NCBI RefSeq assembly: GCF_945277285.1
Contig: NZ_CALYPR010000001.1
Coordinates: 1,054,001-1,118,000, forward strand
Origin: an uncultured Bartonella sp.
GTDB taxonomy: Bacteria > Pseudomonadota > Alphaproteobacteria > Rhizobiales > Rhizobiaceae
Direction: 5' to 3'
Length of the DNA: 64,000 nt
A program made the translations under genes and the position numbers. The notes under the pieces were generated by a model. The model worked only from the letters and a program-made list of their open reading frames with translations. It had not been told where the DNA came from and made no database searches. Positions 1-64,000 of this stretch are shown here, piece after piece (within the stretch, counting starts at the first letter, position 1; every line of letters begins with the position of its first letter).

Positions 1-1
1 G

Positions 2-634
2 ATTTCAGAAATAAAAAAACATGGCAATTTCGGTCTAGGGTGTTCGGATGGCTTAACCGGTGAAGTTATTATTGATTGTTGTCATTTTTTCGACGCCAAG
101 GACAATAAACCTTTGCGGGTAATGGAAGAGGCTGAGGAAATGCCTTTTGCCCAGATAACGACTTTTGCAGCCGAGGAAAAATTTGCAATAAGCAATTTAT
201 CAAAAGCCACTCTTTATCAGGAGCTGTCAAAACATTTGAAATTCGATAACGTGTTTTTGGCGTTAAAATTGGAAGGTATATTCAGGAGTGTGAAAGTCAG
301 AAGACCAAGGGAGCTTTATCAACGCTTTAATAATGCACTGGAAGTCGCCCAGCATCAAATCATAGACAATATCAGCAATGTTGAAGGTCAACTCATCGGC
401 TTTTGGACACCGGAGTTTTTTCAAAATATTTCAGTCGCCGGTTTTCATCTTCATTTTATTGATAAAGAGAAGACCACCGGTGGTCATATGATTGATTTTA
501 CGATTGATGATGGCACCCTGTCTTACGAGGTCAAATATGGGCTGGATATCGAATTATCCGATAAACGAGCCTATATCGACCATGATTTGAAAATTGACGA
601 TATGGATAAGATCATTAAAAAAGTTGAGAACTGA
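2..634 (+). CDS. Acetolactate decarboxylase, 5'-truncated by window edge
   Basis: The frame is open from base 2 to the TGA at 632-634, giving 210 visible residues, so the gene starts outside the window; an internal TTG at 113 is not a credible start. The enzyme converts alpha-acetolactate to acetoin. The visible N-terminal part has the family pattern HGNFGLG...DGLTGE followed by a PFA-TTF segment. The C-terminal half has GFHLHFI followed by GGH. The H-x-H pair and the third His 11 residues further on match the zinc-ligand spacing of this family (established knowledge). No acetolactate synthase gene is visible beside it. The gene after the 258-base gap belongs to an unrelated defence island, so this gene probably marks the left edge of the conserved chromosome. 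Confidence 0.85.
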   Translation: MSEIKKHGNFGLGCSDGLTGEVIIDCCHFFDAKDNKPLRVMEEAEEMPFAQITTFAAEEKFAISNLSKATLYQELSKHLKFDNVFLALKLEGIFRSVKVRRPRELYQRFNNALEVAQHQIIDNISNVEGQLIGFWTPEFFQNISVAGFHLHFIDKEKTTGGHMIDFTIDDGTLSYEVKYGLDIELSDKRAYIDHDLKIDDMDKIIKKVEN

Positions 635-892
635 TCTTCTTTTCTTGTTTGTGCTGTGGGAAAAGTCGTAAATTATTAAAAATCCTGCAAGTTTGCTGGA
701 TGTCTTAATTATCTGTCCGCGTTTTTTTCCTATCAAGTCCAAGAAATATTGTTGCCTATCATAATGGGCCCAGAAATTTCCTATTGCCAAATTGCAAAGG
801 GCGGTTATCGGGTTTTTTATGGAAAATTTATTAAAATATAGACGGTAAATTCCATTTCGTTTAAGCCGACGGTAATATCGGGGAGAATAAAA

Positions 893-1222
893 ATGGATGC
901 TGGCAACCTTAATCTTCTTAAATTTTTGGGAGATGCACGCCAATTTATTATTCCTGTCTATCAGCGTAAATATTCGTGGACATTGACTCAATGCGAGCAA
1001 TTATGGAACGATATTTTGGGCGCAGGCAAAACCAGTGGCAATGCGAGGCATTTTCTTGGAACTGTTGTCTATATTGCCAATAATGATGCTCATAATGCAC
1101 CCCTTCTTGTTATAGACGGTCAACAGAGAATCACCACGTTGACGCTGCTTTTATTGGCTCTTGCAAAAAACGGTTGGCACAAGAGAGCCTTACGACGGTT
1201 TTTCAGCGCGCAAGATTTATAA
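893..1222 (+). pseudogene. DUF262 (GmrSD-like) restriction gene, N-terminal fragment
   Basis: First of three fragments of one broken gene spanning about 893-2169. ATG at 893 follows a GGGGAG-like ribosome site. The 109 residues hold the DUF262 N-terminal signature: FIIPVYQRKYSW near residue 18 and LLVIDGQQRITTL near residue 70, the ParB/Srx-like nucleotide-binding region of GmrS-type proteins. The reading frame then shifts near 1165-1215 and ends at a premature stop; the continuing homology (SARKIYNYYLVN) is in another frame. Intact relatives are single proteins of roughly 550-700 residues that act as NTP-dependent type IV enzymes against modified DNA or as related defence proteins. This copy cannot make the full protein as read. 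Confidence 0.8.
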
Positions 1223-1821
1223 TTATTATCTCGTCAATGAATATGAGGAAGGTGATCGTCATAACCGGCTTCTTTTAACAGAAACGGATCGCGATACGTT
1301 ATTGGCACTTGTCAATGATATGCCGTTACCGGTCCACGGGTTGGATCGTATTCTAGAAAACTATAATTATTTTATAGGAAAACTCGCGAGGTTGAACGCA
1401 GAAGAATTACAATTTCTATGCCGCGGCATCGCAAAACTTCTCATTGTAATAGTAGCGATGACGCATTCAAATCCGTTTCCGAAGGAATGGCAAAAAACTC
1501 TCGGGCCCGATTGGCAGCGTATTCAGGAAACATGGCTTCATACTGCCGGCAATCTTACATTAACCGGATATAATTGCGAATATAGCAATCGGTCGTTTGA
1601 AGAAAAACGCGATATGCACGGCGGCTTTTCAGAAAGCCCGCTTCATCTTAACAGGGGACTGGGCGAACTTTCTCAATGGAGTGAACAAATAATCATAGCA
1701 CGCGTCCAAAAATTGGCCGATTAGGCGGTGGATATTTGGCGCGCTCCGGAAATATCCGAAGAATCACTCAAGCTGTTCAAAACCGCAGAAATTCATATCG
1801 AAACCATATTCAATTGCTGAT
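1161..1821 (+). pseudogene. DUF262/DUF1524 restriction gene, middle fragment with HNH-like domain remnant
   Basis: This frame continues the fragment before it. Real homology begins near base 1200 (KIYNYYLVNEYEEGD, then a LLLTETDRDTLLALV segment) and runs through ILENYNYF. It then jumps from the middle of the protein (LLIVIVA) straight into the DUF1524 C-terminal module (KEWQ...GNLTLTGYN...NRSFEEKR). The several hundred residues that normally lie between, including the expected EH-x-PQ part of the HNH-type nuclease motif, are absent, which indicates an internal deletion. A TAG at 1722-1724 interrupts the end. The same frame stays readable (AVDIW...) up to a TGA at about 1819-1821. The gene therefore carries at least a frameshift, an internal deletion and an in-frame stop. 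Confidence 0.75.
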
Positions 1822-1842
1822 CATCCGTTTTTACAAAACGGC

Positions 1843-2169
1843 ATGACAAAAGAATTATTCGAAGCTTTCAGAAAAGAAATGTTGCGTCTTGATGACAATG
1901 TACGAGAAGAGTTTTTGAAACTCTATATCGCCTATAAAGCTGAAACCAATTTTGTTGACGTCGTACCACAAGCAAAACAGTTGAACCTGACCCTTAACAT
2001 CGACATAAACGAGCTTGACGACCCGCGTCACCTTTGCCGTGATATTTCCCATCTCAATCATTGGGGGAATGGTACCGTTGAAGTGAAGTTCAAATCATTC
2101 GATCAGCTTTCTTATATGGTAGGGCTTGCCCGTCAGGCCTTGGAAAAGCAATTGGGTGATGATTCTTGA
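1843..2169 (+). pseudogene. DUF5655 C-terminal fragment of the broken DUF262 gene
   Basis: A 108-residue open frame that matches the DUF5655 module: KLYIAYKAETNFVDVVPQ near residue 27, ELDDPR near residue 56 and WGNG near residue 73. DUF5655 is usually the last domain of DUF262-DUF1524 proteins, and here it lies directly after the broken DUF1524 part, in a different frame. It is most simply read as the tail of the decayed gene. The frame is intact and has an ATG, so translation as a stand-alone small protein cannot be excluded. The hsdM gene begins about 70 bases downstream, and its promoter probably lies within or just after this fragment. Confidence 0.65.
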
Positions 2170-2240
2170 ACTTGACGTGTTAACTTTTTTCATTTTGTGC
2201 TAGTTCAAACGAATATTCATTTTTGAAGGAAAATCGGGAC

Positions 2241-3785
2241 ATGTCTTCAGGTCAACAACAACGTCAGGCCCTACACCGCCAGATATGGCAAATAGCCAAT
2301 GATGTGCGAGGTTCTGTCGATGGCTGGGATTTCAAGCAATATGTGCTTGGAGCGCTGTTCTATCGTTTTATCAGTGAAATTTTTACCGCTTATATGAATG
2401 GCGAAGATGAAAGTGTCGATTATGCCGGAATGGCTGATGAAGATGTTCCCGACTCTTCACGTCTTATTGCAATCAGCGAAAAAGGCTATTTTATTTCGCC
2501 CAGCCAATTGTTTGAAAATGTTGTGGCAACAGCCAATAAAAATAAAGAGCTTAATACCGACCTTGCCAGAATATTCAATGCGATAGAAAACTCGGCCAAT
2601 GGCCATGCTTCGGAACCGGATATTAAGGGTTTGTTTGCCGATTTTGATACAACCAGCAACCGGCTTGGCAACACAGTTGACGATAAAAACAAGCGTCTGG
2701 CAGCAGTGTTGAAAGGTGTTGCCGAATTTGATCTTGGCGATTTTCAGAATAAACAGATAGATCTTTTTGGCGATGCTTATGAATATCTGATTTCCAACTA
2801 CGCTGCCAATGCTGGCAAATCAGGGGGAGAATTTTTCACTCCTCAAAGCGTGTCGAAACTTATTGCCCGGCTTGCCCTTTATGGTCAGGACCATATCAAT
2901 AAAATTTATGACCCCGCATGCGGTTCCGGTTCACTTTTGTTGCAAGCCAAAAAGCCGTTTGATGAACATAAAATCGAAGAAGGTTTTTTTGGGCAGGAAA
3001 TCAACCACACCACCTATAACCTTGCCCGCATGAATATGTTTTTGCACAATATCAACTATGACAAGTTCGATATTGTCTTGGGCGATACATTGCTTGACCC
3101 GAAGCACAATAATGACAAACCCTTTGATGCCATTGTTTCCAATCCGCCCTATTCGGTGCACTGGACTGGCAGTGATGACCCGACACTTATCAATGACGAG
3201 CGTTTTGCCCCCGCCGGTGTGTTGCCACCAAAATCCAAGGCCGATTTTGCTTTTGTTCTTCACGCTTTAAGCTATCTTTCGCCAAAAGGGCGGTCGGCAA
3301 TTGTCTGTTTTCCGGGCATTTTTTACCGCGGCGGGGCAGAACAGAAAATTCGCCAATATCTTGTTGACAATAATTATGTTGAAACGGTTATTTCACTGGC
3401 ACCCAACCTGTTTTTTGGCACCAGTATTGCCGTCAATATTTTGCTTCTTGCCAAAAACAAAAAGGAAGCGACAACACAGTTTATCGACGCAAGCGAAATT
3501 TTCAAAAAAGAAACCAACAACAATATTTTAACCGAAGAACAGATAGACGAAATCATCAAACTTTTTGCTGATAAAAAAGACGTCGACTATAAAGTAAAGA
3601 TGGTCGACTATAATGATATCGTTAAAAACAATTATAATCTTTCCGTGAGTTCCTATGTTGAACAGGAAGATAAAACCGAAAAAATCGACATCAAAAAACT
3701 CAATGCCGAAATCAAAGAGACTGTACAAAAAATCGACAAGCTTCGCGCCGAGATTGACAAAATAATTGCGGAGATTGAGGCATGA
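2241..3785 (+). CDS. hsdM: Type I restriction-modification DNA methyltransferase subunit HsdM
   Basis: M subunit (514 residues) of a type I enzyme. It binds S-adenosylmethionine and methylates adenine at the target chosen by HsdS. Motif I DPACGSG lies near residues 224-230, the catalytic NPPY near 301-304, and the family GGEFFTP segment near 195. The N-terminal helical HsdM domain ([11 protein letters not shown]) is present. ATG at 2241 is preferred over the TTG at 2223 because GAAGGA at 2225-2230 is well placed for it. Length and motifs fit type IC (EcoR124/EcoprrI) subunits. The stop overlaps the hsdS start by four bases (ATGA), indicating translational coupling. Confidence 0.97.
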
Positions 3786-4900
3786 CCACGACAATAATCG
3801 AAAAATTATTAGCTGGTGTCAAGGTTGAGTGGCAGCCTCTGGGGGGGATATTAAGGAGAACTAGTGGAACATCTATTACCGCGGGGAAGATGAAAGCTTT
3901 ACATAAAGAAGGTGCGCCTTTAAAAATTTTTGGTGGTGGAAAAACTTTTGCCTTAGTTTCTTTTAAAGATATACCAGATAAAGATATTAATATAAAACCA
4001 TCTATAATTGTAAAATCGAGAGGAAATATCGGATTTGAATATTACGATAAACCATTTTCACACAAAAATGAATTATGGTCTTATTATTCGGAAGATAATA
4101 ATATAAATATAAAATTTATATATTATTTTTTGAAAACCAAAGAGCCATATTTTCAGCGCCTTGGTGAAAAAATGCAGATGCCTCAAATAGCAACGCCAGA
4201 TACTGATAAATTTTTCGTTCCCATCCCTCCCTTATCAGTCCAAAAAGAAATTGTGCGGATATTGGATGCTTTTACGGTTCATACTGCAGAGCTTACTGCA
4301 GAGCTTACTGCAGAGCTTAATGAGCGCCAAAAACAATACAACTACTATCGCGATAAATTACTTACTTTTTCCGAAACTGAAGTCGAATGGAGTTCTCTCA
4401 ATCAACTTGTAACAACGATAACACCACCATCTAAAGTTAAAACGGGAATTTATCAATTGACCGGTAAAGTGCCAATAATTGATCAAGGTGAGAAATTTAT
4501 AGCTGGTTATACAGATGAAAATTATAAACCAGTACCATCGGATAAATATATCATTTTTGGCGATCATACGGAACATATAAAGTATATAGATTTTACTTTT
4601 ATTCAGGGGGCCGATGGTTTGAAAATTTTAAAACCAAAGAAAGATAATGCAAAGTATATTTATTACTCATTACAGAAGTTTTATCAGAAAAAGTCTGATT
4701 ATAAACGGCATTGGTCTGAGGCAAAAAAAACTTTAATTCCTATCCCTCCCTTATCTGTCCAAAAAGGAATTGTGCGGAAGTTGGATGCTTTTTCAGATTT
4801 AATAACTTCGATCACGGAAGGTTTGCCGCGCGAGATAGAATTACGCCAAAAGCAATATCGCTATTATAGAGATCAGTTGCTAAATTTTCCAACCACCTAA
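3782..4900 (+). CDS. hsdS: Type I restriction-modification specificity subunit HsdS
   Basis: DNA-recognition subunit, 372 residues. It has two variable target-recognition domains (about residues 10-150 and 200-335), each ending in the same [14 protein letters not shown] segment and followed by a conserved helical region (about 160-200 and 335-370) with the paired motif RQKQYxYYRD. Residues 168-179 are three tandem TAEL tetrapeptides in the central helix, which sets the distance between the two half-sites in EcoR124-family enzymes. The recognition domains are visibly richer in A and T than hsdM or hsdR, as expected for exchangeable domains. The target sequence cannot be read from the protein. 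It is coupled to hsdM by ATGA, and prrC starts 14 bases downstream. Confidence 0.95.
4283..4318 (+). repeat. Three tandem 12-bp repeats encoding TAEL in hsdS
   Basis: Three identical in-frame copies of ACTGCAGAGCTT lie in the central helical spacer of hsdS (Thr-Ala-Glu-Leu, residues 168-179). In the EcoR124 family, two versus three TAEL units change the nonspecific spacer of the target from 6 to 7 bases (established knowledge). Perfect copies of this length are prone to slippage or recombination, so loss or gain of one unit would change specificity without breaking the frame. Confidence 0.95.
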
Positions 4901-4914
4901 AATGAGTAAATAAA

Positions 4915-6054
4915 ATGGGGAAAAAATTAGGGGGAATCGTAGAACAGCTGATGACGGATGAGGGGTCTTCATCTCACAATAATCCAAAGACGAAGTTAAT
5001 TTTCGCGTTCAATGGGGTTGGGAAAACAAGACTTTCTCGCGAGATTAAAAAATACTTCAGGAAGAAGTCTACGCCAGATAGAGCAATAGGAAAAGTAATT
5101 TATTATAACTCAGATACAGATGACCTTTTTCATTGGGACGGAGTAGAAAGACGAAGATTTGTAATAAAGAATAATGCTTTTATGCGATTTATTATAGAAG
5201 AACAAGGTGAAGATAAAAATATAACAACTTATTTTCAAGAACTTACAGGGAAAAAAATTGATATCATATTTCCTAGTTTTAAAAGAGATGAATACGGATC
5301 GGAATGCGCGATTACATTTGATTATGCAACTGGAGATGATCATGCATCAAAAAATATAAGAATATCAAAGGGAGAGGAAAGTTGTTTTATTTGGAGCGTT
5401 ATGTATTGCCTCATAAAATCAGCTGTAACTGAATTAAAAGTCGTAGAAGCAGAAAGAAGATCAACAGATAAATTTAATAACTTAGAATGCATTGTTATTG
5501 ATGATCCAGTGAGTTCGTTAGATCAAAATTATCTTATTGAATTAGCAGTTAACTTAGCAGAATTGATTAACAGCTGCCAATCATTAAATATTAAATTTTG
5601 TATAACGACTCATAACATGTTATTCTATAATGTTATTTGTAATGAACTAAAGAATAAGGATTGTTCTGTTTTAAAACTACTTGACGATGGTACATTTGAG
5701 TTGCAAAAAATTCGACATAACCCTGATACGCTGATGTCCTATCATCTTTATTTGATAAATATTATTCGTAACGCGATTAAAGACAACAAAATTGAAAAGT
5801 ATCATTTTACACTCATTCGCAATCTTTATGAAAAGACGGCATCGTTTTTAGGATATAACAATTGGGCCGATCTTTTGCCTAAAGATAAAGAGCGTTACCG
5901 TCAACGAATAACTAATGTGACAACTCACGGGGATATATCGGAAGAGGAGTATAAGGAGCCGAGCGGGTCTGAGAAGCGTGATATTAAAGAATTATTTGAG
6001 CATCTTATCAGTAAGTACAATTTTTCGCTTGGGGAGTATCCAGATGGTCACTGA
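4915..6054 (+). CDS. prrC: PrrC-type anticodon nuclease (tRNA-cleaving, restriction-linked)
   Basis: A 379-residue protein encoded between hsdS and hsdR, the same order as the E. coli prr locus (hsdM-hsdS-prrC-hsdR). The N-terminal ABC-type ATPase has Walker A FNGVGKT at 32-38, signature SKGEES at 151-156, Walker [10 protein letters not shown] at 195-203 and an H-loop ITTHN at 230-234. The C-terminal nuclease part has [13 protein letters not shown] with R302 and E306, then H338. The 4- and 32-residue spacings equal those of the R320-E324-H356 triad of E. coli PrrC (from memory). PrrC cleaves tRNA-Lys in its anticodon loop. It is kept latent by the associated type I enzyme and activated when a phage inhibits that enzyme. 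The gene is intact, AT-rich, and overlaps hsdR by 11 bases. Confidence 0.93.
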
Positions 6055-9000
6055 AACAAAGCCGATTGCCGAAACACCGAATTTTATTGTGCTTGATCGC
6101 TATGAAACTATCGACCAGACGGGCGCGCGGTTCCAGACAGAGGCTGACCTTGAAAACGAGCTGATCAGGGATCTGGCAAATCAGGGCTATGAATATCTCC
6201 CTTCGCTTACCTCACATGACAAGTTGCTTGTGAACTTGCGAACCCAGTTGGAAAAATTGAATTCGGTTCATTTTTCTGACAGCGAGTGGCAGCGGTTTTT
6301 GAGTGACTATCTTGACCGCGAAAATGACAGCATTGTTGATAAAACACGCAAAATCCAGAACGATTATATTTATGATTTTGTGTTTGATAACGGAACAATC
6401 AAAAACATCTATCTTCTTGATAAGAAGAATATTTTTCGCAACCATGTGCAGGTTGTCAACCAGTTTGAGCAGACCGGCATTTATGCCAACCGTTATGATG
6501 TGACCATTCTCATTAACGGGCTTCCTCTGGTTGATGTGGAGTTGAAAAAACGTGGTGTGGCCATTCGTGAGGCTTTTAACCAGATTCACCGCTACACCAA
6601 GGAAAGTTTCAATAAGGAAAATTCGCTTTTTAAATTTTTGCAAATTTTCATCATCTCTAATGGGACGGATACGCGCTATTTTGCCAATACGACAAAGCGC
6701 GAGAAAAACAGCTTTGATTTTACCATGAATTGGGCAAGATCGAACAATTCCCTGATCAGGGATTTGAAAGATTTCACAGCCACTTTTCTTGCCAAAAATA
6801 CGCTTCTTAATATTCTGATCAATTATTCGGTTTTTGATGTCAATAATACGCTGCTTATCATGCGCCCATACCAGATTGCTGCGACAGAGCGTATTTTATG
6901 GAAAATCAAATCGGCCCATAACGCTAAAAGCTGGAGACCAACAGGAAACGGTGGTTATATCTGGCACACAACCGGCTCGGGAAAAACACTCACCAGTTTT
7001 AAAGTTGCCCGCATGGCAACCGGCCTTGATTTTATCGACAAGGTCTTTTTTGTGGTTGACCGCAAAGACCTCGACTATCAAACGATGAAAGAATATCAGC
7101 GTTTTTCACCTGATAGTGTCAATGGCTCAAGCAGCACAGCGGGATTGAAACGCAACATCGAAAAAGACGATAACAAAATTATCGTCACGACGATTCAGAA
7201 ACTCAATAATCTGATGAAGAGTGACGACAATCTGGCAATTTATGACAAACAGGTTGTTTTTATATTTGACGAGGCGCACCGCTCGCAGTTTGGTGAAGCG
7301 CAAAAGAATATTAAACAGAAATTCAAGAAGTTTTATCAGTTCGGCTTTACCGGCACGCCGATTTTAGATGAAAATGCTTTGCGTCTTGGAACCACTACTA
7401 AAAGTGTCTTTGGAGCACTGCTCCACAGTTATGTCATCATTGATGCTATTCGTGATGAAAAAGTGTTAAAATTCAAGGTCGATTATAATGATGTGCGGCC
7501 GCGCTTCAAATCTATTGAACAGGAACAGGATTTAGAAAAATTATCGGCCGCCGAAAATGCCGAGGCGTTTTTGCATCCCGAGCGGATTAAAGCAATTTGC
7601 CGCTATATTTTAGATAATTTTGCTATCAAAACACATCGCTTGATGCCGAATGGTAAGGGGTTCAATGCCATGTTGGCTGTTGCAAGTGTCGATGCAGCCA
7701 AAGCTTATTATGCGACCTTTAAAGAGCTGCAAAAAGACGTTGAAAAGCCATTAAAAATTGCAACGATTTTTTCTTTTGCCGCCAATGAAGAACAGGATAC
7801 TGAAGGCGATATTGTTGACGAGAGTTTTGACCCTTTGGGGTTGAATAGATCGGCAAAGGAGTTTCTTGCCTCGGCTATTGATGATTATAATCGGCATTTT
7901 GGAAGCCAATACAAGCTGGATAGCGAAGGGTTCCAGAACTATTATCGTGATCTTTCAAAACGTGTTAAAAAACAGGAAATCGATCTTTTAATCGTTGTCG
8001 GTATGTTTTTGACCGGTTTTGACGCCCCCACACTCAATACTTTATTTGTTGATAAAAATTTGCGCTATCACGGGCTCATACAAGCCTATTCGCGCACCAA
8101 CCGCATTTATGACGCCACAAAAACATTTGGCAATATCGTTACATTCCGCGACCTCGAACTGCCAACAATTGAAGCTTTGAAGCTTTTTGGTCAAAAAAAT
8201 AATGATGATATTGAAGATATTGTTCTTGAGCGGCGTTTTGAGGATTATATCAGGGGTTATACCGATGAGCTTACTGGTAAGGACCGCCGCGGTTATATCG
8301 GGATTGTTGGCGAACTTGACAATCGGTTTCCTGACCCGAATTCTATTGAAACGGAAAAAGACAAAAAAGAATTTGTCAAACTTTTTGGCGAATATTTACG
8401 CATTGAAAATGTGTTGCGTAACTACGATGAATTTACAGCTCTTCTTGCTTTCCAGAATTTGGATGAAACAGATCAGAAAGCCGTTGACGCATTCAAAGCG
8501 AAATATAACGTCAATGATGAAGACATTACAGAAATGCGTGAAATTGACGTTCCCGATGTGCGTGCATTACAGAATTACCGCTCGACCTATAATGACATTC
8601 GTGATTGGTTGCAGAGGCAAACAAATGGTAAAAAACCGGAAAATCCGGATGGCATTTGGGACGATGTAGTTTTTGAAGTCGACCTTCTAAAATCGCAGGA
8701 AATCAATCTCGATTATATTTTGGGGTTGCTTTTCGATCATCATAAAAAGACAAATGATAAAGATGCGCTTATTGATGAAGGTCGCCGCTTGATCCGTTCA
8801 AGTGTTGGAAACCGCGCCAAAGAAAGTCTGATTATTGATTTCATCAATCAGGTCGATTTTGATAAAATACCAGATAAAACAAGCCTTATAGAAGAATTTT
8901 ACCAGTTTGCTCAAAAACAGCAGGCACGCGAAGCAAGAGAGCTGATTTTATCTGAAAAATTGCGGGAAGATGCCGCAAAACGTTACATCACAACATCGCT

Positions 9001-9157
9001 CAAGCACGAATATGCCAGTGAAAATGGCACTGATCTGAGCGATGCTTTGCCAAAAATGAGCCCGCTTAATCCGCAATATTCTTCAAAAAAGAAAACGGTA
9101 TTTGAAAAAATCTCCGCTTTTGTTGAGAAGTTTAAAGGCATTGGCGGAAAAATATAG
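6044..9157 (+). CDS. hsdR: Type I restriction endonuclease/translocase subunit HsdR
   Basis: R subunit, 1037 residues, close to the 1038 of EcoR124 HsdR. The N-terminal nuclease core has D152, then E166 and K168 in DVELKK. The SF2 motor has Walker A TTGSGKT at 309-315 and a DEAH box at 409-412. Each of these lies one residue from the position I recall for EcoR124. The C-terminal helical domain binds the methylase core. ATG at 6044 is chosen, with GGGGAG at 6031-6036 just upstream and inside the end of prrC; the frame is also open upstream to 5978, but that part has no family resemblance. It uses ATP to translocate DNA and cuts far from unmethylated sites. The gene appears intact and ends the operon. 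Confidence 0.97.
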
Positions 9158-9777
9158 TAGTTCAGCAGATATTTTATTTTTAATACATCGATATGATCAG
9201 AATTTGTAAATATTAACGGTTTTTGAATAACAGGTTAATGTTTAAATTTTATTCTTGTTTTTTATAAATTTTTCATAAAAACAGTTTTTAACTTAATAAA
9301 ATAAAAACAATAACTGTTATTTATTACGACGTTTCAACAATATAATAATCAATTTTCAATTATTTTCCTATATTTATAAAAATAGCAGATTACCAGATTG
9401 GCTCCGTTTTTTGAATAGTGTTTCATGACGGTTTGAAGGTGAAATGTAAACCGGCTAAAAGGTGAGGAATGTAAATCCCATGTACAGTTTTATTGTCTAT
9501 TTAATGTGAACATCACAAGCCGGATGGCAAGACATATTTAATCTCGTTGAATTTTATTGCCAAGTTTTGAAAAGACAATCTCCAGTTCAAAAATTTCTGT
9601 CCGAACGTTTCAAACTTAGATAATGTAACGGAAGCAAACATATTCTTGCCCGCTTTTGCCTTAGTTAATTTCATAAGTGAGTGTCTTGCCGCAGTGTTAA
9701 CTAAATTTACTGGAATAAAAACCACTTAATTCTATATATCAACTTCACTGGAGAAGCGTTTATAAAGGATTATATTA
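9158..9777. other. AT-rich non-coding gap at the right edge of the defence island
   Basis: 620 bases between hsdR and the transporter gene, with long A/T runs at 9230-9380. No convincing gene, tRNA or strong terminator hairpin was found. A 70-codon open frame on the minus strand (9513-9725) has no recognised family or clear start signal. AAAGGA just before 9778 is the ribosome site of the transporter. The gap may hold the remains of sequence lost when the island was inserted. Confidence 0.5.
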
Positions 9778-11280
9778 ATGCAATCCCTAAGCAAACTAAA
9801 CCAGAAACTATCACAATACGTTCCTTTTCGTATTATCCCTGGTATTATTTGTGTGCTCATTTATTGGGCTTTATATATGACACCCAAACCTGAAGGGCTA
9901 ACGCCTGAGGCCTGGCATTTCGTAGCTATTTTTGTTGCTGCAATTTTGGGGATCATTCTCAAAGTTATGCCACTTGGCGTCATGTCGATGATCACGATTG
10001 CAGTGGTCATGCTATCGAAAGTGACATCGTCAACATCGCCGAAAGCGGTTGCCGATGCGCTCGGGTCTATGGATAATGCGCTTATTTGGCTCATTGTGAT
10101 TTCGGTTATTGTGTCACGTGGCTTGATTAAAACAGGATTAGGAGCGCGCATTGGCTATTATTTTATTCGTTTATTAGGCAAAAAAACCATTGGTGTCGGT
10201 TATGGGCTGGCACTTTGCGAACTTTTGCTTGCTCCCTTTACACCGAGCAATACGGCACGCTGCGGTGGTATTATCCACCCGATTATGCGCTCGATTGCTC
10301 TTGCCTATGATTCGGTGCCTTATAAAAATACTCAAGGTAAGGTGGGCACCTATCTGGCACTGGTAAATTATCATGCCAATCCAATTAGTTCCGCTATGTT
10401 TATTACGGCAACAGCTCCAAATCCTCTGGTCGTCAATTATATCGCGGAAGCAACCAACCAGAGTTTTACGCTTTCATGGAGCAGCTGGGCATTGTGTATG
10501 TTGGTACCCGGCATTGTTGCTATGTTGCTGATGCCGTTTGTCATTTATCTGATTTCCCCGCCGGAGTTGAAAACAACACCGAATGCTGTGACTTTTGCAC
10601 ATGAGGAATTGCAAAAGCTGGGCAAGATCAAAGGTGGCGAAATTGTCATGCTTATCACTTTCATTGTGATGCTTTTATTGTGGGCTGGACTTCCGGCAGC
10701 ATTGTTCGGACCATCTTTCTCGGTTGATCCGACAGCTGTTGCATTTGTTGGTCTTGTTATTCTTCTGTTGTGCGGAACTTTGACTTGGGATGACGTACTC
10801 AAAGAAAAGAGCGCATGGGATACGCTTATCTGGTTTGGCGCCCTCGTTATGCTCGCCGGTCAGCTTAATAAACTTGGCGTCATTTCATGGTTTTCTGACG
10901 GCTTGCGCGTAGCCATCGAATCAAGCGGCATGAGTTGGCCTGCTGCAATGGCTGTGCTCATTTTGACGTTCATGTATACCCACTATGTGTTTGCAAGTAC
11001 GACAGCTCACATCAGTGCGATGATGCTAGCTTTCCTGATGGTAGGTGTTCACCTTATTCCGGGCGATTATATCAACCTATTCATGTTGCTTATGGCTTCA
11101 GCTTCGGCAATCATGATGTGCCTGACCCATTATGCCACCGGTACATCACCGATCATCTTCGGATCTGGCTATGTCACACTTGGCCGCTGGTGGGGTGTCG
11201 GGTTTGTGATGAGCGTTGTCAATCTGGTGGTTTTCGCTATTGTTGGCGGCATCTGGTGGAAAATTCTGGGCTATTGGTAA
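9778..11280 (+). CDS. DASS-family dicarboxylate/anion symporter or antiporter (CitT/YbhI type)
   Basis: A 500-residue inner-membrane protein with about 12-14 hydrophobic segments. The family features are a PFTPSNTARCGG segment near residue 150 and a second TTAHISAMM / GTSPIIFGSGY region in the C-terminal half, corresponding to the paired SNT-like substrate and sodium sites of the divalent-anion:sodium symporters. Plant and bacterial relatives (SodiT1, CitT, TtdT, YbhI) carry 2-oxoglutarate, malate, citrate or tartrate; the substrate here cannot be fixed. The start is ATG at 9778 behind AAAGGA. It appears monocistronic, with a strong terminator about 85 bases after the stop. Confidence 0.85.
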   Translation: MQSLSKLNQKLSQYVPFRIIPGIICVLIYWALYMTPKPEGLTPEAWHFVAIFVAAILGIILKVMPLGVMSMITIAVVMLSKVTSSTSPKAVADALGSMDNALIWLIVISVIVSRGLIKTGLGARIGYYFIRLLGKKTIGVGYGLALCELLLAPFTPSNTARCGGIIHPIMRSIALAYDSVPYKNTQGKVGTYLALVNYHANPISSAMFITATAPNPLVVNYIAEATNQSFTLSWSSWALCMLVPGIVAMLLMPFVIYLISPPELKTTPNAVTFAHEELQKLGKIKGGEIVMLITFIVMLLLWAGLPAALFGPSFSVDPTAVAFVGLVILLLCGTLTWDDVLKEKSAWDTLIWFGALVMLAGQLNKLGVISWFSDGLRVAIESSGMSWPAAMAVLILTFMYTHYVFASTTAHISAMMLAFLMVGVHLIPGDYINLFMLLMASASAIMMCLTHYATGTSPIIFGSGYVTLGRWWGVGFVMSVVNLVVFAIVGGIWWKILGYW

Positions 11281-11363
11281 GCTTAAGGGCTTGTTTATTA
11301 TCGTGCCTTTTTGCATCAGGCGTATTGAACCATAGTCGTTTTGACATTGAATAATAAAAATGG

Positions 11364-11393
11364 AAATGCCGGTTTAAAAACCGGCATTTTTGG
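11364..11393 (+). terminator. Rho-independent terminator after the DASS transporter
   Basis: AAATGCCGGTTT (11364-11375), a two-base loop and AAACCGGCATTT (11378-11389) form a perfect 12-bp stem followed by T residues. It may serve both the transporter and, in the other direction, the convergent gene ending at 11438. Confidence 0.85.
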
Positions 11394-11437
11394 TTGAAAG
11401 AACGGAATAATTGATGAACGCTGTTGGTTCATGAATT

Positions 11438-12118
11438 TCATTCACGGCGGTGTTTTTCTTGCCACTGCCTGATAATTTCACGTCTTTCATCATAAGTTTT
11501 TTTCTGCTTTATTTCCTGAACGAGATTTGCAGGGGCTTTTTCGGGTGTTCCGCAATCAAAGGGTGGTGCGGGATCATATTGCATTTGAAGTTGAACCGTT
11601 TTGGCTATCTTTTCACCTAAGAGTTCGGCAATCATCATCAATCCGAAGTCCATTCCGGCGGTTACACCACCGGCTGTCACAATATTTCCGTCAACAACCA
11701 CCCGGTGTTGAATAGGGATGGCACCAAAATCTTTCAGATAAGCCATGGCACTCCAATGGGTGGTGGCTTTGCGCCCTTTCAGTAAGCCACATGCGCCAAG
11801 AACAAGAGCACCGGTGCAAACCGATGTCAGATAATGGACCGACTTTGCTTGCTGGCGGATGAAATCAAGAACCGATTCGTCGTCAATAAGTTGATTGGTG
11901 CCACTGCCACCCGGCACACATAAAACATCTAAAGGGTGGAGCGTATTTATATCATGGGATGGAGTAATGCGAAGCCCGCTTGTTGTGGTTACCGGCTTTA
12001 ACGTTTTGCCAATAAGAGCAACATCGAGTTCCGCCACCGAGCTGAATTCATCAAAAGGTGCGGCAAAATCCAATAGTTGCATATTATCGAAAATAAGAAA
12101 TCCAACTTTTATTGTCAT
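11438..12118 (-). CDS. DJ-1/PfpI family protein, isonitrile hydratase (InhA)-like
   Basis: 226 residues, very similar in length and motif layout to cyclohexyl-isocyanide hydratase InhA of Pseudomonas, which hydrates isonitriles to N-formamides. The nucleophile elbow is SVCTGALVLG with C101, and D17 in the LLDFAAP segment matches the catalytic Asp of that enzyme. Other shared blocks are VPGG, KATTHW, GGVTAGMDF and YDPAPPFDCG. ATG at 12118 is preferred to the preceding TTG because AGGGGAT lies about seven bases upstream. It is divergent from a GlxA-type regulator 58 bases away that shares the DJ-1 fold, so that regulator probably controls it (inference). The true substrate is unproven. Confidence 0.85.
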   Translation of the reverse strand: MTIKVGFLIFDNMQLLDFAAPFDEFSSVAELDVALIGKTLKPVTTTSGLRITPSHDINTLHPLDVLCVPGGSGTNQLIDDESVLDFIRQQAKSVHYLTSVCTGALVLGACGLLKGRKATTHWSAMAYLKDFGAIPIQHRVVVDGNIVTAGGVTAGMDFGLMMIAELLGEKIAKTVQLQMQYDPAPPFDCGTPEKAPANLVQEIKQKKTYDERREIIRQWQEKHRRE

Positions 12119-12176
12119 CAAGCATCCCCTTCAATAGTGTTTTGAAAAAATAATAAAACGGGATAAGTTGGCAGTT

Positions 12177-13187
12177 ATGACAAAATCCCCACGATTTCAG
12201 CCAAAGAGCGATGCATCGTTCAATGAACCGAAAACAATCGCAATTCTTTGTTTTGATGATGCGCAACTTCTGGACATAACGGGGCCGTTACAGGCTTTTT
12301 CAACTGCCAATGATTTATATGAGGGTAAGCTCAAGCCTTATCGGCTCTTGACAATTGCCGAGCAAAGCAAAATTAAAACAACAAGTGGCCTCGAATTGGG
12401 GTGCATACCTCTTGTTTCGTGCCCAAAATCAATTGATACCCTGCTGATAAGTGGTGGACGCGGAATCAATCAATTTGCAACAAAACATACAGTGCTTCAA
12501 TGGATCGCAAAGGTTAATGAACTAACAAGACGGACCGCGTCTGTTTGTAGCGGGTCCTTGGCTCTTGCCAAGTTGGGCCTTCTTGATGGCAAAAAGGCGA
12601 CAACGCATTGGCGCCGAATCAACGAATTTCGAAAAGCTTATCCGCGAGTTTTGTGGACAAACGATGCAATCTTTATCCGAAACGGAAAAATATGGACTTC
12701 AGCCGGAATCACGTCCGGCATTGATATGGCTTTGGCCATGATCGAGAAGGACTTAGGATTTGCAATGGCAAAATCGGTTGCACAACAACTGGTTGTCTAT
12801 CTTCGTCGTCCGGGTGGACAAAGCCAGTTCAGCGAAGTGATGAATCTTTTTTGTGAAGACGAGCGTTTCAATAGGCTTAATAATTGGATAACGGAAAATC
12901 TGTCAAAACATCTTTCAGTTGCTGAACTTGCAACAAAATGCGCTATGAGTGAACGCAACTTTTCCCGCCTTTATTCGCGTGCGACCGGAACAACGCCGTC
13001 CAAAGCTGTCGAATTATTAAGACTTGAAGCAGCAAGACATTATCTGGAACAAAATTACTCGATGAAAAAAGTTGCTCGCCAGTGCGGCTTTGGCAGCGAA
13101 GAAACATTAAGACGTATTTTTCAGCGTCATCTGGGCATTTCGCCACAAGCTTACCGGGAACGTTTTATAAAACTTCCGGATGAATAG
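12177..13187 (+). CDS. GlxA-family transcriptional regulator (DJ-1/PfpI domain plus AraC HTH)
   Basis: 336 residues. The N-terminal part (about 20-190) is a DJ-1/PfpI-like sensor domain with a retained elbow cysteine in SVCSGSLALAK and the block KATTHW. The C-terminal 100 residues form a double AraC/XylS helix-turn-helix: LSVAELATKCAMSERNFSRLY, then MKKVARQCGFGSEETLRRIFQ, ending GISPQAYRERF. ATG at 12177 is chosen; a TTG at 12168 is also possible. The 58-base gap to the divergent isonitrile hydratase-like gene must hold both promoters, which suggests local control. It converges on thiD with only three bases between stops, and no terminator hairpin is visible there. Confidence 0.88.
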   Translation: MTKSPRFQPKSDASFNEPKTIAILCFDDAQLLDITGPLQAFSTANDLYEGKLKPYRLLTIAEQSKIKTTSGLELGCIPLVSCPKSIDTLLISGGRGINQFATKHTVLQWIAKVNELTRRTASVCSGSLALAKLGLLDGKKATTHWRRINEFRKAYPRVLWTNDAIFIRNGKIWTSAGITSGIDMALAMIEKDLGFAMAKSVAQQLVVYLRRPGGQSQFSEVMNLFCEDERFNRLNNWITENLSKHLSVAELATKCAMSERNFSRLYSRATGTTPSKAVELLRLEAARHYLEQNYSMKKVARQCGFGSEETLRRIFQRHLGISPQAYRERFIKLPDE

Positions 13188-13190
13188 TCG

Positions 13191-14036
13191 TCAATCACCA
13201 ATCATTCCATCTTGCCATAATTTATAAAAATGATGAACCGGTCCATGTCCGTGACCGACTTCTAGTTTGCTTGATGCGGCAAGGGCACCGGTCAGATAAT
13301 GTTTGGCAAATCTTACTGCATCAACAAGGGGCGTTGTCGGCAATAAGGCGGCAATTGCCGCTGAAATCGTGCACCCTGTGCCATGGTCATTTTTGGTTGC
13401 TATACGGGGTGCTTCAAGTTCAACGACACCATGACGGTCGCAAAAAATATCAGGACTTGTTGCCCCATTAAGATGGCCGCCTTTCAAGAGAACCGAACGG
13501 CATTTAAGCTCGAGAATATCAGGGGCGTATCGGCGCATTTCACCTAACGACCATTGCGGTTTAATATCAAGAAGAACGGCCGCTTCGGGAAGATTGGGTG
13601 TAATAATTGCCGCCATTGGAACAAGAACATCGCGAATAAATTCGATCGCATCCTGTTCCAGCAGCAGGTCGCCACTTTTGGCAACCATGACGGGATCAAC
13701 AACAATATTGTTGGCACGGTGATAAACAAGCCGTTCGGCAATAACGCGGGCGATTGCGGCATTGGCAACCATGCCGATTTTGACAGCATCGACGGTTATA
13801 TCCTCAAAAACGGCATCAATCTGGTCGGCAACAAAATTGGCATCCATCGCCTTGAAAGCACGAACTCCCTGGGTGTTTTGTGCAACAACAGCCGTTACTA
13901 CACTCATGGCATAGGTTTTCATGGCAGAAAAGGTCTTAATATCGGCATGCATGCCTGCTCCACCGGAAGGATCTGTTCCGGCGATTGAGAGAATACGGGG
14001 AATTACAACTTGCTTTTTGTCAACTTGTGGCGTCAT
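13191..14036 (-). CDS. thiD: Hydroxymethylpyrimidine/phosphomethylpyrimidine kinase
   Basis: 281 residues. It phosphorylates HMP and then HMP-phosphate to HMP-pyrophosphate for thiamine synthesis. Family marks are SIAGTDPSGGAGMHADIKTF near the N-terminus, DPVMVAKSGD in the middle and NDHGTGCTISAAIAA with the catalytic ribokinase-type DHGTGC near residue 220. The start overlaps the end of the upstream small-protein gene by 17 bases, so the two are likely co-transcribed. No THI-box riboswitch was recognised upstream, and no other thi gene lies nearby, so it may work in salvage. Confidence 0.95.
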   Translation of the reverse strand: MTPQVDKKQVVIPRILSIAGTDPSGGAGMHADIKTFSAMKTYAMSVVTAVVAQNTQGVRAFKAMDANFVADQIDAVFEDITVDAVKIGMVANAAIARVIAERLVYHRANNIVVDPVMVAKSGDLLLEQDAIEFIRDVLVPMAAIITPNLPEAAVLLDIKPQWSLGEMRRYAPDILELKCRSVLLKGGHLNGATSPDIFCDRHGVVELEAPRIATKNDHGTGCTISAAIAALLPTTPLVDAVRFAKHYLTGALAASSKLEVGHGHGPVHHFYKLWQDGMIGD

Positions 14037-14436
14037 TGCAGCGTTTTCCTGTCCATGTATGTTGGGGAATATTCAAACCGGTACCCCAGCGGCCATCAAA
14101 TTCATCAAATTTTTCATCAAATTTCCAGATAGCAAACCCCGAACCGTATTTGTCTTTCCATACGACTGTCCGTTCACGGCCTTCTTGCTTTTTCGGCTCT
14201 TCCACTGTTCCTTTGGTAATTTTATCACCGTCACGATATGTCATGTCACCAATCAGGCGCCCATCAGCCGTTTTACCGAGCGTTACCTCGCACCGGACAA
14301 TATATCCAGCATTATAGACAAAGCCACAATACCTGCCCGTCGGTTCGTTCAGAAGTATTTGGGCAAACGACAACAGCACTGAAGCTGCCGCACATAACGG
14401 GACAATCAGTAAAATCTTCAAGAAATTTTGTGGCAC
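14020..14436 (-). CDS. Small secreted or membrane-anchored protein of unknown function
   Basis: 138 residues if translation starts at GTG 14436, chosen because GGGGAT lies seven bases upstream; a longer ATG start at 14511 lacks such a site. An N-terminal hydrophobic stretch (about residues 6-26) looks like a signal peptide or anchor. The rest is polar, with GRYCGFVYNAGYIVRCEV and WGTGLNIPQHTW segments and two or three Cys residues that could pair in the periplasm. I do not recognise the family. It overlaps the thiD start and probably shares its transcript. Confidence 0.6.
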   Translation of the reverse strand: MPQNFLKILLIVPLCAAASVLLSFAQILLNEPTGRYCGFVYNAGYIVRCEVTLGKTADGRLIGDMTYRDGDKITKGTVEEPKKQEGRERTVVWKDKYGSGFAIWKFDEKFDEFDGRWGTGLNIPQHTWTGKRCNDATS

Positions 14437-14614
14437 AAAAATATCCCCTTTTCCCGATTGCTGCGAATATAAACAAAAAGACAAAAAAGGAAAATGGATA
14501 AAATGTGACAATAAAATGAAGGTTTATCACTTTTCCGGAGTTCACACTGTTGTTGCTTAAATATTGCCATAATTCGTGTATCGAGGGCACATTATTTGGT
14601 TCGTGGAGGGTCTT

Positions 14615-15331
14615 ATGACACGAAAAAATTTGACAGCAACCAACCTGTCCATCACAAGACGGGGCCTTTTTGTGGGAGCGGCAGCTTGTGCAGCCGCAGC
14701 ATTATCGGCTCGTCTCGTTTTGGCACAACCACAAAGGCCAGTTCCTCTAGAAAACTACCAAAGGTCATTTTTCAATGCAGATGAGTGGGCTTTTGTGATG
14801 GCGGCAACTGCCCGTATTATTCCTTCGGATGGAAAAGGACCAGGTGCTTTGGAAGCACGTGTTCCAGTGTTCATTGATAAACAACTGGCAAGCCCATGGG
14901 GTCAAGGCGACCATTGGTATATGCAAGCACCGTTCAATCGTGATGCACCCCGTTACACCGGCTATCAGGCAGAGCCTTCGCCAGCCCAGGCCTATCGTAT
15001 TGCTATTCCAAAGATTAATCAGTGGTGCAAAGACCAATATGGTGCAATCTTTGCCGAACTTCCTTCTGACAAGCAAGATGAAGCTTTGACAAGGATTGAG
15101 AAAGATGAAGTTTTGATTGATGAACTTCGTTCAGGCGATTTCTTCACTTTCCTGTTGCAAAACACCAAGGAAGGCTATTTCGCCGATCCACAATATGGTG
15201 GCAATTATGACATGGCGGCATGGGTCTATATCGGATTTCCCGGCGCACGCGGCAGTTTCCTCGAATGGGTCGAAAAGGACAATGTTCCCTATAAACTTGG
15301 GCCGGTTTCTCTCTCCGGTGAAAGGGCTTAA
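14615..15331 (+). CDS. Gluconate 2-dehydrogenase-type subunit 3 (gamma), Tat-exported
   Basis: 238 residues. A twin-arginine signal (SITRRGLFVGAA, then an Ala-rich hydrophobic core ending near LAQ) sends the folded protein to the periplasm. The mature part matches the Gluconate_2-dh3 family: FNADEWAFVMAATARIIPSD and a C-terminal GYFADPQYGGN...WVYIGFPGA block. Such subunits partner a GMC flavoprotein and carry it across the membrane. The start at 14615 follows GGAGGG at 14605-14610; an upstream in-frame codon at 14576 is less likely. The flavoprotein gene begins three bases after the stop, so this is the first gene of a three-gene operon. Confidence 0.92.
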   Translation: MTRKNLTATNLSITRRGLFVGAAACAAAALSARLVLAQPQRPVPLENYQRSFFNADEWAFVMAATARIIPSDGKGPGALEARVPVFIDKQLASPWGQGDHWYMQAPFNRDAPRYTGYQAEPSPAQAYRIAIPKINQWCKDQYGAIFAELPSDKQDEALTRIEKDEVLIDELRSGDFFTFLLQNTKEGYFADPQYGGNYDMAAWVYIGFPGARGSFLEWVEKDNVPYKLGPVSLSGERA

Positions 15332-15334
15332 ATC

Positions 15335-17104
15335 ATGACACAAACAATGAAGAAAAAAGATGTTGTCATTATCGGCCTCGGATGGACCGGTGCAATCAGT
15401 GGCATCGAGCTCGCCAAGGAAGGTTTGGAAATTGTAGCACTCGAACGTGGCGAAGACCGTGATACAGTGCCGGATTTTGCCTACCCGAAACCTGCCGATG
15501 AATTGAAATACGGTGTTCGTTTGGGAACAGCCGTTCGCCCGCATGATCATACGGTGACAATTCGTAGAGGGCTAGATCAGGTCGCTCTTCCCTATCGTCA
15601 ATTGGGATCTTTCCTTCCCGGTATCGGGGTTGGCGGTGCCGGTATCCACTGGAACGGTATGACATGGCGTGCCCAGCCGGAAGAATTGCGCGCCCGCTCT
15701 TATATTGAAGAGACCTTTGGCAATATTATTCCTGAAGATATGACCATTCAGGACTGGGGTGTCACCTACGACGAACTGGAAGAACATTTTGACATGTTTG
15801 AAAAGGTTGTTGGCGTTTCGGGAACTGCCGGTAATCTTAATGGCAAGATACAAGAAGGCGGTGATCCTTTTGAAGGGCCACGCAAAAACCCCTATCCGAT
15901 GCCGGCTTTGCCTTACACCTATAATGGCCGCATTTTCAGCGCTGCGGCAAAGAAAATGGGGCTTCATCCTTTTCCATGTCCTTCGGCAATTGCCTCGGAA
16001 GCTTACACCAATCCTTATGGCATGCAGATGGGGCCGTGCAACTATTGCGGTTTTTGCGAACGTTACGGTTGCCTCAATTATTCAAAGGCATCTCCGCAGG
16101 TCAGCGTTCTGGCGGCTTTGAAACGGTATAAGAATTTTGAATATCGGGTAAAGTCGGAAGTTTTGCGTATTGAAAAATCAGCAGATGGCAAGACAGTAAC
16201 CGGTGTTACCTATGTCAACGAAAAAAATGAAGAAATTTTCCAACCGGCAGATCTCGTCATTCTCGGCGGTTTCATGATTAACAACGTGCATCTGTTGCTG
16301 TTGTCCGGCCTTGGTGAACCTTATAATCCGGAAACTGGTGAAGGTGTAATTGGCCGTAACTATGCTTATCAGACCGCAATTGGCGGCGGCACATTATTTT
16401 TCAAGGACAAAGTTTTTAATCCATTTGTCGGTACCGGTTGTAACGGGTCCTATATTGACGATTATAGCTTCAACCAGATTGATATGGCAAAAGAAGGTTT
16501 CATTGGTGGAAGTCGTATTTCTTCTGGCCAAACCAATGGTCAGCCAATACGTAATATGCCGCTTCCGGCCGGTACCCCTGCTTGGGGGGCAGGATGGAAA
16601 CAGGCTGTCGGTGACTGGTATGGACATTCGATGTCCATTGGCCAACACGGTTCGGTTATGTCCTATCGTGATGCTTATCTTGATCTTGATCCGACATATA
16701 AGGATAAATTCGGTCGTCCATTGATGCGGATGACATTTAATTGGCACAATAATGAAATTCGTATGTCGCAATATATTGCCGACAAGATTGATAAAATCGC
16801 TCAAACAATCGGTCCGGATAATTACAAGCAGAATCCGGCCATGAAAGAAGGTCAGCAATATGATACCCGCATTTATCAAACTACTCACACCGTGGGGGGC
16901 GCGATTATGGGTGAAGACCGGCATCGTTCGGCATTGAACCGCTATCTCCAACATTGGGATTACCACAACCTGTTTGTTCCCGGTGCCAACGCATTCCCGC
17001 AGAACATCCAGCATAATCCTACAGGAACGCTTGGTGCCTTGACCTATTGGATGCTTAACAAGATCAAATCCGATTATCTCAAGAACCCGCGGTCTTTGGC
17101 ATAG
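15335..17104 (+). CDS. GMC-family FAD dehydrogenase, gluconate/sugar dehydrogenase large subunit
   Basis: 589 residues. The N-terminal FAD-binding Rossmann motif is VIIGLGWTGAISGIELAKEG at 11-30. A cysteine group C235-C238-C241-C246 in CNYCGFCERYGC resembles the iron-sulfur site of membrane-bound FAD glucose/gluconate dehydrogenases. The GMC C-terminal domain has TTHTVGGAIMG (H518) and QHNPTGTLGALTYW (H560, N561), the usual catalytic His/Asn region. It oxidises a sugar or sugar acid in the periplasm and passes electrons to the cytochrome subunit. It has no signal of its own, so export with the Tat-tagged small subunit is expected. The exact substrate (gluconate, 2-ketogluconate, sorbitol or other) is not decided by sequence alone. 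Confidence 0.92.
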   Translation: MTQTMKKKDVVIIGLGWTGAISGIELAKEGLEIVALERGEDRDTVPDFAYPKPADELKYGVRLGTAVRPHDHTVTIRRGLDQVALPYRQLGSFLPGIGVGGAGIHWNGMTWRAQPEELRARSYIEETFGNIIPEDMTIQDWGVTYDELEEHFDMFEKVVGVSGTAGNLNGKIQEGGDPFEGPRKNPYPMPALPYTYNGRIFSAAAKKMGLHPFPCPSAIASEAYTNPYGMQMGPCNYCGFCERYGCLNYSKASPQVSVLAALKRYKNFEYRVKSEVLRIEKSADGKTVTGVTYVNEKNEEIFQPADLVILGGFMINNVHLLLLSGLGEPYNPETGEGVIGRNYAYQTAIGGGTLFFKDKVFNPFVGTGCNGSYIDDYSFNQIDMAKEGFIGGSRISSGQTNGQPIRNMPLPAGTPAWGAGWKQAVGDWYGHSMSIGQHGSVMSYRDAYLDLDPTYKDKFGRPLMRMTFNWHNNEIRMSQYIADKIDKIAQTIGPDNYKQNPAMKEGQQYDTRIYQTTHTVGGAIMGEDRHRSALNRYLQHWDYHNLFVPGANAFPQNIQHNPTGTLGALTYWMLNKIKSDYLKNPRSLA

Positions 17105-17116
17105 GAGAAAAATCCG

Positions 17117-18412
17117 ATGAAACGCTTTGTTAAAATTATTCTTGGATTGATAATCCTTGCAGTGATTGTTGTTTTGGCAATCATGTTTGTGCCGATTAAA
17201 CGCACTGGCCCGACAGAAGTTCTTGCTCCCGATTTCAAGCCGGAACAGGGGCGTGGCGAATACCTCGCCAAAATGGCAGATTGTGCAGCCTGCCACACCG
17301 CAAAAGGTGGAGAGCCTTATGCCGGTGGACGCGAAGTAAACAGCCCTTTTGGCATTATCTATTCATCCAATATTACGCCGGCTGAAAACGGTATCAAGAA
17401 CATGACCCTTGACCAATTCCGTGACGCTTTGCGTGATGGTATCGGCAAGAACGGCCAGCTTCTTTATCCGGCAATGCCTTATGAAAATTATCGCAAGATC
17501 AGCGAACCCGACATTGTCGCGCTCTATGATTATTTCATGAACGAAGTAAAACCGGTTAACGTCAAAATTAAAGAAACCAATCTGGCTTTCCCGTTCAACC
17601 AACGTTGGGGAATCCGGCTTTGGAACTTGATTGCTATTTCGGATAAAGCCGGTTTTGAGCCACGTTTCAACGATGCAAAACTTGACCGCGGTGCCTATCT
17701 TGTCGAAAGTTTCGGACATTGTGGAGCATGTCATACACCACGTGATCTGATGTTCCGCCAGTCGGGTATTAATAGCGATAGTAACAAGTTTCTTACCGGT
17801 GAAGTCATTGACGGTTTTTATGGTCCGAATTTGCGTAGCCCTGATTCTTCAGTTGCAAAATGGAGCGCTGAAGATCTGAAAGCTTATTTGCAGACCGGAC
17901 GCAATGGTCATTCGGCAGTGATTGGCCCGATGAAACTTGTTGTTGAGGAATCAATGCAATTTGCTACTGAAGATGATATTGACGCTATTGTGGCTTATTT
18001 AAAACACATCCAGTTGCCGGGCGAAGCTGCAAAACAGGTCCGTGATCCGGATAAGACAACCGGTATGCTGACCGAGGCAAAACCCGAGATGTCACTTGGC
18101 GCACGGCTTTATCTGGACAATTGTAATGCTTGCCATTTTGTCAATGCTAAAGGTGCCAGAGGTGTCTTTCCGGAGCTTGATGGTGCAAAAATTGTCAATG
18201 CAAAAGACCCGACGGGATTGTTGCGGGTTATTGTCAATGGAGCACGTATGCCATCGACAGAAAAACGCCCGGCCGATTTGGCAATGCCGGCTTTCGGATG
18301 GCGTATGAATGATGATGAAATTGCAGCTCTTGCTACTTTCCTACGTTCAAGCTGGACCAATGATGCACCGGCTGTGAAGGCAGCTGATGTTGCCAAGGTA
18401 CGGACCAAATAG
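17117..18412 (+). CDS. Membrane-bound triheme cytochrome c subunit of the dehydrogenase
   Basis: 431 residues. A single N-terminal hydrophobic helix (about 7-26) acts as signal or anchor. Three c-type heme sites follow: CAACH at 56-60, CGACH at 202-206 and CNACH at 336-340, one per repeated cytochrome domain, with Met/Pro segments between them that could supply axial ligands. This is the layout of the cytochrome subunit of gluconate, sorbitol and alcohol dehydrogenases, which delivers electrons to ubiquinone or a terminal oxidase. It lies 12 bases after the flavoprotein gene and ends at a strong terminator. Confidence 0.92.
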   Translation: MKRFVKIILGLIILAVIVVLAIMFVPIKRTGPTEVLAPDFKPEQGRGEYLAKMADCAACHTAKGGEPYAGGREVNSPFGIIYSSNITPAENGIKNMTLDQFRDALRDGIGKNGQLLYPAMPYENYRKISEPDIVALYDYFMNEVKPVNVKIKETNLAFPFNQRWGIRLWNLIAISDKAGFEPRFNDAKLDRGAYLVESFGHCGACHTPRDLMFRQSGINSDSNKFLTGEVIDGFYGPNLRSPDSSVAKWSAEDLKAYLQTGRNGHSAVIGPMKLVVEESMQFATEDDIDAIVAYLKHIQLPGEAAKQVRDPDKTTGMLTEAKPEMSLGARLYLDNCNACHFVNAKGARGVFPELDGAKIVNAKDPTGLLRVIVNGARMPSTEKRPADLAMPAFGWRMNDDEIAALATFLRSSWTNDAPAVKAADVAKVRTK

Positions 18413-18438
18413 AAACTGTACATATTTTGAAAAATTTG

Positions 18439-18464
18439 AAAACGGCCTTCGGGCCGTTTTTTAT
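18439..18464 (+). terminator. Rho-independent terminator of the dehydrogenase operon
   Basis: AAAACGGCC, a TTCG tetraloop and GGCCGTTTT form a perfect 9-bp stem (18439-18460) that runs into a T tract, 26 bases after the cytochrome stop codon. Confidence 0.92.
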
Positions 18465-18533
18465 TCAGGTGTTTTCTCTTATTAAATTGCTCTATAAGCA
18501 AAAGTGGTTTGAATTTTTTAAGATGGAAACATC

Positions 18534-19340
18534 ATGGTGCTTGTACTTCGTTCAGTTTTATTTACGGCGGCATTTTATCTGACAACTTTTGTACAGATGA
18601 TTCTCTATTCGCCCTTCTATTTTTTTCTTCCGCGCAAGAAAGCATGGATTGTACCCAAGACATGGGCGCGCGTGACATTGTTTTTGCAAAAACATATTGC
18701 CGGTACCGATTATGAAATCGAAGGACTCGAAAACCTGCCAAAAGGCGCTTATATCATTGCGCCAAAGCACCAGTCGGCATGGGAAACTTTTGGCCTTGTT
18801 CCTTCTCTTGATGATCCTTCCCTTATCATGAAGCGGGAATTAACATGGATACCGATTTTCGGTTGGTACATGTTAAAGACCGGCATTATTCCGATTGATC
18901 GCGGTTCGCCTTTGAAAGCCATGAAAGCGGTATTGAAGGGGGCAAAAGAAAAGGCAGCCGAAGGACGACAGATTTTAATTTTTCCGGAAGGTACACGACG
19001 CCAGCCGGGCGCGGAGCCTGACTATAAACCGGGTATTGTTGCCATGTATAATGAACTCAACGTGCCGGTTGTGCCGATTGCGCATAATGCCGGTCTTTAT
19101 TGGCCACGTGGCAATTTTCGCCGTTATCCGGGAAAAATCCGTGTACGAATTTTGCCTCCTATTGAAGCCGGGCTTAACAAACGCGAATTTTTGCCGCGTT
19201 TAATCAAAGATACCGAAGAAGCTTGTGATCAATTATTGCTTGCCGCCGCACATGACAAAAATCCGCCAGCCATGCCGCCAACAGCAGTCAAGAGATTGCA
19301 TGAACTGGGGTTGGAATGGAAAGGGCCAACCCGCGATTAG
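18534..19340 (+). CDS. plsC: 1-acyl-sn-glycerol-3-phosphate acyltransferase (PlsC family)
   Basis: 268 residues with an N-terminal membrane helix (about 5-30). It acylates lysophosphatidic acid to phosphatidic acid at the inner membrane. Motif I reads KHQSAWET, with Glu where the general family has Asp in H-x4-D. Motif III is FPEGTRRQPG and motif IV is VPVVPIAHNAG. ATG at 18534 is used; only a weak purine-rich site precedes it. It stands alone between the dehydrogenase terminator and bioM. Confidence 0.92.
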   Translation: MVLVLRSVLFTAAFYLTTFVQMILYSPFYFFLPRKKAWIVPKTWARVTLFLQKHIAGTDYEIEGLENLPKGAYIIAPKHQSAWETFGLVPSLDDPSLIMKRELTWIPIFGWYMLKTGIIPIDRGSPLKAMKAVLKGAKEKAAEGRQILIFPEGTRRQPGAEPDYKPGIVAMYNELNVPVVPIAHNAGLYWPRGNFRRYPGKIRVRILPPIEAGLNKREFLPRLIKDTEEACDQLLLAAAHDKNPPAMPPTAVKRLHELGLEWKGPTRD

Positions 19341-19414
19341 GCAATTTTAGTGTTTTTTACATTCGGGCGCCTTTAATTTGAAGGAATATTCAGTGATCGG
19401 GAAATTCAATACAA

Positions 19415-20089
19415 ATGATTGAGCTTAGAAACGTTTGTGTCGAGGTGGGCGACCATACTATACTTGATAATTTGAGCCTGACCCTTACTGAAAAGCGCAT
19501 TGCCATTATCGGTGCCAATGGCTCCGGCAAAAGCACTTTTGCACGGTTACTCAATGGCCTGCGAGTGCCAAAATCGGGAGTTGTTTTGGTTGATTCTTTG
19601 GATAGCCGTCAATATGGCAAGGAAATTCGCCGCAAGGTAGGATTTGTTTTTCAAAATCCCGATAACCAGATTGTTATGCCGGTTGTTGAAGAAGATATAG
19701 CATTTGGTTTGAAAAATATCCGCCTTGCAAAAGCCGATATTGCCCACCGTGTTGACCGGATTCTCGACCATTTTAATTTGCAGCCGCTAAGGCTTCAATC
19801 GGTACAAAGTTTGAGCGGTGGTCAAAAACAGCTTGTTGCACTTTGTGGTGTGTTGGTTATGGAACCCGAAGTGATTGTTTTTGACGAACCGACCACACAG
19901 CTTGATTTGCGCAATAAGCGGAAAATTACCGATACTATTTTGCAGCTTTCCCAACAGGTGATTGTGATATCGCATGACCTCGATATGTTGAAAAACTTTG
20001 ACCGTGTGATTGTGATTGATCACGGAAAAGTCGTTTATGATGATAGACCGGAAAAGTCGATTGCCTATTACGAGGAGCAGATGGCGTGA
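19415..20089 (+). CDS. bioM: Biotin ECF transporter ATPase BioM
   Basis: 224 residues. It is the ATPase of the energy-coupling-factor biotin importer. Walker A is GANGSGKST near residue 34, the Q-loop region is [11 protein letters not shown], the ABC signature is LSGGQKQ and Walker B is VIVFDEPT, followed by the switch His in VISHDLD. Short ATPases of this kind pair with BioN and BioY. The stop overlaps the bioN start (GTGA), showing coupling. No clear BioR-type palindrome was seen in the 74 bases upstream. Confidence 0.93.
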
Positions 20090-20697
20090 TCGATTCAAGC
20101 TATGGTTCGACAATTATTCACCGATTGCCTGCCTCAATAAAGCTATCTTGTCTCTTCTGCTTGAGCCTATTGCTTTTTTATTTTCCTGATGTCTGGTTTG
20201 CGACAATCACACTGTGCATTGTCTATGGTCTTTTTTTAGCTGCCGGATTTCGACCTTCGCGACCTTTTGTCGAGCTCAAGAAAATTATGTGGTTTTTGAT
20301 AGCTTTGTTTATCGTCCAATATTTTTCAAGCAATCTTGTAGCGGCCATTTTAATCTGCCTGCGGCTGTCAACGCTTGTTCTTCTGGCAACGCTTGTCACC
20401 ATGACGACTCCTTTTACGAAGATGATGGCGTTTCTTGAAAAGTTTTTTACATTTACGCGTCTATTTGGAGCCAATCCGGCAAAAATCTCTCTCGCTTTAT
20501 CTTTGACATTAAGGTTTATTGCTGTCTTTTCGGATATTTGCAACGAAGTTCGTGAGGCACAGAAAGCACGGGGATTAGAAAATAACGTGTTAGCATTGGT
20601 TATGCCGGTATTGGTCAGAAGCTTGAAGATACAGGCCGATGTGGCAGCCGCAATTGAAGCGCGTTCCTATGATGCAAGCGAGACTGATAAAAATTGA
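20086..20697 (+). CDS. bioN: Biotin ECF transporter transmembrane (T) component BioN
   Basis: 203 residues with about five hydrophobic segments. It carries the two short coupling motifs of EcfT proteins, ARG in EAQKARGLE and ARS in IEARSYD near the C-terminus, which contact the ATPase. The start is GTG at 20086, overlapping the bioM stop by four bases. bioY follows 22 bases after the stop. Confidence 0.92.
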
Positions 20698-20719
20698 CAC
20701 GATTAACGGAGGGGATTTG

Positions 20720-21274
20720 ATGTCAACCAAAGATATTGTTGCTGTTGCACTTTTTGCGGCCTTTATAGCCGTTTTGGGCTTGATACCGGCAATAGCTGTA
20801 CCGGTTATACCGGTGCCGATTACCGCCCAGCTTTTAGGTATCATTCTGGCAGGAGCTGTTTTAGGTGCCAAGCGGGGCTTTTTGGCTTGCATATTTTTTC
20901 TGATACTCGTGGCAGCCGGTCTTCCGCTTCTTTCCGGCGGGCGCGGGGGAATATCGGTGTTTTTCGCGCCAACCAGCGGTTATCTCATAGGCTTTCCTGT
21001 TACCGCAGCTCTTATCGGTTATTTTTATTCTTTCTTTCGCAACAGTCTGACACCCTTAAAAGAAATTCTCATTATGGCGGTCGGTGTATTTTGTGTCGAC
21101 CATCTCTTTGGCATTGTCTGGCTGGCGACAATGGGAGGATTGGATTATTCTAGGGCTTTTTTGGGCGATCTTATTTTTATCCCGGGAGATCTTATAAAAA
21201 TTACCATTGCCTATTTCATTGCAAGTCGTCTGCGTAAGGCGCTGCCGGATTTAATGAGCGATATGTCGCGTTAA
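20720..21274 (+). CDS. bioY: Biotin ECF transporter substrate-binding (S) component BioY
   Basis: 184 residues, six predicted membrane helices. BioY signatures present are VPVIPVPITAQLLGIILAG near the N-terminus, LGAKRG, and the GGRGG segment near residue 75. The start at 20720 follows GGAGGGGA at 20708-20714; a longer frame upstream overlaps bioN and is not needed. Together with bioM and bioN it forms a complete three-component importer, which points to uptake of biotin from the environment. Confidence 0.95.
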   Translation: MSTKDIVAVALFAAFIAVLGLIPAIAVPVIPVPITAQLLGIILAGAVLGAKRGFLACIFFLILVAAGLPLLSGGRGGISVFFAPTSGYLIGFPVTAALIGYFYSFFRNSLTPLKEILIMAVGVFCVDHLFGIVWLATMGGLDYSRAFLGDLIFIPGDLIKITIAYFIASRLRKALPDLMSDMSR

Positions 21275-21276
21275 AA

Positions 21277-21301
21277 AAAGCGGGCATAAAGCCCGCTTTC
21301 T
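21277..21301. terminator. Bidirectional terminator between bioY and the universal stress gene
   Basis: AAAGCGGGC (21277-21285), a five-base loop and GCCCGCTTT (21291-21299) form a perfect stem with A and T runs on its two sides. It suits both converging genes. Confidence 0.85.
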
Positions 21302-21320
21302 GACAAGCAAATGATAAAGC

Positions 21321-21770
21321 TTATTTTATAACCATAACCGGTCGTTCACTCATGGCCAAAACTTCTGAAGCCTGACTACCGAGAATAAGGCGGTTCACAC
21401 CGCGACGACCATGCGAGGCAATAATAATCAGATCGGCATTATGCTCGTTTGCAGCATCAACAATACCTGCGGCAGCAAGCTGGTTTTCGGCATGAACGCC
21501 TTTTGCCTTAACGCCGGCTTTTTCAGCCTTGTTGAGTGCACCTTCAAGAATCTTGCGTGCACCATCTTCCATTTCCTTGCGGAATTCGTCAAAAGCCCCG
21601 GGGCTTGATGCCCATTCTGCACCAACAACGATGCCATAAGATGGCATGAGACTTGTTACAGTCACAACAAAAAGCTCGCCACCGGTTTTTTTTGCGAGCT
21701 CGACCGCCGCATCAACGCCACGATCAGCAAGTTCTGATCCATCCGTTGCAACGAGAATACGTTCATACAT
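21321..21770 (-). CDS. Universal stress protein, UspA family
   Basis: 149 residues, a single Usp domain. It begins ERILVATDGSELADRGVDAAVELA and ends with the nucleotide-binding signature ASHGRRGVNRLILGSQASEVL near residues 118-138, so it is probably of the ATP-binding class (G-2x-G-9x-G-S/T type). Family members respond to stress or nutrient limitation; nothing in the context fixes the role. The gene is monocistronic and converges on bioY. Confidence 0.93.
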   Translation of the reverse strand: MYERILVATDGSELADRGVDAAVELAKKTGGELFVVTVTSLMPSYGIVVGAEWASSPGAFDEFRKEMEDGARKILEGALNKAEKAGVKAKGVHAENQLAAAGIVDAANEHNADLIIIASHGRRGVNRLILGSQASEVLAMSERPVMVIK

Positions 21771-22133
21771 ATCTGTTTCCTTCCCTCTTCAAATCGGGCT
21801 TTTGCCCTATCAAGCAGATAAGAATTTTCACGCTCCGCTTCAATATTTCGGAAGCTGCAACTTTCCAATATATACTATAATTTTTCATAACGGATATAAG
21901 GCTTGATAAAAAAGCATTTGTTCACAGGCAAATCATTGCTTTTTCAAAGGTAGGATCAGCTTTTCAACCAACAATTTTTATCTTTTTCAGACATATTTTT
22001 ATACGGTTTGAATTTTTTAAGTTATAAATAAAAAAGGCTCTAAACCCGATACACAGTGTGTATTCTGTTAAAAAGAGATAAAATTCGGCAACAGCCGATA
22101 AACAAAAGACAAGTCTAATCTGGATCATATGAT
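21771..22133. other. Intergenic region with a possible palindromic operator upstream of the carboxypeptidase
   Basis: 363 bases between divergent promoters of the universal stress gene and the carboxypeptidase gene. It is AT-rich with no credible gene. ATACAC-AGT-GTGTAT at 22049-22063 is a 6-bp inverted repeat with a three-base centre, about 70 bases before the carboxypeptidase start, and could be a regulator site. Confidence 0.4.
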
Positions 22134-23219
22134 ATGCGTAGAATAGCGGGTATTGTTACCTTTTTCATAAGTTTTCTTTTCAGTCTGGTTTTCGCGCAGG
22201 CTAATCCATATATTTCCGTTGATGTCGCAACCGGTCGCATTCTTGCGCACAATGATGCGTTTGACCGCTGGTATCCGGCTTCTCTCACGAAATTGATGAC
22301 GGCTTATGTTACGTTCCGTGCTCTTCATAATGGTGAAGTCACACCGCAGACACACGTAACGGTAAGTGCAGCGGCCGCAAAACTTCCTCCCAGCCACTCC
22401 GGTTATAAACCCGGCTCAGTTCTTGACCTTGATACGGCCTTGTCGATTACTTTGGTAAAGTCCACCAATGATCTTGCAACAGCAATTGCAGAAACTGTCG
22501 GCGGCTCGGAGCCGGCTTTTGTCGAGCGCATGAATAAAGAAGCGCAACGACTTGGTATGTTTGGATCGCATTTTGCCAATGCCAATGGTTTGCCCAACCC
22601 TGATAATTATTCGACAGCACGTGACCTTGCGGTTTTAGCTGTCCAGATCCGTCGTGAATTTCCTCAATATGCCCATTATTTTTCGATTCCAGCTATTGAT
22701 TTCGGGGGCGGAAGAAAAGTCGAACAGAATTCCAATAATCTGATTGGCCGCTTTTCTGGAGCTGATGGGATGAAAACCGGCTTCATATGTGCATCGGGTT
22801 TTAATCTCGTGGCATCAGCCACGCGCAATAACCGGACGATTATTGCTCTGGTTCTCGGTGCAGATCGCATTGATCAGCGGGAAGGTTTGGCAGCAAAACT
22901 TTTGCATGACGGTTTTTCTACCCAAGGGTCACCTCAAATAACACTGGCAACCTTGCAGCCTTATGGAACCAAACTCAATCAGATTACTGATATTAAAGAC
23001 AGGATTTGCAATGACGAGGCATGGAAAATACGCATGCAACATCGTGATGAAAAAGGCAAAACCATTTTCGATTCACCCTATATTGCTGCCCAGCCCGCCA
23101 AAGTTGCGCCTTTGCAAGTTCGTTTGATTTCTGCCCCGCCTGCAGTCAAACCCGGTGAAATACCGGTATGGAAAGTGCCTGTTCCGACGCCTCGTCCGGC
23201 TCAAATGGATTCCGAATGA
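22134..23219 (+). CDS. D-alanyl-D-alanine carboxypeptidase (low-molecular-weight PBP, DacA-like)
   Basis: 361 residues. An N-terminal signal peptide (about 1-22, ending AQA) exports it to the periplasm. The three active-site motifs of S11 peptidases are present: SLTK near residue 51, STN near 112 and KTG near 210. It removes the terminal D-Ala from peptidoglycan pentapeptides. The C-terminal part is extended and Pro-rich rather than a plain PBP5 anchor. The stop overlaps the next start codon (ATGA), coupling it to a COG0523 GTPase gene. Confidence 0.92.
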   Translation: MRRIAGIVTFFISFLFSLVFAQANPYISVDVATGRILAHNDAFDRWYPASLTKLMTAYVTFRALHNGEVTPQTHVTVSAAAAKLPPSHSGYKPGSVLDLDTALSITLVKSTNDLATAIAETVGGSEPAFVERMNKEAQRLGMFGSHFANANGLPNPDNYSTARDLAVLAVQIRREFPQYAHYFSIPAIDFGGGRKVEQNSNNLIGRFSGADGMKTGFICASGFNLVASATRNNRTIIALVLGADRIDQREGLAAKLLHDGFSTQGSPQITLATLQPYGTKLNQITDIKDRICNDEAWKIRMQHRDEKGKTIFDSPYIAAQPAKVAPLQVRLISAPPAVKPGEIPVWKVPVPTPRPAQMDSE

Positions 23220-24307
23220 TCAATATTCAACACCGCATTCCTGTCACGATTTTTACCGGCTTTCTAGGATCGGGCAAAACCACTTTATTGAACCGTGTTC
23301 TAAAGGATCCGCTTCTTGAGGACACTGCTGTTATTGTAAACGAATTTGGCGATGTGGGGATTGATCATCTTTTGGTCGAGCAAACAGATGAAGGAGTTAT
23401 CGAACTATCCAATGGCTGCCTTTGTTGTACAATGCGCGGGCAACTCGTTGACAGTCTGGCAGGCTTGATCGACCGGCTGCAAACCGGCCGTATTAAACGG
23501 TTGAGCCATGTTGTTATCGAAACAACAGGCCTTGCTGATCCGGCCCCGATTTTGCAGGCATTACTGGGGCATCCCGCCATGTTGCAATCTTTTGTCATTG
23601 ACGGAGTTGTCACAACAGTTGATGCAATCAACGGTCTTGCAACATTGGCAAAACATAAAGAAGCGCGCAACCAGATTGCCTTTGCCGACAGGATCGTTTT
23701 AACCAAAACCGATCTTGTTTTAGAAAAAAAAGGGATCGAACCTTTGGTTGATCGTCTTAAAGCGTTGAATCCTACCGCTGAAATTCTATTTTCGGATGCT
23801 GTCCATTGCCCGCCTTCTTCGCTTGTCAATATCGGTGTTTTTGATATGGACAAAAAAACGCCGGATATCAGAAACTGGCTTGGGCAAGATGAAGATGATC
23901 ACCACCACCATCACCATGACATCAATCGCCATTCCGATTCAATCCACGGTTTTTCCCTTACTCATGACAAATCGATACCGTATTTCGCTCTGCAAGCTTT
24001 TATTGACCTTTTGCAGGCGCATCACGGGGCAAAAATTTTACGCATGAAAGGGATTGTCGAACTCGAAGAGGATCCGTCACGTCCGGTTGTCATTCACGGT
24101 GTCCAGACATTGTTCCACCCGCCTGTCCGGCTGCCAAAATGGCCACAAGACAAACATGAGACACGGCTGGTTATCATCACCGATGGTGTGGACGAGAAAA
24201 TAGTGCGAGAAATGTTTGATGCTTTTTTGGGAAAGCCTATTGTTGATGGTGCTGACCGCATTGCCATGACAGATAATCCGTTGGCCATACCGGGATTGAA
24301 GTTTTAA
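23216..24307 (+). CDS. CobW/COG0523 family metallochaperone GTPase
   Basis: 363 residues. It has the G3E GTPase motifs: Walker A GFLGSGKTTLLN near 12-23, the CLCC metal-binding motif near 66, the ETTGLADP switch region and TKTD as the guanine-specificity motif. A run of six His follows an Asp/Glu cluster near residues 225-230, a typical metal-collecting loop. The C-terminal CobW_C domain is present. Relatives deliver zinc, cobalt or other metals; CobW itself serves cobalamin synthesis, and cobS/cobT occur 30 kb away. The metal cannot be assigned. Translation is coupled to the carboxypeptidase gene. Confidence 0.9.
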   Translation: MINIQHRIPVTIFTGFLGSGKTTLLNRVLKDPLLEDTAVIVNEFGDVGIDHLLVEQTDEGVIELSNGCLCCTMRGQLVDSLAGLIDRLQTGRIKRLSHVVIETTGLADPAPILQALLGHPAMLQSFVIDGVVTTVDAINGLATLAKHKEARNQIAFADRIVLTKTDLVLEKKGIEPLVDRLKALNPTAEILFSDAVHCPPSSLVNIGVFDMDKKTPDIRNWLGQDEDDHHHHHHDINRHSDSIHGFSLTHDKSIPYFALQAFIDLLQAHHGAKILRMKGIVELEEDPSRPVVIHGVQTLFHPPVRLPKWPQDKHETRLVIITDGVDEKIVREMFDAFLGKPIVDGADRIAMTDNPLAIPGLKF

Positions 24308-24431
24308 CAGCAAAGAGATTTGAATTTAAGTCCGTTGCCAGAAAACCTATGCCTCTATAGAAAAAGCCTGCCAATCAAAAATTTTTAAAACGTCATCAGT
24401 CTGTTCATTAATGATCAAAGCAGCGTTTCTC

Positions 24432-24671
24432 TTAAGTCGGTTTTTTAGATATGATCGAAAGGTGATGAATGCCGTTTTCAACACGTTTTTCAAAAGCGTA
24501 ATTATGTTTTTGGCAATAATTGGCAATGTCGAGTGGCGCCAACGGGTCGTCACTCACTATGACCAGCGTGATTTCCGGTGAAAGTTCGGCTTTTTTCTTT
24601 CTTGTTTTCAAAAGCACAAGTGGGCATTTTAGCCCGCGTAAATCATAAGTGAAAATTGTTTCAGCCACCAA
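24432..24671 (-). CDS. TusA-family sulfurtransferase
   Basis: 79 residues, the usual TusA/SirA size. The conserved CPxP-type motif appears as LRGLKCPLVLLKTRK near residues 12-26, with the sulfur-carrying Cys at 16 but Leu in place of the Pro two residues later. SDDPLAPLDI matches the second family block. It may relay persulfide sulfur for tRNA thiolation or cofactor synthesis. The start overlaps the 3' end of the upstream L,D-transpeptidase gene by 11 bases, so the two are co-transcribed. Confidence 0.85.
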   Translation of the reverse strand: MVAETIFTYDLRGLKCPLVLLKTRKKKAELSPEITLVIVSDDPLAPLDIANYCQKHNYAFEKRVENGIHHLSIISKKPT

Positions 24672-25848
24672 ACAATTTCCAGAACTGTTTCTTTTCTTGT
24701 GGCTTCGGTTCTACTACGGTTGACGCTCCGGCATTTTGTGCCTCTTCTTCAGCAAGCGACTGGCCGTTATCCGGTTTCGGAGATGGTTTGACGATACTTG
24801 CGGTTTTTTCACTATCGGCAGGTGCTTTTGCGGCAATAGCTGTTGCCGGTGCAATATCCGGTGCATTGGGTGTTTCTTTTGAAGCAGGCGTAAGTGAAGG
24901 TGGTTCACGTGAAACCTGCACACCGGCAGCCCGCTTGCGGCTCCAATCGGCAACAAGCGAAGCTTCCTGAACGCCCTGAATTGTCGGCGAAGGTGCTTTC
25001 ATCTTTTTATCACCGATAGATGAAAACGCTTCATCGTTTTTTTTCTGATAGGAAGCAAAAGCCGTCTGAAATGAAGGATCGTTACTTGCCGGCGGGCAAA
25101 CGCCTGCAGGTGTCAGCGCCTTTCCATCGGTGTTGCGGTTAAATACATAACGTTTTTCACAAACATCAACTTTGGGCGGCCTTTTGGTAATTTCAAAAAT
25201 ATCATAGCCTTCTTTGAGCATTGTCCAGAATTTGTAATTCGGGTCATTGCGATAACGGGCCATATTTTCAGCTGTCATGCGGAACGGGAAAGCTTCGAGC
25301 TGGAATTCGCGTTGTCCACCTTTAAATGAATCACGTCCGAAAGCGTAAATCTGCGCAATATTTTCGTCGCTCATCGAATAGCAGCCGGAAGATGAACACG
25401 CACCATGTACCATCAAATGCTGGCCGGTGCGGCCGTTCACCTGATCATAGGCATTGGGAAAACCGATATTGAAGGCAAGATAATAATTGGAATTCGGGTT
25501 CATCTGGCCGGGACGGATTGTATAAAACCCTTCCGGTGCCTGCCTGTCACCTTCCATATATTTGGGGCCAAGTTTACCCGACCATTTGCAGATATTGTAA
25601 GTAGAGATAAGGTCATATTTTCCGGTGCGTGTCTGCTTCCAGATTTCAACGACACTTTCTTCCTTGAAAACCCGCACAACAATGGGCGAATATTTTTCCA
25701 TATTCTTGGCAACCATCTTGTCTTGCAGTTTTTTCGGCAATTCCTGTGTCGCTTTGCCGCTTTGCGGCAAATTGGGAGATTGCTGGCAACCGCCAAGACA
25801 AGTCGCGGTAAGAAAGAAAGAAGCAAGAAGCGCAGTTCTAAATTTCAT
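24661..25848 (-). CDS. YafK-type murein L,D-transpeptidase family lipoprotein
   Basis: 395 residues. The signal peptide ends in a lipobox (CLGGC, Cys about residue 20), so it is probably a lipoprotein. The YkuD-like catalytic region has MVHGACSSSGCYSM with the nucleophile Cys near 160, preceded by the FYTIRPGQMNPNSNYYL segment typical of the YafK subgroup. The last 120 residues are low-complexity, rich in Ala, Pro and Lys, and resemble a wall-spanning linker. YafK-like enzymes act on L,D-crosslinks or detach lipoprotein from peptidoglycan; which of these applies here is not known. Confidence 0.88.
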   Translation of the reverse strand: MKFRTALLASFFLTATCLGGCQQSPNLPQSGKATQELPKKLQDKMVAKNMEKYSPIVVRVFKEESVVEIWKQTRTGKYDLISTYNICKWSGKLGPKYMEGDRQAPEGFYTIRPGQMNPNSNYYLAFNIGFPNAYDQVNGRTGQHLMVHGACSSSGCYSMSDENIAQIYAFGRDSFKGGQREFQLEAFPFRMTAENMARYRNDPNYKFWTMLKEGYDIFEITKRPPKVDVCEKRYVFNRNTDGKALTPAGVCPPASNDPSFQTAFASYQKKNDEAFSSIGDKKMKAPSPTIQGVQEASLVADWSRKRAAGVQVSREPPSLTPASKETPNAPDIAPATAIAAKAPADSEKTASIVKPSPKPDNGQSLAEEEAQNAGASTVVEPKPQEKKQFWKLFGG

Positions 25849-26080
25849 TCACAAAGCTCCGGACGAGCAGGCTCTCGCCAATCTGGTTTTCTCAAATGGA
25901 AAGCAAATGCCAAACCAATATCGTTAATCATACCATATTATCAAAAAAATTAAACTTCCCTTAAAAAACAAGGAAGCATCCCCTAACTTTAAGAAACGTC
26001 GAAGTTGGTTTTCAACGAATAAACACTAGTGCTTTGTAAAGATGCCTCTCACAATTACGATTCTCTAAAACCGGCAATGT

Positions 26081-26281
26081 TTATCGCCGTACATTGTCCA
26101 TTCCGGCATTTACACTAACTGTGAGTTGTGTCGAAAAGACGGCATGAGACATTGCATCTTTTTCCAGTTCTTGACTGTTTGCATGATTGACGATGACCAT
26201 AACAACCAATAATGCAACAGCCAGAGAAAGAATTCCCCGAATAATGCGTATCAACCACATAATTGTTTTTAACTTTCTCAC
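26081..26281 (-). CDS. Possible small membrane protein, unknown
   Basis: 66 residues from GTG 26281 (ATG at 26260 is an alternative). A basic N-terminus is followed by one hydrophobic helix (about 15-33) and a short polar tail. This could be a signal-anchored peptide, but no ribosome site is strong and no family is recognised. It is isolated between two genes on the same strand, with gaps of about 160-230 bases on either side. Confidence 0.35.
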   Translation of the reverse strand: MRKLKTIMWLIRIIRGILSLAVALLVVMVIVNHANSQELEKDAMSHAVFSTQLTVSVNAGMDNVRR

Positions 26282-26445
26282 CTCATGGCTAAATTCTTTA
26301 AAAAAGCCAAGCCAGAAACAAATAACAGCAACTCTTTCTAATATAATGATTTGGTAAAGAAATTTTTAGTATTCACAATGATGATTACGGTCCTGAAGAA
26401 TTTTCTTTATAAAACTATGGTTCTGGGTAATTTTACAATCGGGGT

Positions 26446-27114
26446 TTAGGTATCGTTGAACTTCCATATTGTGACATTTTTAGAATGACTGTCTTCAATG
26501 GCTGTTGATGTAGAAATTCGAAAGGCGGTCTTTTTTTCAAAAAACTGTTTGGGGAAATAGGCACGCCCGGGATCGCCGGTCAATATGGTGGTTTTTGCCG
26601 TGTCAAATTGGCGAAACCATCCTAGTACTGTTTCACTCATTATTTTATCATAAAACACATCACCGGCGAGGATAACGTCCCATGGATATTGTCCAAATTT
26701 TTGCTGTATGTTGTTATGATCCATAAGATTATTGTTTTCAATGTCGATTGGCACATCATTGAGACGCGCATTGAGAAGAATTGCTTCACAGGCGAAAGGG
26801 TCGATATCATTTGCCAGAACCGATAAGGCACCGGCTTTTCTGGCTGCTATACCGACAAGTCCTGAACCGGCAGCAAAATCAAGGACTTTCTTCCTTCTTA
26901 CAATTTCGGGATGTTCAAGAATATAGAGTGCGAGCGCTTCTCCACCTGCCCAAGGAAATGCCCAGAATGGCGGTGATAGATTGATTTTTTCCATTTTCGC
27001 CTGTGTCTTGTGCCAAAGGTCATGGACTTCATCGGCCTGATAAAGTTTTATCAAAGGGATGTTAAGACAAGAAAGCGGCGATGTATTTGCAAGAATAAAT
27101 GTTTTTTTGTCCAT
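26446..27114 (-). CDS. Class I SAM-dependent methyltransferase, probable protein-lysine type (COG3897)
   Basis: 222 residues from ATG 27114, which overlaps the stop of the upstream EVE-domain gene (ATGA); a longer frame inside that gene is not credible. Motif I is VLDFAAGSGLVGIAARKAG and the acidic loop is ANDIDPFA. PPFWAFPWAGGEALALYIL just before it is characteristic of the family that includes ETF-beta and nicotinamide-type methyltransferases. The substrate is unknown. It is the last gene of a run that begins with tsaD and gpsA on the minus strand. Confidence 0.85.
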   Translation of the reverse strand: MDKKTFILANTSPLSCLNIPLIKLYQADEVHDLWHKTQAKMEKINLSPPFWAFPWAGGEALALYILEHPEIVRRKKVLDFAAGSGLVGIAARKAGALSVLANDIDPFACEAILLNARLNDVPIDIENNNLMDHNNIQQKFGQYPWDVILAGDVFYDKIMSETVLGWFRQFDTAKTTILTGDPGRAYFPKQFFEKKTAFRISTSTAIEDSHSKNVTIWKFNDT

Positions 27115-27539
27115 CAAGGCGCCGGCGAAAGACCACCCATCCGGCAAACTTCCAGCCATTCATCTTCACGCACCGGCTGCACGGAAAGCCGCATTGACGT
27201 GACCAAGGACATATTTTGAAGCTTAGGATTGGCTTTGACCGCTTTCAATGTTACCGGCTTTGGCATATCTGCAACAGCACGGATATCAACGCATTCCCAG
27301 CGCGGATCATCGGTTGTTGAATCATGATGAGCGGTTTTACAAACTTCAACAATGCCAACGATTTCAAGCCCTTCATTGGAATGGTAGAAAAAGCCCTTAT
27401 CACCAAGTTTCATGGCGCGCATATTGTTGCGAGCCTGATAATTGCGCACGCCATCCCACTGTTCGCCTTCCAGACCTTTATTTTTTTGCATATCCCAAGA
27501 CCATTTGAAAGGCTCGGATTTGAATAACCAATAGGCCAT
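27114..27539 (-). CDS. EVE-domain protein (thymocyte nuclear protein 1-like)
   Basis: 141 residues. The start is MAYWLFKSEPFKWSW at 27539, the family N-terminus; the frame open upstream is ignored. WDGVRNYQARNNMRAM and GFFYHSNEG are the typical EVE blocks forming the aromatic pocket that in PUA-like relatives binds modified bases. The substrate in bacteria is uncertain. It is separated by one base from the upstream YciI gene and overlaps the methyltransferase start. This EVE gene lies in a conserved housekeeping run, not in the defence island. Confidence 0.93.
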   Translation of the reverse strand: MAYWLFKSEPFKWSWDMQKNKGLEGEQWDGVRNYQARNNMRAMKLGDKGFFYHSNEGLEIVGIVEVCKTAHHDSTTDDPRWECVDIRAVADMPKPVTLKAVKANPKLQNMSLVTSMRLSVQPVREDEWLEVCRMGGLSPAP

Positions 27540-27540
27540 G

Positions 27541-27831
27541 TCATACTGCCTCGGGATTATGGACACTCCACCGCCATGGACGGATTTTAACATCGCTAAA
27601 AAGACCGGCTTGCGCATATGGATCATTGCTGGCAAAAGCGGCAGCCTCATCTTTTGAACGCGCCTCGACAACCATTAAAGTACCGTTAGGTTTGTCATTC
27701 TCGTCAACAAAAGGGCCCGCAAATTTAAGCGTTTTGCCCAGACTTTTCAAATATTCAAGATGTTTTGGCCGTATTTCAAGACGAACGGCAAGATGGTCTT
27801 TTTTGTCATTGCTGATAACAGCATAAAGCAT
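27541..27831 (-). CDS. YciI-family protein
   Basis: 96 residues, one YCII domain. The conserved His-Asp pair is seen in RLEIRPKHLEYLKSLG near residue 24 and in the SNDPYAQAGLFSDVKIRPW block near residue 68. The molecular role of most members is unknown. It lies between gpsA (three-base gap) and the EVE gene (one-base gap), so it belongs to the tsaD-gpsA-yciI-EVE-methyltransferase operon. Confidence 0.92.
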   Translation of the reverse strand: MLYAVISNDKKDHLAVRLEIRPKHLEYLKSLGKTLKFAGPFVDENDKPNGTLMVVEARSKDEAAAFASNDPYAQAGLFSDVKIRPWRWSVHNPEAV

Positions 27832-27834
27832 GTT

Positions 27835-28824
27835 TTAATCCTCGGATTTTAATGGACGGCTGATAAGTGCTGTAATAGCTTGGTCGATGGTGATGCGTCT
27901 GTCAAGTAAGCGGGAAATAGCATCAATAATCGGGGCAACTATATTTTTTTCGTGACATAGCTTGGCAGCGATCGGTGCAGTCGCCACCCCTTCCGCCAGT
28001 TTCAGCCCGTCGGTTGACCGCCCGCTGCCTAACGCAAAACCATAAGAAAAATTCCGCGATTGCGGCGAAGAACAAGTCAGGATGAGATCGCCCAACACAG
28101 ATAATCCGGTCATGGTTTCGGCTTTGGCACCCATTGCTTTGCCAATGCGTCGCAATTCGGCAAAGCCGCGTGTGATAAGAGCTGCTTGGGCGCTTGCCCC
28201 CAAACCTCGTCCGCAGGCGGCACCAACAGCCAGTGCAAGAACATTTTTAAGAGCTCCGCCAAGTTCGACACCGATAAGGTCACTACTGGAATAACAGCGA
28301 AAACTGGGCCCCGACAGCATATTGGCAATAGCGTGCGCAAGCTTGATATTCTTTGCAGCTATCGTCACAGCAGTTGGTAAACCACGGGCAACATCGTCGG
28401 CAAAACTGGGTCCGGATAATGTTGCAACCGCATGGTTTGGCGCAATATCTTCGACAATATTCGACATAAATCGTCCGGTTTTTTGTTCAATGCCTTTGGC
28501 ACATAAAACAATTGGTGCATTTGGCGGGATTGCAGCAGCAAATTCTGTGAGCGCAGAGGCTAAAACCTGTGAGGGAATAACCGCCAGAACAAGATCTGCC
28601 GCAGCGAGTGCTTTCGGTGCACTGGTAGTTGCCAAAATCTGATCAGGTAAAACAATATCCGGTAAATAAAGCGGATTGATATGTTTTTCATTAATCGAAC
28701 GGATTGTAGCAACATTGCGTCCGTAAAGAGTGACTTCATGACCGAGCGTATGGGCAAGTACAGCCAACGCAGTGCCCCAGGCACCACTACCCATCACCGC
28801 GATTTTTTTGGGTTTATCGTTCAC
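27835..28824 (-). CDS. gpsA: Glycerol-3-phosphate dehydrogenase [NAD(P)+]
   Basis: 329 residues. It reduces dihydroxyacetone phosphate to sn-glycerol 3-phosphate for phospholipid synthesis. The Rossmann motif is [13 protein letters not shown] near residue 8. The catalytic region includes LCAKGIE near 108, [21 protein letters not shown] near 195-215 with the active-site Lys, and [11 protein letters not shown] near 255. The start overlaps the tsaD stop by four bases. Confidence 0.97.
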
Positions 28825-29897
28825 GCTTTGGCACCTCTTCTTCCCGCTCCGATCAATGGCGATGATTTTTCATCAAGCGGCCAGCGCGAGCGTGGTACAA
28901 AATCAAAAGACGAGCGGTCACCATGAATAAAATGCTGAAGTCCTGCATAGGCTATCATGGCTGCATTATCGGTGCAAAGACCAATTGGCGGGGCAATGAA
29001 TTCAAAATCATGAGCATCACATAATTTTTGTAAGCAGTTGCGAATGGCTTTGTTTGAAGCAACACCACCGGCAACAACAAGACGCGCTTTTTTATCCGGA
29101 TAATCTTTTTTGAAAACGGCAAGCGAGCGTTCGACCCGGTCATTTAATGTATCGGTAACAGCAAGCTCGAAAGCAGCTGCAATGTCGGCAATATCTTTCT
29201 CGCTTAGCGGTGCCATTTCCATGGCAATCTGTCGCACGGCGGTTTTCAGACCGGAAAATGAAAAATCGAGCCGCTTTTCACCTTTCAAAGGCCGCGGCAA
29301 TTCAATTCTGTGGCTATCGCCTCTGGTTGCAAGGCGTTCGATAATTGGCCCACCGGGATAAGGTAGGCCAAGCAGTTTTGCGGTTTTGTCAAAAGCCTCG
29401 CCCAAAGCATCATCAATAGTCGTGCCAAGGCGTTTATATTGTCCCAGTCCCCGCACCAGAATAACTTGCGTGTGGCCGCCGGAAACCAGCAGCAACAAAT
29501 AAGGATAGTCGATATTGTCGGTCAATTTCGCTGTCAAGGCATGACCTTCCAGATGATTGACGGCAATAAACGGCTTGTTTGCGGCAAGCGCCAATGCTTT
29601 TGCTGTCATCAGACCGACAATCAAGCCGCCAATAAGTCCGGGGCCACCTGTTGCAGCAATTGCATCAATTTCCGAAAGACTAATTTTCGCTTCCTCAAGT
29701 GCTCGCTTGACCAGACCATCAAGAATTTCGACATGCGCACGTGCGGCAATTTCGGGCACCACGCCGCCATAAGGAATGTGGGCTTCAATCTGGCTCCAAA
29801 CAATATTAGACAAAATGTGGGCTTTGTCGCCATCGTCACGTTCAACGATAGCGGCAGCTGTTTCGTCACAACTTGTTTCTATTCCTAAAACACGCAT
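28821..29897 (-). CDS. tsaD: tRNA threonylcarbamoyladenosine transferase subunit
   Basis: 358 residues. It makes the t6A modification at position 37 of ANN-decoding tRNAs together with TsaB and Tsa[14 protein letters not shown] is the family N-terminus, and the metal-binding pair is in [12 protein letters not shown] (H-x3-H near 111). VSGGHTQ and VVAGGVASN, an ASKHA phosphate motif, follow. ATG at 29897 has GAGGCG upstream and is preferred to a TTG four codons earlier. First gene of the minus-strand run; divergent from hemD across 216 bases. Confidence 0.97.
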
Positions 29898-30113
29898 TTT
29901 GCGCCTCAAGTCTCTTTCTTCAGGTCACTTGCTTCCAATTTGGCATCACACCTTCAGGACGAAGGCGTTTATTTGTCAGTTTTATCTTTTTTCGCTATCA
30001 TGGAAAAGATAACTTTAAAACCGCTTCTATCACATAGAATGTGGGTCAAGCTTTGGCAAAGCCATAAATAATTATTTATAGTTTTGCCGGTTAGAAAAAT
30101 GGAGTTTGCCTTT

Positions 30114-30800
30114 ATGGTTATTCTGGTGACGCGTCCCGAGCCGGGCGCAACGCGGACAGCCGAACATTTGCGTGCGCTGAAATTTTCTCCATTCATTTTG
30201 CCTTTATCGAAAACAATAGCATTACCCGTAAACGTAAATGATTTTTCTTGTGATGGAGTGATTGCGACAAGCGAAGCGGCATTTTTATATCTTAATCCGA
30301 AAATTTCCGAAAAACTGCGTTTGAAACCACTCTACCTTGTAGGAAAACACACAGCCGATGTGGCAAAAAAAGCCGGCTTCAACAATATTGAACTTGTTGC
30401 ATCCGATGCAAAAATACTTGCCGACCAGATTGACGGCCCGACAACAAAAAGTTTTCTTTATCTTGCAGGCCATGTGCGCCGACCCGATCTTGAACGACAA
30501 ATGGTACAGAAATTCCGGTATTTCCGGATTTATGAAATTTATGATACGGTGCCGATAAAGTTGGATGACCAACAAAGGAAGCAAATTCCACAAAAAATTG
30601 AAGCCGTCATGCTTTATTCGGCTTTGGCTGCTGCTGGTCTTGAACAAATTAGCGGCTATATTAATCACTCAACGGTACTTTTATGCCTTTCCGCACGCAT
30701 AGCACATGCTGTTCCACGAACACTTCTGAATGCGCCGGTTATAGCATATGAACCGAACGAGGATGCGATGTTAGAGGGGCTCAAGGCGGTATTGGCCTGA
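30114..30800 (+). CDS. hemD: Uroporphyrinogen-III synthase
   Basis: 228 residues. It cyclises hydroxymethylbilane to uroporphyrinogen III. It opens with ILVTRPEPGATRTAEHLRAL, the usual alphaproteobacterial start, and retains SEAAF, YLVGKHTADVAKKAGF, LYLAGHVRRPDLE and a final YEPNEDAMLEGLK block. ATG at 30114 has GGAG nine bases upstream. In many Hyphomicrobiales hemC precedes hemD here; no hemC is seen in the 216-base gap to tsaD. It heads the hemD-COG4223-hemY group. Confidence 0.88.
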   Translation: MVILVTRPEPGATRTAEHLRALKFSPFILPLSKTIALPVNVNDFSCDGVIATSEAAFLYLNPKISEKLRLKPLYLVGKHTADVAKKAGFNNIELVASDAKILADQIDGPTTKSFLYLAGHVRRPDLERQMVQKFRYFRIYEIYDTVPIKLDDQQRKQIPQKIEAVMLYSALAAAGLEQISGYINHSTVLLCLSARIAHAVPRTLLNAPVIAYEPNEDAMLEGLKAVLA

Positions 30801-30892
30801 AATGTATTTTCTCCCTGTTTTAAGTGATTTAAACCATTCTTTCATCCTCACTCTGTTATTCTGGGTGCCGAAAAAAAGGAAAGCGAGGAGCA

Positions 30893-32326
30893 ATGGCAAA
30901 GCCTTTAAAACCCACGGCTAAATCTGAGTACGCTGGAAAATTTCGCAAACCACCGGTCATTGATCTTCACGCCGAGAAGACAAAAGTGCCGGAAGCAGAG
31001 CCTGTCGCTTTTGGAATAAACCAGGAAATGTCGATGATAAAATCCGGTCAAAATGATAAATATACCAGTGAACAGAATGCCGGAGTAAAGACAGCCGAAA
31101 CAGATAGCATTGTTGAGCAAAACCCAAGTAAAAATACAACCAGTAGTAAGAACAGTGAGGCTAAAATGACGGGTGGGCAAACCTCTCAAGCCAGTGGAAA
31201 AAACGCGGCTACAGATAACTCGTCCCGTGCGTCTCAAAAAACATCTATGGCCAAAAAAAGCGGGTGTGGTGGTCTTCTCGTTTCCGGATTTACCGGCGGC
31301 ATTGTTGCTTTATTGCTGGGTGCAGGTTTGCAATGGTCTGGAGTTATTCCATCATTTTCAAACCAGCATAACGCATTCCAAAGCAAATTGGCGAGCCTTG
31401 AAGGCGAAATTGAAAGCCTTAAACAAAATGCTTCAGATGGCGCGACAATAGTGGCGCAACTTTCCTCTGACGACAGAAAATCGCTGGATAATATTGTTGC
31501 TGCTATTGGTAAACTCGACAGCAAAACCAAGGCAATGGAGGGGCAATTATCGGATGTCACCGATAATGTCGAAACACTTAACAATGTTATCAATTCATTA
31601 GGCGGTGAAAATGCAAATCCACAAGCAGCCGAGGCTTTGGCCAAACAGTTTTCCGATTTCGACAATCGGCTGCAACAACTTTCTGCTATTTCCGTCAAAA
31701 CTGCCGAGGCACTGGATCTTGCTCACGAAAATGCCAAAAATGTCGATAGTTTAAGCAAGCAGATAGAGGATATGAAAGCCGAGTTTAAAACTCCCATTCA
31801 AGGCAAAGAGATTGCCGCAATAACAGCAGCGAATTCTCTTAAAAATGCCATTGATCGTGGCGGTTCCTATGCAAACGAACTTGCTGTTTTGGAAAATCTT
31901 TCACCTGACATCGGATCACTTGATGATCTAAAACAATATGCGGAAAAGGGAGTACCCAATCAGGCGGAACTTGCCAATGAATTTGCTTCAGTTGCCGACC
32001 GGATTGCCCAGACAGAAAATCGACCGGCCGATGATGCCGGTTTTGGAGACAAATTATGGGCGAGTGCGAAAGGTCTTGTTTCATCGCGCCCCATCGGCAA
32101 TGTTGAGGGCGATAATGCGGGCGCTATCGCTGCCAGAATGGAAGAGGCAATCAAAAAAGGTGATAATGACCGTGCTTTGAGCGAATGGCAAAATTTGCCG
32201 CAAAGTGCCAAGGATGTTTCGTCCGACTTTGTTGCAAAACTGAAAATACGTCGTAATGCCGATGCTGTTTTGTCAGACATATTGGGTGATCTTATGTCGC
32301 CAACGAAGCCGCAAAACGGAAATTAA
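30893..32326 (+). CDS. Mitofilin-like inner-membrane protein (COG4223)
   Basis: 477 residues. There is a polar, low-complexity N-terminal third (about 1-115), one transmembrane helix near 122-145 (LLVSGFTGGIVALLLGAGL), then a long coiled coil (about 155-300) and a C-terminal helical domain with the SSRPIGNVEGDN segment typical of the alphaproteobacterial protein placed between hemD and hemY. It is proposed to be an ancestor of mitochondrial Mic60, acting in inner-membrane shaping (established knowledge from the family). The start at 30893 has GCGAGGAG directly upstream. Confidence 0.85.
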   Translation: MAKPLKPTAKSEYAGKFRKPPVIDLHAEKTKVPEAEPVAFGINQEMSMIKSGQNDKYTSEQNAGVKTAETDSIVEQNPSKNTTSSKNSEAKMTGGQTSQASGKNAATDNSSRASQKTSMAKKSGCGGLLVSGFTGGIVALLLGAGLQWSGVIPSFSNQHNAFQSKLASLEGEIESLKQNASDGATIVAQLSSDDRKSLDNIVAAIGKLDSKTKAMEGQLSDVTDNVETLNNVINSLGGENANPQAAEALAKQFSDFDNRLQQLSAISVKTAEALDLAHENAKNVDSLSKQIEDMKAEFKTPIQGKEIAAITAANSLKNAIDRGGSYANELAVLENLSPDIGSLDDLKQYAEKGVPNQAELANEFASVADRIAQTENRPADDAGFGDKLWASAKGLVSSRPIGNVEGDNAGAIAARMEEAIKKGDNDRALSEWQNLPQSAKDVSSDFVAKLKIRRNADAVLSDILGDLMSPTKPQNGN

Positions 32327-32341
32327 GGGAGTATGAGAAAA

Positions 32342-33907
32342 ATGGTTCGGATACTCTTTTATATTCTTGTGATTGCAATTCTTGGCGCAGGCTTTGCCTG
32401 GCTTGCCAACAATCCCGGCAATCTGGTGATGACATTTGGTGCAAGCAGAGTGACTATTTCGGTCTTAACGGCTGTTATTGCTTTTGTCATGCTTGTGGTT
32501 GTCGTCCTGTTTTTGATGTGGCTTTTAAAAACTGTTTTTTCTGCCCCGCGCAAACTTTCCCGCCATTTTGAAGAGCAAAGGCAGAAAAAAGGGCATGAAG
32601 CATTGTCGAGCGGGCTTTTAGCGGTTTTGTCCGGAGATGCCGATACGGCCAAACGCATGAACAAACGTGTTTTCCGGTATCTTGATAGCGAAAACGAACC
32701 TTTGGCCAAACTTTTGGAAGCAAAAATACTTCTTATAGAAAACGATGTGCCGAACGCTGTTCGCGTTTATGAAGAAATGTGCAAATCACCAAAAACGCAA
32801 TTGGCTGGCTTGCATGGCCTTTACTGTGAAGCGTTAAAATCAGGGGCCTATGAAGCGGCTTACCAATATGCGCAAAAAGCAAGTTCTATTACGCCGTCAG
32901 CCAAATGGGCGAGCGCGGCGATATTTGATAGGCTTTGTGCCGAAGGTTCATGGGATAAGGCTATTGCGCTTTTTGAACGTGAGGTAAAATCACTGCCGCG
33001 CGCCGAGCGGGCGGATAAAAAACTCAACCATAAGCGCGTAGTGCTGCTAACCGGTCAGGCTATGGATATGTGGGAAAACTATCCTGATGACGCGCGCAAA
33101 ATCGCGTTGAAAGCACAAAAAGCGGAACCTAATTTTGTACCGGCCACCGCAGTTGCGGCCGATATTCTCTATCGTCAACATGAAGTTGGAAAAGCCGACC
33201 GGCTGATAGAAACTTTATGGAAAACGACACCGCATTCCGATTTGGCTGCTCTTTATCTCAATGGCGAAGAGCGGGCCGTCGACCGTTTGAAAAAAGCAAA
33301 AACACTGGCAGCGAAAAATCCTAAAGCCTATGAGTCCTGTTTTATTGTTGCTCGCGCGGCTTTTGATGCTGGAGAATTACAGCTTGCCCGCAATCAAGCG
33401 GAAAAAGCGCTAAAAATTGCTCCGCGTGAAAGTGCCTATCTTCTGCTTGCTGATATAGAAGAAGCCGAGAGTGGTGACCAAGGGCGTGTACGGCAATGGC
33501 TTTCGCTTGCGGTACGTGCCGAAAATGATCCTGTTTGGGTGGCTGACGGCAAAACTTTTGAAAAATGGCAACCGATTTCACCGGTCACAGGACAGCTTGA
33601 TGCTTTGCATTGGCAAGCACCATTGCGCAATCCCGGCCTTACCTTGATTTCTGAAGATGAGATCCTTCCTGCTGTCGATCAATTGCCGGGGGCACCGAAA
33701 AGCCCCGTCACTCGTGATAAGCCCCACTTAACCGCGACCGCAGAAAAAACACAGCCCACAAAAACAAAATCGGCCGAAAATACCGCAAAACAAAAATTGG
33801 ATACCCGACCGGTGCTGATTGTCGATGCGGTTGACCCCTCAAAACCGGATGAACCGGTTGATGTGACCCGCATTAATGTGGATGATCCGGGTGTTCATAA
33901 GAAATAG
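32342..33907 (+). CDS. hemY: HemY-domain heme biosynthesis-associated TPR membrane protein
   Basis: 521 residues from ATG 32342 (ten bases after AAGGGAG); an ATG at 32333 is too close to that site. Two N-terminal hydrophobic helices (about 3-20 and 38-63) form the HemY_N domain, followed by tetratricopeptide-like helical repeats in the cytoplasm or periplasm and a Pro/Lys-rich tail. WVCGxC-type metal motifs are not present. It is a conserved partner of hemD whose exact biochemical role is unsettled and is unrelated to protoporphyrinogen oxidase HemY of Bacillus. Only 15 bases separate it from the mitofilin-like gene. Confidence 0.88.
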   Translation: MVRILFYILVIAILGAGFAWLANNPGNLVMTFGASRVTISVLTAVIAFVMLVVVVLFLMWLLKTVFSAPRKLSRHFEEQRQKKGHEALSSGLLAVLSGDADTAKRMNKRVFRYLDSENEPLAKLLEAKILLIENDVPNAVRVYEEMCKSPKTQLAGLHGLYCEALKSGAYEAAYQYAQKASSITPSAKWASAAIFDRLCAEGSWDKAIALFEREVKSLPRAERADKKLNHKRVVLLTGQAMDMWENYPDDARKIALKAQKAEPNFVPATAVAADILYRQHEVGKADRLIETLWKTTPHSDLAALYLNGEERAVDRLKKAKTLAAKNPKAYESCFIVARAAFDAGELQLARNQAEKALKIAPRESAYLLLADIEEAESGDQGRVRQWLSLAVRAENDPVWVADGKTFEKWQPISPVTGQLDALHWQAPLRNPGLTLISEDEILPAVDQLPGAPKSPVTRDKPHLTATAEKTQPTKTKSAENTAKQKLDTRPVLIVDAVDPSKPDEPVDVTRINVDDPGVHKK

Positions 33908-34099
33908 TGTTTGTAAAACAAAAATAAATGCGCCAGACGTTTCATCCTTATATGATGGAAAACCGGTTGTGTGACAAATTTCGGAAATAAAGGAAAAACA
34001 TTAAAGCATGTTTTTTGAGAAAAACATGCCAAATATCTGTTTTTAACGAAGTAGAATCATAGCCGGATTGAACGTTCTTTTGAAAAGAAAGACCAGAGA

Positions 34100-34573
34100 T
34101 TGGTATTACAACATCTTGTAGATTTTTTACAGTTACTAGGAAAAAACAGCCCTGAATTTGGCAAAGATGACCCGCGGGTGGCAGCTGTTGCCTTGGCTTT
34201 TCATATTATTGATGCCGATGGTCAAGAGCAGAACGTCGAGAAAAAAATCCTCTATGATATTGTTTCACAGCAATTCGAGGTTGCCGGACCCGATGTACAG
34301 GCATTGATTGAAGCTGGAAAAGCTGCCAACCGGAATAGTCTTGATGTTTTTGCTTTTACTTCGACATTAAAGCGCCATCTTAGTCGGCAAGAACGCATCA
34401 CCTTTATTGGTCTATTATGGGAAATTGCCTATGCTGATGGCTATATCTATGAATTGGAAGATACACTGATCTGGCGGATTGCGGAAATGATCGGTGTTGA
34501 TCGTAAAGAGCGGCTGGAATTAAAAAAGTTGGTGGAACAGCGTACCAAGCTAACGCAATCCCCGGAAAATTGA
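34100..34573 (+). CDS. TerB-family protein (COG4103 type)
   Basis: 157 residues, all helical. Two repeats each carry an acidic site: AFHIIDADGQEQNVEKKIL near 35 and IAYADGYIYELEDTLIWRIAEMIG near 110-133, the TerB/DUF metal-site pattern. No ATG exists in the frame before the first matching residues; TTG at 34100 is the only usual start codon after the upstream stop, so I take it, with moderate doubt. Function unknown; the family name comes from tellurite resistance operons, but no other ter gene is near. A glutamine amidotransferase gene follows after 43 bases. Confidence 0.8.
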   Translation: MVLQHLVDFLQLLGKNSPEFGKDDPRVAAVALAFHIIDADGQEQNVEKKILYDIVSQQFEVAGPDVQALIEAGKAANRNSLDVFAFTSTLKRHLSRQERITFIGLLWEIAYADGYIYELEDTLIWRIAEMIGVDRKERLELKKLVEQRTKLTQSPEN

Positions 34574-34616
34574 GAAAACTCCAAACCCCAAAAAAGGAAC
34601 AGGTTGTTAGAATAAA

Positions 34617-35348
34617 ATGTCAGTGGCAGAAGAGAATTTCTACCCGGAAGAGAAAAAGCGGAAAATTGCGGTCATTTTGCACCAAGCCTCTTCAAGTACC
34701 GGCCGCATCGGCCAATTATTACAAAAAAACGGTTTTGAGTTGAGCATTTACCGGCCGGTATTGGGAGATTGTTTGCCCACAACATTAAGGGATTATGCCG
34801 GTGCCATCATTTTTGGCGGTCCGATGAGCGCCAATGACAATGACCCTTTTATCAATCGCGAGATCGACTGGATTTCGGTTGCGCTCAAAGAAGATAAACC
34901 ATTTCTTGGTATTTGCCTTGGTGCGCAGATGTTGGCACGCAATCTTGGCGGTGTGGTTAAACCCCGTAGCGATGGCAAAGTTGAAATCGGCTGGTATCCG
35001 ATAGAAGCGACAGGAAATGGCAAGCGCATTATGGAATGGCCAAAAATGGTCTATCATTTCCATCGCGAAGGTATTTATGACTTGCCGGAAAGTGCAGAAC
35101 TGCTTGCCAAAGGTGAAACCTATCCTACACAAGCCTTCCGCTATGGAAAGAACGCATGGGGCCTGCAATTCCACTCGGAACTGACCCGCGCGATGATGCA
35201 GCGCTGGGTTGTGCATGGAGCAGAACGCCTGCAATTAAAAGGTGCTCAATGTGCTCAGTCGCAATTGGAAGGGCGTTTTGTCTATGACCCCGCTTTGCGT
35301 TGCTGGATTGAACGGGCGCTTACAAAAATTTTTGGTTATCAAGGTTGA
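34617..35348 (+). CDS. Class-I glutamine amidotransferase domain protein
   Basis: 243 residues, a stand-alone GATase1 domain. The nucleophile is in FLGICLGAQMLARNLGG (Cys near residue 100), the oxyanion region is IFGGPMSANDND, and the His-Glu pair is in WGLQFHSELT near residue 185. HFHREG, between them, is common in the GMP synthase-like and gamma-glutamyl hydrolase-like subgroup. The partner synthase or the substrate is not known. It probably shares a transcript with the TerB-like gene. Confidence 0.85.
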   Translation: MSVAEENFYPEEKKRKIAVILHQASSSTGRIGQLLQKNGFELSIYRPVLGDCLPTTLRDYAGAIIFGGPMSANDNDPFINREIDWISVALKEDKPFLGICLGAQMLARNLGGVVKPRSDGKVEIGWYPIEATGNGKRIMEWPKMVYHFHREGIYDLPESAELLAKGETYPTQAFRYGKNAWGLQFHSELTRAMMQRWVVHGAERLQLKGAQCAQSQLEGRFVYDPALRCWIERALTKIFGYQG

Positions 35349-35405
35349 TTTGCTTTAGCCTTAAACAGAGTTCGGCAACACAACACAAAACAAAACATTT
35401 GACTG

Positions 35406-35927
35406 TCATTTGTCTTGAAGAAGTTTTTCAAGACGTTCCAAAAACCTGTCGTGAATACCGATTTTATTCAAACTTATAGCTGTGTTGATGACGTAATCAC
35501 GATTTGATCCGGCAAGTCCGTGGCTTTTCCGGATGATGGTTGCCATCTCGTTTAAGTCAAGCTTTTTGGCATATTGCTCATGGTTTTGGTCAGCAACGAA
35601 AAATAGTCCGGTAACAATGCGCCCGTCATTAAGATGGATCGGCCGTTGTTTTTCAATATAGACGCTGTTTATCTGCTCGCGTTCAATCAGATAGTCATAG
35701 GTTTTTTGAGTATCACTCGAAGGAACATGGAAAGCCAGTCCATCGCAACACCCGCCGCGATCAAGCCCCAGAACAAGGCCGGGATTATCAACGGTTCCGC
35801 GATAGTGATTGGAATAGATGCATAATGCGCGATGATAGCCAAAAAGGCGGGCAGGCAACACAAAATCGTAGTGAAAACCGGGATTCCACATTAAAGAGCC
35901 GTAGCCGAATACCCAAAAGTCGTGCAT
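35406..35927 (-). CDS. Gamma-glutamylcyclotransferase, ChaC-like
   Basis: 173 residues. ChaC-type enzymes split glutathione into 5-oxoproline and Cys-Gly. The family start VFGYGSLMWNPGF is at residues 6-18, and the catalytic acid is in YDYLIEREQ near residue 83. GYHRALCIYSNHYRGT and LGLDRGGCCDGLAF agree with the glutathione-specific subgroup. It converges on the amidotransferase gene and is divergent from the DUF2125 gene. Confidence 0.92.
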   Translation of the reverse strand: MHDFWVFGYGSLMWNPGFHYDFVLPARLFGYHRALCIYSNHYRGTVDNPGLVLGLDRGGCCDGLAFHVPSSDTQKTYDYLIEREQINSVYIEKQRPIHLNDGRIVTGLFFVADQNHEQYAKKLDLNEMATIIRKSHGLAGSNRDYVINTAISLNKIGIHDRFLERLEKLLQDK

Positions 35928-36067
35928 TTGCCACTGTTCCTTATTTCGTACGCACTCGTTGAGTTTGATATATGTACTAAAAAAACCGCAAATGTCTATG
36001 GAGATATAAATAGTTATTCTCTATGATCGCCAAACCAATCGTTACGGAAATGTGAGAAAACTGAAAG

Positions 36068-37117
36068 ATGCCTGCATCCGACTTGATATCCGGTCGTAAA
36101 ACAATCAATTACAAACTTTATAAACGCAGTATTATTGCTGTTGTCGTGATTGCTATACTTTACACATCGGTCTGGTATTTTCTGGCAAACAAGGTTGAAG
36201 AAAAAGTCTCTGATCAATTAGCGCTCTATAATGAAAACGGCTTTGTAGTCTTGTGCGAAAATATGCATAAAATTGGCTATCCATTACGGATTGGCGTTTC
36301 ATGCGATACCGTCAATTTGCAACAATTGATGAAAGGTTTTGCTTTTTCATCCGAAAAAATAATTGCAGGTGCACCCGTTTATGCGCCGCATTGGCTGGAA
36401 TTGTCGTTAACGGCCCCTGTTTCGCTTGAACTGCCGGGGCTTATACCGTTTTCGGCAAAATGGAGTGGCCTGACTGTTGAAACAGATATGAGCCAGCCTA
36501 TTCCCGATGCGGTGAGTTTGCGGGCGGAAGATATCGAGATTGGTACCAAAGCGGATGCAGGGGCTTTGGTTAATAAAACTACTGGGAAATTTTTGCGTTT
36601 TGATGCCCATGGGTTCAATAGCAATCTTGATGCAAGGCTTACCTTTGAGGATCTGAAGCTGCCCGTGATTATTCCGCATGAAAATACGCCTGTGCCGCAA
36701 ATGACCGGTGACATCAGATGGTCGCTGAACGAGGCTGTTTCACTTTTTCAAACAGAAGAAAACGCAATAATGGATCAACATTATTGGTTTGAACGGTTGC
36801 GCGGGCATAAAGGAACTTTACAACCGTCGATAGTGCGGTTTGCGAGCGGTGGTGCAATGACGGTTTCAGGCCCCTTTTCTTTCAATGATGAAGGTTATCT
36901 GAGTGCAAAATTGGACATTGCCGTTAGCGACCAGAATAAGCTATTACAAACGGCACGCGATGCTTTTCCGTCACAAGCTGACAATTTAAAAACAATCTTT
37001 TTTGCATTAAATGCCATGCCAAAAAACGAAAAAGGTGATCCCGTTTTGCAACTGTCTGTTAAAAATGGCGAAGTTCGATTGGGGTTTTTCAAAATTGGTC
37101 ATATTGATCCACTTTGA
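36068..37117 (+). CDS. DUF2125 membrane-anchored protein
   Basis: 349 residues. After a 20-residue polar lead there is one hydrophobic helix (about 23-42), then a large extracytoplasmic beta-rich domain matching DUF2125: a Cys pair in VLCENMHKIGYPLRIGVSCDTV, and APVYAPHW. It is common in Hyphomicrobiales with unknown role, and is probably anchored in the inner membrane facing the periplasm. Monocistronic; a 328-base AT-rich gap follows. Confidence 0.85.
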   Translation: MPASDLISGRKTINYKLYKRSIIAVVVIAILYTSVWYFLANKVEEKVSDQLALYNENGFVVLCENMHKIGYPLRIGVSCDTVNLQQLMKGFAFSSEKIIAGAPVYAPHWLELSLTAPVSLELPGLIPFSAKWSGLTVETDMSQPIPDAVSLRAEDIEIGTKADAGALVNKTTGKFLRFDAHGFNSNLDARLTFEDLKLPVIIPHENTPVPQMTGDIRWSLNEAVSLFQTEENAIMDQHYWFERLRGHKGTLQPSIVRFASGGAMTVSGPFSFNDEGYLSAKLDIAVSDQNKLLQTARDAFPSQADNLKTIFFALNAMPKNEKGDPVLQLSVKNGEVRLGFFKIGHIDPL

Positions 37118-37445
37118 TAAAGTAAAATAATTCAATTATGTAAAATTATAAAAAAATTTTTAACTTTAATATAAACAATATTATATTTTTATTATTTATT
37201 TTATTTATGATTAAACGTGAATTGAAAATGATTTACATTTAACATTGTTCATTGTTTTAGAAATTATTAAATCAATAAAAATTTTAATTGTGTATTACGT
37301 TATGATTTGTTGCAGTTTATTTTATAGAATTTGAAATAGGATTTTAAAAAACAGCAGAAATTTTGTGTCTTGCCGTGATAGGCAACACGTTTTAAATCTG
37401 GCAACTGGCTTTTAAAAAACCGGTCCTTAAAAAGAGGCATTGTTT
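37118..37445. other. AT-rich intergenic region before pdxY
   Basis: 328 bases, with a long run composed almost wholly of A and T at about 37120-37270. No open frame of note, no tRNA and no clear hairpin were seen. GAGG at 37434-37437 is the ribosome site for pdxY. The pdxY promoter must lie within this gap. Confidence 0.5.
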
Positions 37446-38336
37446 ATGAACAATTCTGGAAAATCTGTTCTTGTGATTTCAAGTCATGTCATTCGTGGTT
37501 CGGTTGGTACGCGGGTAAGTGTCAACGCGCTTGAACAAATGGGATATGCCGTTTGGGATATGTTGACGGTAAGTATGACGTGGCAGCCACGCCATGGCCC
37601 ATCCCATCGGCTTATTGTACCAGTTGCAGATTTCAAGGCATGGGCCGAAGATATTATTCGTTCCAAGTGGGTGGGAGAAATTGCCGCGGTGATGACCGGT
37701 TATTTCGGAAATGCTGAACAGATTAAGATTGTTGCGGATCTTATCAAAACGCTTAAAGACAAAAATCCAAGTCTTATCTATTTTTGTGATCCGGTCTTGG
37801 GCGATGAAGGTGGGCTTTATGTTGACGAAGCCATTGCTGAAAATACTGTTAAGTATCTTTTGCCGCTTGCCGATATTTTGAAACCCAACCGGTCCGAACT
37901 TGAATGGATAGCGGCAAAGAAACTTGAAAATAACCATGAGATAGTTGCTGCCGCCAAGGATATTGGCTGCAAAACAACTTTGGTTACATCGGCTTGGCCG
38001 CTTCTTAAAAATGCAACGGGAAACCTGCTTATTACCGATAAAACAATCCTGTTGGCAGAACATCCGATTGTCAAAGATCCTGTTAATGGTTTGGGCGATT
38101 TGACGGGAGCACTATTTCTTGCACGGCTTCTTGACGGCGACAACGAAGAACAAGCATTACAGTTTGCAACCGCTTCGGTTTATGCATTGCTTGTGGAAAC
38201 AGCGCGACACAATGCTTACGAGTTAATGCTCGAAAGGGGACTCCAGCACCTTGGTGCAGTTACTGAGCGTATTACGTTGCGCTATCTTAAAGATACGCAG
38301 AATTCTGCCGGAACGGGCAAAAATCAACGCGCATAA
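37446..38336 (+). CDS. pdxY: Pyridoxal kinase, PdxY-like
   Basis: 296 residues. It phosphorylates pyridoxal or pyridoxine to the 5'-phosphate in B6 salvage. The ribokinase-like fold is marked by VLVISSHVIRGSVGTRVS at the N-terminus, CDPVLGDEGGLYV near 117 and the catalytic DPVNGLGDLTGALFL near 214-228, where the usual GTGD appears as GLGD, as is normal for this branch. ATG at 37446 is eight bases after GAGG. The carbonic anhydrase gene begins 22 bases after its stop. Confidence 0.9.
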   Translation: MNNSGKSVLVISSHVIRGSVGTRVSVNALEQMGYAVWDMLTVSMTWQPRHGPSHRLIVPVADFKAWAEDIIRSKWVGEIAAVMTGYFGNAEQIKIVADLIKTLKDKNPSLIYFCDPVLGDEGGLYVDEAIAENTVKYLLPLADILKPNRSELEWIAAKKLENNHEIVAAAKDIGCKTTLVTSAWPLLKNATGNLLITDKTILLAEHPIVKDPVNGLGDLTGALFLARLLDGDNEEQALQFATASVYALLVETARHNAYELMLERGLQHLGAVTERITLRYLKDTQNSAGTGKNQRA

Positions 38337-38358
38337 AAAACAGTCAAGTGAAACATTG

Positions 38359-39000
38359 ATGATAGACTTTCCGGAAAAGCTTTTAAACGGTTATTATAAC
38401 TTTATGGAAAGACGTTTTGTAAATGAACGCGACCGTTATAAACAGCTGGCTTATGAAGGGCAAAAACCTGAAACAATGGTGATCGCCTGTTGTGATTCAC
38501 GCACGGCACCGGAAACCGTTTTCGATGTCGATCCGGGTGAAATCTTCGTCATGCGCAATGTTGCCAATCTTGTGCCGCCATTTCATCCTGATAAAGAATA
38601 CCACGCAACATCGGCTGCTCTGGAGTTTGCAGTCCAATCGCTTAAGGTAAAAAATATCGTCGTGCTTGGCCATGCCCGCTGTGGCGGTATCCGTAATGCA
38701 CTCGACGCTGATAGTGAACCACTTTCGTCGGTTGATTTTATCGGGAAATGGATGGGACTTCTAACACCGGCTGCCGAAGCTGTTGCCACGAATACGCTGA
38801 TGACATCGACTGAACGCCAGACAGCACTGGAGCGCATTTCTATTCGTTATTCAATCAATAATTTGCGGTCGTTTCCATGGATAAAGCGGCACGAAGATGA
38901 AGGAACGCTCACACTTTATGGGGCATGGTTTGATATAGCGAGCGGCGAACTTTGGGTAATGGACAGGCGCACTGGTGATTTTACCCGCGCAGAACATTAA
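38359..39000 (+). CDS. Beta-class carbonic anhydrase
   Basis: 213 residues. Zinc ligands are the Cys and Asp of ACCDSRTAPETVFD (about 43-56) and the His and Cys of LGHARCGGI (about 103-111). The chain length, GEIFVMRNVANLVPP and HATSAALEFAV all fit the bacterial beta class. It supplies bicarbonate for carboxylations at low CO2. The start at 38359 matches the family N-terminus; the frame is open upstream inside pdxY but without similarity. It ends at a clear terminator. Confidence 0.95.
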   Translation: MIDFPEKLLNGYYNFMERRFVNERDRYKQLAYEGQKPETMVIACCDSRTAPETVFDVDPGEIFVMRNVANLVPPFHPDKEYHATSAALEFAVQSLKVKNIVVLGHARCGGIRNALDADSEPLSSVDFIGKWMGLLTPAAEAVATNTLMTSTERQTALERISIRYSINNLRSFPWIKRHEDEGTLTLYGAWFDIASGELWVMDRRTGDFTRAEH

Positions 39001-39035
39001 TTTTTGCATCAAGAGTAAATAGTTCGAGCGTAAAT

Positions 39036-39064
39036 AAAAAGCCCATTAGAAACGGGCTTTTTAA
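39036..39064 (+). terminator. Rho-independent terminator after the carbonic anhydrase gene
   Basis: AAAAAGCCC (39036-39044), a nine-base loop and GGGCTTTTT (39054-39062) form a stem ending in T residues, 35 bases after the stop codon. Confidence 0.8.
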
Positions 39065-39177
39065 ATTGTTTAAAAAATGGCCTCTTCGACAAGAATCATG
39101 AAAAATCGTGAAAGTGCCATGCACTTTTCTGATTTAAAGATGTCATGCATTCAGGCAGCAGTGACGACATCGCGTCT

Positions 39178-39996
39178 TCAATTCCCGTCGATCTGTTTTC
39201 CCATGATGGCAATGGATTGCTGGTAGACGCTGGCATCGTTCCATCCTTGAATGGCTGCAAAATTGGGCTCGCCCGGCTGGTAACCGGCGCCGGTTTTCCA
39301 ACCGTGATTGCGCAAGAAATTAAATGTCGAGGCCAGTGCATCGGCTTTGGAATGAATCATGTCGATATGACCGTCACCATCGCCATCAGCACCATAGAGA
39401 AGAACGTTTTTCGGCAAAAATTGGGTTTGTCCGATTTCACCATGCATTGCACCAATCGAATTGGGATCAAAATCACCGCGATCAATCAGCTTGAGTGCCG
39501 AATAAAGTTGTTCGGTGAAAAAATCTGTACGTCGGCAATCATAGGCAAGTGTTGCCACTGCAGACAATGTATGTTGTTTGCCCATATAGGAACCGAAGCC
39601 GGTTTCCATGCCCCAAATGGCAATAACCGGACCAGAGGCAACGCCATATTTCTTCTCGAGCCGGTCGAAAAGTGCAGCATTTTGCCGTTTCATCACTTTG
39701 CCGCGGGCGACAATGGTCGATGAACCACGTTTTTGCATAAATTGGTCAAGACTTAATTTGAAGCTCTTTTGGCCACGATCAGCATTAATGGTTGCTTGGG
39801 CATAATGCACATTGTTCAGTGCTGCAATGCCGCGTTTGCCAATTCCGTTTGCGGCGGCTGCCTGTTTTGTTGCTTCGACCCAGTTTTCAAAACCCGCCGA
39901 AGTGTTACCACATTTTGGTGCAGCTAGTGCTGTTCCGGTGGTCGCAATAAACGCCAAACCGAAAAAACCGGCTGCGATCGCTCTTTTACAAAACAT
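39178..39996 (-). CDS. Lytic murein transglycosylase, MltB/SLT_2 family
   Basis: 272 residues from ATG 39996, placed after AGAAGGGAAG and before a clean signal peptide (about 1-25, ending ALA). The SLT_2 domain carries the catalytic Glu in IWGMETGFGSY near 128, followed by GQTQFLPKNVLLYGADGDGDG and NFLRNHGWKTG. It cleaves glycan strands to 1,6-anhydro ends. No lipobox was seen, so it is probably soluble periplasmic or secreted. Confidence 0.92.
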   Translation of the reverse strand: MFCKRAIAAGFFGLAFIATTGTALAAPKCGNTSAGFENWVEATKQAAAANGIGKRGIAALNNVHYAQATINADRGQKSFKLSLDQFMQKRGSSTIVARGKVMKRQNAALFDRLEKKYGVASGPVIAIWGMETGFGSYMGKQHTLSAVATLAYDCRRTDFFTEQLYSALKLIDRGDFDPNSIGAMHGEIGQTQFLPKNVLLYGADGDGDGHIDMIHSKADALASTFNFLRNHGWKTGAGYQPGEPNFAAIQGWNDASVYQQSIAIMGKQIDGN

Positions 39997-40169
39997 TCGG
40001 GCTTCCCTTCTTTTGCACGTGATGTTTGTGGGTAAAATATTGCTTATCGCATATAACAAGTTTAACACGAAACCAAGTGGAATAACTCTATTTATCAAAT
40101 AGAATACGCTGAAACCTTGACAGGAATTGATTTTTGCTGTTTTAAGACACTTCAAATCTGCGACAAGCT

Positions 40170-40302
40170 TATCAGACTTGGAGCCACCGACCGGGACCCG
40201 CAATGGTATAAAAAGATCCCGGAGGTCAACATCCGACAGCGCGATGCGCCCTCGGGTGCGTGGTTTGTTTGTTTAAGTTTGTTACTCATAAAGAGGTAGA
40301 CA
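40170..40302 (+). promoter_or_regulatory. Structured candidate leader of ffh
   Basis: The 306-base gap between the divergent transglycosylase gene and ffh has a GC-rich island just before ffh. CCGGGA (40191-40196) pairs with TCCCGG (40217-40222), with outer ACC/GGT pairs. A second hairpin, ATGCGCC-CTCG-GGTGCGT (about 40244-40261), is followed by a T-rich run. Both lie 40-110 bases before the ATG and GAGG site. This could be a 5' leader RNA or a small transcript with its own terminator. Identity with any described RNA family is unverified. Confidence 0.45.
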
Positions 40303-41847
40303 ATGTTTGAATCCTTACAGGAACGCTTAGGCACCATTCTGAATAATCTGACGGGACGTGGAAGTCTGTCAGAACAGGATGTTGCAACTGCCTTGCGTGA
40401 GGTGCGCCGCGCTTTGATTGAAGCCGATGTGGCGCTTGATGTTGTTCGCTCTTTTACTGATCGCGTGCGTGAAAAGGCCGTTGGTGCAGACCTGCTCAAA
40501 TCAATCAAACCGGGACAGATGGTCGTCAAGCTCGTCCATGACGAATTGGTAGAAATGCTCGGTAGTGAAGGTATTTCAATTGATCTTAACGCACCTTCGC
40601 CGGTTGTGATTATGATGGTTGGCCTGCAAGGCTCCGGTAAAACCACAACATCGGCGAAAATTGCCAAACGGCTTGTCGCAAAGCAGAACAAAAAAGTTCT
40701 TATGGCCTCGCTTGATACTCGCCGTCCGGCCGCGCAAGAGCAATTGCGCCAGCTTGGCGAGCAGATCCACGTGCCGACATTGCCGATTATTGCCGGCCAA
40801 ACGCCTGTTGAAATTGCTGCCCGCGCTGTGCAGGCGGCAAAACTCGGTGGTCAGGATGTTGTCATTCTGGATACGGCCGGTCGCACTCATATTGATGAAC
40901 CGCTTATGGTCGAGATGGCGGATATCAAGGCCAAGTCTGCCCCCCATGAAATATTGCTTGTTGCCGATAGTTTGACCGGACAGGATGCTGTCAATCTCGC
41001 TCGTTCATTTGACGAACGTGTTGGCATTACCGGCATTGTATTGACACGTATGGACGGCGATGGCCGTGGTGGTGCTGCCCTTTCGATGCGGGCTGTTACG
41101 GGTAAGCCCATTAAGGCCATTGCGACAGGCGAAAAGATGGATGCGCTGGAAGAATTCCATCCGCGCCGCATTGCCGACCGTATATTGGGAATGGGCGATA
41201 TTGTCTCGCTGGTAGAAAAAGCTGCCGAAAATATCGATCAGGAAAAAGCTGCTGCCCTTGCCAAAAAGATGCAGAAGGGCAAATTCGACCTGAGCGATTT
41301 GGCTGAACAACTCAAACAAATGAAAAAATTGGGTGGCATGGGCGGCATACTCGGGATGATGCCGGGCATTGGTAAAATGAAAGACCAGATTGCGGCTGCC
41401 GGTCTTGATGACAACCTTTTCAATCGCCAACTGGCAATTATTTCCTCAATGACAAAGGAAGAGCGCGCCAACCCCGATCTTTTGAAACATAGCCGCAAAC
41501 AGCGCATAGCCAAAGGTTCGGGCACAAATGCTGCCGATATTAACAAACTTTTGAAAATGCACCGTCAGATGGCCGATATGATGAAAATGATGGGCAGCAA
41601 GGGCAAAGGCGGCTTTATGCAGAAAATGATGGGCGGGCTTGGTTCCAAATTGGGGTTTGGCGGTTTGGGCGGCGGCATGCCCGATCTTTCATCCCTTGAT
41701 CCCAAACAATTGGAAAAAATTCAAAAACAGGCTGAAAGTGCCGGTCTTGGAAACAGGCTACCGGGGCTTGGCGGCGGAACTTTGCCTGGTCTTCCGACAG
41801 GCGGGAATAAGTTTCCCGGTCTGCCGGGGTTACCTAAGAAGCATTGA
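40303..41847 (+). CDS. ffh: Signal recognition particle protein Ffh
   Basis: 514 residues. It binds 4.5S RNA and signal sequences and docks ribosomes at the membrane through FtsY. The N domain is followed by the G domain with GLQGSGKTTTSAK near 107, LDTAGRTHIDEP near 190 and a TRMDGDGRGGAALS segment near 247. The M domain is rich in Met and Gly (GGMGGILGMMPGIGKMKDQ and the MMKMMGSKGKGGFMQKMMGG tail). GAGG precedes the ATG. The gene runs into a chorismate mutase gene and rpsP. Confidence 0.98.
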   Translation: MFESLQERLGTILNNLTGRGSLSEQDVATALREVRRALIEADVALDVVRSFTDRVREKAVGADLLKSIKPGQMVVKLVHDELVEMLGSEGISIDLNAPSPVVIMMVGLQGSGKTTTSAKIAKRLVAKQNKKVLMASLDTRRPAAQEQLRQLGEQIHVPTLPIIAGQTPVEIAARAVQAAKLGGQDVVILDTAGRTHIDEPLMVEMADIKAKSAPHEILLVADSLTGQDAVNLARSFDERVGITGIVLTRMDGDGRGGAALSMRAVTGKPIKAIATGEKMDALEEFHPRRIADRILGMGDIVSLVEKAAENIDQEKAAALAKKMQKGKFDLSDLAEQLKQMKKLGGMGGILGMMPGIGKMKDQIAAAGLDDNLFNRQLAIISSMTKEERANPDLLKHSRKQRIAKGSGTNAADINKLLKMHRQMADMMKMMGSKGKGGFMQKMMGGLGSKLGFGGLGGGMPDLSSLDPKQLEKIQKQAESAGLGNRLPGLGGGTLPGLPTGGNKFPGLPGLPKKH

Positions 41848-41870
41848 AAAACGAAGAAACGTTGAAGATG

Positions 41871-42176
41871 ATGAGTGACACTAAGATCCCTGAAGAGCTT
41901 TTGCAACTTCGTGATTCGATTGATAATTTTGACGCAAGCCTTGTTCATATTCTGGCGGAGCGGTTTCGATGCACAAAAGCGGTCGGTGTTCTGAAGGCAA
42001 AATATGGTCTTCCGCCTGCCGATCCGGCACGCGAACAACGTCAGGTTGCGCGTTTGCGCAAATTGGCTGAAGAAAGCCATCTTGATCCTGATTTTGCAGA
42101 AAAATTTCTGAATTTTATTGTTAAGGAAGTCATTCGCCATCACGAAGCGACGGCCGCGAAAATTCAATCTAAATAA
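41871..42176 (+). CDS. Chorismate mutase, AroQ type (monofunctional)
   Basis: 101 residues from ATG 41871 (41868 is also possible). The helical AroQ pattern is present: LLQLRDSIDNFDASLVHILAERF, then a KAVGVLKAKYGLP segment and the C-terminal FLNFIVKEVIRHHE. Conserved Arg, Lys and Glu residues of the active site can be placed. It converts chorismate to prephenate for phenylalanine and tyrosine. Its position between ffh and rpsP is standard in Hyphomicrobiales. A start at 41844, overlapping ffh, is an unlikely TTG. Confidence 0.9.
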   Translation: MSDTKIPEELLQLRDSIDNFDASLVHILAERFRCTKAVGVLKAKYGLPPADPAREQRQVARLRKLAEESHLDPDFAEKFLNFIVKEVIRHHEATAAKIQSK

Positions 42177-42260
42177 GGAAAACATTTTCGCCGGACAAAT
42201 TTTTGAAAGCCCGGCGTCAAACCATTGGTAAAAGCCAAAACCGACAATAGGAGATAAAAC

Positions 42261-42659
42261 ATGTCGTTGAAAATTCGTCTGTCACGCGCAGGTTCAAAAA
42301 AGCGTCCATATTACCATATCGTTATCGCCGACATCAGAAGCCCGCGTGATGGCCGGTTCATCGAACGGGTCGGCTTCTGGAACCCGATGCTTGCCGAAGA
42401 AAGTGAGCGGGTAAAGATCGACAATGAGCGCATCCAATATTGGCTGGGTCATGGTGCTTTGCCGACCGACCGTGTTGCACGTTTTCTTGATGCTGCCGGC
42501 CTTTTCAAACGTAAAGCCCGCAACAATCCGAACAAGGCTTTGCCTGGTAAGAAGGCTCAGGAACGTATTGCTGCTGCCAAACAGGCTGAAGAGCAAGCCA
42601 AGGCTGCTTCTGCTGAAGCTGCTGCCCCTGCAGAGGGTGCCGCTGCCGCAACTGAATAA
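42261..42659 (+). CDS. rpsP: 30S ribosomal protein S16
   Basis: 132 residues. The S16 core is [40 protein letters not shown] and a [20 protein letters not shown] segment, followed by a 45-residue Lys/Ala/Glu-rich tail common in alphaproteobacteria. AGGAG lies just upstream. Unlike most relatives, rimM does not follow; a terminator does. Confidence 0.98.
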
Positions 42660-42712
42660 GTTATAACACCAAGCTTGATGACAATGATACAAGTTTGGAA
42701 AATGAAAAAAGC

Positions 42713-42743
42713 AAAACGGGCCGTTTGTTGCCCGTTTTTATTT
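42713..42743 (+). terminator. Rho-independent terminator after rpsP
   Basis: AAAACGGGC (42713-42721) and GCCCGTTTT (42730-42738) form a perfect 9-bp stem with an eight-base loop and a trailing T run. It closes the ffh-chorismate mutase-rpsP unit. Confidence 0.88.
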
Positions 42744-42957
42744 GTCTGAAATTTGGCTTGAAAAAGCCGGACTTTCGACCTTGCCGATGGGGACATCATC
42801 CAAAGCTGCTAATATTTATAATGGAGCGCTTTTGATGACGGATAAAACTTTTGTCTGTTTATCGAAAGTTAGTTAAGAACACGGTTGTTGATTGAAGGTT
42901 TTTCCAGAAACCGGAAAACAACAGTAAAAGCAAGAAAGAACGCGTGCGGGCTTGCTA

Positions 42958-43188
42958 TCAGAAGTCGATTGCCCGGCCTTTTATTTCCCAATCACCATAG
43001 CGTGACGGATCATTGCCGCCACGGCCGCCTATTTCTTTTGGTGCCTTTGTTTGTTGGGCTTTTTGTCGGCGTTCTTCTGCTTCTTTCAAAGCACGCTGTG
43101 CGGCTGCAGGAAGATTGCGCTTTTTTGAATTTGTATTCGTTACAGTTTTACTTGTTTCACTATCGGTCATTTTTAATTGGGCTTCCAT
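42958..43188 (-). CDS. DUF1674 / SDHAF4-like succinate dehydrogenase assembly factor
   Basis: 76 residues from ATG 43188 (ATG 43170 is an alternative start with a clearer GGAAG upstream). The C-terminal signature KEIGGRGGNDPSRYGDWEIKGRAIDF region matches DUF1674; its mitochondrial homologue SDHAF4 binds the flavinylated succinate dehydrogenase subunit and protects it during assembly. The N-terminal half is Lys/Ala-rich helix. It is divergent from htpX. Confidence 0.9.
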   Translation of the reverse strand: MEAQLKMTDSETSKTVTNTNSKKRNLPAAAQRALKEAEERRQKAQQTKAPKEIGGRGGNDPSRYGDWEIKGRAIDF

Positions 43189-43253
43189 TGAAGAAAACGG
43201 AAATGTTCACCATCATATAAGGACAAATATGCTTTATATCGGAGTTTTTGACA

Positions 43254-44210
43254 ATGAATTTTATGCGTACCGCCATGCTTCTTGCTTTCATGACGGCACT
43301 GTTTATGGGTGTTGGCTATCTGATTGGCGGCAGTAATGGTGTTATCATTGCTTTTCTCATTTCAGCAGCGATGAATCTGTTTTCCTATTGGAATTCGGAT
43401 AAAATGGTTCTGGGTATGTATGGCGCCCGTCAGGTTGATGAACGCACTGCCCCGCAATATTACCGGATTGTCAGTGATCTGGCGAAACGGGCAGGTTTGC
43501 CTCAGCCGAAAGTTTTTATTATTGATAATGCACAACCCAATGCTTTTGCAACCGGACGTAACCCCGAGCATGCGTCTGTTGCTGCAACAACCGGCCTGTT
43601 GAATGCTTTAAGCCCGGAAGAATTGGCTGGGGTGATGGCGCATGAGCTCTCGCATGTGCAAAATCACGATACGTTGACCATGACAATAACCGCTTCAATT
43701 GCCGGTGCCATTTCCATGCTTGGTAATTTTGCGCTGTTTTTTAGCAGTGGTAATCGTGATTCTAATGGTAATTCCAATCCGCTTGGTATTATTGGCGTGA
43801 TTATTGCAATGTTTGTAGCTCCTTTTGCAGCCATGCTTGTACAAATGGCCATTAGCAGAACACGTGAATATGCCGCTGACAAACGGGGTGGGCAAATTTG
43901 CGGCAATCCGCTATGGCTGGCTTCAGCCTTGAACAAGATTGCCCGTGGTGTCAAAATGGCACCGAATGAAGAAGCAGAACACAATCCGGCGACTGCACAT
44001 ATGTTTATTATTAATCCGCTGAATGGAAGTGGTGCCGATAATCTGTTTTCTACCCATCCGGCAACAGAAAACCGTATTGAAGCCTTGCGCAAGCAGGCCG
44101 AGGCAATGAATATTACAACGACAAGTGGCTCGTCTTGGGAAAATATGCGTCGCACGGTTGAACGTCCGGCATGGATGCGTAATAACACGCCGAAGGGTCC
44201 ATGGTCATAA
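43254..44210 (+). CDS. htpX: Membrane metalloprotease HtpX
   Basis: 318 residues from ATG 43254 (GGAG about ten bases upstream). M48 zinc protease of the inner membrane that degrades damaged membrane proteins. HELSH at about 128-132 carries two zinc His and the catalytic Glu; the third ligand is in [10 protein letters not shown] near 205. Two hydrophobic hairpins (about 5-37 and 140-195) span the membrane. The C-terminal [14 protein letters not shown] block is typical. rsmB follows after ten bases. Confidence 0.96.
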
Positions 44211-44220
44211 TGAGTCGATA

Positions 44221-45591
44221 TTGGCAGACACAAAGAAAAAACATCAACACCGTTCTCCGGCAAAAAATATTGTGATCGAGGTTCCCGGTCTGAGGGCAAG
44301 ACAGGCTGCCGCACGCCTGCTTTCAGCTGTAGTTGACAAGAAAACTTCGCTTGACGGTTTGACCGATAATGAACATGGCCATCCGCAATATCTGGCGCTT
44401 GCAATGCGTGATCGGCTATTGGTTCGCGCAATTTTAGGCGCAGCATTACGTCATCGTGCCGATATTGAAAAAGCTTTGACAGAATTTCTTAATCGCCTTT
44501 TACCGAAGAATGCCTTGTCGCTTCGCCACCTTCTGCATGTTGGTGCAGCTCAGGTTCTCTATCTTGATGTTCCCGATCATGCGGCCATTGATCTTGCGGT
44601 AACTGCGGCAAAAGCTGACCCGCGCAATCAAAGGTTTTCCAGCCTTGTCAACGCACTTTTGCGCAAAATTGCCAGTCATGCCAGCCAAATTCGTTCGCGT
44701 TCTTCGGCGATAGAAAATGTGCCATCGTGGTTTTCGTCATTGCTTGTTGAAAATTATGGCGAGGATAAAGCAAAAAAGATTCTCGCCGCTCAGGAAATAG
44801 AGCCGCCAATTGATATAACGGTAAAAAATAATCCTGAGTTATGGGCTGAAAAACTCGGTGGTGATGTGCTTTTTAATGGCACGGTAAGACTTGGCAATAT
44901 TGAAGGTGCGATATCCGATCTTGAAGGCTATCAGGCAGGTGAATGGTGGGTGCAAGATGTTGCAGCGTCCTTGCCTGCCCACTTGTTTGGCAATATTCAG
45001 GGTAAAAATGTTGCAGATTTATGCGCTGCTCCGGGCGGAAAAACAGCCGAGCTTGCCATTCAAGGGGCTAATGTCACGGCAATCGACCTTTCGGCAAATC
45101 GTTTAAAACGGCTTCAGAAAAATATGGAAAGGTTGAAGCTTGAAGTTGCAACATGGGCAGGGCACTTGCAAGATTATAAACCGTCAACGCCTTTTGATGC
45201 CGTTTTGTTGGATGCGCCTTGTTCGTCAACTGGAACGATAAGGCGGCATCCGGATATTTTATGGACAAAAAGTCTGAACGATATTGAAAAACTCGCAAAA
45301 TTGCAGTTTGATCTTCTCGTATCGTCCATTTCGCTGGTTAGAATTGGCGGAACACTTGTCTTTGCCAATTGTTCGATTGCCCATAAAGAAGGTGAAGAGC
45401 TCGTCAAAAAACTTCTGACAAGTCGCAACGACATTAAACTTATTCCGATCACTGCAGAAGAAGTGGGAGGAGAAAAAAGGTTTGTGTCAAACGGGCTTTT
45501 GCGCACAACGCCGGCTGATCTTGTCGGGAAGACTCCCGAATTATCGGGAATGGACGGATTCTTTTGTGCGCGTTTCGAGCGTGTGTTATAG
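44221..45591 (+). CDS. rsmB: 16S rRNA m5C967 methyltransferase RsmB / NOL1-NOP2-Sun family
   Basis: 456 residues if TTG 44221 is the start; upstream codons lie inside htpX and resemble nothing, and no ATG fits. An NusB-like N-terminal domain (about 25-165: RARQAAARLLSAVVDKK, then LLHVGAAQVLYLDVPDHAAI) precedes the methyltransferase domain with the SAM motif ADLCAAPGGKTAELA near 265, DAPCSSTGTIRRHPD with a catalytic Cys near 335, and FANCS with the second Cys near 380. It methylates C967 of 16S rRNA or a related site. Confidence 0.88.
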   Translation: MADTKKKHQHRSPAKNIVIEVPGLRARQAAARLLSAVVDKKTSLDGLTDNEHGHPQYLALAMRDRLLVRAILGAALRHRADIEKALTEFLNRLLPKNALSLRHLLHVGAAQVLYLDVPDHAAIDLAVTAAKADPRNQRFSSLVNALLRKIASHASQIRSRSSAIENVPSWFSSLLVENYGEDKAKKILAAQEIEPPIDITVKNNPELWAEKLGGDVLFNGTVRLGNIEGAISDLEGYQAGEWWVQDVAASLPAHLFGNIQGKNVADLCAAPGGKTAELAIQGANVTAIDLSANRLKRLQKNMERLKLEVATWAGHLQDYKPSTPFDAVLLDAPCSSTGTIRRHPDILWTKSLNDIEKLAKLQFDLLVSSISLVRIGGTLVFANCSIAHKEGEELVKKLLTSRNDIKLIPITAEEVGGEKRFVSNGLLRTTPADLVGKTPELSGMDGFFCARFERVL

Positions 45592-45883
45592 GAAAAAACC
45601 TGATAACAGCATTATTTAGCCGTTTGGAACCGCTTTTTCTTTTTAATGAAAAATATTTTTATTATCTCTTGCCTGAGGCTAACCCATTTTTCGACATTTC
45701 AAATCATCACCGGCACCTAGATTAGGCACGGGAAAATTTGGAAAAATCAGGCTTGTTTTAAGAACAGATTTTTTAACCGGTTCAAATCCGCAGTTTTTGA
45801 TCAATTGTATTCCAGAAAATTAACCAATCATTCACCTTAATCAAAGAAAATGAATTCAAGTTCGTTTTTATGGAGTACCGGTC

Positions 45884-47581
45884 GTGGCTATCACTATTGG
45901 GCGTAATCAACAATCTAAAACATCATCAGCTAGCTATGCTGCGATGCGGTTGTTGCGCCGTCTGTGTGTCGGGCCGCTGTTTCGTTGGCGATTTTCCGGA
46001 TTTCGTCCGCAACGCATACTGGCAGAGCCTGTCGATCTTCATTTGGCTGATCCGGATATGGCGCATGAATTTTATCATGGCCGTTTTGCTCTTGCCGGTC
46101 GGATTGTTCAGATTGGCGCAATTTCGCCTTTTGCAATAGAACCGCCGACGCCGGCATGGGAAGCGGCTCTGAATGATTTTAGCTGGCTCAGACACCTCGA
46201 TGCCGCACGCACGCCGATAGCTAACGCCCATGCCCGCTCGTTACTGATTGATTGGCTTGACCAGTTGGGTAAACGCGGAAGAAGCCCCGCATGGTACCCG
46301 GATGTGGTAGCACGAAGGCTCATAGCGTGGTTGTGTCATGCACGGATGTTGCTTGACGGAGCGAATGAAAGTTTCGAACGCCGTTTTTTGCGGGCACTTG
46401 GATATCATGTAAGATATTTGCGCACGGCTATCCATAAAATGGATGAGGACGAAAACCGTCTTCAGGCAGCTGCGGCCTTGTGTTTCGCATCCCTTTGCCT
46501 GCCGGTATCACCATCAATGAAAAAAGCTGCACAAACCCAGCTTATACGGTCTTTAACACAGCAGATATTGCCTGATGGCGGGCATATCTCACGAAATCCT
46601 GCGGTATTGCTTTCATTGCTTACCGATTTGATCGCTTTGCGTCATCTTTATGCGCATAGCAAAGAGACAGCGCCAAGAATTCTGGTTGATTCTGTTGAAC
46701 GCATGTTACCGGCTTTACGGTTTTTCGTTCATCAGGACAAGACACTTGCCCATTTCAATGGTGTCGGGCCGATATTACCGGAACGTCTGGCTGTCATCCT
46801 CAAACTTGACGAGACAGCCGGAACGCCTTTTTCGCATGCGCCTTATTCCGGCTATCAAAGGCTATACGCCAATAATACAACAATTATTGCCGATACGGGA
46901 ACGATACCGCCGCGTCAGGTTTCCTATCTGGCGGAAGCCGGATGTCTTTCATTTGAAATGTCATCGGGTGCAGACCGTTTCATTATCAATACCGGTATTG
47001 ATCCCTATGGCCCGGCCGACTACGCTTTGATGGCGCGTGCCACGGCAGCCCATTCCACTGCGACATTGAATGATACTTCATCGGGTAAATTTCAAAAGCG
47101 TAAAAAAAATGAACGCGTCGCGTTGATAAGTGGGCCAACCACAGTCAATATCCAGCGCGTAGAAGAATCTGATCGTATCGGTTTTGTTGCAAGCCATGAT
47201 GGCTATCTGGCACCATTTAACATGATACACGAGCGTGGACTTCTGCTTTTTTCAAACGGCAATATTATTGATGGATATGACCGGTTTTTTGCTCCTCAAG
47301 GAAAAACAATAAAGAATGACGGACGCGACAATGTCGCTGTTCGTTTCCATCTTCATCCCCATGTGGAAGTCAGCCATGATGGTAACAGTTTGCGGCTGGA
47401 AATCATGGGCGGCGATGCGTGGAACTTTATTTCGCCGGATGCCGATATCCAGCTTGAAGATTCAATAGATTTTGCCGACCCTAATGGTCCGAAACGCACT
47501 CGTCAGATTGTCTTGAATTTTCGCCCCGTTCTGGTTGAGAAAATTCGCTGGCGTTTTACCCGTATCACAGGAGCAGCTTAA
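45884..47581 (+). CDS. Heparinase II/III family protein
   Basis: 565 residues from GTG 45884, with GGAG ten bases upstream. The N-terminal alpha-helical half (about 60-300) is followed by the Hepar_II_III beta-sandwich domain starting near 330 ([18 protein letters not shown]) and including [11 protein letters not shown] near 400. Many Hyphomicrobiales carry this gene directly before purH. The substrate is unknown; these polysaccharide lyases act on acidic polymers, and the lack of a signal peptide here leaves the location open. Confidence 0.88.
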
Positions 47582-47736
47582 GTATTTGCTTTCGGCGCAA
47601 GGGTATTTGGTTCGAAGTTTTTTATTCTGCTGCAAGTGAAAAGCGTTCATTTTTCTATTCGCAGAGTGTTTTTTTTCAGTTCCTGTGTTATTGCAGTAGC
47701 GGATATTTCTTCTGCCAAATCATCAGGGACAATGCT

Positions 47737-49353
47737 ATGACTGTGACATCGAAACATATTCCAGCCCCCGATCTTCTTCGGGTGCGTCGAGCTCTTATTT
47801 CCGTATCGGACAAAACCGGCCTTATTGATTTTGCTACCAGGCTTCATCAATATGGTATTGAACTCATTTCGACCGGCGGCACGGCAAAAGCCCTGGCTGA
47901 AGCAGGTTTGCCGGTCAAGGATGTTTCCGAGATTACCAATTTTCCGGAGATCATGGATGGTCGCGTAAAAACGCTTCATCCGGCAATTCATGGCGGGATA
48001 CTCGCCATTCGGGATGACCCGGAACATCAGGCAGCTATGAAAGAACATAAAATTGTCGGCATCGACCTTGTTGTTGTCAACCTTTATCCGTTTGAAGAAA
48101 CGAGACTTTCAGGTGCCGATAGTGAGACGATTGTCGAAAATATAGATATTGGTGGACCAGCCATGATTCGGGCGGCGGCCAAAAACCATGCTTATGTCAC
48201 GGTTATAACTGACAATGATGATTATGATTTGCTGTTGGCCGAACTTGATAAATATGACGGCAGCCTGAAATTGGCATTCCGCCGCATGTTGGCAGCGCGT
48301 GCCTTCGCCCGTACTGCAGCTTATGATGCCGCAATATCGAACTGGTTTGCTGAAGAACTTGAAATTGATACACCAAAATGGCGGGCTTTTGGCGGTAAAC
48401 TCGAAACAATCATGCGTTATGGAGAAAATCCGCATCAAAAAGCCGGCTTCTACCTTACCGGTGAAAAACGCTACGGTGTATCAACTGCACAAGTTTTGCA
48501 AGGTAAGCAGCTTTCCTATAATAATATCAATGACACTGATGCGGCTTTTGAAACGGTCGCCGAGTTTGATCCGAACAAGTGTGCTGCAGTTGCGATTATC
48601 AAACACGCAAACCCGTGCGGGGTAGCCAAAGCCAAAACCCTCAAGGAAGCTTATCTTAAAGCTTTGGCTTGCGATTCCGTTTCGGCTTTCGGCGGCATTA
48701 TCGCTCTCAACCAGCCGCTTGACGAAGATTGTGCAGCAGAAATCACCAAAATTTTTACCGAAGTTATCATTGCTCCCGATGCAACCCAGAGTGCCCGCGA
48801 AATTATTGCAAAGAAGAAAAATTTACGACTTTTGATTACCGGTGGCTTACCGGATCCACGCGCCCCCGGATTGACGGCAAGGACAGTTTCTGGTGGTCTG
48901 CTTGTGCAAACACGCGACAATGGTGTGATAGATGATCTTGAATTAAAAGTAGTCACCAAACGTCAACCGACTGAACAGGAATTGATTGATTTGAAGTTTG
49001 CTTTCCAAGTTGCAAAACACGTCAAATCCAATGCTATTGTCTATGTAAAAGACAATGCGACAGTGGGCATTGGAGCCGGGCAGATGAGCCGCGTTGATTC
49101 AGCCCGTATTGCTGCCCATAAAGCGCTGGATGCGGCAAAAATTGCAGGCAGAAGCGAGCCATTGACAAAAGGGTCTGTTGTCGCCTCTGATGCTTTTTTC
49201 CCGTTTGCTGACGGGTTATTATCGGCGGTTGAAGCGGGTGCTACGGCGGTTATCCAACCCGGCGGGTCAATTCGCGATGACGAAGTTATTGCTGCTGCCG
49301 ATGAAAACGGCATTGCAATGGTCTTCACCGGCATGCGGCATTTCCGCCACTGA
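47737..49353 (+). CDS. purH: Bifunctional AICAR transformylase / IMP cyclohydrolase
   Basis: 538 residues, the usual size. It performs the last two steps of IMP synthesis. The N-terminal IMP cyclohydrolase ([45 protein letters not shown]) is followed by the AICAR transformylase ([10 protein letters not shown] with the catalytic Lys-His, [10 protein letters not shown], then a final GMRHFRH). The start is ATG 47737 after GGGACA. It ends at a strong terminator. Confidence 0.98.
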
Positions 49354-49387
49354 TTGATTGGCTAAAAACGTTATTTTAAACTTCTTT

Positions 49388-49421
49388 AAAAGCTGTCATT
49401 GCGATCTATGGCAGCTTTTTT
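49388..49421 (+). terminator. Rho-independent terminator of purH
   Basis: AAAAGCTGTCAT (49388-49399) and ATGGCAGCTTTT (49408-49419) form a 12-bp stem with one G-U pair and an eight-base loop, followed by T residues, 35 bases after the stop. Confidence 0.9.
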
Positions 49422-50014
49422 TGAAAGTAAAATTTTGATGGCTTCCGGATTTCAGCCACCATATAAAATCCGGCTAAAATCCGATGGGATATATTTTTGT
49501 AAACGTCATCTCCCGAATATGGGCGATATAAGCTGTAACACACGATATGCTGAACACGCTACTGTGTCCGTCAGTTCCTCAGCACATATTTTCGACCCAT
49601 CTGTGGTTCTTTTTCATGGTGTCCTGCACCTTTGGTGATGCCAGCCAAGCTAAACAAAAAATTAACCATAATTTATGTAATTTTATAGAAAACATCAGTG
49701 TTCTTTAAGTTATTTTATTAACAAAAAAAGAATTTCTTTCTACCAAAAATGTAATTTGGTTCACTTTAAAACATTTTTTTGTCATTTTCGAAAAAATCCG
49801 AGTGGGAAAATGGTATTTTATTTCTCTATTAAGGCTAATTGAACGAAAATGAGGCAAAAATCCGACAATTCTTAACAAAATATGACTAAAAAAATTGCAG
49901 AATGCTTAAACATTGCACATCAGCTATGCAAACTTGTCACTCCTCAATCCATGATAGCAAGACTATATATCCCTCAACAAATCCGATCATAATAGTATAA
50001 ATTAGGTGAGTGTC
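49422..50014. other. Long AT-rich leader region before the DUF1127 gene
   Basis: 593 bases with no convincing gene; a 79-codon frame at 49399-49638 has no family resemblance and begins inside the purH terminator. The second half is strongly AT-rich. A region at 49910-49985 with several tandem short motifs probably holds the promoter of the DUF1127 gene. Such length before a 47-residue gene leaves space for an unrecognised small RNA. Confidence 0.4.
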
Positions 50015-50158
50015 ATGAATCTTCTTCGTAGTTTTAATAAATGGCGCCGTTATCGTACAACCTATAATGAATTGAGCCGTCTTTCAGCTCATGAATTAAA
50101 CGATCTTGGCATTTCGCGGTCCGAAATTGCTGCAATTGCACGGCGTACTGCACGCTAA
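50015..50158 (+). CDS. DUF1127 (YjiS-like) small basic protein
   Basis: 47 residues. ATG at 50015 follows TAGGTGAG. The Arg-rich start (LLRSFNKWRRYR) and the core ELSRLSAHELNDLGISRSEI are the DUF1127 signature. Related alphaproteobacterial peptides bind RNA and influence sRNA turnover or nutrient responses (established for a few members). It stands alone between a long non-coding stretch and two terminator hairpins, which suggests strong, separate expression. Confidence 0.92.
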   Translation: MNLLRSFNKWRRYRTTYNELSRLSAHELNDLGISRSEIAAIARRTAR

Positions 50159-50196
50159 AAACTTACAGAGCCTTTTCCCCTCGGGCTTCTGTATGG

Positions 50197-50226
50197 AAAG
50201 CCTTTCCTTCCCTTGAGGCTTTCTTT
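50197..50226 (+). terminator. First hairpin after the DUF1127 gene
   Basis: AAAGCCT (50197-50203) and AGGCTTT (50216-50222) form a 7-bp stem with a 12-base loop, followed by CTTTTC. It is weaker than the second hairpin just downstream. Confidence 0.55.
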
Positions 50227-50230
50227 TCGT

Positions 50231-50267
50231 AACGTCTGCTGCTCTCCCGCAGCAGGCGTTTTATTTT
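50231..50267 (+). terminator. Strong terminator after the DUF1127 gene
   Basis: AACGTCTGCTGC (50231-50242) and GCAGCAGGCGTT (50249-50260) form a 12-bp stem with one G-U pair and a six-base loop, followed by TTATTTTT. Confidence 0.9.
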
Positions 50268-50303
50268 TACCAAAACTTGGCCGTCGGGCAGGCGATTATT
50301 CGA

Positions 50304-51197
50304 TTATTTTGCCTTGTTCAAAGTTTTATTTTGTTTCTGGTCTTGGCTGCCATGGCGTTGTTTTTCACGCAGGAAAGTAAGCAGACTTGAGGCCATGATA
50401 AGCAAAATGCCTATAGCCATGGGCATGTCGAGTTGGTCGTTGAAAATGAAATAGCCGAAAAGGATTGCCCATATCATTTGGCTATATTGAGGTGTTGCAA
50501 TGGCAATGGCTGGTACAAGCCGTGCCGCAGCCATCAAGAAAAGGGCACCGAGCGCGGCAAGCAAACCATAACCGGCAAGATAGAGCCATTCTATACCTTT
50601 AGGTTCGATGTAGTGGGGGATGCTTAACATTCCGCAAATGACAATTGAACCAATAATGCCACTCGAATAAAGGGTGATACGTTTTTCCTTCCCTCCCATA
50701 TGGCGAACGATGATGATTGAAATTGCTCCGCTTAAGCCCGCAAAAACCGCGCCGATATGGCCGATATTGAGTTCACGGAAGCCCGGCCGCAAAACAATGA
50801 GCACGCCTAGAAATCCGATGATAATGGCTAACCAGCGTCGCCAGCCGATGGGTTCTTTCAAAAATATCATGGAAAGTATACTGACAAAAAGGGGCTGCAA
50901 GAAAATCAATGTGAATGCTTCTGCCATCGAAAGATGCGTAAAAGCTGTTACACTGCCAATCACACCGAATGCACCGGAAATTGTCCTTAGAAACCACATT
51001 GCCCAGTTTTTAGAACGGATAATATCGATCCACTGATTATCATGACTTTTGAGAAACGGAATGACTATAATTCCGGCCAACGCACCATAAAAGGCTGTTT
51101 CATAAGGCGGGAAGGCGCCATCGATAAATTTGACGCAGGCATCACTCACCGCATAGGCCGCGTAAGAGGCAAATGAAAGAAACACACCATAAAACAT
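50304..51197 (-). CDS. EamA/DMT-family transporter (10 TM)
   Basis: 297 residues with ten hydrophobic helices in two EamA repeats; the first repeat has AVSDACVKFIDGAFPPYETAFYGAL and the second begins near GAISIIIVRHMGGKEKR. The Lys/Gln-rich C-terminal tail lies in the cytoplasm. DMT exporters carry amino acids, metabolites or drugs, and the substrate cannot be set. It is separated by 271 bases from another DMT gene on the same strand; the two proteins are not close copies. Confidence 0.9.
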   Translation of the reverse strand: MFYGVFLSFASYAAYAVSDACVKFIDGAFPPYETAFYGALAGIIVIPFLKSHDNQWIDIIRSKNWAMWFLRTISGAFGVIGSVTAFTHLSMAEAFTLIFLQPLFVSILSMIFLKEPIGWRRWLAIIIGFLGVLIVLRPGFRELNIGHIGAVFAGLSGAISIIIVRHMGGKEKRITLYSSGIIGSIVICGMLSIPHYIEPKGIEWLYLAGYGLLAALGALFLMAAARLVPAIAIATPQYSQMIWAILFGYFIFNDQLDMPMAIGILLIMASSLLTFLREKQRHGSQDQKQNKTLNKAK

Positions 51198-51468
51198 TCG
51201 TTACCTTCCAATGTGCTTTTGTTTCGGCACTTTGGATTATCCATATGATGACAAGAAAAAAAAAGAAAAGAGGATCTTGTTATTTTATCAGTCGAACATC
51301 TTCGGGTTTTTTAAATCGGAACGTCTGTCCGAATTATTGTTACGTCAGAGCAATGTTCACATCTGATGGTGTGACCAGCAGGGGGTGTCAAGCTCGAGCA
51401 AATGATGGAGAAAATACGCAACAGTTTTATATCGTTCTGTTATCGGATTTTCCAAAAGTTCGCAAATA

Positions 51469-52356
51469 TCAATCTGAAATTGTTTGACGTTTCGATTTGA
51501 AAATCAAATTTTTTGAGGCGAGTACAGCGCCGCCGGTAATCAAGAGGCAAGCAACCAAAAGACGCCATGTCGGTTCGGCAAGGCCAGTTGCCACCATAAT
51601 CACTGTTGAAAGCAATGGTGCGCTATAGCTTGCAACACCCAACAGCTGGATATTGCCGCGTTTAACACCAAAATCCCAACAATAGAAAGCAAGACCCACC
51701 GGAAAGAGGCCAAGTAATAATACCGCCAGCCATTGACCGCTGTTTGCCGGTAGAATAAACTGTTCTTTGAATATAAAGTGGCAAATAAAAGCCAGAAGCG
51801 ATGTGATAAGGCAAAAGGCTGCCACAATGGTGGTGGGAACTTGCGCCATTCTGCGTGACAGAAGAGAATAGGAAGCCCATGCAACAGCACTTCCCAAAGC
51901 AACAAGATAGCCGAAGCTATTTTTCTCGTCGATAACAAAACCGCCTTTTCCGGCAATAACCAATACCATTCCGGAAAAACCGAGAAAGGCACCCAAAACA
52001 TGAAACCAGCGCAGTTTTTCTCCGGGCATCAGCGCAGAGCCGAGCACGATCAACAGCGGCCATAAATAATTAATAAGGGCAGCATCAACAGGTGGCGCAT
52101 TGCGCATTGCTGTAAAATAAAGGAAGTGATAACCGAACAAACCTCCCACCCCGACTGCCCAAACAACGAAAGGTTGTTTAAGGTCCGTTAATGTTTCAGG
52201 ATGTTTGATCCACATAAAAACACCCGGAAGCGAGCCGATGAAAAAAGTTATAGCAGTTAATAAAAGCGAGGGAACTTTTCCGGAAAAAGCCGTCAATGTC
52301 GCCAGAAGCGACCACATGAGGATTGCCAGAAAACCGACTCCTGTCGCTTTATTCAT
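51469..52356 (-). CDS. EamA/DMT-family transporter, YddG-like
   Basis: 295 residues, ten helices. MNKATGVGFLAILMWSLLATL, NYLWPLLIVLGSALMPGEKLRW and FYCWDFGVKRGNIQLLGVASY are the blocks seen in YddG-type exporters of aromatic and related amino acids. Its start overlaps the end of the SURF1 gene by eight bases, so the two are co-transcribed, which is unexpected for unrelated functions. Confidence 0.88.
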   Translation of the reverse strand: MNKATGVGFLAILMWSLLATLTAFSGKVPSLLLTAITFFIGSLPGVFMWIKHPETLTDLKQPFVVWAVGVGGLFGYHFLYFTAMRNAPPVDAALINYLWPLLIVLGSALMPGEKLRWFHVLGAFLGFSGMVLVIAGKGGFVIDEKNSFGYLVALGSAVAWASYSLLSRRMAQVPTTIVAAFCLITSLLAFICHFIFKEQFILPANSGQWLAVLLLGLFPVGLAFYCWDFGVKRGNIQLLGVASYSAPLLSTVIMVATGLAEPTWRLLVACLLITGGAVLASKNLIFKSKRQTISD

Positions 52357-53122
52357 TAGTTACTCCGCGTCGACGTCTTTTTTCGGTTATAATAAGAAAT
52401 ATAGATGCCGCAAAAACACCGATTGCCAAGGTAAACCAGGTAATAGCATAGCTCAAATGGTTGTTGGGAAAGCTGACAACAGTCAAACCGCCAATTGGCA
52501 AGCCACCGATATTTTTTGTTTTATCAGCATCAATAAAATAGGGGGCAACGTCTGTCAGACCAACCTTTTTTGCCATCGCCGGCAATTGCCGTGTGTACCA
52601 GATATCATTATCCGGATCGTTCTTGCGGGGGAAAAAACCGCCACCTTCGCTCATGCGTAAAAGACCGGTCACTGTAGTTTCACCTTCTATATTGCCAGCT
52701 TTTCTTGATGGCTTTTCGCGGTCATCCATAGGGATAAAACCCCGATTGATAAAAGTAACAGACCCGTCTTTTGTTTGCATCGGAGTTAAAACCCAGTACC
52801 CCATTTCCTCATTGGCAATGGTAACAACCAGAACCTCTTTATCATTTAAAAAATGACCGGTCAGCGTGACTGGAAGGTACTCGTCTTTGTCATAGGTAAC
52901 ATTCGGCCACTCTTCTTTAGTTGGTGCCGCCGTGGGCTTAAGATGGATTCGTTCATCAACCTTTTTAATCAGATTTTCTTTCCAGCCAAGTCGCTCGACT
53001 TGCCAGACACCCAATGAACAAAAGGTACAAAAAAAGAATAGACACAAAAAGCCGAAAATACCCAAAAATATCGGGGAACGGCCACGTGAAGGTTTAAAAT
53101 CTGTTTTAACTTCAGTCATCAT
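52349..53122 (-). CDS. SURF1-family cytochrome oxidase assembly protein
   Basis: 257 residues. SURF1 topology: one N-terminal helix (about 18-40) and one C-terminal helix (about 228-248) flank a periplasmic domain with LGVWQVERLGWKENLI, then VLTPMQTKDGSVTFINRGFIP and the final NNHLSYAITWFTLA, each a SURF1 hallmark. It helps insert heme a into aa3-type oxidase. No oxidase genes are in the window. Two adjacent ATGs (53122 and 53119) are possible starts. Confidence 0.94.
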   Translation of the reverse strand: MMTEVKTDFKPSRGRSPIFLGIFGFLCLFFFCTFCSLGVWQVERLGWKENLIKKVDERIHLKPTAAPTKEEWPNVTYDKDEYLPVTLTGHFLNDKEVLVVTIANEEMGYWVLTPMQTKDGSVTFINRGFIPMDDREKPSRKAGNIEGETTVTGLLRMSEGGGFFPRKNDPDNDIWYTRQLPAMAKKVGLTDVAPYFIDADKTKNIGGLPIGGLTVVSFPNNHLSYAITWFTLAIGVFAASIFLIITEKRRRRGVTNE

Positions 53123-53198
53123 AATATTCTTTTATCATAGGTTTACGTTAAAAAAACAGCTTTCTTATGCTTTTACATTTACGACTACGTGAAAACTC

Positions 53199-53227
53199 TT
53201 GACCTTTTCGCTCAACCCCCCTATAGA
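53199..53227 (+). promoter_or_regulatory. Sigma-70-type promoter of rpmB
   Basis: TTGACC (53199-53204), a 17-base spacer and TATAGA (53222-53227) lie about 105 bases before the rpmB start. Spacing and hexamers are close to the housekeeping consensus. It is divergent from the SURF1 gene. Confidence 0.75.
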
Positions 53228-53332
53228 AACCCAACTTACCAATTTTGGGGAAGTTAATCTGTGTGCGCGTTCAAGCAATTTTCAACACGCCTATCGGTTG
53301 GCTCTCTCTATTAGAATTTGAAGGTGAAACCT

Positions 53333-53626
53333 ATGTCCCGCGCCTGCGAATTGACTGGAAAAACAGTCCAATATGGCAACAATGTCAGCCACGCAAACAA
53401 CAAATCGCGTCGCCGTTTTTTGCCGAATCTTTGCAATGTTACTTTAATCTCTGATACGCTTGAAAAGAGCTATCGTCTGCGTGTTTCAGCAAATGCCTTG
53501 CGCTCTGTTGAACATCGCGGCGGTCTTGATGCCTTTCTTATCAAGTCCGGCGACAAGGAATTGTCACAGCGCGCTCGTTTGTTGAAGCGCCAGATTGAAA
53601 AGAAGCTGGCCGGACAGGCTGCTTAA
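53333..53626 (+). CDS. rpmB: 50S ribosomal protein L28
   Basis: 97 residues. [25 protein letters not shown] is the L28 N-terminus, and the alphaproteobacterial length includes the [19 protein letters not shown] segment. ATG at 53333 follows GAAGGTG; the frame is open a little further upstream without function. Flanked by a consensus promoter and a strong terminator. Confidence 0.98.
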
Positions 53627-53650
53627 ACATTTCCGATTATTGATTCGTCT

Positions 53651-53678
53651 AAAGGGCCGAACTTGTCGGCCCTTTTTT
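53651..53678 (+). terminator. Rho-independent terminator of rpmB
   Basis: AAAGGGCCGA (53651-53660) and TCGGCCCTTT (53666-53675) form a 10-bp stem with a five-base loop and a trailing T run, 25 bases after the stop. Confidence 0.92.
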
Positions 53679-53704
53679 CTGGTTCCATCACCCAGGGTAA
53701 AAAA

Positions 53705-54355
53705 ATGAAGCAGACTCAACATCTCCTTTTTGCGATTTTCGCTATGTGCATGGCGGTAACAGCATCCAATATTTTGGTGCAATATCCGTTTCACTGGTTC
53801 GGATTTGAGCATCTTTTGACTTATGGGGCTTTTACCTACCCGTTTGCTTTTCTTATTAATGACCTGACAAATCGCCGTTACGGCCCGCGTGCGGCACGAC
53901 GTATCGTCTATGCCGGTTTTGTGGCTGGTCTCGTTGTTTCATGGATTTTGGCTAGTCCGAGAATAGCCATTGCCTCGGGTACGGCTTTTCTTTTTGCTCA
54001 ATTGCTTGATATTCTGGTGTTTAATCCGCTACGGCGCAAAACCTGGTGGATTGCCCCTCTTGCTGCGGCTATAACCGGTTCGGCTTTGGATACGGTGTGG
54101 TTTTTTGCTGTAGCATTTTCCAGCCACTTTTCCTTCATTGACGCGTTAACTGGCTATAGTGACAGTTCAAACACAACAATGACCAGCTTGATGGGCATGG
54201 AGATACCGGTCTGGTTGTCATTATCATTTGGCGATTTTGGTGTGAAACTGTTTATGGGGCTATTGATGCTCGTGCCTTACGGAACAATTCTGGCAATTTT
54301 TATGCCCGATATCTATTATGGTAAAACCAATCAAGAGAGCGATCAGACCATTTGA
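53705..54355 (+). CDS. yhhQ: Queuosine precursor transporter, YhhQ/VUT family
   Basis: 216 residues, about six helices. ATG 53705 follows AGGG; the frame upstream of it lies in the rpmB terminator. Family blocks are AVTASNILVQYPFHW, TYPFAFLINDLTNRRYG near 45-62 and SALDTVWFFAVAF near 135. It imports queuine precursors such as preQ0 or preQ1 for tRNA modification. No preQ1 riboswitch was recognised; the space after the rpmB terminator is too short for one. Confidence 0.92.
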   Translation: MKQTQHLLFAIFAMCMAVTASNILVQYPFHWFGFEHLLTYGAFTYPFAFLINDLTNRRYGPRAARRIVYAGFVAGLVVSWILASPRIAIASGTAFLFAQLLDILVFNPLRRKTWWIAPLAAAITGSALDTVWFFAVAFSSHFSFIDALTGYSDSSNTTMTSLMGMEIPVWLSLSFGDFGVKLFMGLLMLVPYGTILAIFMPDIYYGKTNQESDQTI

Positions 54356-54971
54356 ACAAGAATGGATCACGCTTGCCAATTATGCCTTTATCAATGCTCG
54401 ATACCATAAAATAATAGAAAAGGATGGGGAGAGTCTTAACAATGTGCCGGTAGAACATAAACTCCGGCACCCAGATGTGGCACTAATATTTTTTTCGGCA
54501 TTATCAGGATGGTTCAATCGAAACAGGACTTCATGGTTTAACTTTTCGGTGATGAGCCCGGTCAATTGAAAAATAAAAAAGGCTGACAAAAATTCTATCT
54601 AGTCTCTCCGGCTTTAATTTTTAATGTTGTCTTTTGAAAGGCTGTAGAATTTCAAACATCGAAAATCGGAATATGCGGCTATCGGCCGCTAAAACAAACG
54701 AATGCTGACAACAACACCGAAATTTCATAATTGGCGAAAAATTTTAGCCCGTCAAAAGCATGATAAGAGGCACTTGTTTTTCAAGCGATGATTATTTCGC
54801 ATGGATATGCGCGGCTTCTTATTATTAGGAGAAGGTGGTTTTACCGTTTATTCCAATCAGGCGTGGCGAACTGAAACCGATAATAAAATTATGATCTCTT
54901 CAATAGTTACTATGCACATGAACGATACAGATGCTCCATCGTTTTACGGGCATAGGAACTGGTTTAATTTA
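54356..54971. other. Intergenic region between convergent yhhQ and cobT
   Basis: 616 bases between two convergent stops. Short frames exist (54318-54569 and the start of 54801-55199), but none resembles a known protein, and the second runs antisense into cobT. No tRNA or paired repeat was recognised. It may contain remnants of a lost gene. Confidence 0.45.
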
Positions 54972-56846
54972 TTAAGAGCGACGGGATTTTTTATCGTCAA
55001 ACAGGCTCGCCAGTTGTTCCGTCATCGCGCCGGCAAGTTCTTCCGCATCGACAATTGTCACTGCGCGTTGATAGTAACGCGTAACATCGTGACCGATACC
55101 GATAGCAATCAGTTCGACCGGCGAATGCGCTTCTATCTCTTCAATCACGGCTCGAAGGTGTTTTTCCAGATAATTGCCGGGATTAACAGAAAGAGTTGAA
55201 TCATCGACTGGTGCACCGTCAGAAATCATCATCAGAATGCGGCGATATTCGCGCCGACCGAGCAGGCGCTGGTGGGCCCATATCAAAGCTTCGCCATCAA
55301 TATTTTCTTTTAATAACCCTTCCCGCATCATTAATCCCAGATTGCGTCTTGCCCGCCGCCATGGCGTATCGGCACTTTTATAGATGATGTGACGAAGATC
55401 ATTGAGGCGGCCGGGATTGGCCGGCTTGCCATTGGCAAGCCATTTTTCACGCGATTGACCACCTTTCCACGCTTTTGTTGTGAAGCCTAAAATTTCGACT
55501 TTGACACCGCAACGTTCCAACGTTCTGGCAAGAATATCGACACAGGTCGCCGCAACTGTGATGGGGCGCCCTCTCATCGAACCGGAATTGTCAATGACCA
55601 GTGAAACAACAGTGTCGCGAAAATCGGTATCCCGTTCCTGTTTGAAAGAAAGCGGTTGTGTCGGGTCAATAACGACACGCGGCAATCTTGCCGAATCTAG
55701 ATAGCCTTCTTCAAGATCGAAATTCCAAGATCTGTTTTGCTGTGCCATTAGTCGCCTTTGCAGGCGGTTTGCAAGTTTACCGACCGCACCTTGAAGGTTG
55801 GTAAGCTGCTTATCAAGGAAAGCACGCAATTTGGTAAGCTCTTCCATATCGCAAAGCTCGGCTGCTTCCACTTCTTCGTCAAATTCGTGGGTATAAACCT
55901 TGTAATCGCCAAGCTCGCTCATATCGGAAAATGGCGGTTGCGGGCGCTTGGTCTGGCCGGGTGTCTGTTCTGTATCTATCTCTTCGGAATCGCCACCATC
56001 ATCATCGGCAGCGTCGGCAGCTTCCATATCACCATCTTCGGCATCTTCATCAACATCGTCAGAAGGTTCGCTTTCGGTTTTATCGGAGCCTTCCTGTTCC
56101 TTTGAATCGCCATCTTCATTTTCTTGGTGTTCGTCACTGTTATCTTCGTCTTCGCCGTCACTGTCCGACTGTTCGTCTTCCAGATTGTCAGCAAGTTGCA
56201 TCGCAGCCAGCATATTGCGCACGATGCGGGCAAACTTATCCTGATTATTGATATTTTTGGCCAAATCATCAAGGTCAGTGCCAACTTTCTCCTCGATCCA
56301 GTCCCGCCATAAATCAAGCACCGGACCCGCTTCTTGGGGAGGTTTGTGGCCGGTAATTTTTTCGCGCACGAGAAGCGCGATTGCTTCTTCAAGAGGTGCT
56401 TCTTCTTTTGTAGTAATAGCCTGATAATTGGCCCGCTTATATTTATCGGCAAGCATCGCATCAAGATTTTGAGCCATACCTTCCATAGCAAGTGTGCCAA
56501 TAGCCTCAACCCGTGCTTGTTCGACTGCATCAAATATTGCACGGGCTTCGGGCACTTGCGGCGCAAGATTTGAATGAATCTCGTTATCATGCCAGGCTTG
56601 GCGCAATGCCATTGAATCGGCAAGTCCGCGGGTAATAGCAAAATCGTCCATCGTCGGATGGCGCGGAATATCGGGAAGTCTTGCATGACCACCAACAATG
56701 GATGGCCGATCTTCGCCAAAAGCAACTTCCAATTCACGGTCACCGGAGACAGCACGCATACACACAGTGGTCGCCATTTTGAACGGCTCACTATTAATTA
56801 GTCCGGAAGGACGTTCGCGGCTATTATCTCCCGATTGTGCTGTCAT
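54972..56846 (-). CDS. cobT: Cobaltochelatase subunit CobT
   Basis: 624 residues. It is the VWA-domain partner of CobS in the aerobic cobaltochelatase, which inserts cobalt into hydrogenobyrinate diamide. An N-terminal helical domain is followed by a very acidic, low-complexity stretch (about 240-310, rich in Asp, Glu and Ser) and a C-terminal von Willebrand A domain with the MIDAS motif [11 protein letters not shown] near 455. ATG 56846 follows AGGAAA and lies 13 bases after cobS; the longer upstream frame overlaps cobS. The catalytic CobN is not in the window. Confidence 0.95.
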
Positions 56847-56859
56847 AAACCGGTTTTCC

Positions 56860-57846
56860 TCATGACAGAACAGAATTGGCAAATGATTCAGGAAGTTCCT
56901 TACCAAAAGCGCGCTGGTAGAATTCGGCAACGATCGGGCGTTCCAGCTCGTCACATTTGTTCAAAAATGTCAGGCGGAAGGCAAAACCGAGATCCTTGAA
57001 AATTTCGGTATTTTCTGCCCATGTAATGACAGTACGCGGGCTCATGACCGTCGACAGGTCACCATTGATAAAAGCCTGTCTTGTCATATCGGCAACATGA
57101 ACCATTTGCGAAACGGTTTCACGTCCTTCCTTGGTACGGAATTCTTTGGCTTTGGCAAGAACAATGTTGACCTCATTATCATGCGGCAAATAGTTCAACG
57201 TCGTCACGATCGACCAGCGGTCCATCTGCGCCTGATTGATCTGCTGCGTTCCATGGTAAAGACCGGTTGTGTCACCCAGACCGATAGTGTTTGCCGTTGC
57301 AAACAGACGGAAAGCCGGATGCGGCGCAATAACACGGCTTTGGTCAAGTAATGTCAACCGGCCGGATGATTCCAAAACACGTTGGATAACAAACATGACA
57401 TCCGGCCGCCCGGCATCATATTCGTCGAAAACCAGTGCAACATTTTTCTGATAGGCCCATGGCAAAATACCATCCTGAAATTCGGTAACCTGCAAACCAT
57501 CCTTGATGACGATTGCATCCTTGCCGACAAGATCGATACGACTGACATGGCTATCTAGATTGACACGCACGCAAGGCCAATTGAGCCGCGCTGCTATCTG
57601 TTCGATATGGGTTGATTTACCGGTTCCGTGATAGCCGGAAACCATCACGCGGCGATTGAAAGCAAAACCGGCAAGAATAGCCAGAGTGGTTTCGCGGTCA
57701 AATAGATAATCAGGGTCGAGTTCGGGCACATATGGGTCAGTCTGGCTGAATGCGGGAACCTGCATATCGGTATCAATACCGAAAACTTCGCGTGCCGAAA
57801 CTGTTATATCCGGTACATTATCAATACCCAGATCATCCTTTGTCAT
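56860..57846 (-). CDS. cobS: Cobaltochelatase subunit CobS (AAA+ ATPase)
   Basis: 328 residues from the second of two adjacent ATGs, with GGAGG upstream. Walker A is [12 protein letters not shown] near 73, Walker B is [13 protein letters not shown] near 140, and the sensor block [17 protein letters not shown] is near 184. It forms hexameric rings with CobT that power CobN. In some relatives lacking cobalamin synthesis, CobS/CobT-like pairs persist alone. Confidence 0.96.
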
Positions 57847-58017
57847 CATGCCTCCATACGGATAAAAAACCGCTATACGAATTAAAAATCAACACATTCT
57901 ACGTGTATAATCTGTTTTCTTATGAAGAGCTATAAGCTCTGAACCTGTTATCAGACTGTTAGACGGGAATTTCAATGTCTTATGAAAAAGAATTATCGTC
58001 CCGTCTTCAATTTAATG

Positions 58018-58635
58018 TCAGCAAAAGCCAGCACTTTTTAACAAGTTATAAGCCTGTAATACTTCGCGCAAGCGTTCTTCAGAAGATCTGTCACCACCAT
58101 TTGCATCAGGGTGATGAAGTTTTACCAGAGCTTTATATTTGGCTTTAATATCACGACTGGTAGCATTGGCTTCAAGTCCCAAAGTTACAAATGCACGCGC
58201 TTCAAGAGTTTTTAATTTGCGCGGTGCTGCTGTTGTACGGCTTTGCTGACTGAACATATGAAGCGGGTCATTGATCCGGTTTTGATAAGCAGCAGAACCG
58301 GAACGAATTCTCGAAAAATCGGCGGAAGGCTTAGCTGCCGCGGCATTGACCCCTGATTTCCACGTCGGACGATGGCCGGTAAGCGCGTCTTTCTGGAATT
58401 TGGCGATTTCTTCGTCATTCAAACCGGAAAAATAATTGAAATTCTTATTGTATTCACGCACATGGTCAATGCACAAATGAATATATTCACCCTCATGATC
58501 GCGCCCGGCAGGTGCCCGATGAGTACCCGGTTTTGTGCATCCCTCCCATTGGCATTGCGGAACCTGGGGTTCCACCTTCTTTTTCCTGTTCGAGCTGATG
58601 CGGATTGAATCAAATAGTTTCGATGTGGTTGTCAT
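58018..58635 (-). CDS. J-domain protein (DnaJ-like) with N-terminal Cys-rich segment
   Basis: 205 residues. A C-terminal J domain (about 140-203) has the HPD triad in KLHHPDANGGDRSSEERL. The N-terminal part has CQWEGCTKPGTHRAP and HLCIDHV, a possible zinc site (Cys-Cys-His-Cys-His). This architecture is common in Hyphomicrobiales next to cobS and bolA. It should stimulate a DnaK-type chaperone; the client is unknown. Confidence 0.9.
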   Translation of the reverse strand: MTTTSKLFDSIRISSNRKKKVEPQVPQCQWEGCTKPGTHRAPAGRDHEGEYIHLCIDHVREYNKNFNYFSGLNDEEIAKFQKDALTGHRPTWKSGVNAAAAKPSADFSRIRSGSAAYQNRINDPLHMFSQQSRTTAAPRKLKTLEARAFVTLGLEANATSRDIKAKYKALVKLHHPDANGGDRSSEERLREVLQAYNLLKSAGFC

Positions 58636-58774
58636 GCTTCCGGCTTAACGTATAACATACATGTTTGACAAGAATTGACTTTCGGGTTTTTTGTTCCCAC
58701 ATTTCAGTCACCGATTTCTGTTGATCAGGAATCGGGCTAAACTTACCGCTCACATATGGGGTGAAAAGAAGAAA

Positions 58775-59056
58775 ATGTCCAGCACAGTTGCAAAAACAAT
58801 CGAGAAAAAGCTACAGGCTGCCTTTTCTCCATCGTCTATTGAAATTATTGACGAAAGCCACCTTCATGCAGGCCACCAACATGATGACGGACGTTCCTTT
58901 GATGGTACGGGCGAGACCCATTTTCGTGTCAAAATTACTGCAAAAGCTTTTAAAGGCATGAAACGCGTCGATATCCATCGCGCGATAAACCATGTTCTCA
59001 AACATGAGCTTGAAAGTGGTATTCATGCCTTGGCTATCGAGGCCAAGGCCGAATAA
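58775..59056 (+). CDS. BolA-family protein
   Basis: 93 residues from ATG 58775. The BolA fold pattern is IEKKLQAAFSPSSIEIIDESHLHAGH, then GTGETHFRVKITAKAFKGM and RVDIHRAINHVLKHEL. His and Asp-rich residues near 30-40 may help bind iron-sulfur clusters with monothiol glutaredoxin. Divergent from the J-domain gene, a conserved arrangement. Confidence 0.95.
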   Translation: MSSTVAKTIEKKLQAAFSPSSIEIIDESHLHAGHQHDDGRSFDGTGETHFRVKITAKAFKGMKRVDIHRAINHVLKHELESGIHALAIEAKAE

Positions 59057-59118
59057 GCAGAAATAATTATCTGCATTCATTTTTTGCTTAATAAAAAATC
59101 CCGAAATTTTGATATTTT

Positions 59119-59988
59119 TCAATGACCATTCAGAAGGGGTAAGCGGGAAAGCATATTTTTAAGGTTAAGTGCATCCCAAGGCAGATGCTCGGCTATACCT
59201 ATGCCGACAATTTCGGTTATTTTATCAACATTGCTCATTGTTTTGACAACGTCATCCATTGTCAGGCGACCTTCAGCAATACCGGCATATTTATCTGGGC
59301 TCACTCCGGGTTCTGCCATCAGCAACGAGCGGAAAAGGTGGATATCAAGTACATCAAAGTCAAGATGGATGGCCAGATGTTTTATGTTTTGTTTTTTGAT
59401 CCATTGCAAAACCGGCTTGTCGTCGGCTTGTAATGCTTCCGGTGACAATGTTGCAATGGCGTGGTTTGCAAGAAATTCCTGTTCATAAGGTGTCGGGTTG
59501 TGAATGCCGGCAATCATGATTCTTTGCGCCGGAACCGGAGTTTCAACGTCTTTCGTTAAATCTTGGTCGCCATTTCCCATCAGGGCACCCAGAACATGGG
59601 CATGGGAATTGGCAAATTGCTTCGGCGTCATAACATCGGGATGGGCATCAAGCCAAAGAATCCCGAAAGAATCGCCATAGATCGTGCTCAGATAAGAAAA
59701 TGGTGCCAAATCGACCAGACAATCGCCGCCGAACATAATGATTTTGTCCGGTTTTTCTTTTTCGATAATATCATAGGCATTTTTGAGCTGGTTGACGATT
59801 TGTGTTCTTCCGATAATGCCGGATTCGATCTGAAGCGGTTTACCCGGCTCAGTAACAGGCACTTTGAAGGATGGTATGTCCGTCTGTGGGGCAAGAAAGG
59901 CAAGGAGCTCCGCACCAAGGTGATAAAGCGGATTGTTACCGCCCTGCCATTGCGGCATTAAAAGGCGAATGGTTTTCGATTTTGTCAT
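59119..59988 (-). CDS. Arginase/ureohydrolase-family protein with a GGDC motif
   Basis: 289 residues from ATG 59988 (AAGGAG upstream). Family blocks: FGGDC at 87-90, DAHPD at 114-118, SHAHVLGALMG at 128-138 and HLDFDVLD at 208-215. The first manganese-binding position, normally GGDH, is Cys (residue 90), while the DAHxD and D-x-D ligands are kept. This may change metal use or activity. The substrate could be arginine, agmatine, formiminoglutamate or another guanidino compound; I cannot say which. Confidence 0.8.
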   Translation of the reverse strand: MTKSKTIRLLMPQWQGGNNPLYHLGAELLAFLAPQTDIPSFKVPVTEPGKPLQIESGIIGRTQIVNQLKNAYDIIEKEKPDKIIMFGGDCLVDLAPFSYLSTIYGDSFGILWLDAHPDVMTPKQFANSHAHVLGALMGNGDQDLTKDVETPVPAQRIMIAGIHNPTPYEQEFLANHAIATLSPEALQADDKPVLQWIKKQNIKHLAIHLDFDVLDIHLFRSLLMAEPGVSPDKYAGIAEGRLTMDDVVKTMSNVDKITEIVGIGIAEHLPWDALNLKNMLSRLPLLNGH

Positions 59989-60013
59989 TATTTTCTCCTT
60001 TTTTATCCGGTTT

Positions 60014-60970
60014 TCAGGCTCTCGGGTGGGATTTTCGATATACTTCAAGCAACCGGTCTGTATCAACACCGGTATAAATTTGGGTTGTCGACAGGCTGGC
60101 ATGACCCAACAATTCCTGAATAGTACGAAGATCACCACCGCGCGTTAATAAATGGGTTGCAAAGGAGTGACGCAATGCATGGGGGGTAACCGTATCGGGA
60201 AGGCCGAGACTCGACCGCAGTTTTTGCACGGCGCGCTCGATGATTGCACGGTGCACTTTCCCGCCACGAATGCCGCGGAATAAAGGTTGGTCGGGAGAAA
60301 GTACAAAAGGGCAGCAGCCAATGTAGTCGTTGACCGCCTCGTGGACAGCCGGAATAACCGGTACAAGGCGGGTTTTCCCACCTTTACCGGTCACATAGAT
60401 ACTGGTTGCGTTTGTATTGTTAAAATCGGATGGGGTGAGCGATAGTGCTTCCGAAATTCTCAGGCCACACCCATATAAAAGTGTGAGGATAGCGGCATTT
60501 CTTGAAGCAACCCAAGGTTCATCTTCAAGCTGGGTGTTTTTTTCAACAATATGGAGCGCATCTGCGACATTCAACGGTTTTGGTAGCGATTTTGGCTGTT
60601 TTGGTGTGCGTACCGCACGTGCGGCCGGAATATCTGCAAGATCGGCACGTGACAAAAAGCTGAAAAACGAGCGGATTCCGGCCAGTCCGCGTCCGAGTGA
60701 ACGCGATCCCACGCCATCGTTGCGTCGATAGGCCAGAAAAGATCTTATATCGGCAACACTGAGATTGGAAAGATCGGAAATATCCGGTGCATGGCCCAAA
60801 TGCTGGCAGAGAAAGCTTAAAAACTGCCGGCTGTCTCTTTCATAGGCTTCGACGGTGAGTTTTGCCATGCGCCGGGTTTTTTCAAGTTGGTCAAGCCAAT
60901 CCTTGCGCGCTGCCAACAGAGCTGGCGATGCCTGCAATAACGGGATATGAGTTGAAAAAAACTCTGTCAT
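60014..60970 (-). CDS. xerC: Tyrosine recombinase XerC
   Basis: 318 residues. It resolves chromosome dimers with XerD at dif. N-terminal core-binding SAM-like domain (TVEAYERDSRQFLSFL), then the catalytic domain with the first Arg in LLYGCGLRISEAL, the HALRHSFATHLL box, LGHASLSTTQIYTG and the Tyr in IYTGVD near 300. The N-terminus (MTEFF) fits homologues. Its start codon lies in the 3' arm of a perfect 15-bp hairpin (separate entry). It is 25 bases upstream of the arginase-family gene. Confidence 0.94.
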   Translation of the reverse strand: MTEFFSTHIPLLQASPALLAARKDWLDQLEKTRRMAKLTVEAYERDSRQFLSFLCQHLGHAPDISDLSNLSVADIRSFLAYRRNDGVGSRSLGRGLAGIRSFFSFLSRADLADIPAARAVRTPKQPKSLPKPLNVADALHIVEKNTQLEDEPWVASRNAAILTLLYGCGLRISEALSLTPSDFNNTNATSIYVTGKGGKTRLVPVIPAVHEAVNDYIGCCPFVLSPDQPLFRGIRGGKVHRAIIERAVQKLRSSLGLPDTVTPHALRHSFATHLLTRGGDLRTIQELLGHASLSTTQIYTGVDTDRLLEVYRKSHPRA

Positions 60971-60996
60971 GGTGAAAATATACCATGACAGAGTTT
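60955..60996 (-). terminator. Terminator-like hairpin overlapping the xerC start codon
   Basis: On the minus strand, a perfect 15-bp stem (60996-60982 with 60973-60959, eight-base loop) is followed by seven consecutive U (61-55 of this block). It lies 30 bases after the sapC stop and includes the xerC ATG (60970-60968) in its 3' arm. By form it is an intrinsic terminator for sapC, but it would also mask the xerC start in any read-through transcript. Confidence 0.85.
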
Positions 60997-61026
60997 AACA
61001 TTGCGTTTCTTAACAACGTATAAAGT

Positions 61027-61845
61027 TTAGTTGGCTTTTTTGGACGATGGAAGTTTGCCTTTTTCCTCTTTATCGATTGCTTTTGTGTCCTTGACCGAAT
61101 TTTGCATGTGGGCCAGATGCAAATTCATCAGGACAGGTAAATTGTTCATTGACATAAGTTGGGCAAAAATCCAGCCAAGATAACCATGCTTATGAAGCTT
61201 CGCCAGTTGATCGCCGGAAAGTTTGTTGAACTTTTCTGCGTCAATGATCCAGAAGTTTTCGAGCCGCGCTGTCTGGCCAGTTTGCGAGCGGATATCAATC
61301 GATTGTTTTTTAAACAGCCCCATTTTAGCAATTGTTTCCAAAAATTTTGCGGTCTGTTCCATGCTGTTTTTATAAGCATTCAGGAAGTTGATGCGGTCTT
61401 CCATAAACGGTGAAACACTGCCGTCACTGTTAAAGAGGTTAATGCCCTCTACTTCGTTGAACATGCCGGATTCTGAATCATAACAGACAGTGAGCTCTTT
61501 CTGGTCGGCTGCACCGGCAAGAACAAATGGATAGCGGCGGATAAAAGCCGGAATATAGGTATCTCTGCGCCACTTGTTTTCGTGGTCGAGATAGTCGTTT
61601 TCATCATTAGCCAGACCGAGCATGGCAACAGCCGTATAGGTTGTTGTTTTCCCATCGGATGATTCAGACCCCATAAATAATATGGGATAGTTTAAAGCTA
61701 CCTGATAGAATTCCTCACCGGCCAACGGAACCCAGTGGGTATTAGCGGCAAAGGCAAGATTTTTTGGAGCATCGAATCTGAGTTTTTTATGCGTTTCACG
61801 TGAAATGGGGACGATATTTTTATAAAAAAGCATAACTGTTGACAT
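61027..61845 (-). CDS. SapC-family protein
   Basis: 272 residues. It matches the SapC family: MLFYKNIVPISRETHKKLRF, ALNYPILFMG and RRYPFVLAG, with the C-terminal helix LHKHGYLGWIFAQLMSMNNL. Named after a Campylobacter surface-array gene, but its role in alphaproteobacteria is unclear; no signal peptide is seen. AGGAGAG precedes ATG 61845. Transcription probably ends at the hairpin over the xerC start. Confidence 0.88.
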   Translation of the reverse strand: MSTVMLFYKNIVPISRETHKKLRFDAPKNLAFAANTHWVPLAGEEFYQVALNYPILFMGSESSDGKTTTYTAVAMLGLANDENDYLDHENKWRRDTYIPAFIRRYPFVLAGAADQKELTVCYDSESGMFNEVEGINLFNSDGSVSPFMEDRINFLNAYKNSMEQTAKFLETIAKMGLFKKQSIDIRSQTGQTARLENFWIIDAEKFNKLSGDQLAKLHKHGYLGWIFAQLMSMNNLPVLMNLHLAHMQNSVKDTKAIDKEEKGKLPSSKKAN

Positions 61846-62097
61846 AGATTCTCTCCTAAATGGTGTCTTTATAAATGGCTATATTCTTGTATTATTTTGA
61901 CCCCGAGCCGCCATTTTCCGCTTCGCAAATCGCTTTTTACAGTTAACTCAAATGACCGTATAGATTATGGCAAATGAACCATATTAAAGCCGATATCTTG
62001 AATTGTGAAAAAGTCTTAGTAGAAAGTCTCAAATAAAAAGTTAAATTCACGTAAAAAATTTAATTTACGGGGGCAAACGGCTCAACGTGAGAGGAAA

Positions 62098-62661
62098 ATG
62101 TTGAATCCTATGGAAAAACGCTCAGATAATCTTGTCCAGCTTGCCACCATTGTTGCTGCCCATGGCATCAAGGGAGATGTCAAAATCCAGACATTTACAG
62201 CTGATCCGCTCGGTCTTTCTGCATATGGTGTTGTTGTTGACCGGAATCGACGTTCTTTTGAAATTGATCATATCAGACAAGTCAAGAATGCGGTTATTGT
62301 GCATTTTTCCGGAATTGATGATCGCAATCAGGCCGAAATACTCAAAGGCACAGCCCTTTACATTGACCGTCAGCAATTGCCGGAAAATTTGCAAGAAGAT
62401 GAATTTTACCAGACTGATCTTGTCGGGCTTAACGTCAGGGATGAAAATAATAAAACCGTTGGAACGGTAAATGCACTCTTTGATTTTGGTGGTGGTGATC
62501 TTCTGGAATTGCTGACCGATAGCAGCAAACTGGTGCTTATTCCGTTTTCAAAGGCAGCAGTTCCGGAAGTTGATATCAAGAACGGTTTTATCCGCATTGA
62601 TAGCGTGGCTGCCGGCCTCGTTGACGAAGTGGGCGAAAATGAACAAGGAGAAGGGAAATGA
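62098..62661 (+). CDS. rimM: Ribosome maturation factor RimM
   Basis: 187 residues. It binds S19 and helps mature the 30S head. The N-terminal beta-barrel has [20 protein letters not shown] and [20 protein letters not shown]; the PRC-barrel has [14 protein letters not shown] and [25 protein letters not shown]. The start follows GAGAGG. The stop overlaps trmD (ATGA). It is not next to rpsP, its common neighbour. Confidence 0.96.
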
Positions 62662-63356
62662 GCTTTAAAGCTTTTGTGCTCACTCTTTATCCGGAAATGT
62701 TTCCCGGTTTCCTTGGCCATTCCATGGCGGGACGCGCGCTTAAAAATGGCATCTGGTCGCTTGATACCATCCAGATCAGAGATTTTGCCAATGACCGTCA
62801 CCATAGTGTGGATGATACACCCGCTGGAGGCGGTGCCGGCATGGTGATGAAGCCTGATGTTCTTGCCAAAGCGTTAGATAGCGTAGATGATAATTATATA
62901 CGTTTATTAATGAGTCCGCGCGGGCGTCCTTTTGACCAAAAAATGGCACGTGAACTCACTGATAAAGGCGGAGTCACGCTGGTTTGCGGCCGTTTTGAAG
63001 GTGTCGATGAACGGGTAATCGAGGCACGAAATCTCGTGGAAGTGTCGATTGGTGATTATATCCTTTCAGGGGGCGAGGGGGCAGCTCTTATTATACTTGA
63101 TTCGATTGTGCGGCTGTTGCCCGGTGTCATGGGAAACAGCCAATCGGGAGAGCAGGAAAGTTTCGAGACAGGGCTTCTCGAATATCCCCAATATACAAGG
63201 CCGCAAATATTTGAAGGCCGTTCGATTCCGGAAGTTTTGACATCCGGAAACCATCAGGCGATCGAAAAGTGGCGCAAAAGTCGCGCGGAAGAAATAACAA
63301 AGGTGCGGCGGCCGGATCTTTATTTCGTTTACGAGAAAAATAACAGGAAAGCTTGA
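62658..63356 (+). CDS. trmD: tRNA (guanine37-N1)-methyltransferase TrmD
   Basis: 232 residues. SPOUT-fold enzyme making m1G37. Family blocks: [56 protein letters not shown] and the SAM-knot [27 protein letters not shown] near 180 is typical. Coupled to rimM by four overlapping bases. Confidence 0.98.
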
Positions 63357-63533
63357 TTCAATTTCTGTGATAGTGTAATGGCAATCCACGTTTTCAGATG
63401 GTACGTCATCTGCATCCGGAAATTAATGGATGGTGAACCCGCTCCTGCCGCAAGGCATAGCCGGAGGAACAAGGTTTCTAGGGCAAGAGTCGAGCGCTCT
63501 GACTGTTCGAGAAGAACATGAAGGATTGATGAG
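63357..63533 (+). promoter_or_regulatory. Leader region of rplS
   Basis: 177 bases between trmD and rplS, longer than the spacing inside the operon. CATCC...GGATG at about 63408-63433 and TCGAGC...GTTCGA at about 63491-63511 are short inverted repeats, and the region is GC-rich near GCCGGAGGAACAAGG. This may be an autoregulatory L19 leader. AAGGA precedes the rplS ATG. Confidence 0.35.
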
Positions 63534-63995
63534 ATGAATATTATACAACAGCTCGACGCCGAGCAACGCGCAAAAATTGAAGAAAAGCGCAAACTTCCTG
63601 CCTTTCAGGCTGGCGACACACTGCGTGTTTTGGTTCGCGTAACCGAAGGAACGCGTACTCGTATTCAGGCTTATGAAGGTGTTTGCATCGCCCGTTCGGG
63701 TGGTGGTCTTAACGAGACATTCACTGTTCGTAAAATTTCCTACGGTGAAGGGGTAGAGCGTGTATTCCCGGTCTATTCACCGCTTGTTGAAGGTGTCGAG
63801 GTTGTTCGTCGCGGTAATGTTCGTCGTGCCAAGCTTTATTATCTACGTGGTCTTACCGGTAAGGCGGCCCGTATTTCCGAAAAGCGGGATTATCGCAAGA
63901 AAGCGGTTGATGTGCCAAGCACCGGAAAAGCTGAAACAGTAACGGTTGAAACTGTTGTTGCTCCGCTACCGGACACAGAATCAAAAGCTGAATAA
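63534..63995 (+). CDS. rplS: 50S ribosomal protein L19
   Basis: 153 residues, complete within the window; the stop ends at 63995. L19 signatures: [55 protein letters not shown] and [20 protein letters not shown]-terminal extension of about 30 residues (Val/Thr/Ala-rich) is typical of alphaproteobacteria. It lies at the 60S-like subunit interface as a bridge protein in the 70S ribosome. Confidence 0.98.
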
Positions 63996-64000
63996 AAGCG

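Follow-up and report, generated by a model that had tools for sequence, protein, structure and literature searches.

The closest described system is the E. coli prr locus, in which the type I restriction enzyme EcoPrrI is combined with the latent anticodon nuclease PrrC. The gene order, the catalytic triad and the type IC linkage of such loci have already been published, as the accessible parts of two sources show (PMC3014915, PMC2610378). In these parts, PrrC proteins are given a size range of 341-416 aa (PMC2610378), and the N-terminal domain is said to contain a 15-residue PrrC box (PMC3014915). The accessible text of the latter also indicates that the tRNA-contact peptide is conserved in a subset of PrrC proteins only, and that tRNA substrates may vary, as the peptide sequence varies among these proteins. 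With regard to the restriction enzymes, three copies of the TAEL repeat were reported for EcoPrrI, and a change from two to three repeat copies in EcoR124 was reported to alter the recognition gap (accessible part of PMC3874165).

Here, we analyzed a stretch of 64,000 nucleotides (the window) from an uncultured Bartonella sp. with a genome of 2.45 Mb, whose genus is represented by 70 other genomes in our collection. Positions 2241-9157 probably hold a type IC restriction-modification operon with a restriction-coupled latent anticodon nuclease of the PrrC family as its third gene. The gene order of the E. coli prr locus, which an earlier note on this DNA had claimed, was borne out: hsdM, hsdS, prrC and hsdR lie head to tail at this place and each frame is open over its full length (Table 1). 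The first two genes overlap by 4 bases, a gap of 14 bases separates hsdS from prrC, and inspection of the last junction showed that hsdR starts before prrC ends, the two overlapping by 11 bases. The prrC-hsdR overlap, which was also present in 28 of 74 compared loci, suggests that translation of the two genes may be coupled. Both hsdS and prrC are AT-rich (GC content of 34.3% and 33.4%, respectively, versus 42.0% for hsdM, 40.9% for hsdR and 44.4% for the window). Scans for promoters and terminators were uninformative (34 promoter-like sites versus 23.4 expected, and 10 terminator-like sites versus 6.9 expected). Two type IC features, an EcoR124-type C-terminus of HsdR and three TAEL repeats in HsdS, could be identified, and the hsd operon appears to be type IC-like.

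Table 1. Coordinates of the genes and sequence features of the locus (positions in the window)
Feature	Position	Strand	Evidence
hsdM, type I modification subunit, 514 aa	2241..3785	+	ATG 2241; TIGR00497 hsdM 659.2 bits; HsdM_N, N6_Mtase
hsdS, specificity subunit, 372 aa	3782..4900	+	PF01420 (Methylase_S), two stretches
12-bp direct repeat, 3.2 copies, HsdS spacer, encodes TAEL	4282..4319	+	TRF 100% match; translation
prrC, predicted latent anticodon nuclease, 379 aa	4915..6054	+	PADLOC PrrC 356.6 bits, 3.7e-107; AAA_13 44.3 bits
Walker A region of PrrC, residues 31-38, AFNGVGKT	5005..5028	+	GKT invariant in 209/209
ABC-signature-like SKGEES, PrrC residues 151-156	5365..5382	+	column composition, 127 sequences
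Walker B and D-loop of PrrC, DDPVSSLD, within residues 193-203	5491..5523	+	both D of DDP and last D of SSLD invariant, 209/209
Stretch aligned with E. coli PrrC 284-294 (tRNA-contact peptide), residues 266-276	5710..5742	+	2/9 conserved columns kept
R302 codon, predicted catalytic triad	5818..5820	+	aligns with E. coli R320
E306 codon, predicted catalytic triad	5830..5832	+	aligns with E. coli E324
H338 codon, predicted catalytic triad	5926..5928	+	aligns with E. coli H356
hsdR, restriction subunit, 1037 aa	6044..9157	+	ATG 6044; TIGR00348 642.1 bits; EcoR124_C (PF12008) 4.1e-66

The PADLOC PrrC model covers residues 4-371 of the third gene product, whose length lies within the published size range. 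The Pfam AAA_13 match exceeded its cut-off of 36 bits, whereas a whole-genome search gave 33.7 bits at the same place, which is below the cut-off; no NCBIfam model matched the product. For comparison, 209 readable PrrC sequences out of 211 rows were used (L011 and L013 were dropped). The three triad residues fall in the columns of their E. coli counterparts, and these columns hold R in 208, E in 209 and H in 209 of the 209 sequences, with an R-E spacing of 4 residues throughout and an E-H spacing of 32 residues in 202. Such conservation and spacing of the predicted triad are far beyond chance. The single sequence with another residue at the R column (C) belongs to a Desulfovibrionaceae MAG (L087). 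T232-H233 is invariant in the alignment and the conserved NTPase columns are kept. Thus, the ABC-ATPase motifs and the triad with 4- and 32-residue spacing, both claimed previously, could be confirmed, with no sign of a C-terminus from another AAA family. The predicted structure combines a Rad50-like NTPase head with a helical C-terminal domain bearing the R-E-H triad; confidence in the full-length model is moderate (pLDDT 75.9, pTM 0.65), and structural matches of the modelled C-terminal domain, in which a HEPN fold was looked for, were weak. No PrrC structure was found in the PDB by sequence, the single-sequence search giving one chance match (E 0.17), and a profile search returned two Rad50-like chains (E 0.05 and 0.06). 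Judged by its sequence, the PrrC of the window is genuine and apparently intact.

The same four-gene order was present in 73 of the best 80 named loci among 414 confirmed ones, all of which contain prrC by construction. Six of the other seven end at a contig edge, and in the last one (L064) the contig ends about 0.85 kb downstream of prrC, a stretch in which hsdR was not matched. Within the class, PrrC was detected in 5 of 385 sampled genomes (E 1e-40, own genome included), and among 41 relatives from the order in 2, namely the own genome and G028 (30% identity). It should be noted that a scan of contigs with one PrrC sequence gave no match, and relatives were found by an alignment-based scan. 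The phage collection contained no PrrC relative. On the basis of these sequence comparisons, the locus is ordinary in kind and widespread. The earlier note knew of no description in this bacterial group, and our literature search, which covered titles and abstract openings, with the key recognition paper and most subscription papers outside its reach, likewise turned up no published prr locus from Bartonella; however, PrrC relatives occur in other alphaproteobacteria. Since the four-gene locus is widespread and such relatives exist, its presence in Bartonella is not surprising.

Several additional observations were made on the loci compared. The distance from prrC to the hsdR start, as found by script, was roughly 0.35-1.4 kb in over a dozen of the 74 loci, and in the Salinivibrio locus (L004) a small winged-helix gene (6243-6443) lies between prrC and hsdR. 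Klebsiella accounted for 71 of 113 plasmid records with a PrrC relative, and a divergent Klebsiella PrrC type (36-40% identity) made up 11 of 30 plasmid rows among the matches listed. In Apibacter mensalis (L063, Bacteroidota) and Gilliamella intestini (L049, Gammaproteobacteria), both bee-gut bacteria, the prrC-hsdR part was 95.5% identical over 4.4 kb and a further 2.6 kb upstream showed 97.7% DNA identity; such high identity is a sign of transfer between phyla.

A survey of related genomes for the four-gene order, which the earlier note had proposed, gave a divided answer: the order is frequent among the best named loci, but within the genus PrrC was found in the own genome only (1 of 71). 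A neighbouring transporter was present in 13 of 61 genus genomes (E 1e-100, own included), and its named relatives were from Bartonella sp. HY038 (80%), Candidatus Tokpelaia hoelldobleri (77%) and B. tamiae (76%). Stretches of 12.5 kb upstream of this transporter were compared in 10 of the 12 other genus genomes bearing it. Two of these, G497 (L129) and G491 (L134), carry hsdM-hsdS-hsdR at the same chromosomal place without prrC; their HsdM is 84% and 85% identical to that of the window, and their HsdR 78% and, over three pieces, 74-84%, respectively. A third, G479, retained a 5' piece of hsdM, and in the other seven stretches no DNA match to the operon was observed beyond short pieces of the upstream gene. 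As the other 70 genomes of the genus lack prrC, it appears to be an optional extra, and the comparison of these sites identifies prrC as a predicted presence/absence module within a resident hsd operon. Its absence is not special to the genus, because three related E. coli operons also lack prrC.

The two congeners were also compared with the window in other respects. The three TAEL repeats of hsdS are shared by G497, and two units (TAELTSEL) are present in G491, in which hsdM and hsdS are open and hsdR is broken over more than one frame. Upstream of hsdM, positions 893-2169 of the window hold remnants of a single GmrSD-type gene (DUF262/DUF1524) that has DUF5655 at its end, with about 0.8 kb missing and the rest broken into several frames; just upstream of hsdM in G497 and G491, this gene is a single frame of 708 and 723 codons, respectively.

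We also compared the divergence of PrrC with that of HsdM. The comparison loci were picked by PrrC patterns and by their similarity to the window, a choice that biases the set towards conserved PrrCs; excluding rows with truncated genes left 73 HsdM, 66 HsdS, 81 PrrC and 75 HsdR rows, including the window. Among pairs at 68-75% HsdM identity, median PrrC identity was 48.2% for the 73 pairs involving the window (highest 51.1%) and 61.7% for the 256 other pairs (lowest 49.5%), of which those with the PrrC of E. coli C51 were nearly as low as the window pairs (49.5-50.8%). In the trees, path lengths for PrrC versus HsdM were about 1.67+0.04 versus 0.44+0.16 for the window and 0.53 versus 0.19 for the bee clade, with a ratio near 2.8 in both cases. 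Thus, the PrrC of the window appears to be more divergent than its HsdM predicts, which is clear by pairwise identity and less clear by the trees. In the HsdM tree, the window and its two congeners formed a clade (100/100), which was joined under a midpoint root with 12 rows from Gilliamella, Snodgrassella, Apibacter and a Neisseriaceae MAG (99/91); the three named genera are bee-gut genera. In the PrrC tree, the same 12 rows also formed a single clade, supported at 100/100 by the group test and at 100/99 for the branch as drawn; they were not among the nearest to the window, which by path was closest to L042, L068 and L053. The stem of the window clade in this tree measures 1.67 changes per column, and therefore the placement of its PrrC is unsure; the window, P0002 and P0003 were also flagged for unusual letter make-up.

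By analogy with the E. coli prototype, HsdM, HsdS and HsdR would methylate or cut DNA while PrrC is held silent on the complex, and inhibition of this complex by a phage would free PrrC, which would then cleave a tRNA anticodon loop, so that translation stops and infection is aborted. It was previously suggested that the locus couples restriction to cleavage of tRNA-Lys. With an embedded PrrC, the latent mechanism is the natural expectation, but the substrate is less secure, as the contact peptide is almost wholly changed. tRNA-Lys may serve as the default guess, and we consider it slightly favoured as the main target; it is the weakest step because the recognition peptide has changed.

Among columns at least 90% conserved in 205 other sequences, the window keeps 2 of 9 inside the stretch of E. 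coli 284-294 versus 124 of 171 outside it (Fisher p 0.003), and thus departs from the conserved tRNA-Lys-contact peptide; since this peptide is conserved in only a subset of the family, its loss does not touch PrrC membership. GDSNxSFSYHL is read at this stretch in 184 of 209 sequences, and the reading of the window is shared only with P0001-P0003, one place differing (R or Q). The recognition peptide of the predicted PrrC is thus unusual and rewritten, and together with the divergence of the protein this implies that contacts with substrate or partners may differ. It is conceivable, though we regard it as unlikely, that this orthologue has kept the latent mechanism and acts on a different tRNA, or on the same one carrying another wobble modification, through the rewritten peptide. 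Besides the depletion of conserved columns, this would agree with the N found by MAFFT at the column of D287, shared only with P0001-P0003 and P0069, as D287N is listed, in the accessible part of PMC3014915, among substitutions reported to reverse the lost cleavage of hypomodified tRNA-Lys. However, an alternative alignment places D271 at this column, with a spacing as in the PrrC of E. coli C51 and E. casseliflavus. Moreover, no sequence of the set is less conserved overall than that of the window, and conservation is low in further stretches too (2/7 at E. coli 101-120, 4/9 at 141-160 and 7/15 at 81-100); the depletion depends on the cut-off (p 0.0006 at 95% conservation; 2 of 4 columns kept, p 0.13, at 99%), and all these p-values ignore the shared descent of the sequences. 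More doubtful still is the wider proposal that the window clade may be a PrrC lineage with a changed tRNA target or wobble-base demand, which would have kept its restriction-coupled control while the module was gained or lost in a resident type IC operon.

The wobble-modification genes of the host bear on the same reading from both sides. MnmE and MnmA matched above cut-off in the own genome; for MnmC, PF05430 gave no match and the nine TIGR03197 matches remained below the cut-off of 174.2 bits (best 49.5 bits), which could fit a demand for a differently modified tRNA. On the other hand, the genome has at least one tRNA-Lys(UUU) gene, whose loop is of the pattern type (GACTTTTAATC), and PF05430 was absent from 12 of 39 other PrrC-bearing genomes (L070 was left out), 11 of which keep D287. 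The domain was found in two of the four other alphaproteobacterial PrrC genomes and in none of four congeners that lack PrrC. Thus, MnmC loss is not generally tied to the peptide change and was rejected as a rule explaining N at the D287 column. Four of the 27 PF05430 positives were weak (<28 bits), so even more genomes may lack MnmC.

An improbable explanation is decay of prrC, in which the gene would be drifting with its frame still open and only the restriction operon would work. The long stem of 1.67 changes per column, the restriction of PrrC to one of the 71 genus genomes, the broken upstream gmrSD gene and the broken hsdR of a congener would agree with this. But the family-invariant catalytic and NTPase residues are kept in an open frame, copies about 95% identical keep them too, and the three hsd genes of the window have uninterrupted, full-length frames. 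A related ABC-ATPase effector of the RloC, PtuA, AriA or PDC-S06 type can practically be dismissed: such models matched the same protein only weakly (PDC-S06 best 1e-10, AriA 4.5e-4, mad8 6.1e-4), the E-value of the PrrC model is lower by about 96 orders of magnitude, the triad aligns, the gene is embedded between hsdS and hsdR in the four-gene order, and its product is far from the 658-897 aa given for RloC in the accessible part of PMC2610378.

A PrrC-carrying type IC operon thus remains the preferred reading, by which the host range of prr loci is extended to a Bartonella-like bacterium. Another new point is prrC as an optional module, with orthologous hsd operons at the same chromosomal place in one genus, with and without it. 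If the peptide change alters the target, two questions could be tested directly with this natural variant: how the anticodon is read by PrrC, and whether the tRNA attacked by restriction-coupled nucleases varies from host to host.

In comparison with known systems, this kind of predicted phage defence is long known and widespread, and the copy in the window is unusually divergent, also in its tRNA-contact stretch. RloC shares the ABC NTPase head and the C-terminal nuclease triad, but is about double the size, has a zinc-hook insert and is rarely linked to a type I system (accessible part of PMC2610378). The hsdM-hsdS-hsdR operons of G497 and G491 occupy the same chromosomal place and differ in lacking prrC and, in G491, in the broken hsdR. 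The prr loci of Gilliamella, Snodgrassella and Apibacter have the same four genes, and in the HsdM tree they are the neighbours of the clade made up of the window and its congeners, whereas they keep GDSN in the peptide and their PrrC is not among the nearest to that of the window. The E. coli prr locus, compared here via plasmid pRHB17-C14_2 (L003), has the same gene order, prrC/hsdR overlap, 4/32 triad spacing and NTPase motifs, and the same type IC character with three TAEL repeats (for EcoPrrI, accessible part of PMC3874165). In contrast, the PrrC of the window is only 43-47% identical to its E. coli counterpart, the E. coli peptide KYGDSNKSFSY is rewritten, and the host genome has no MnmC match above cut-off.
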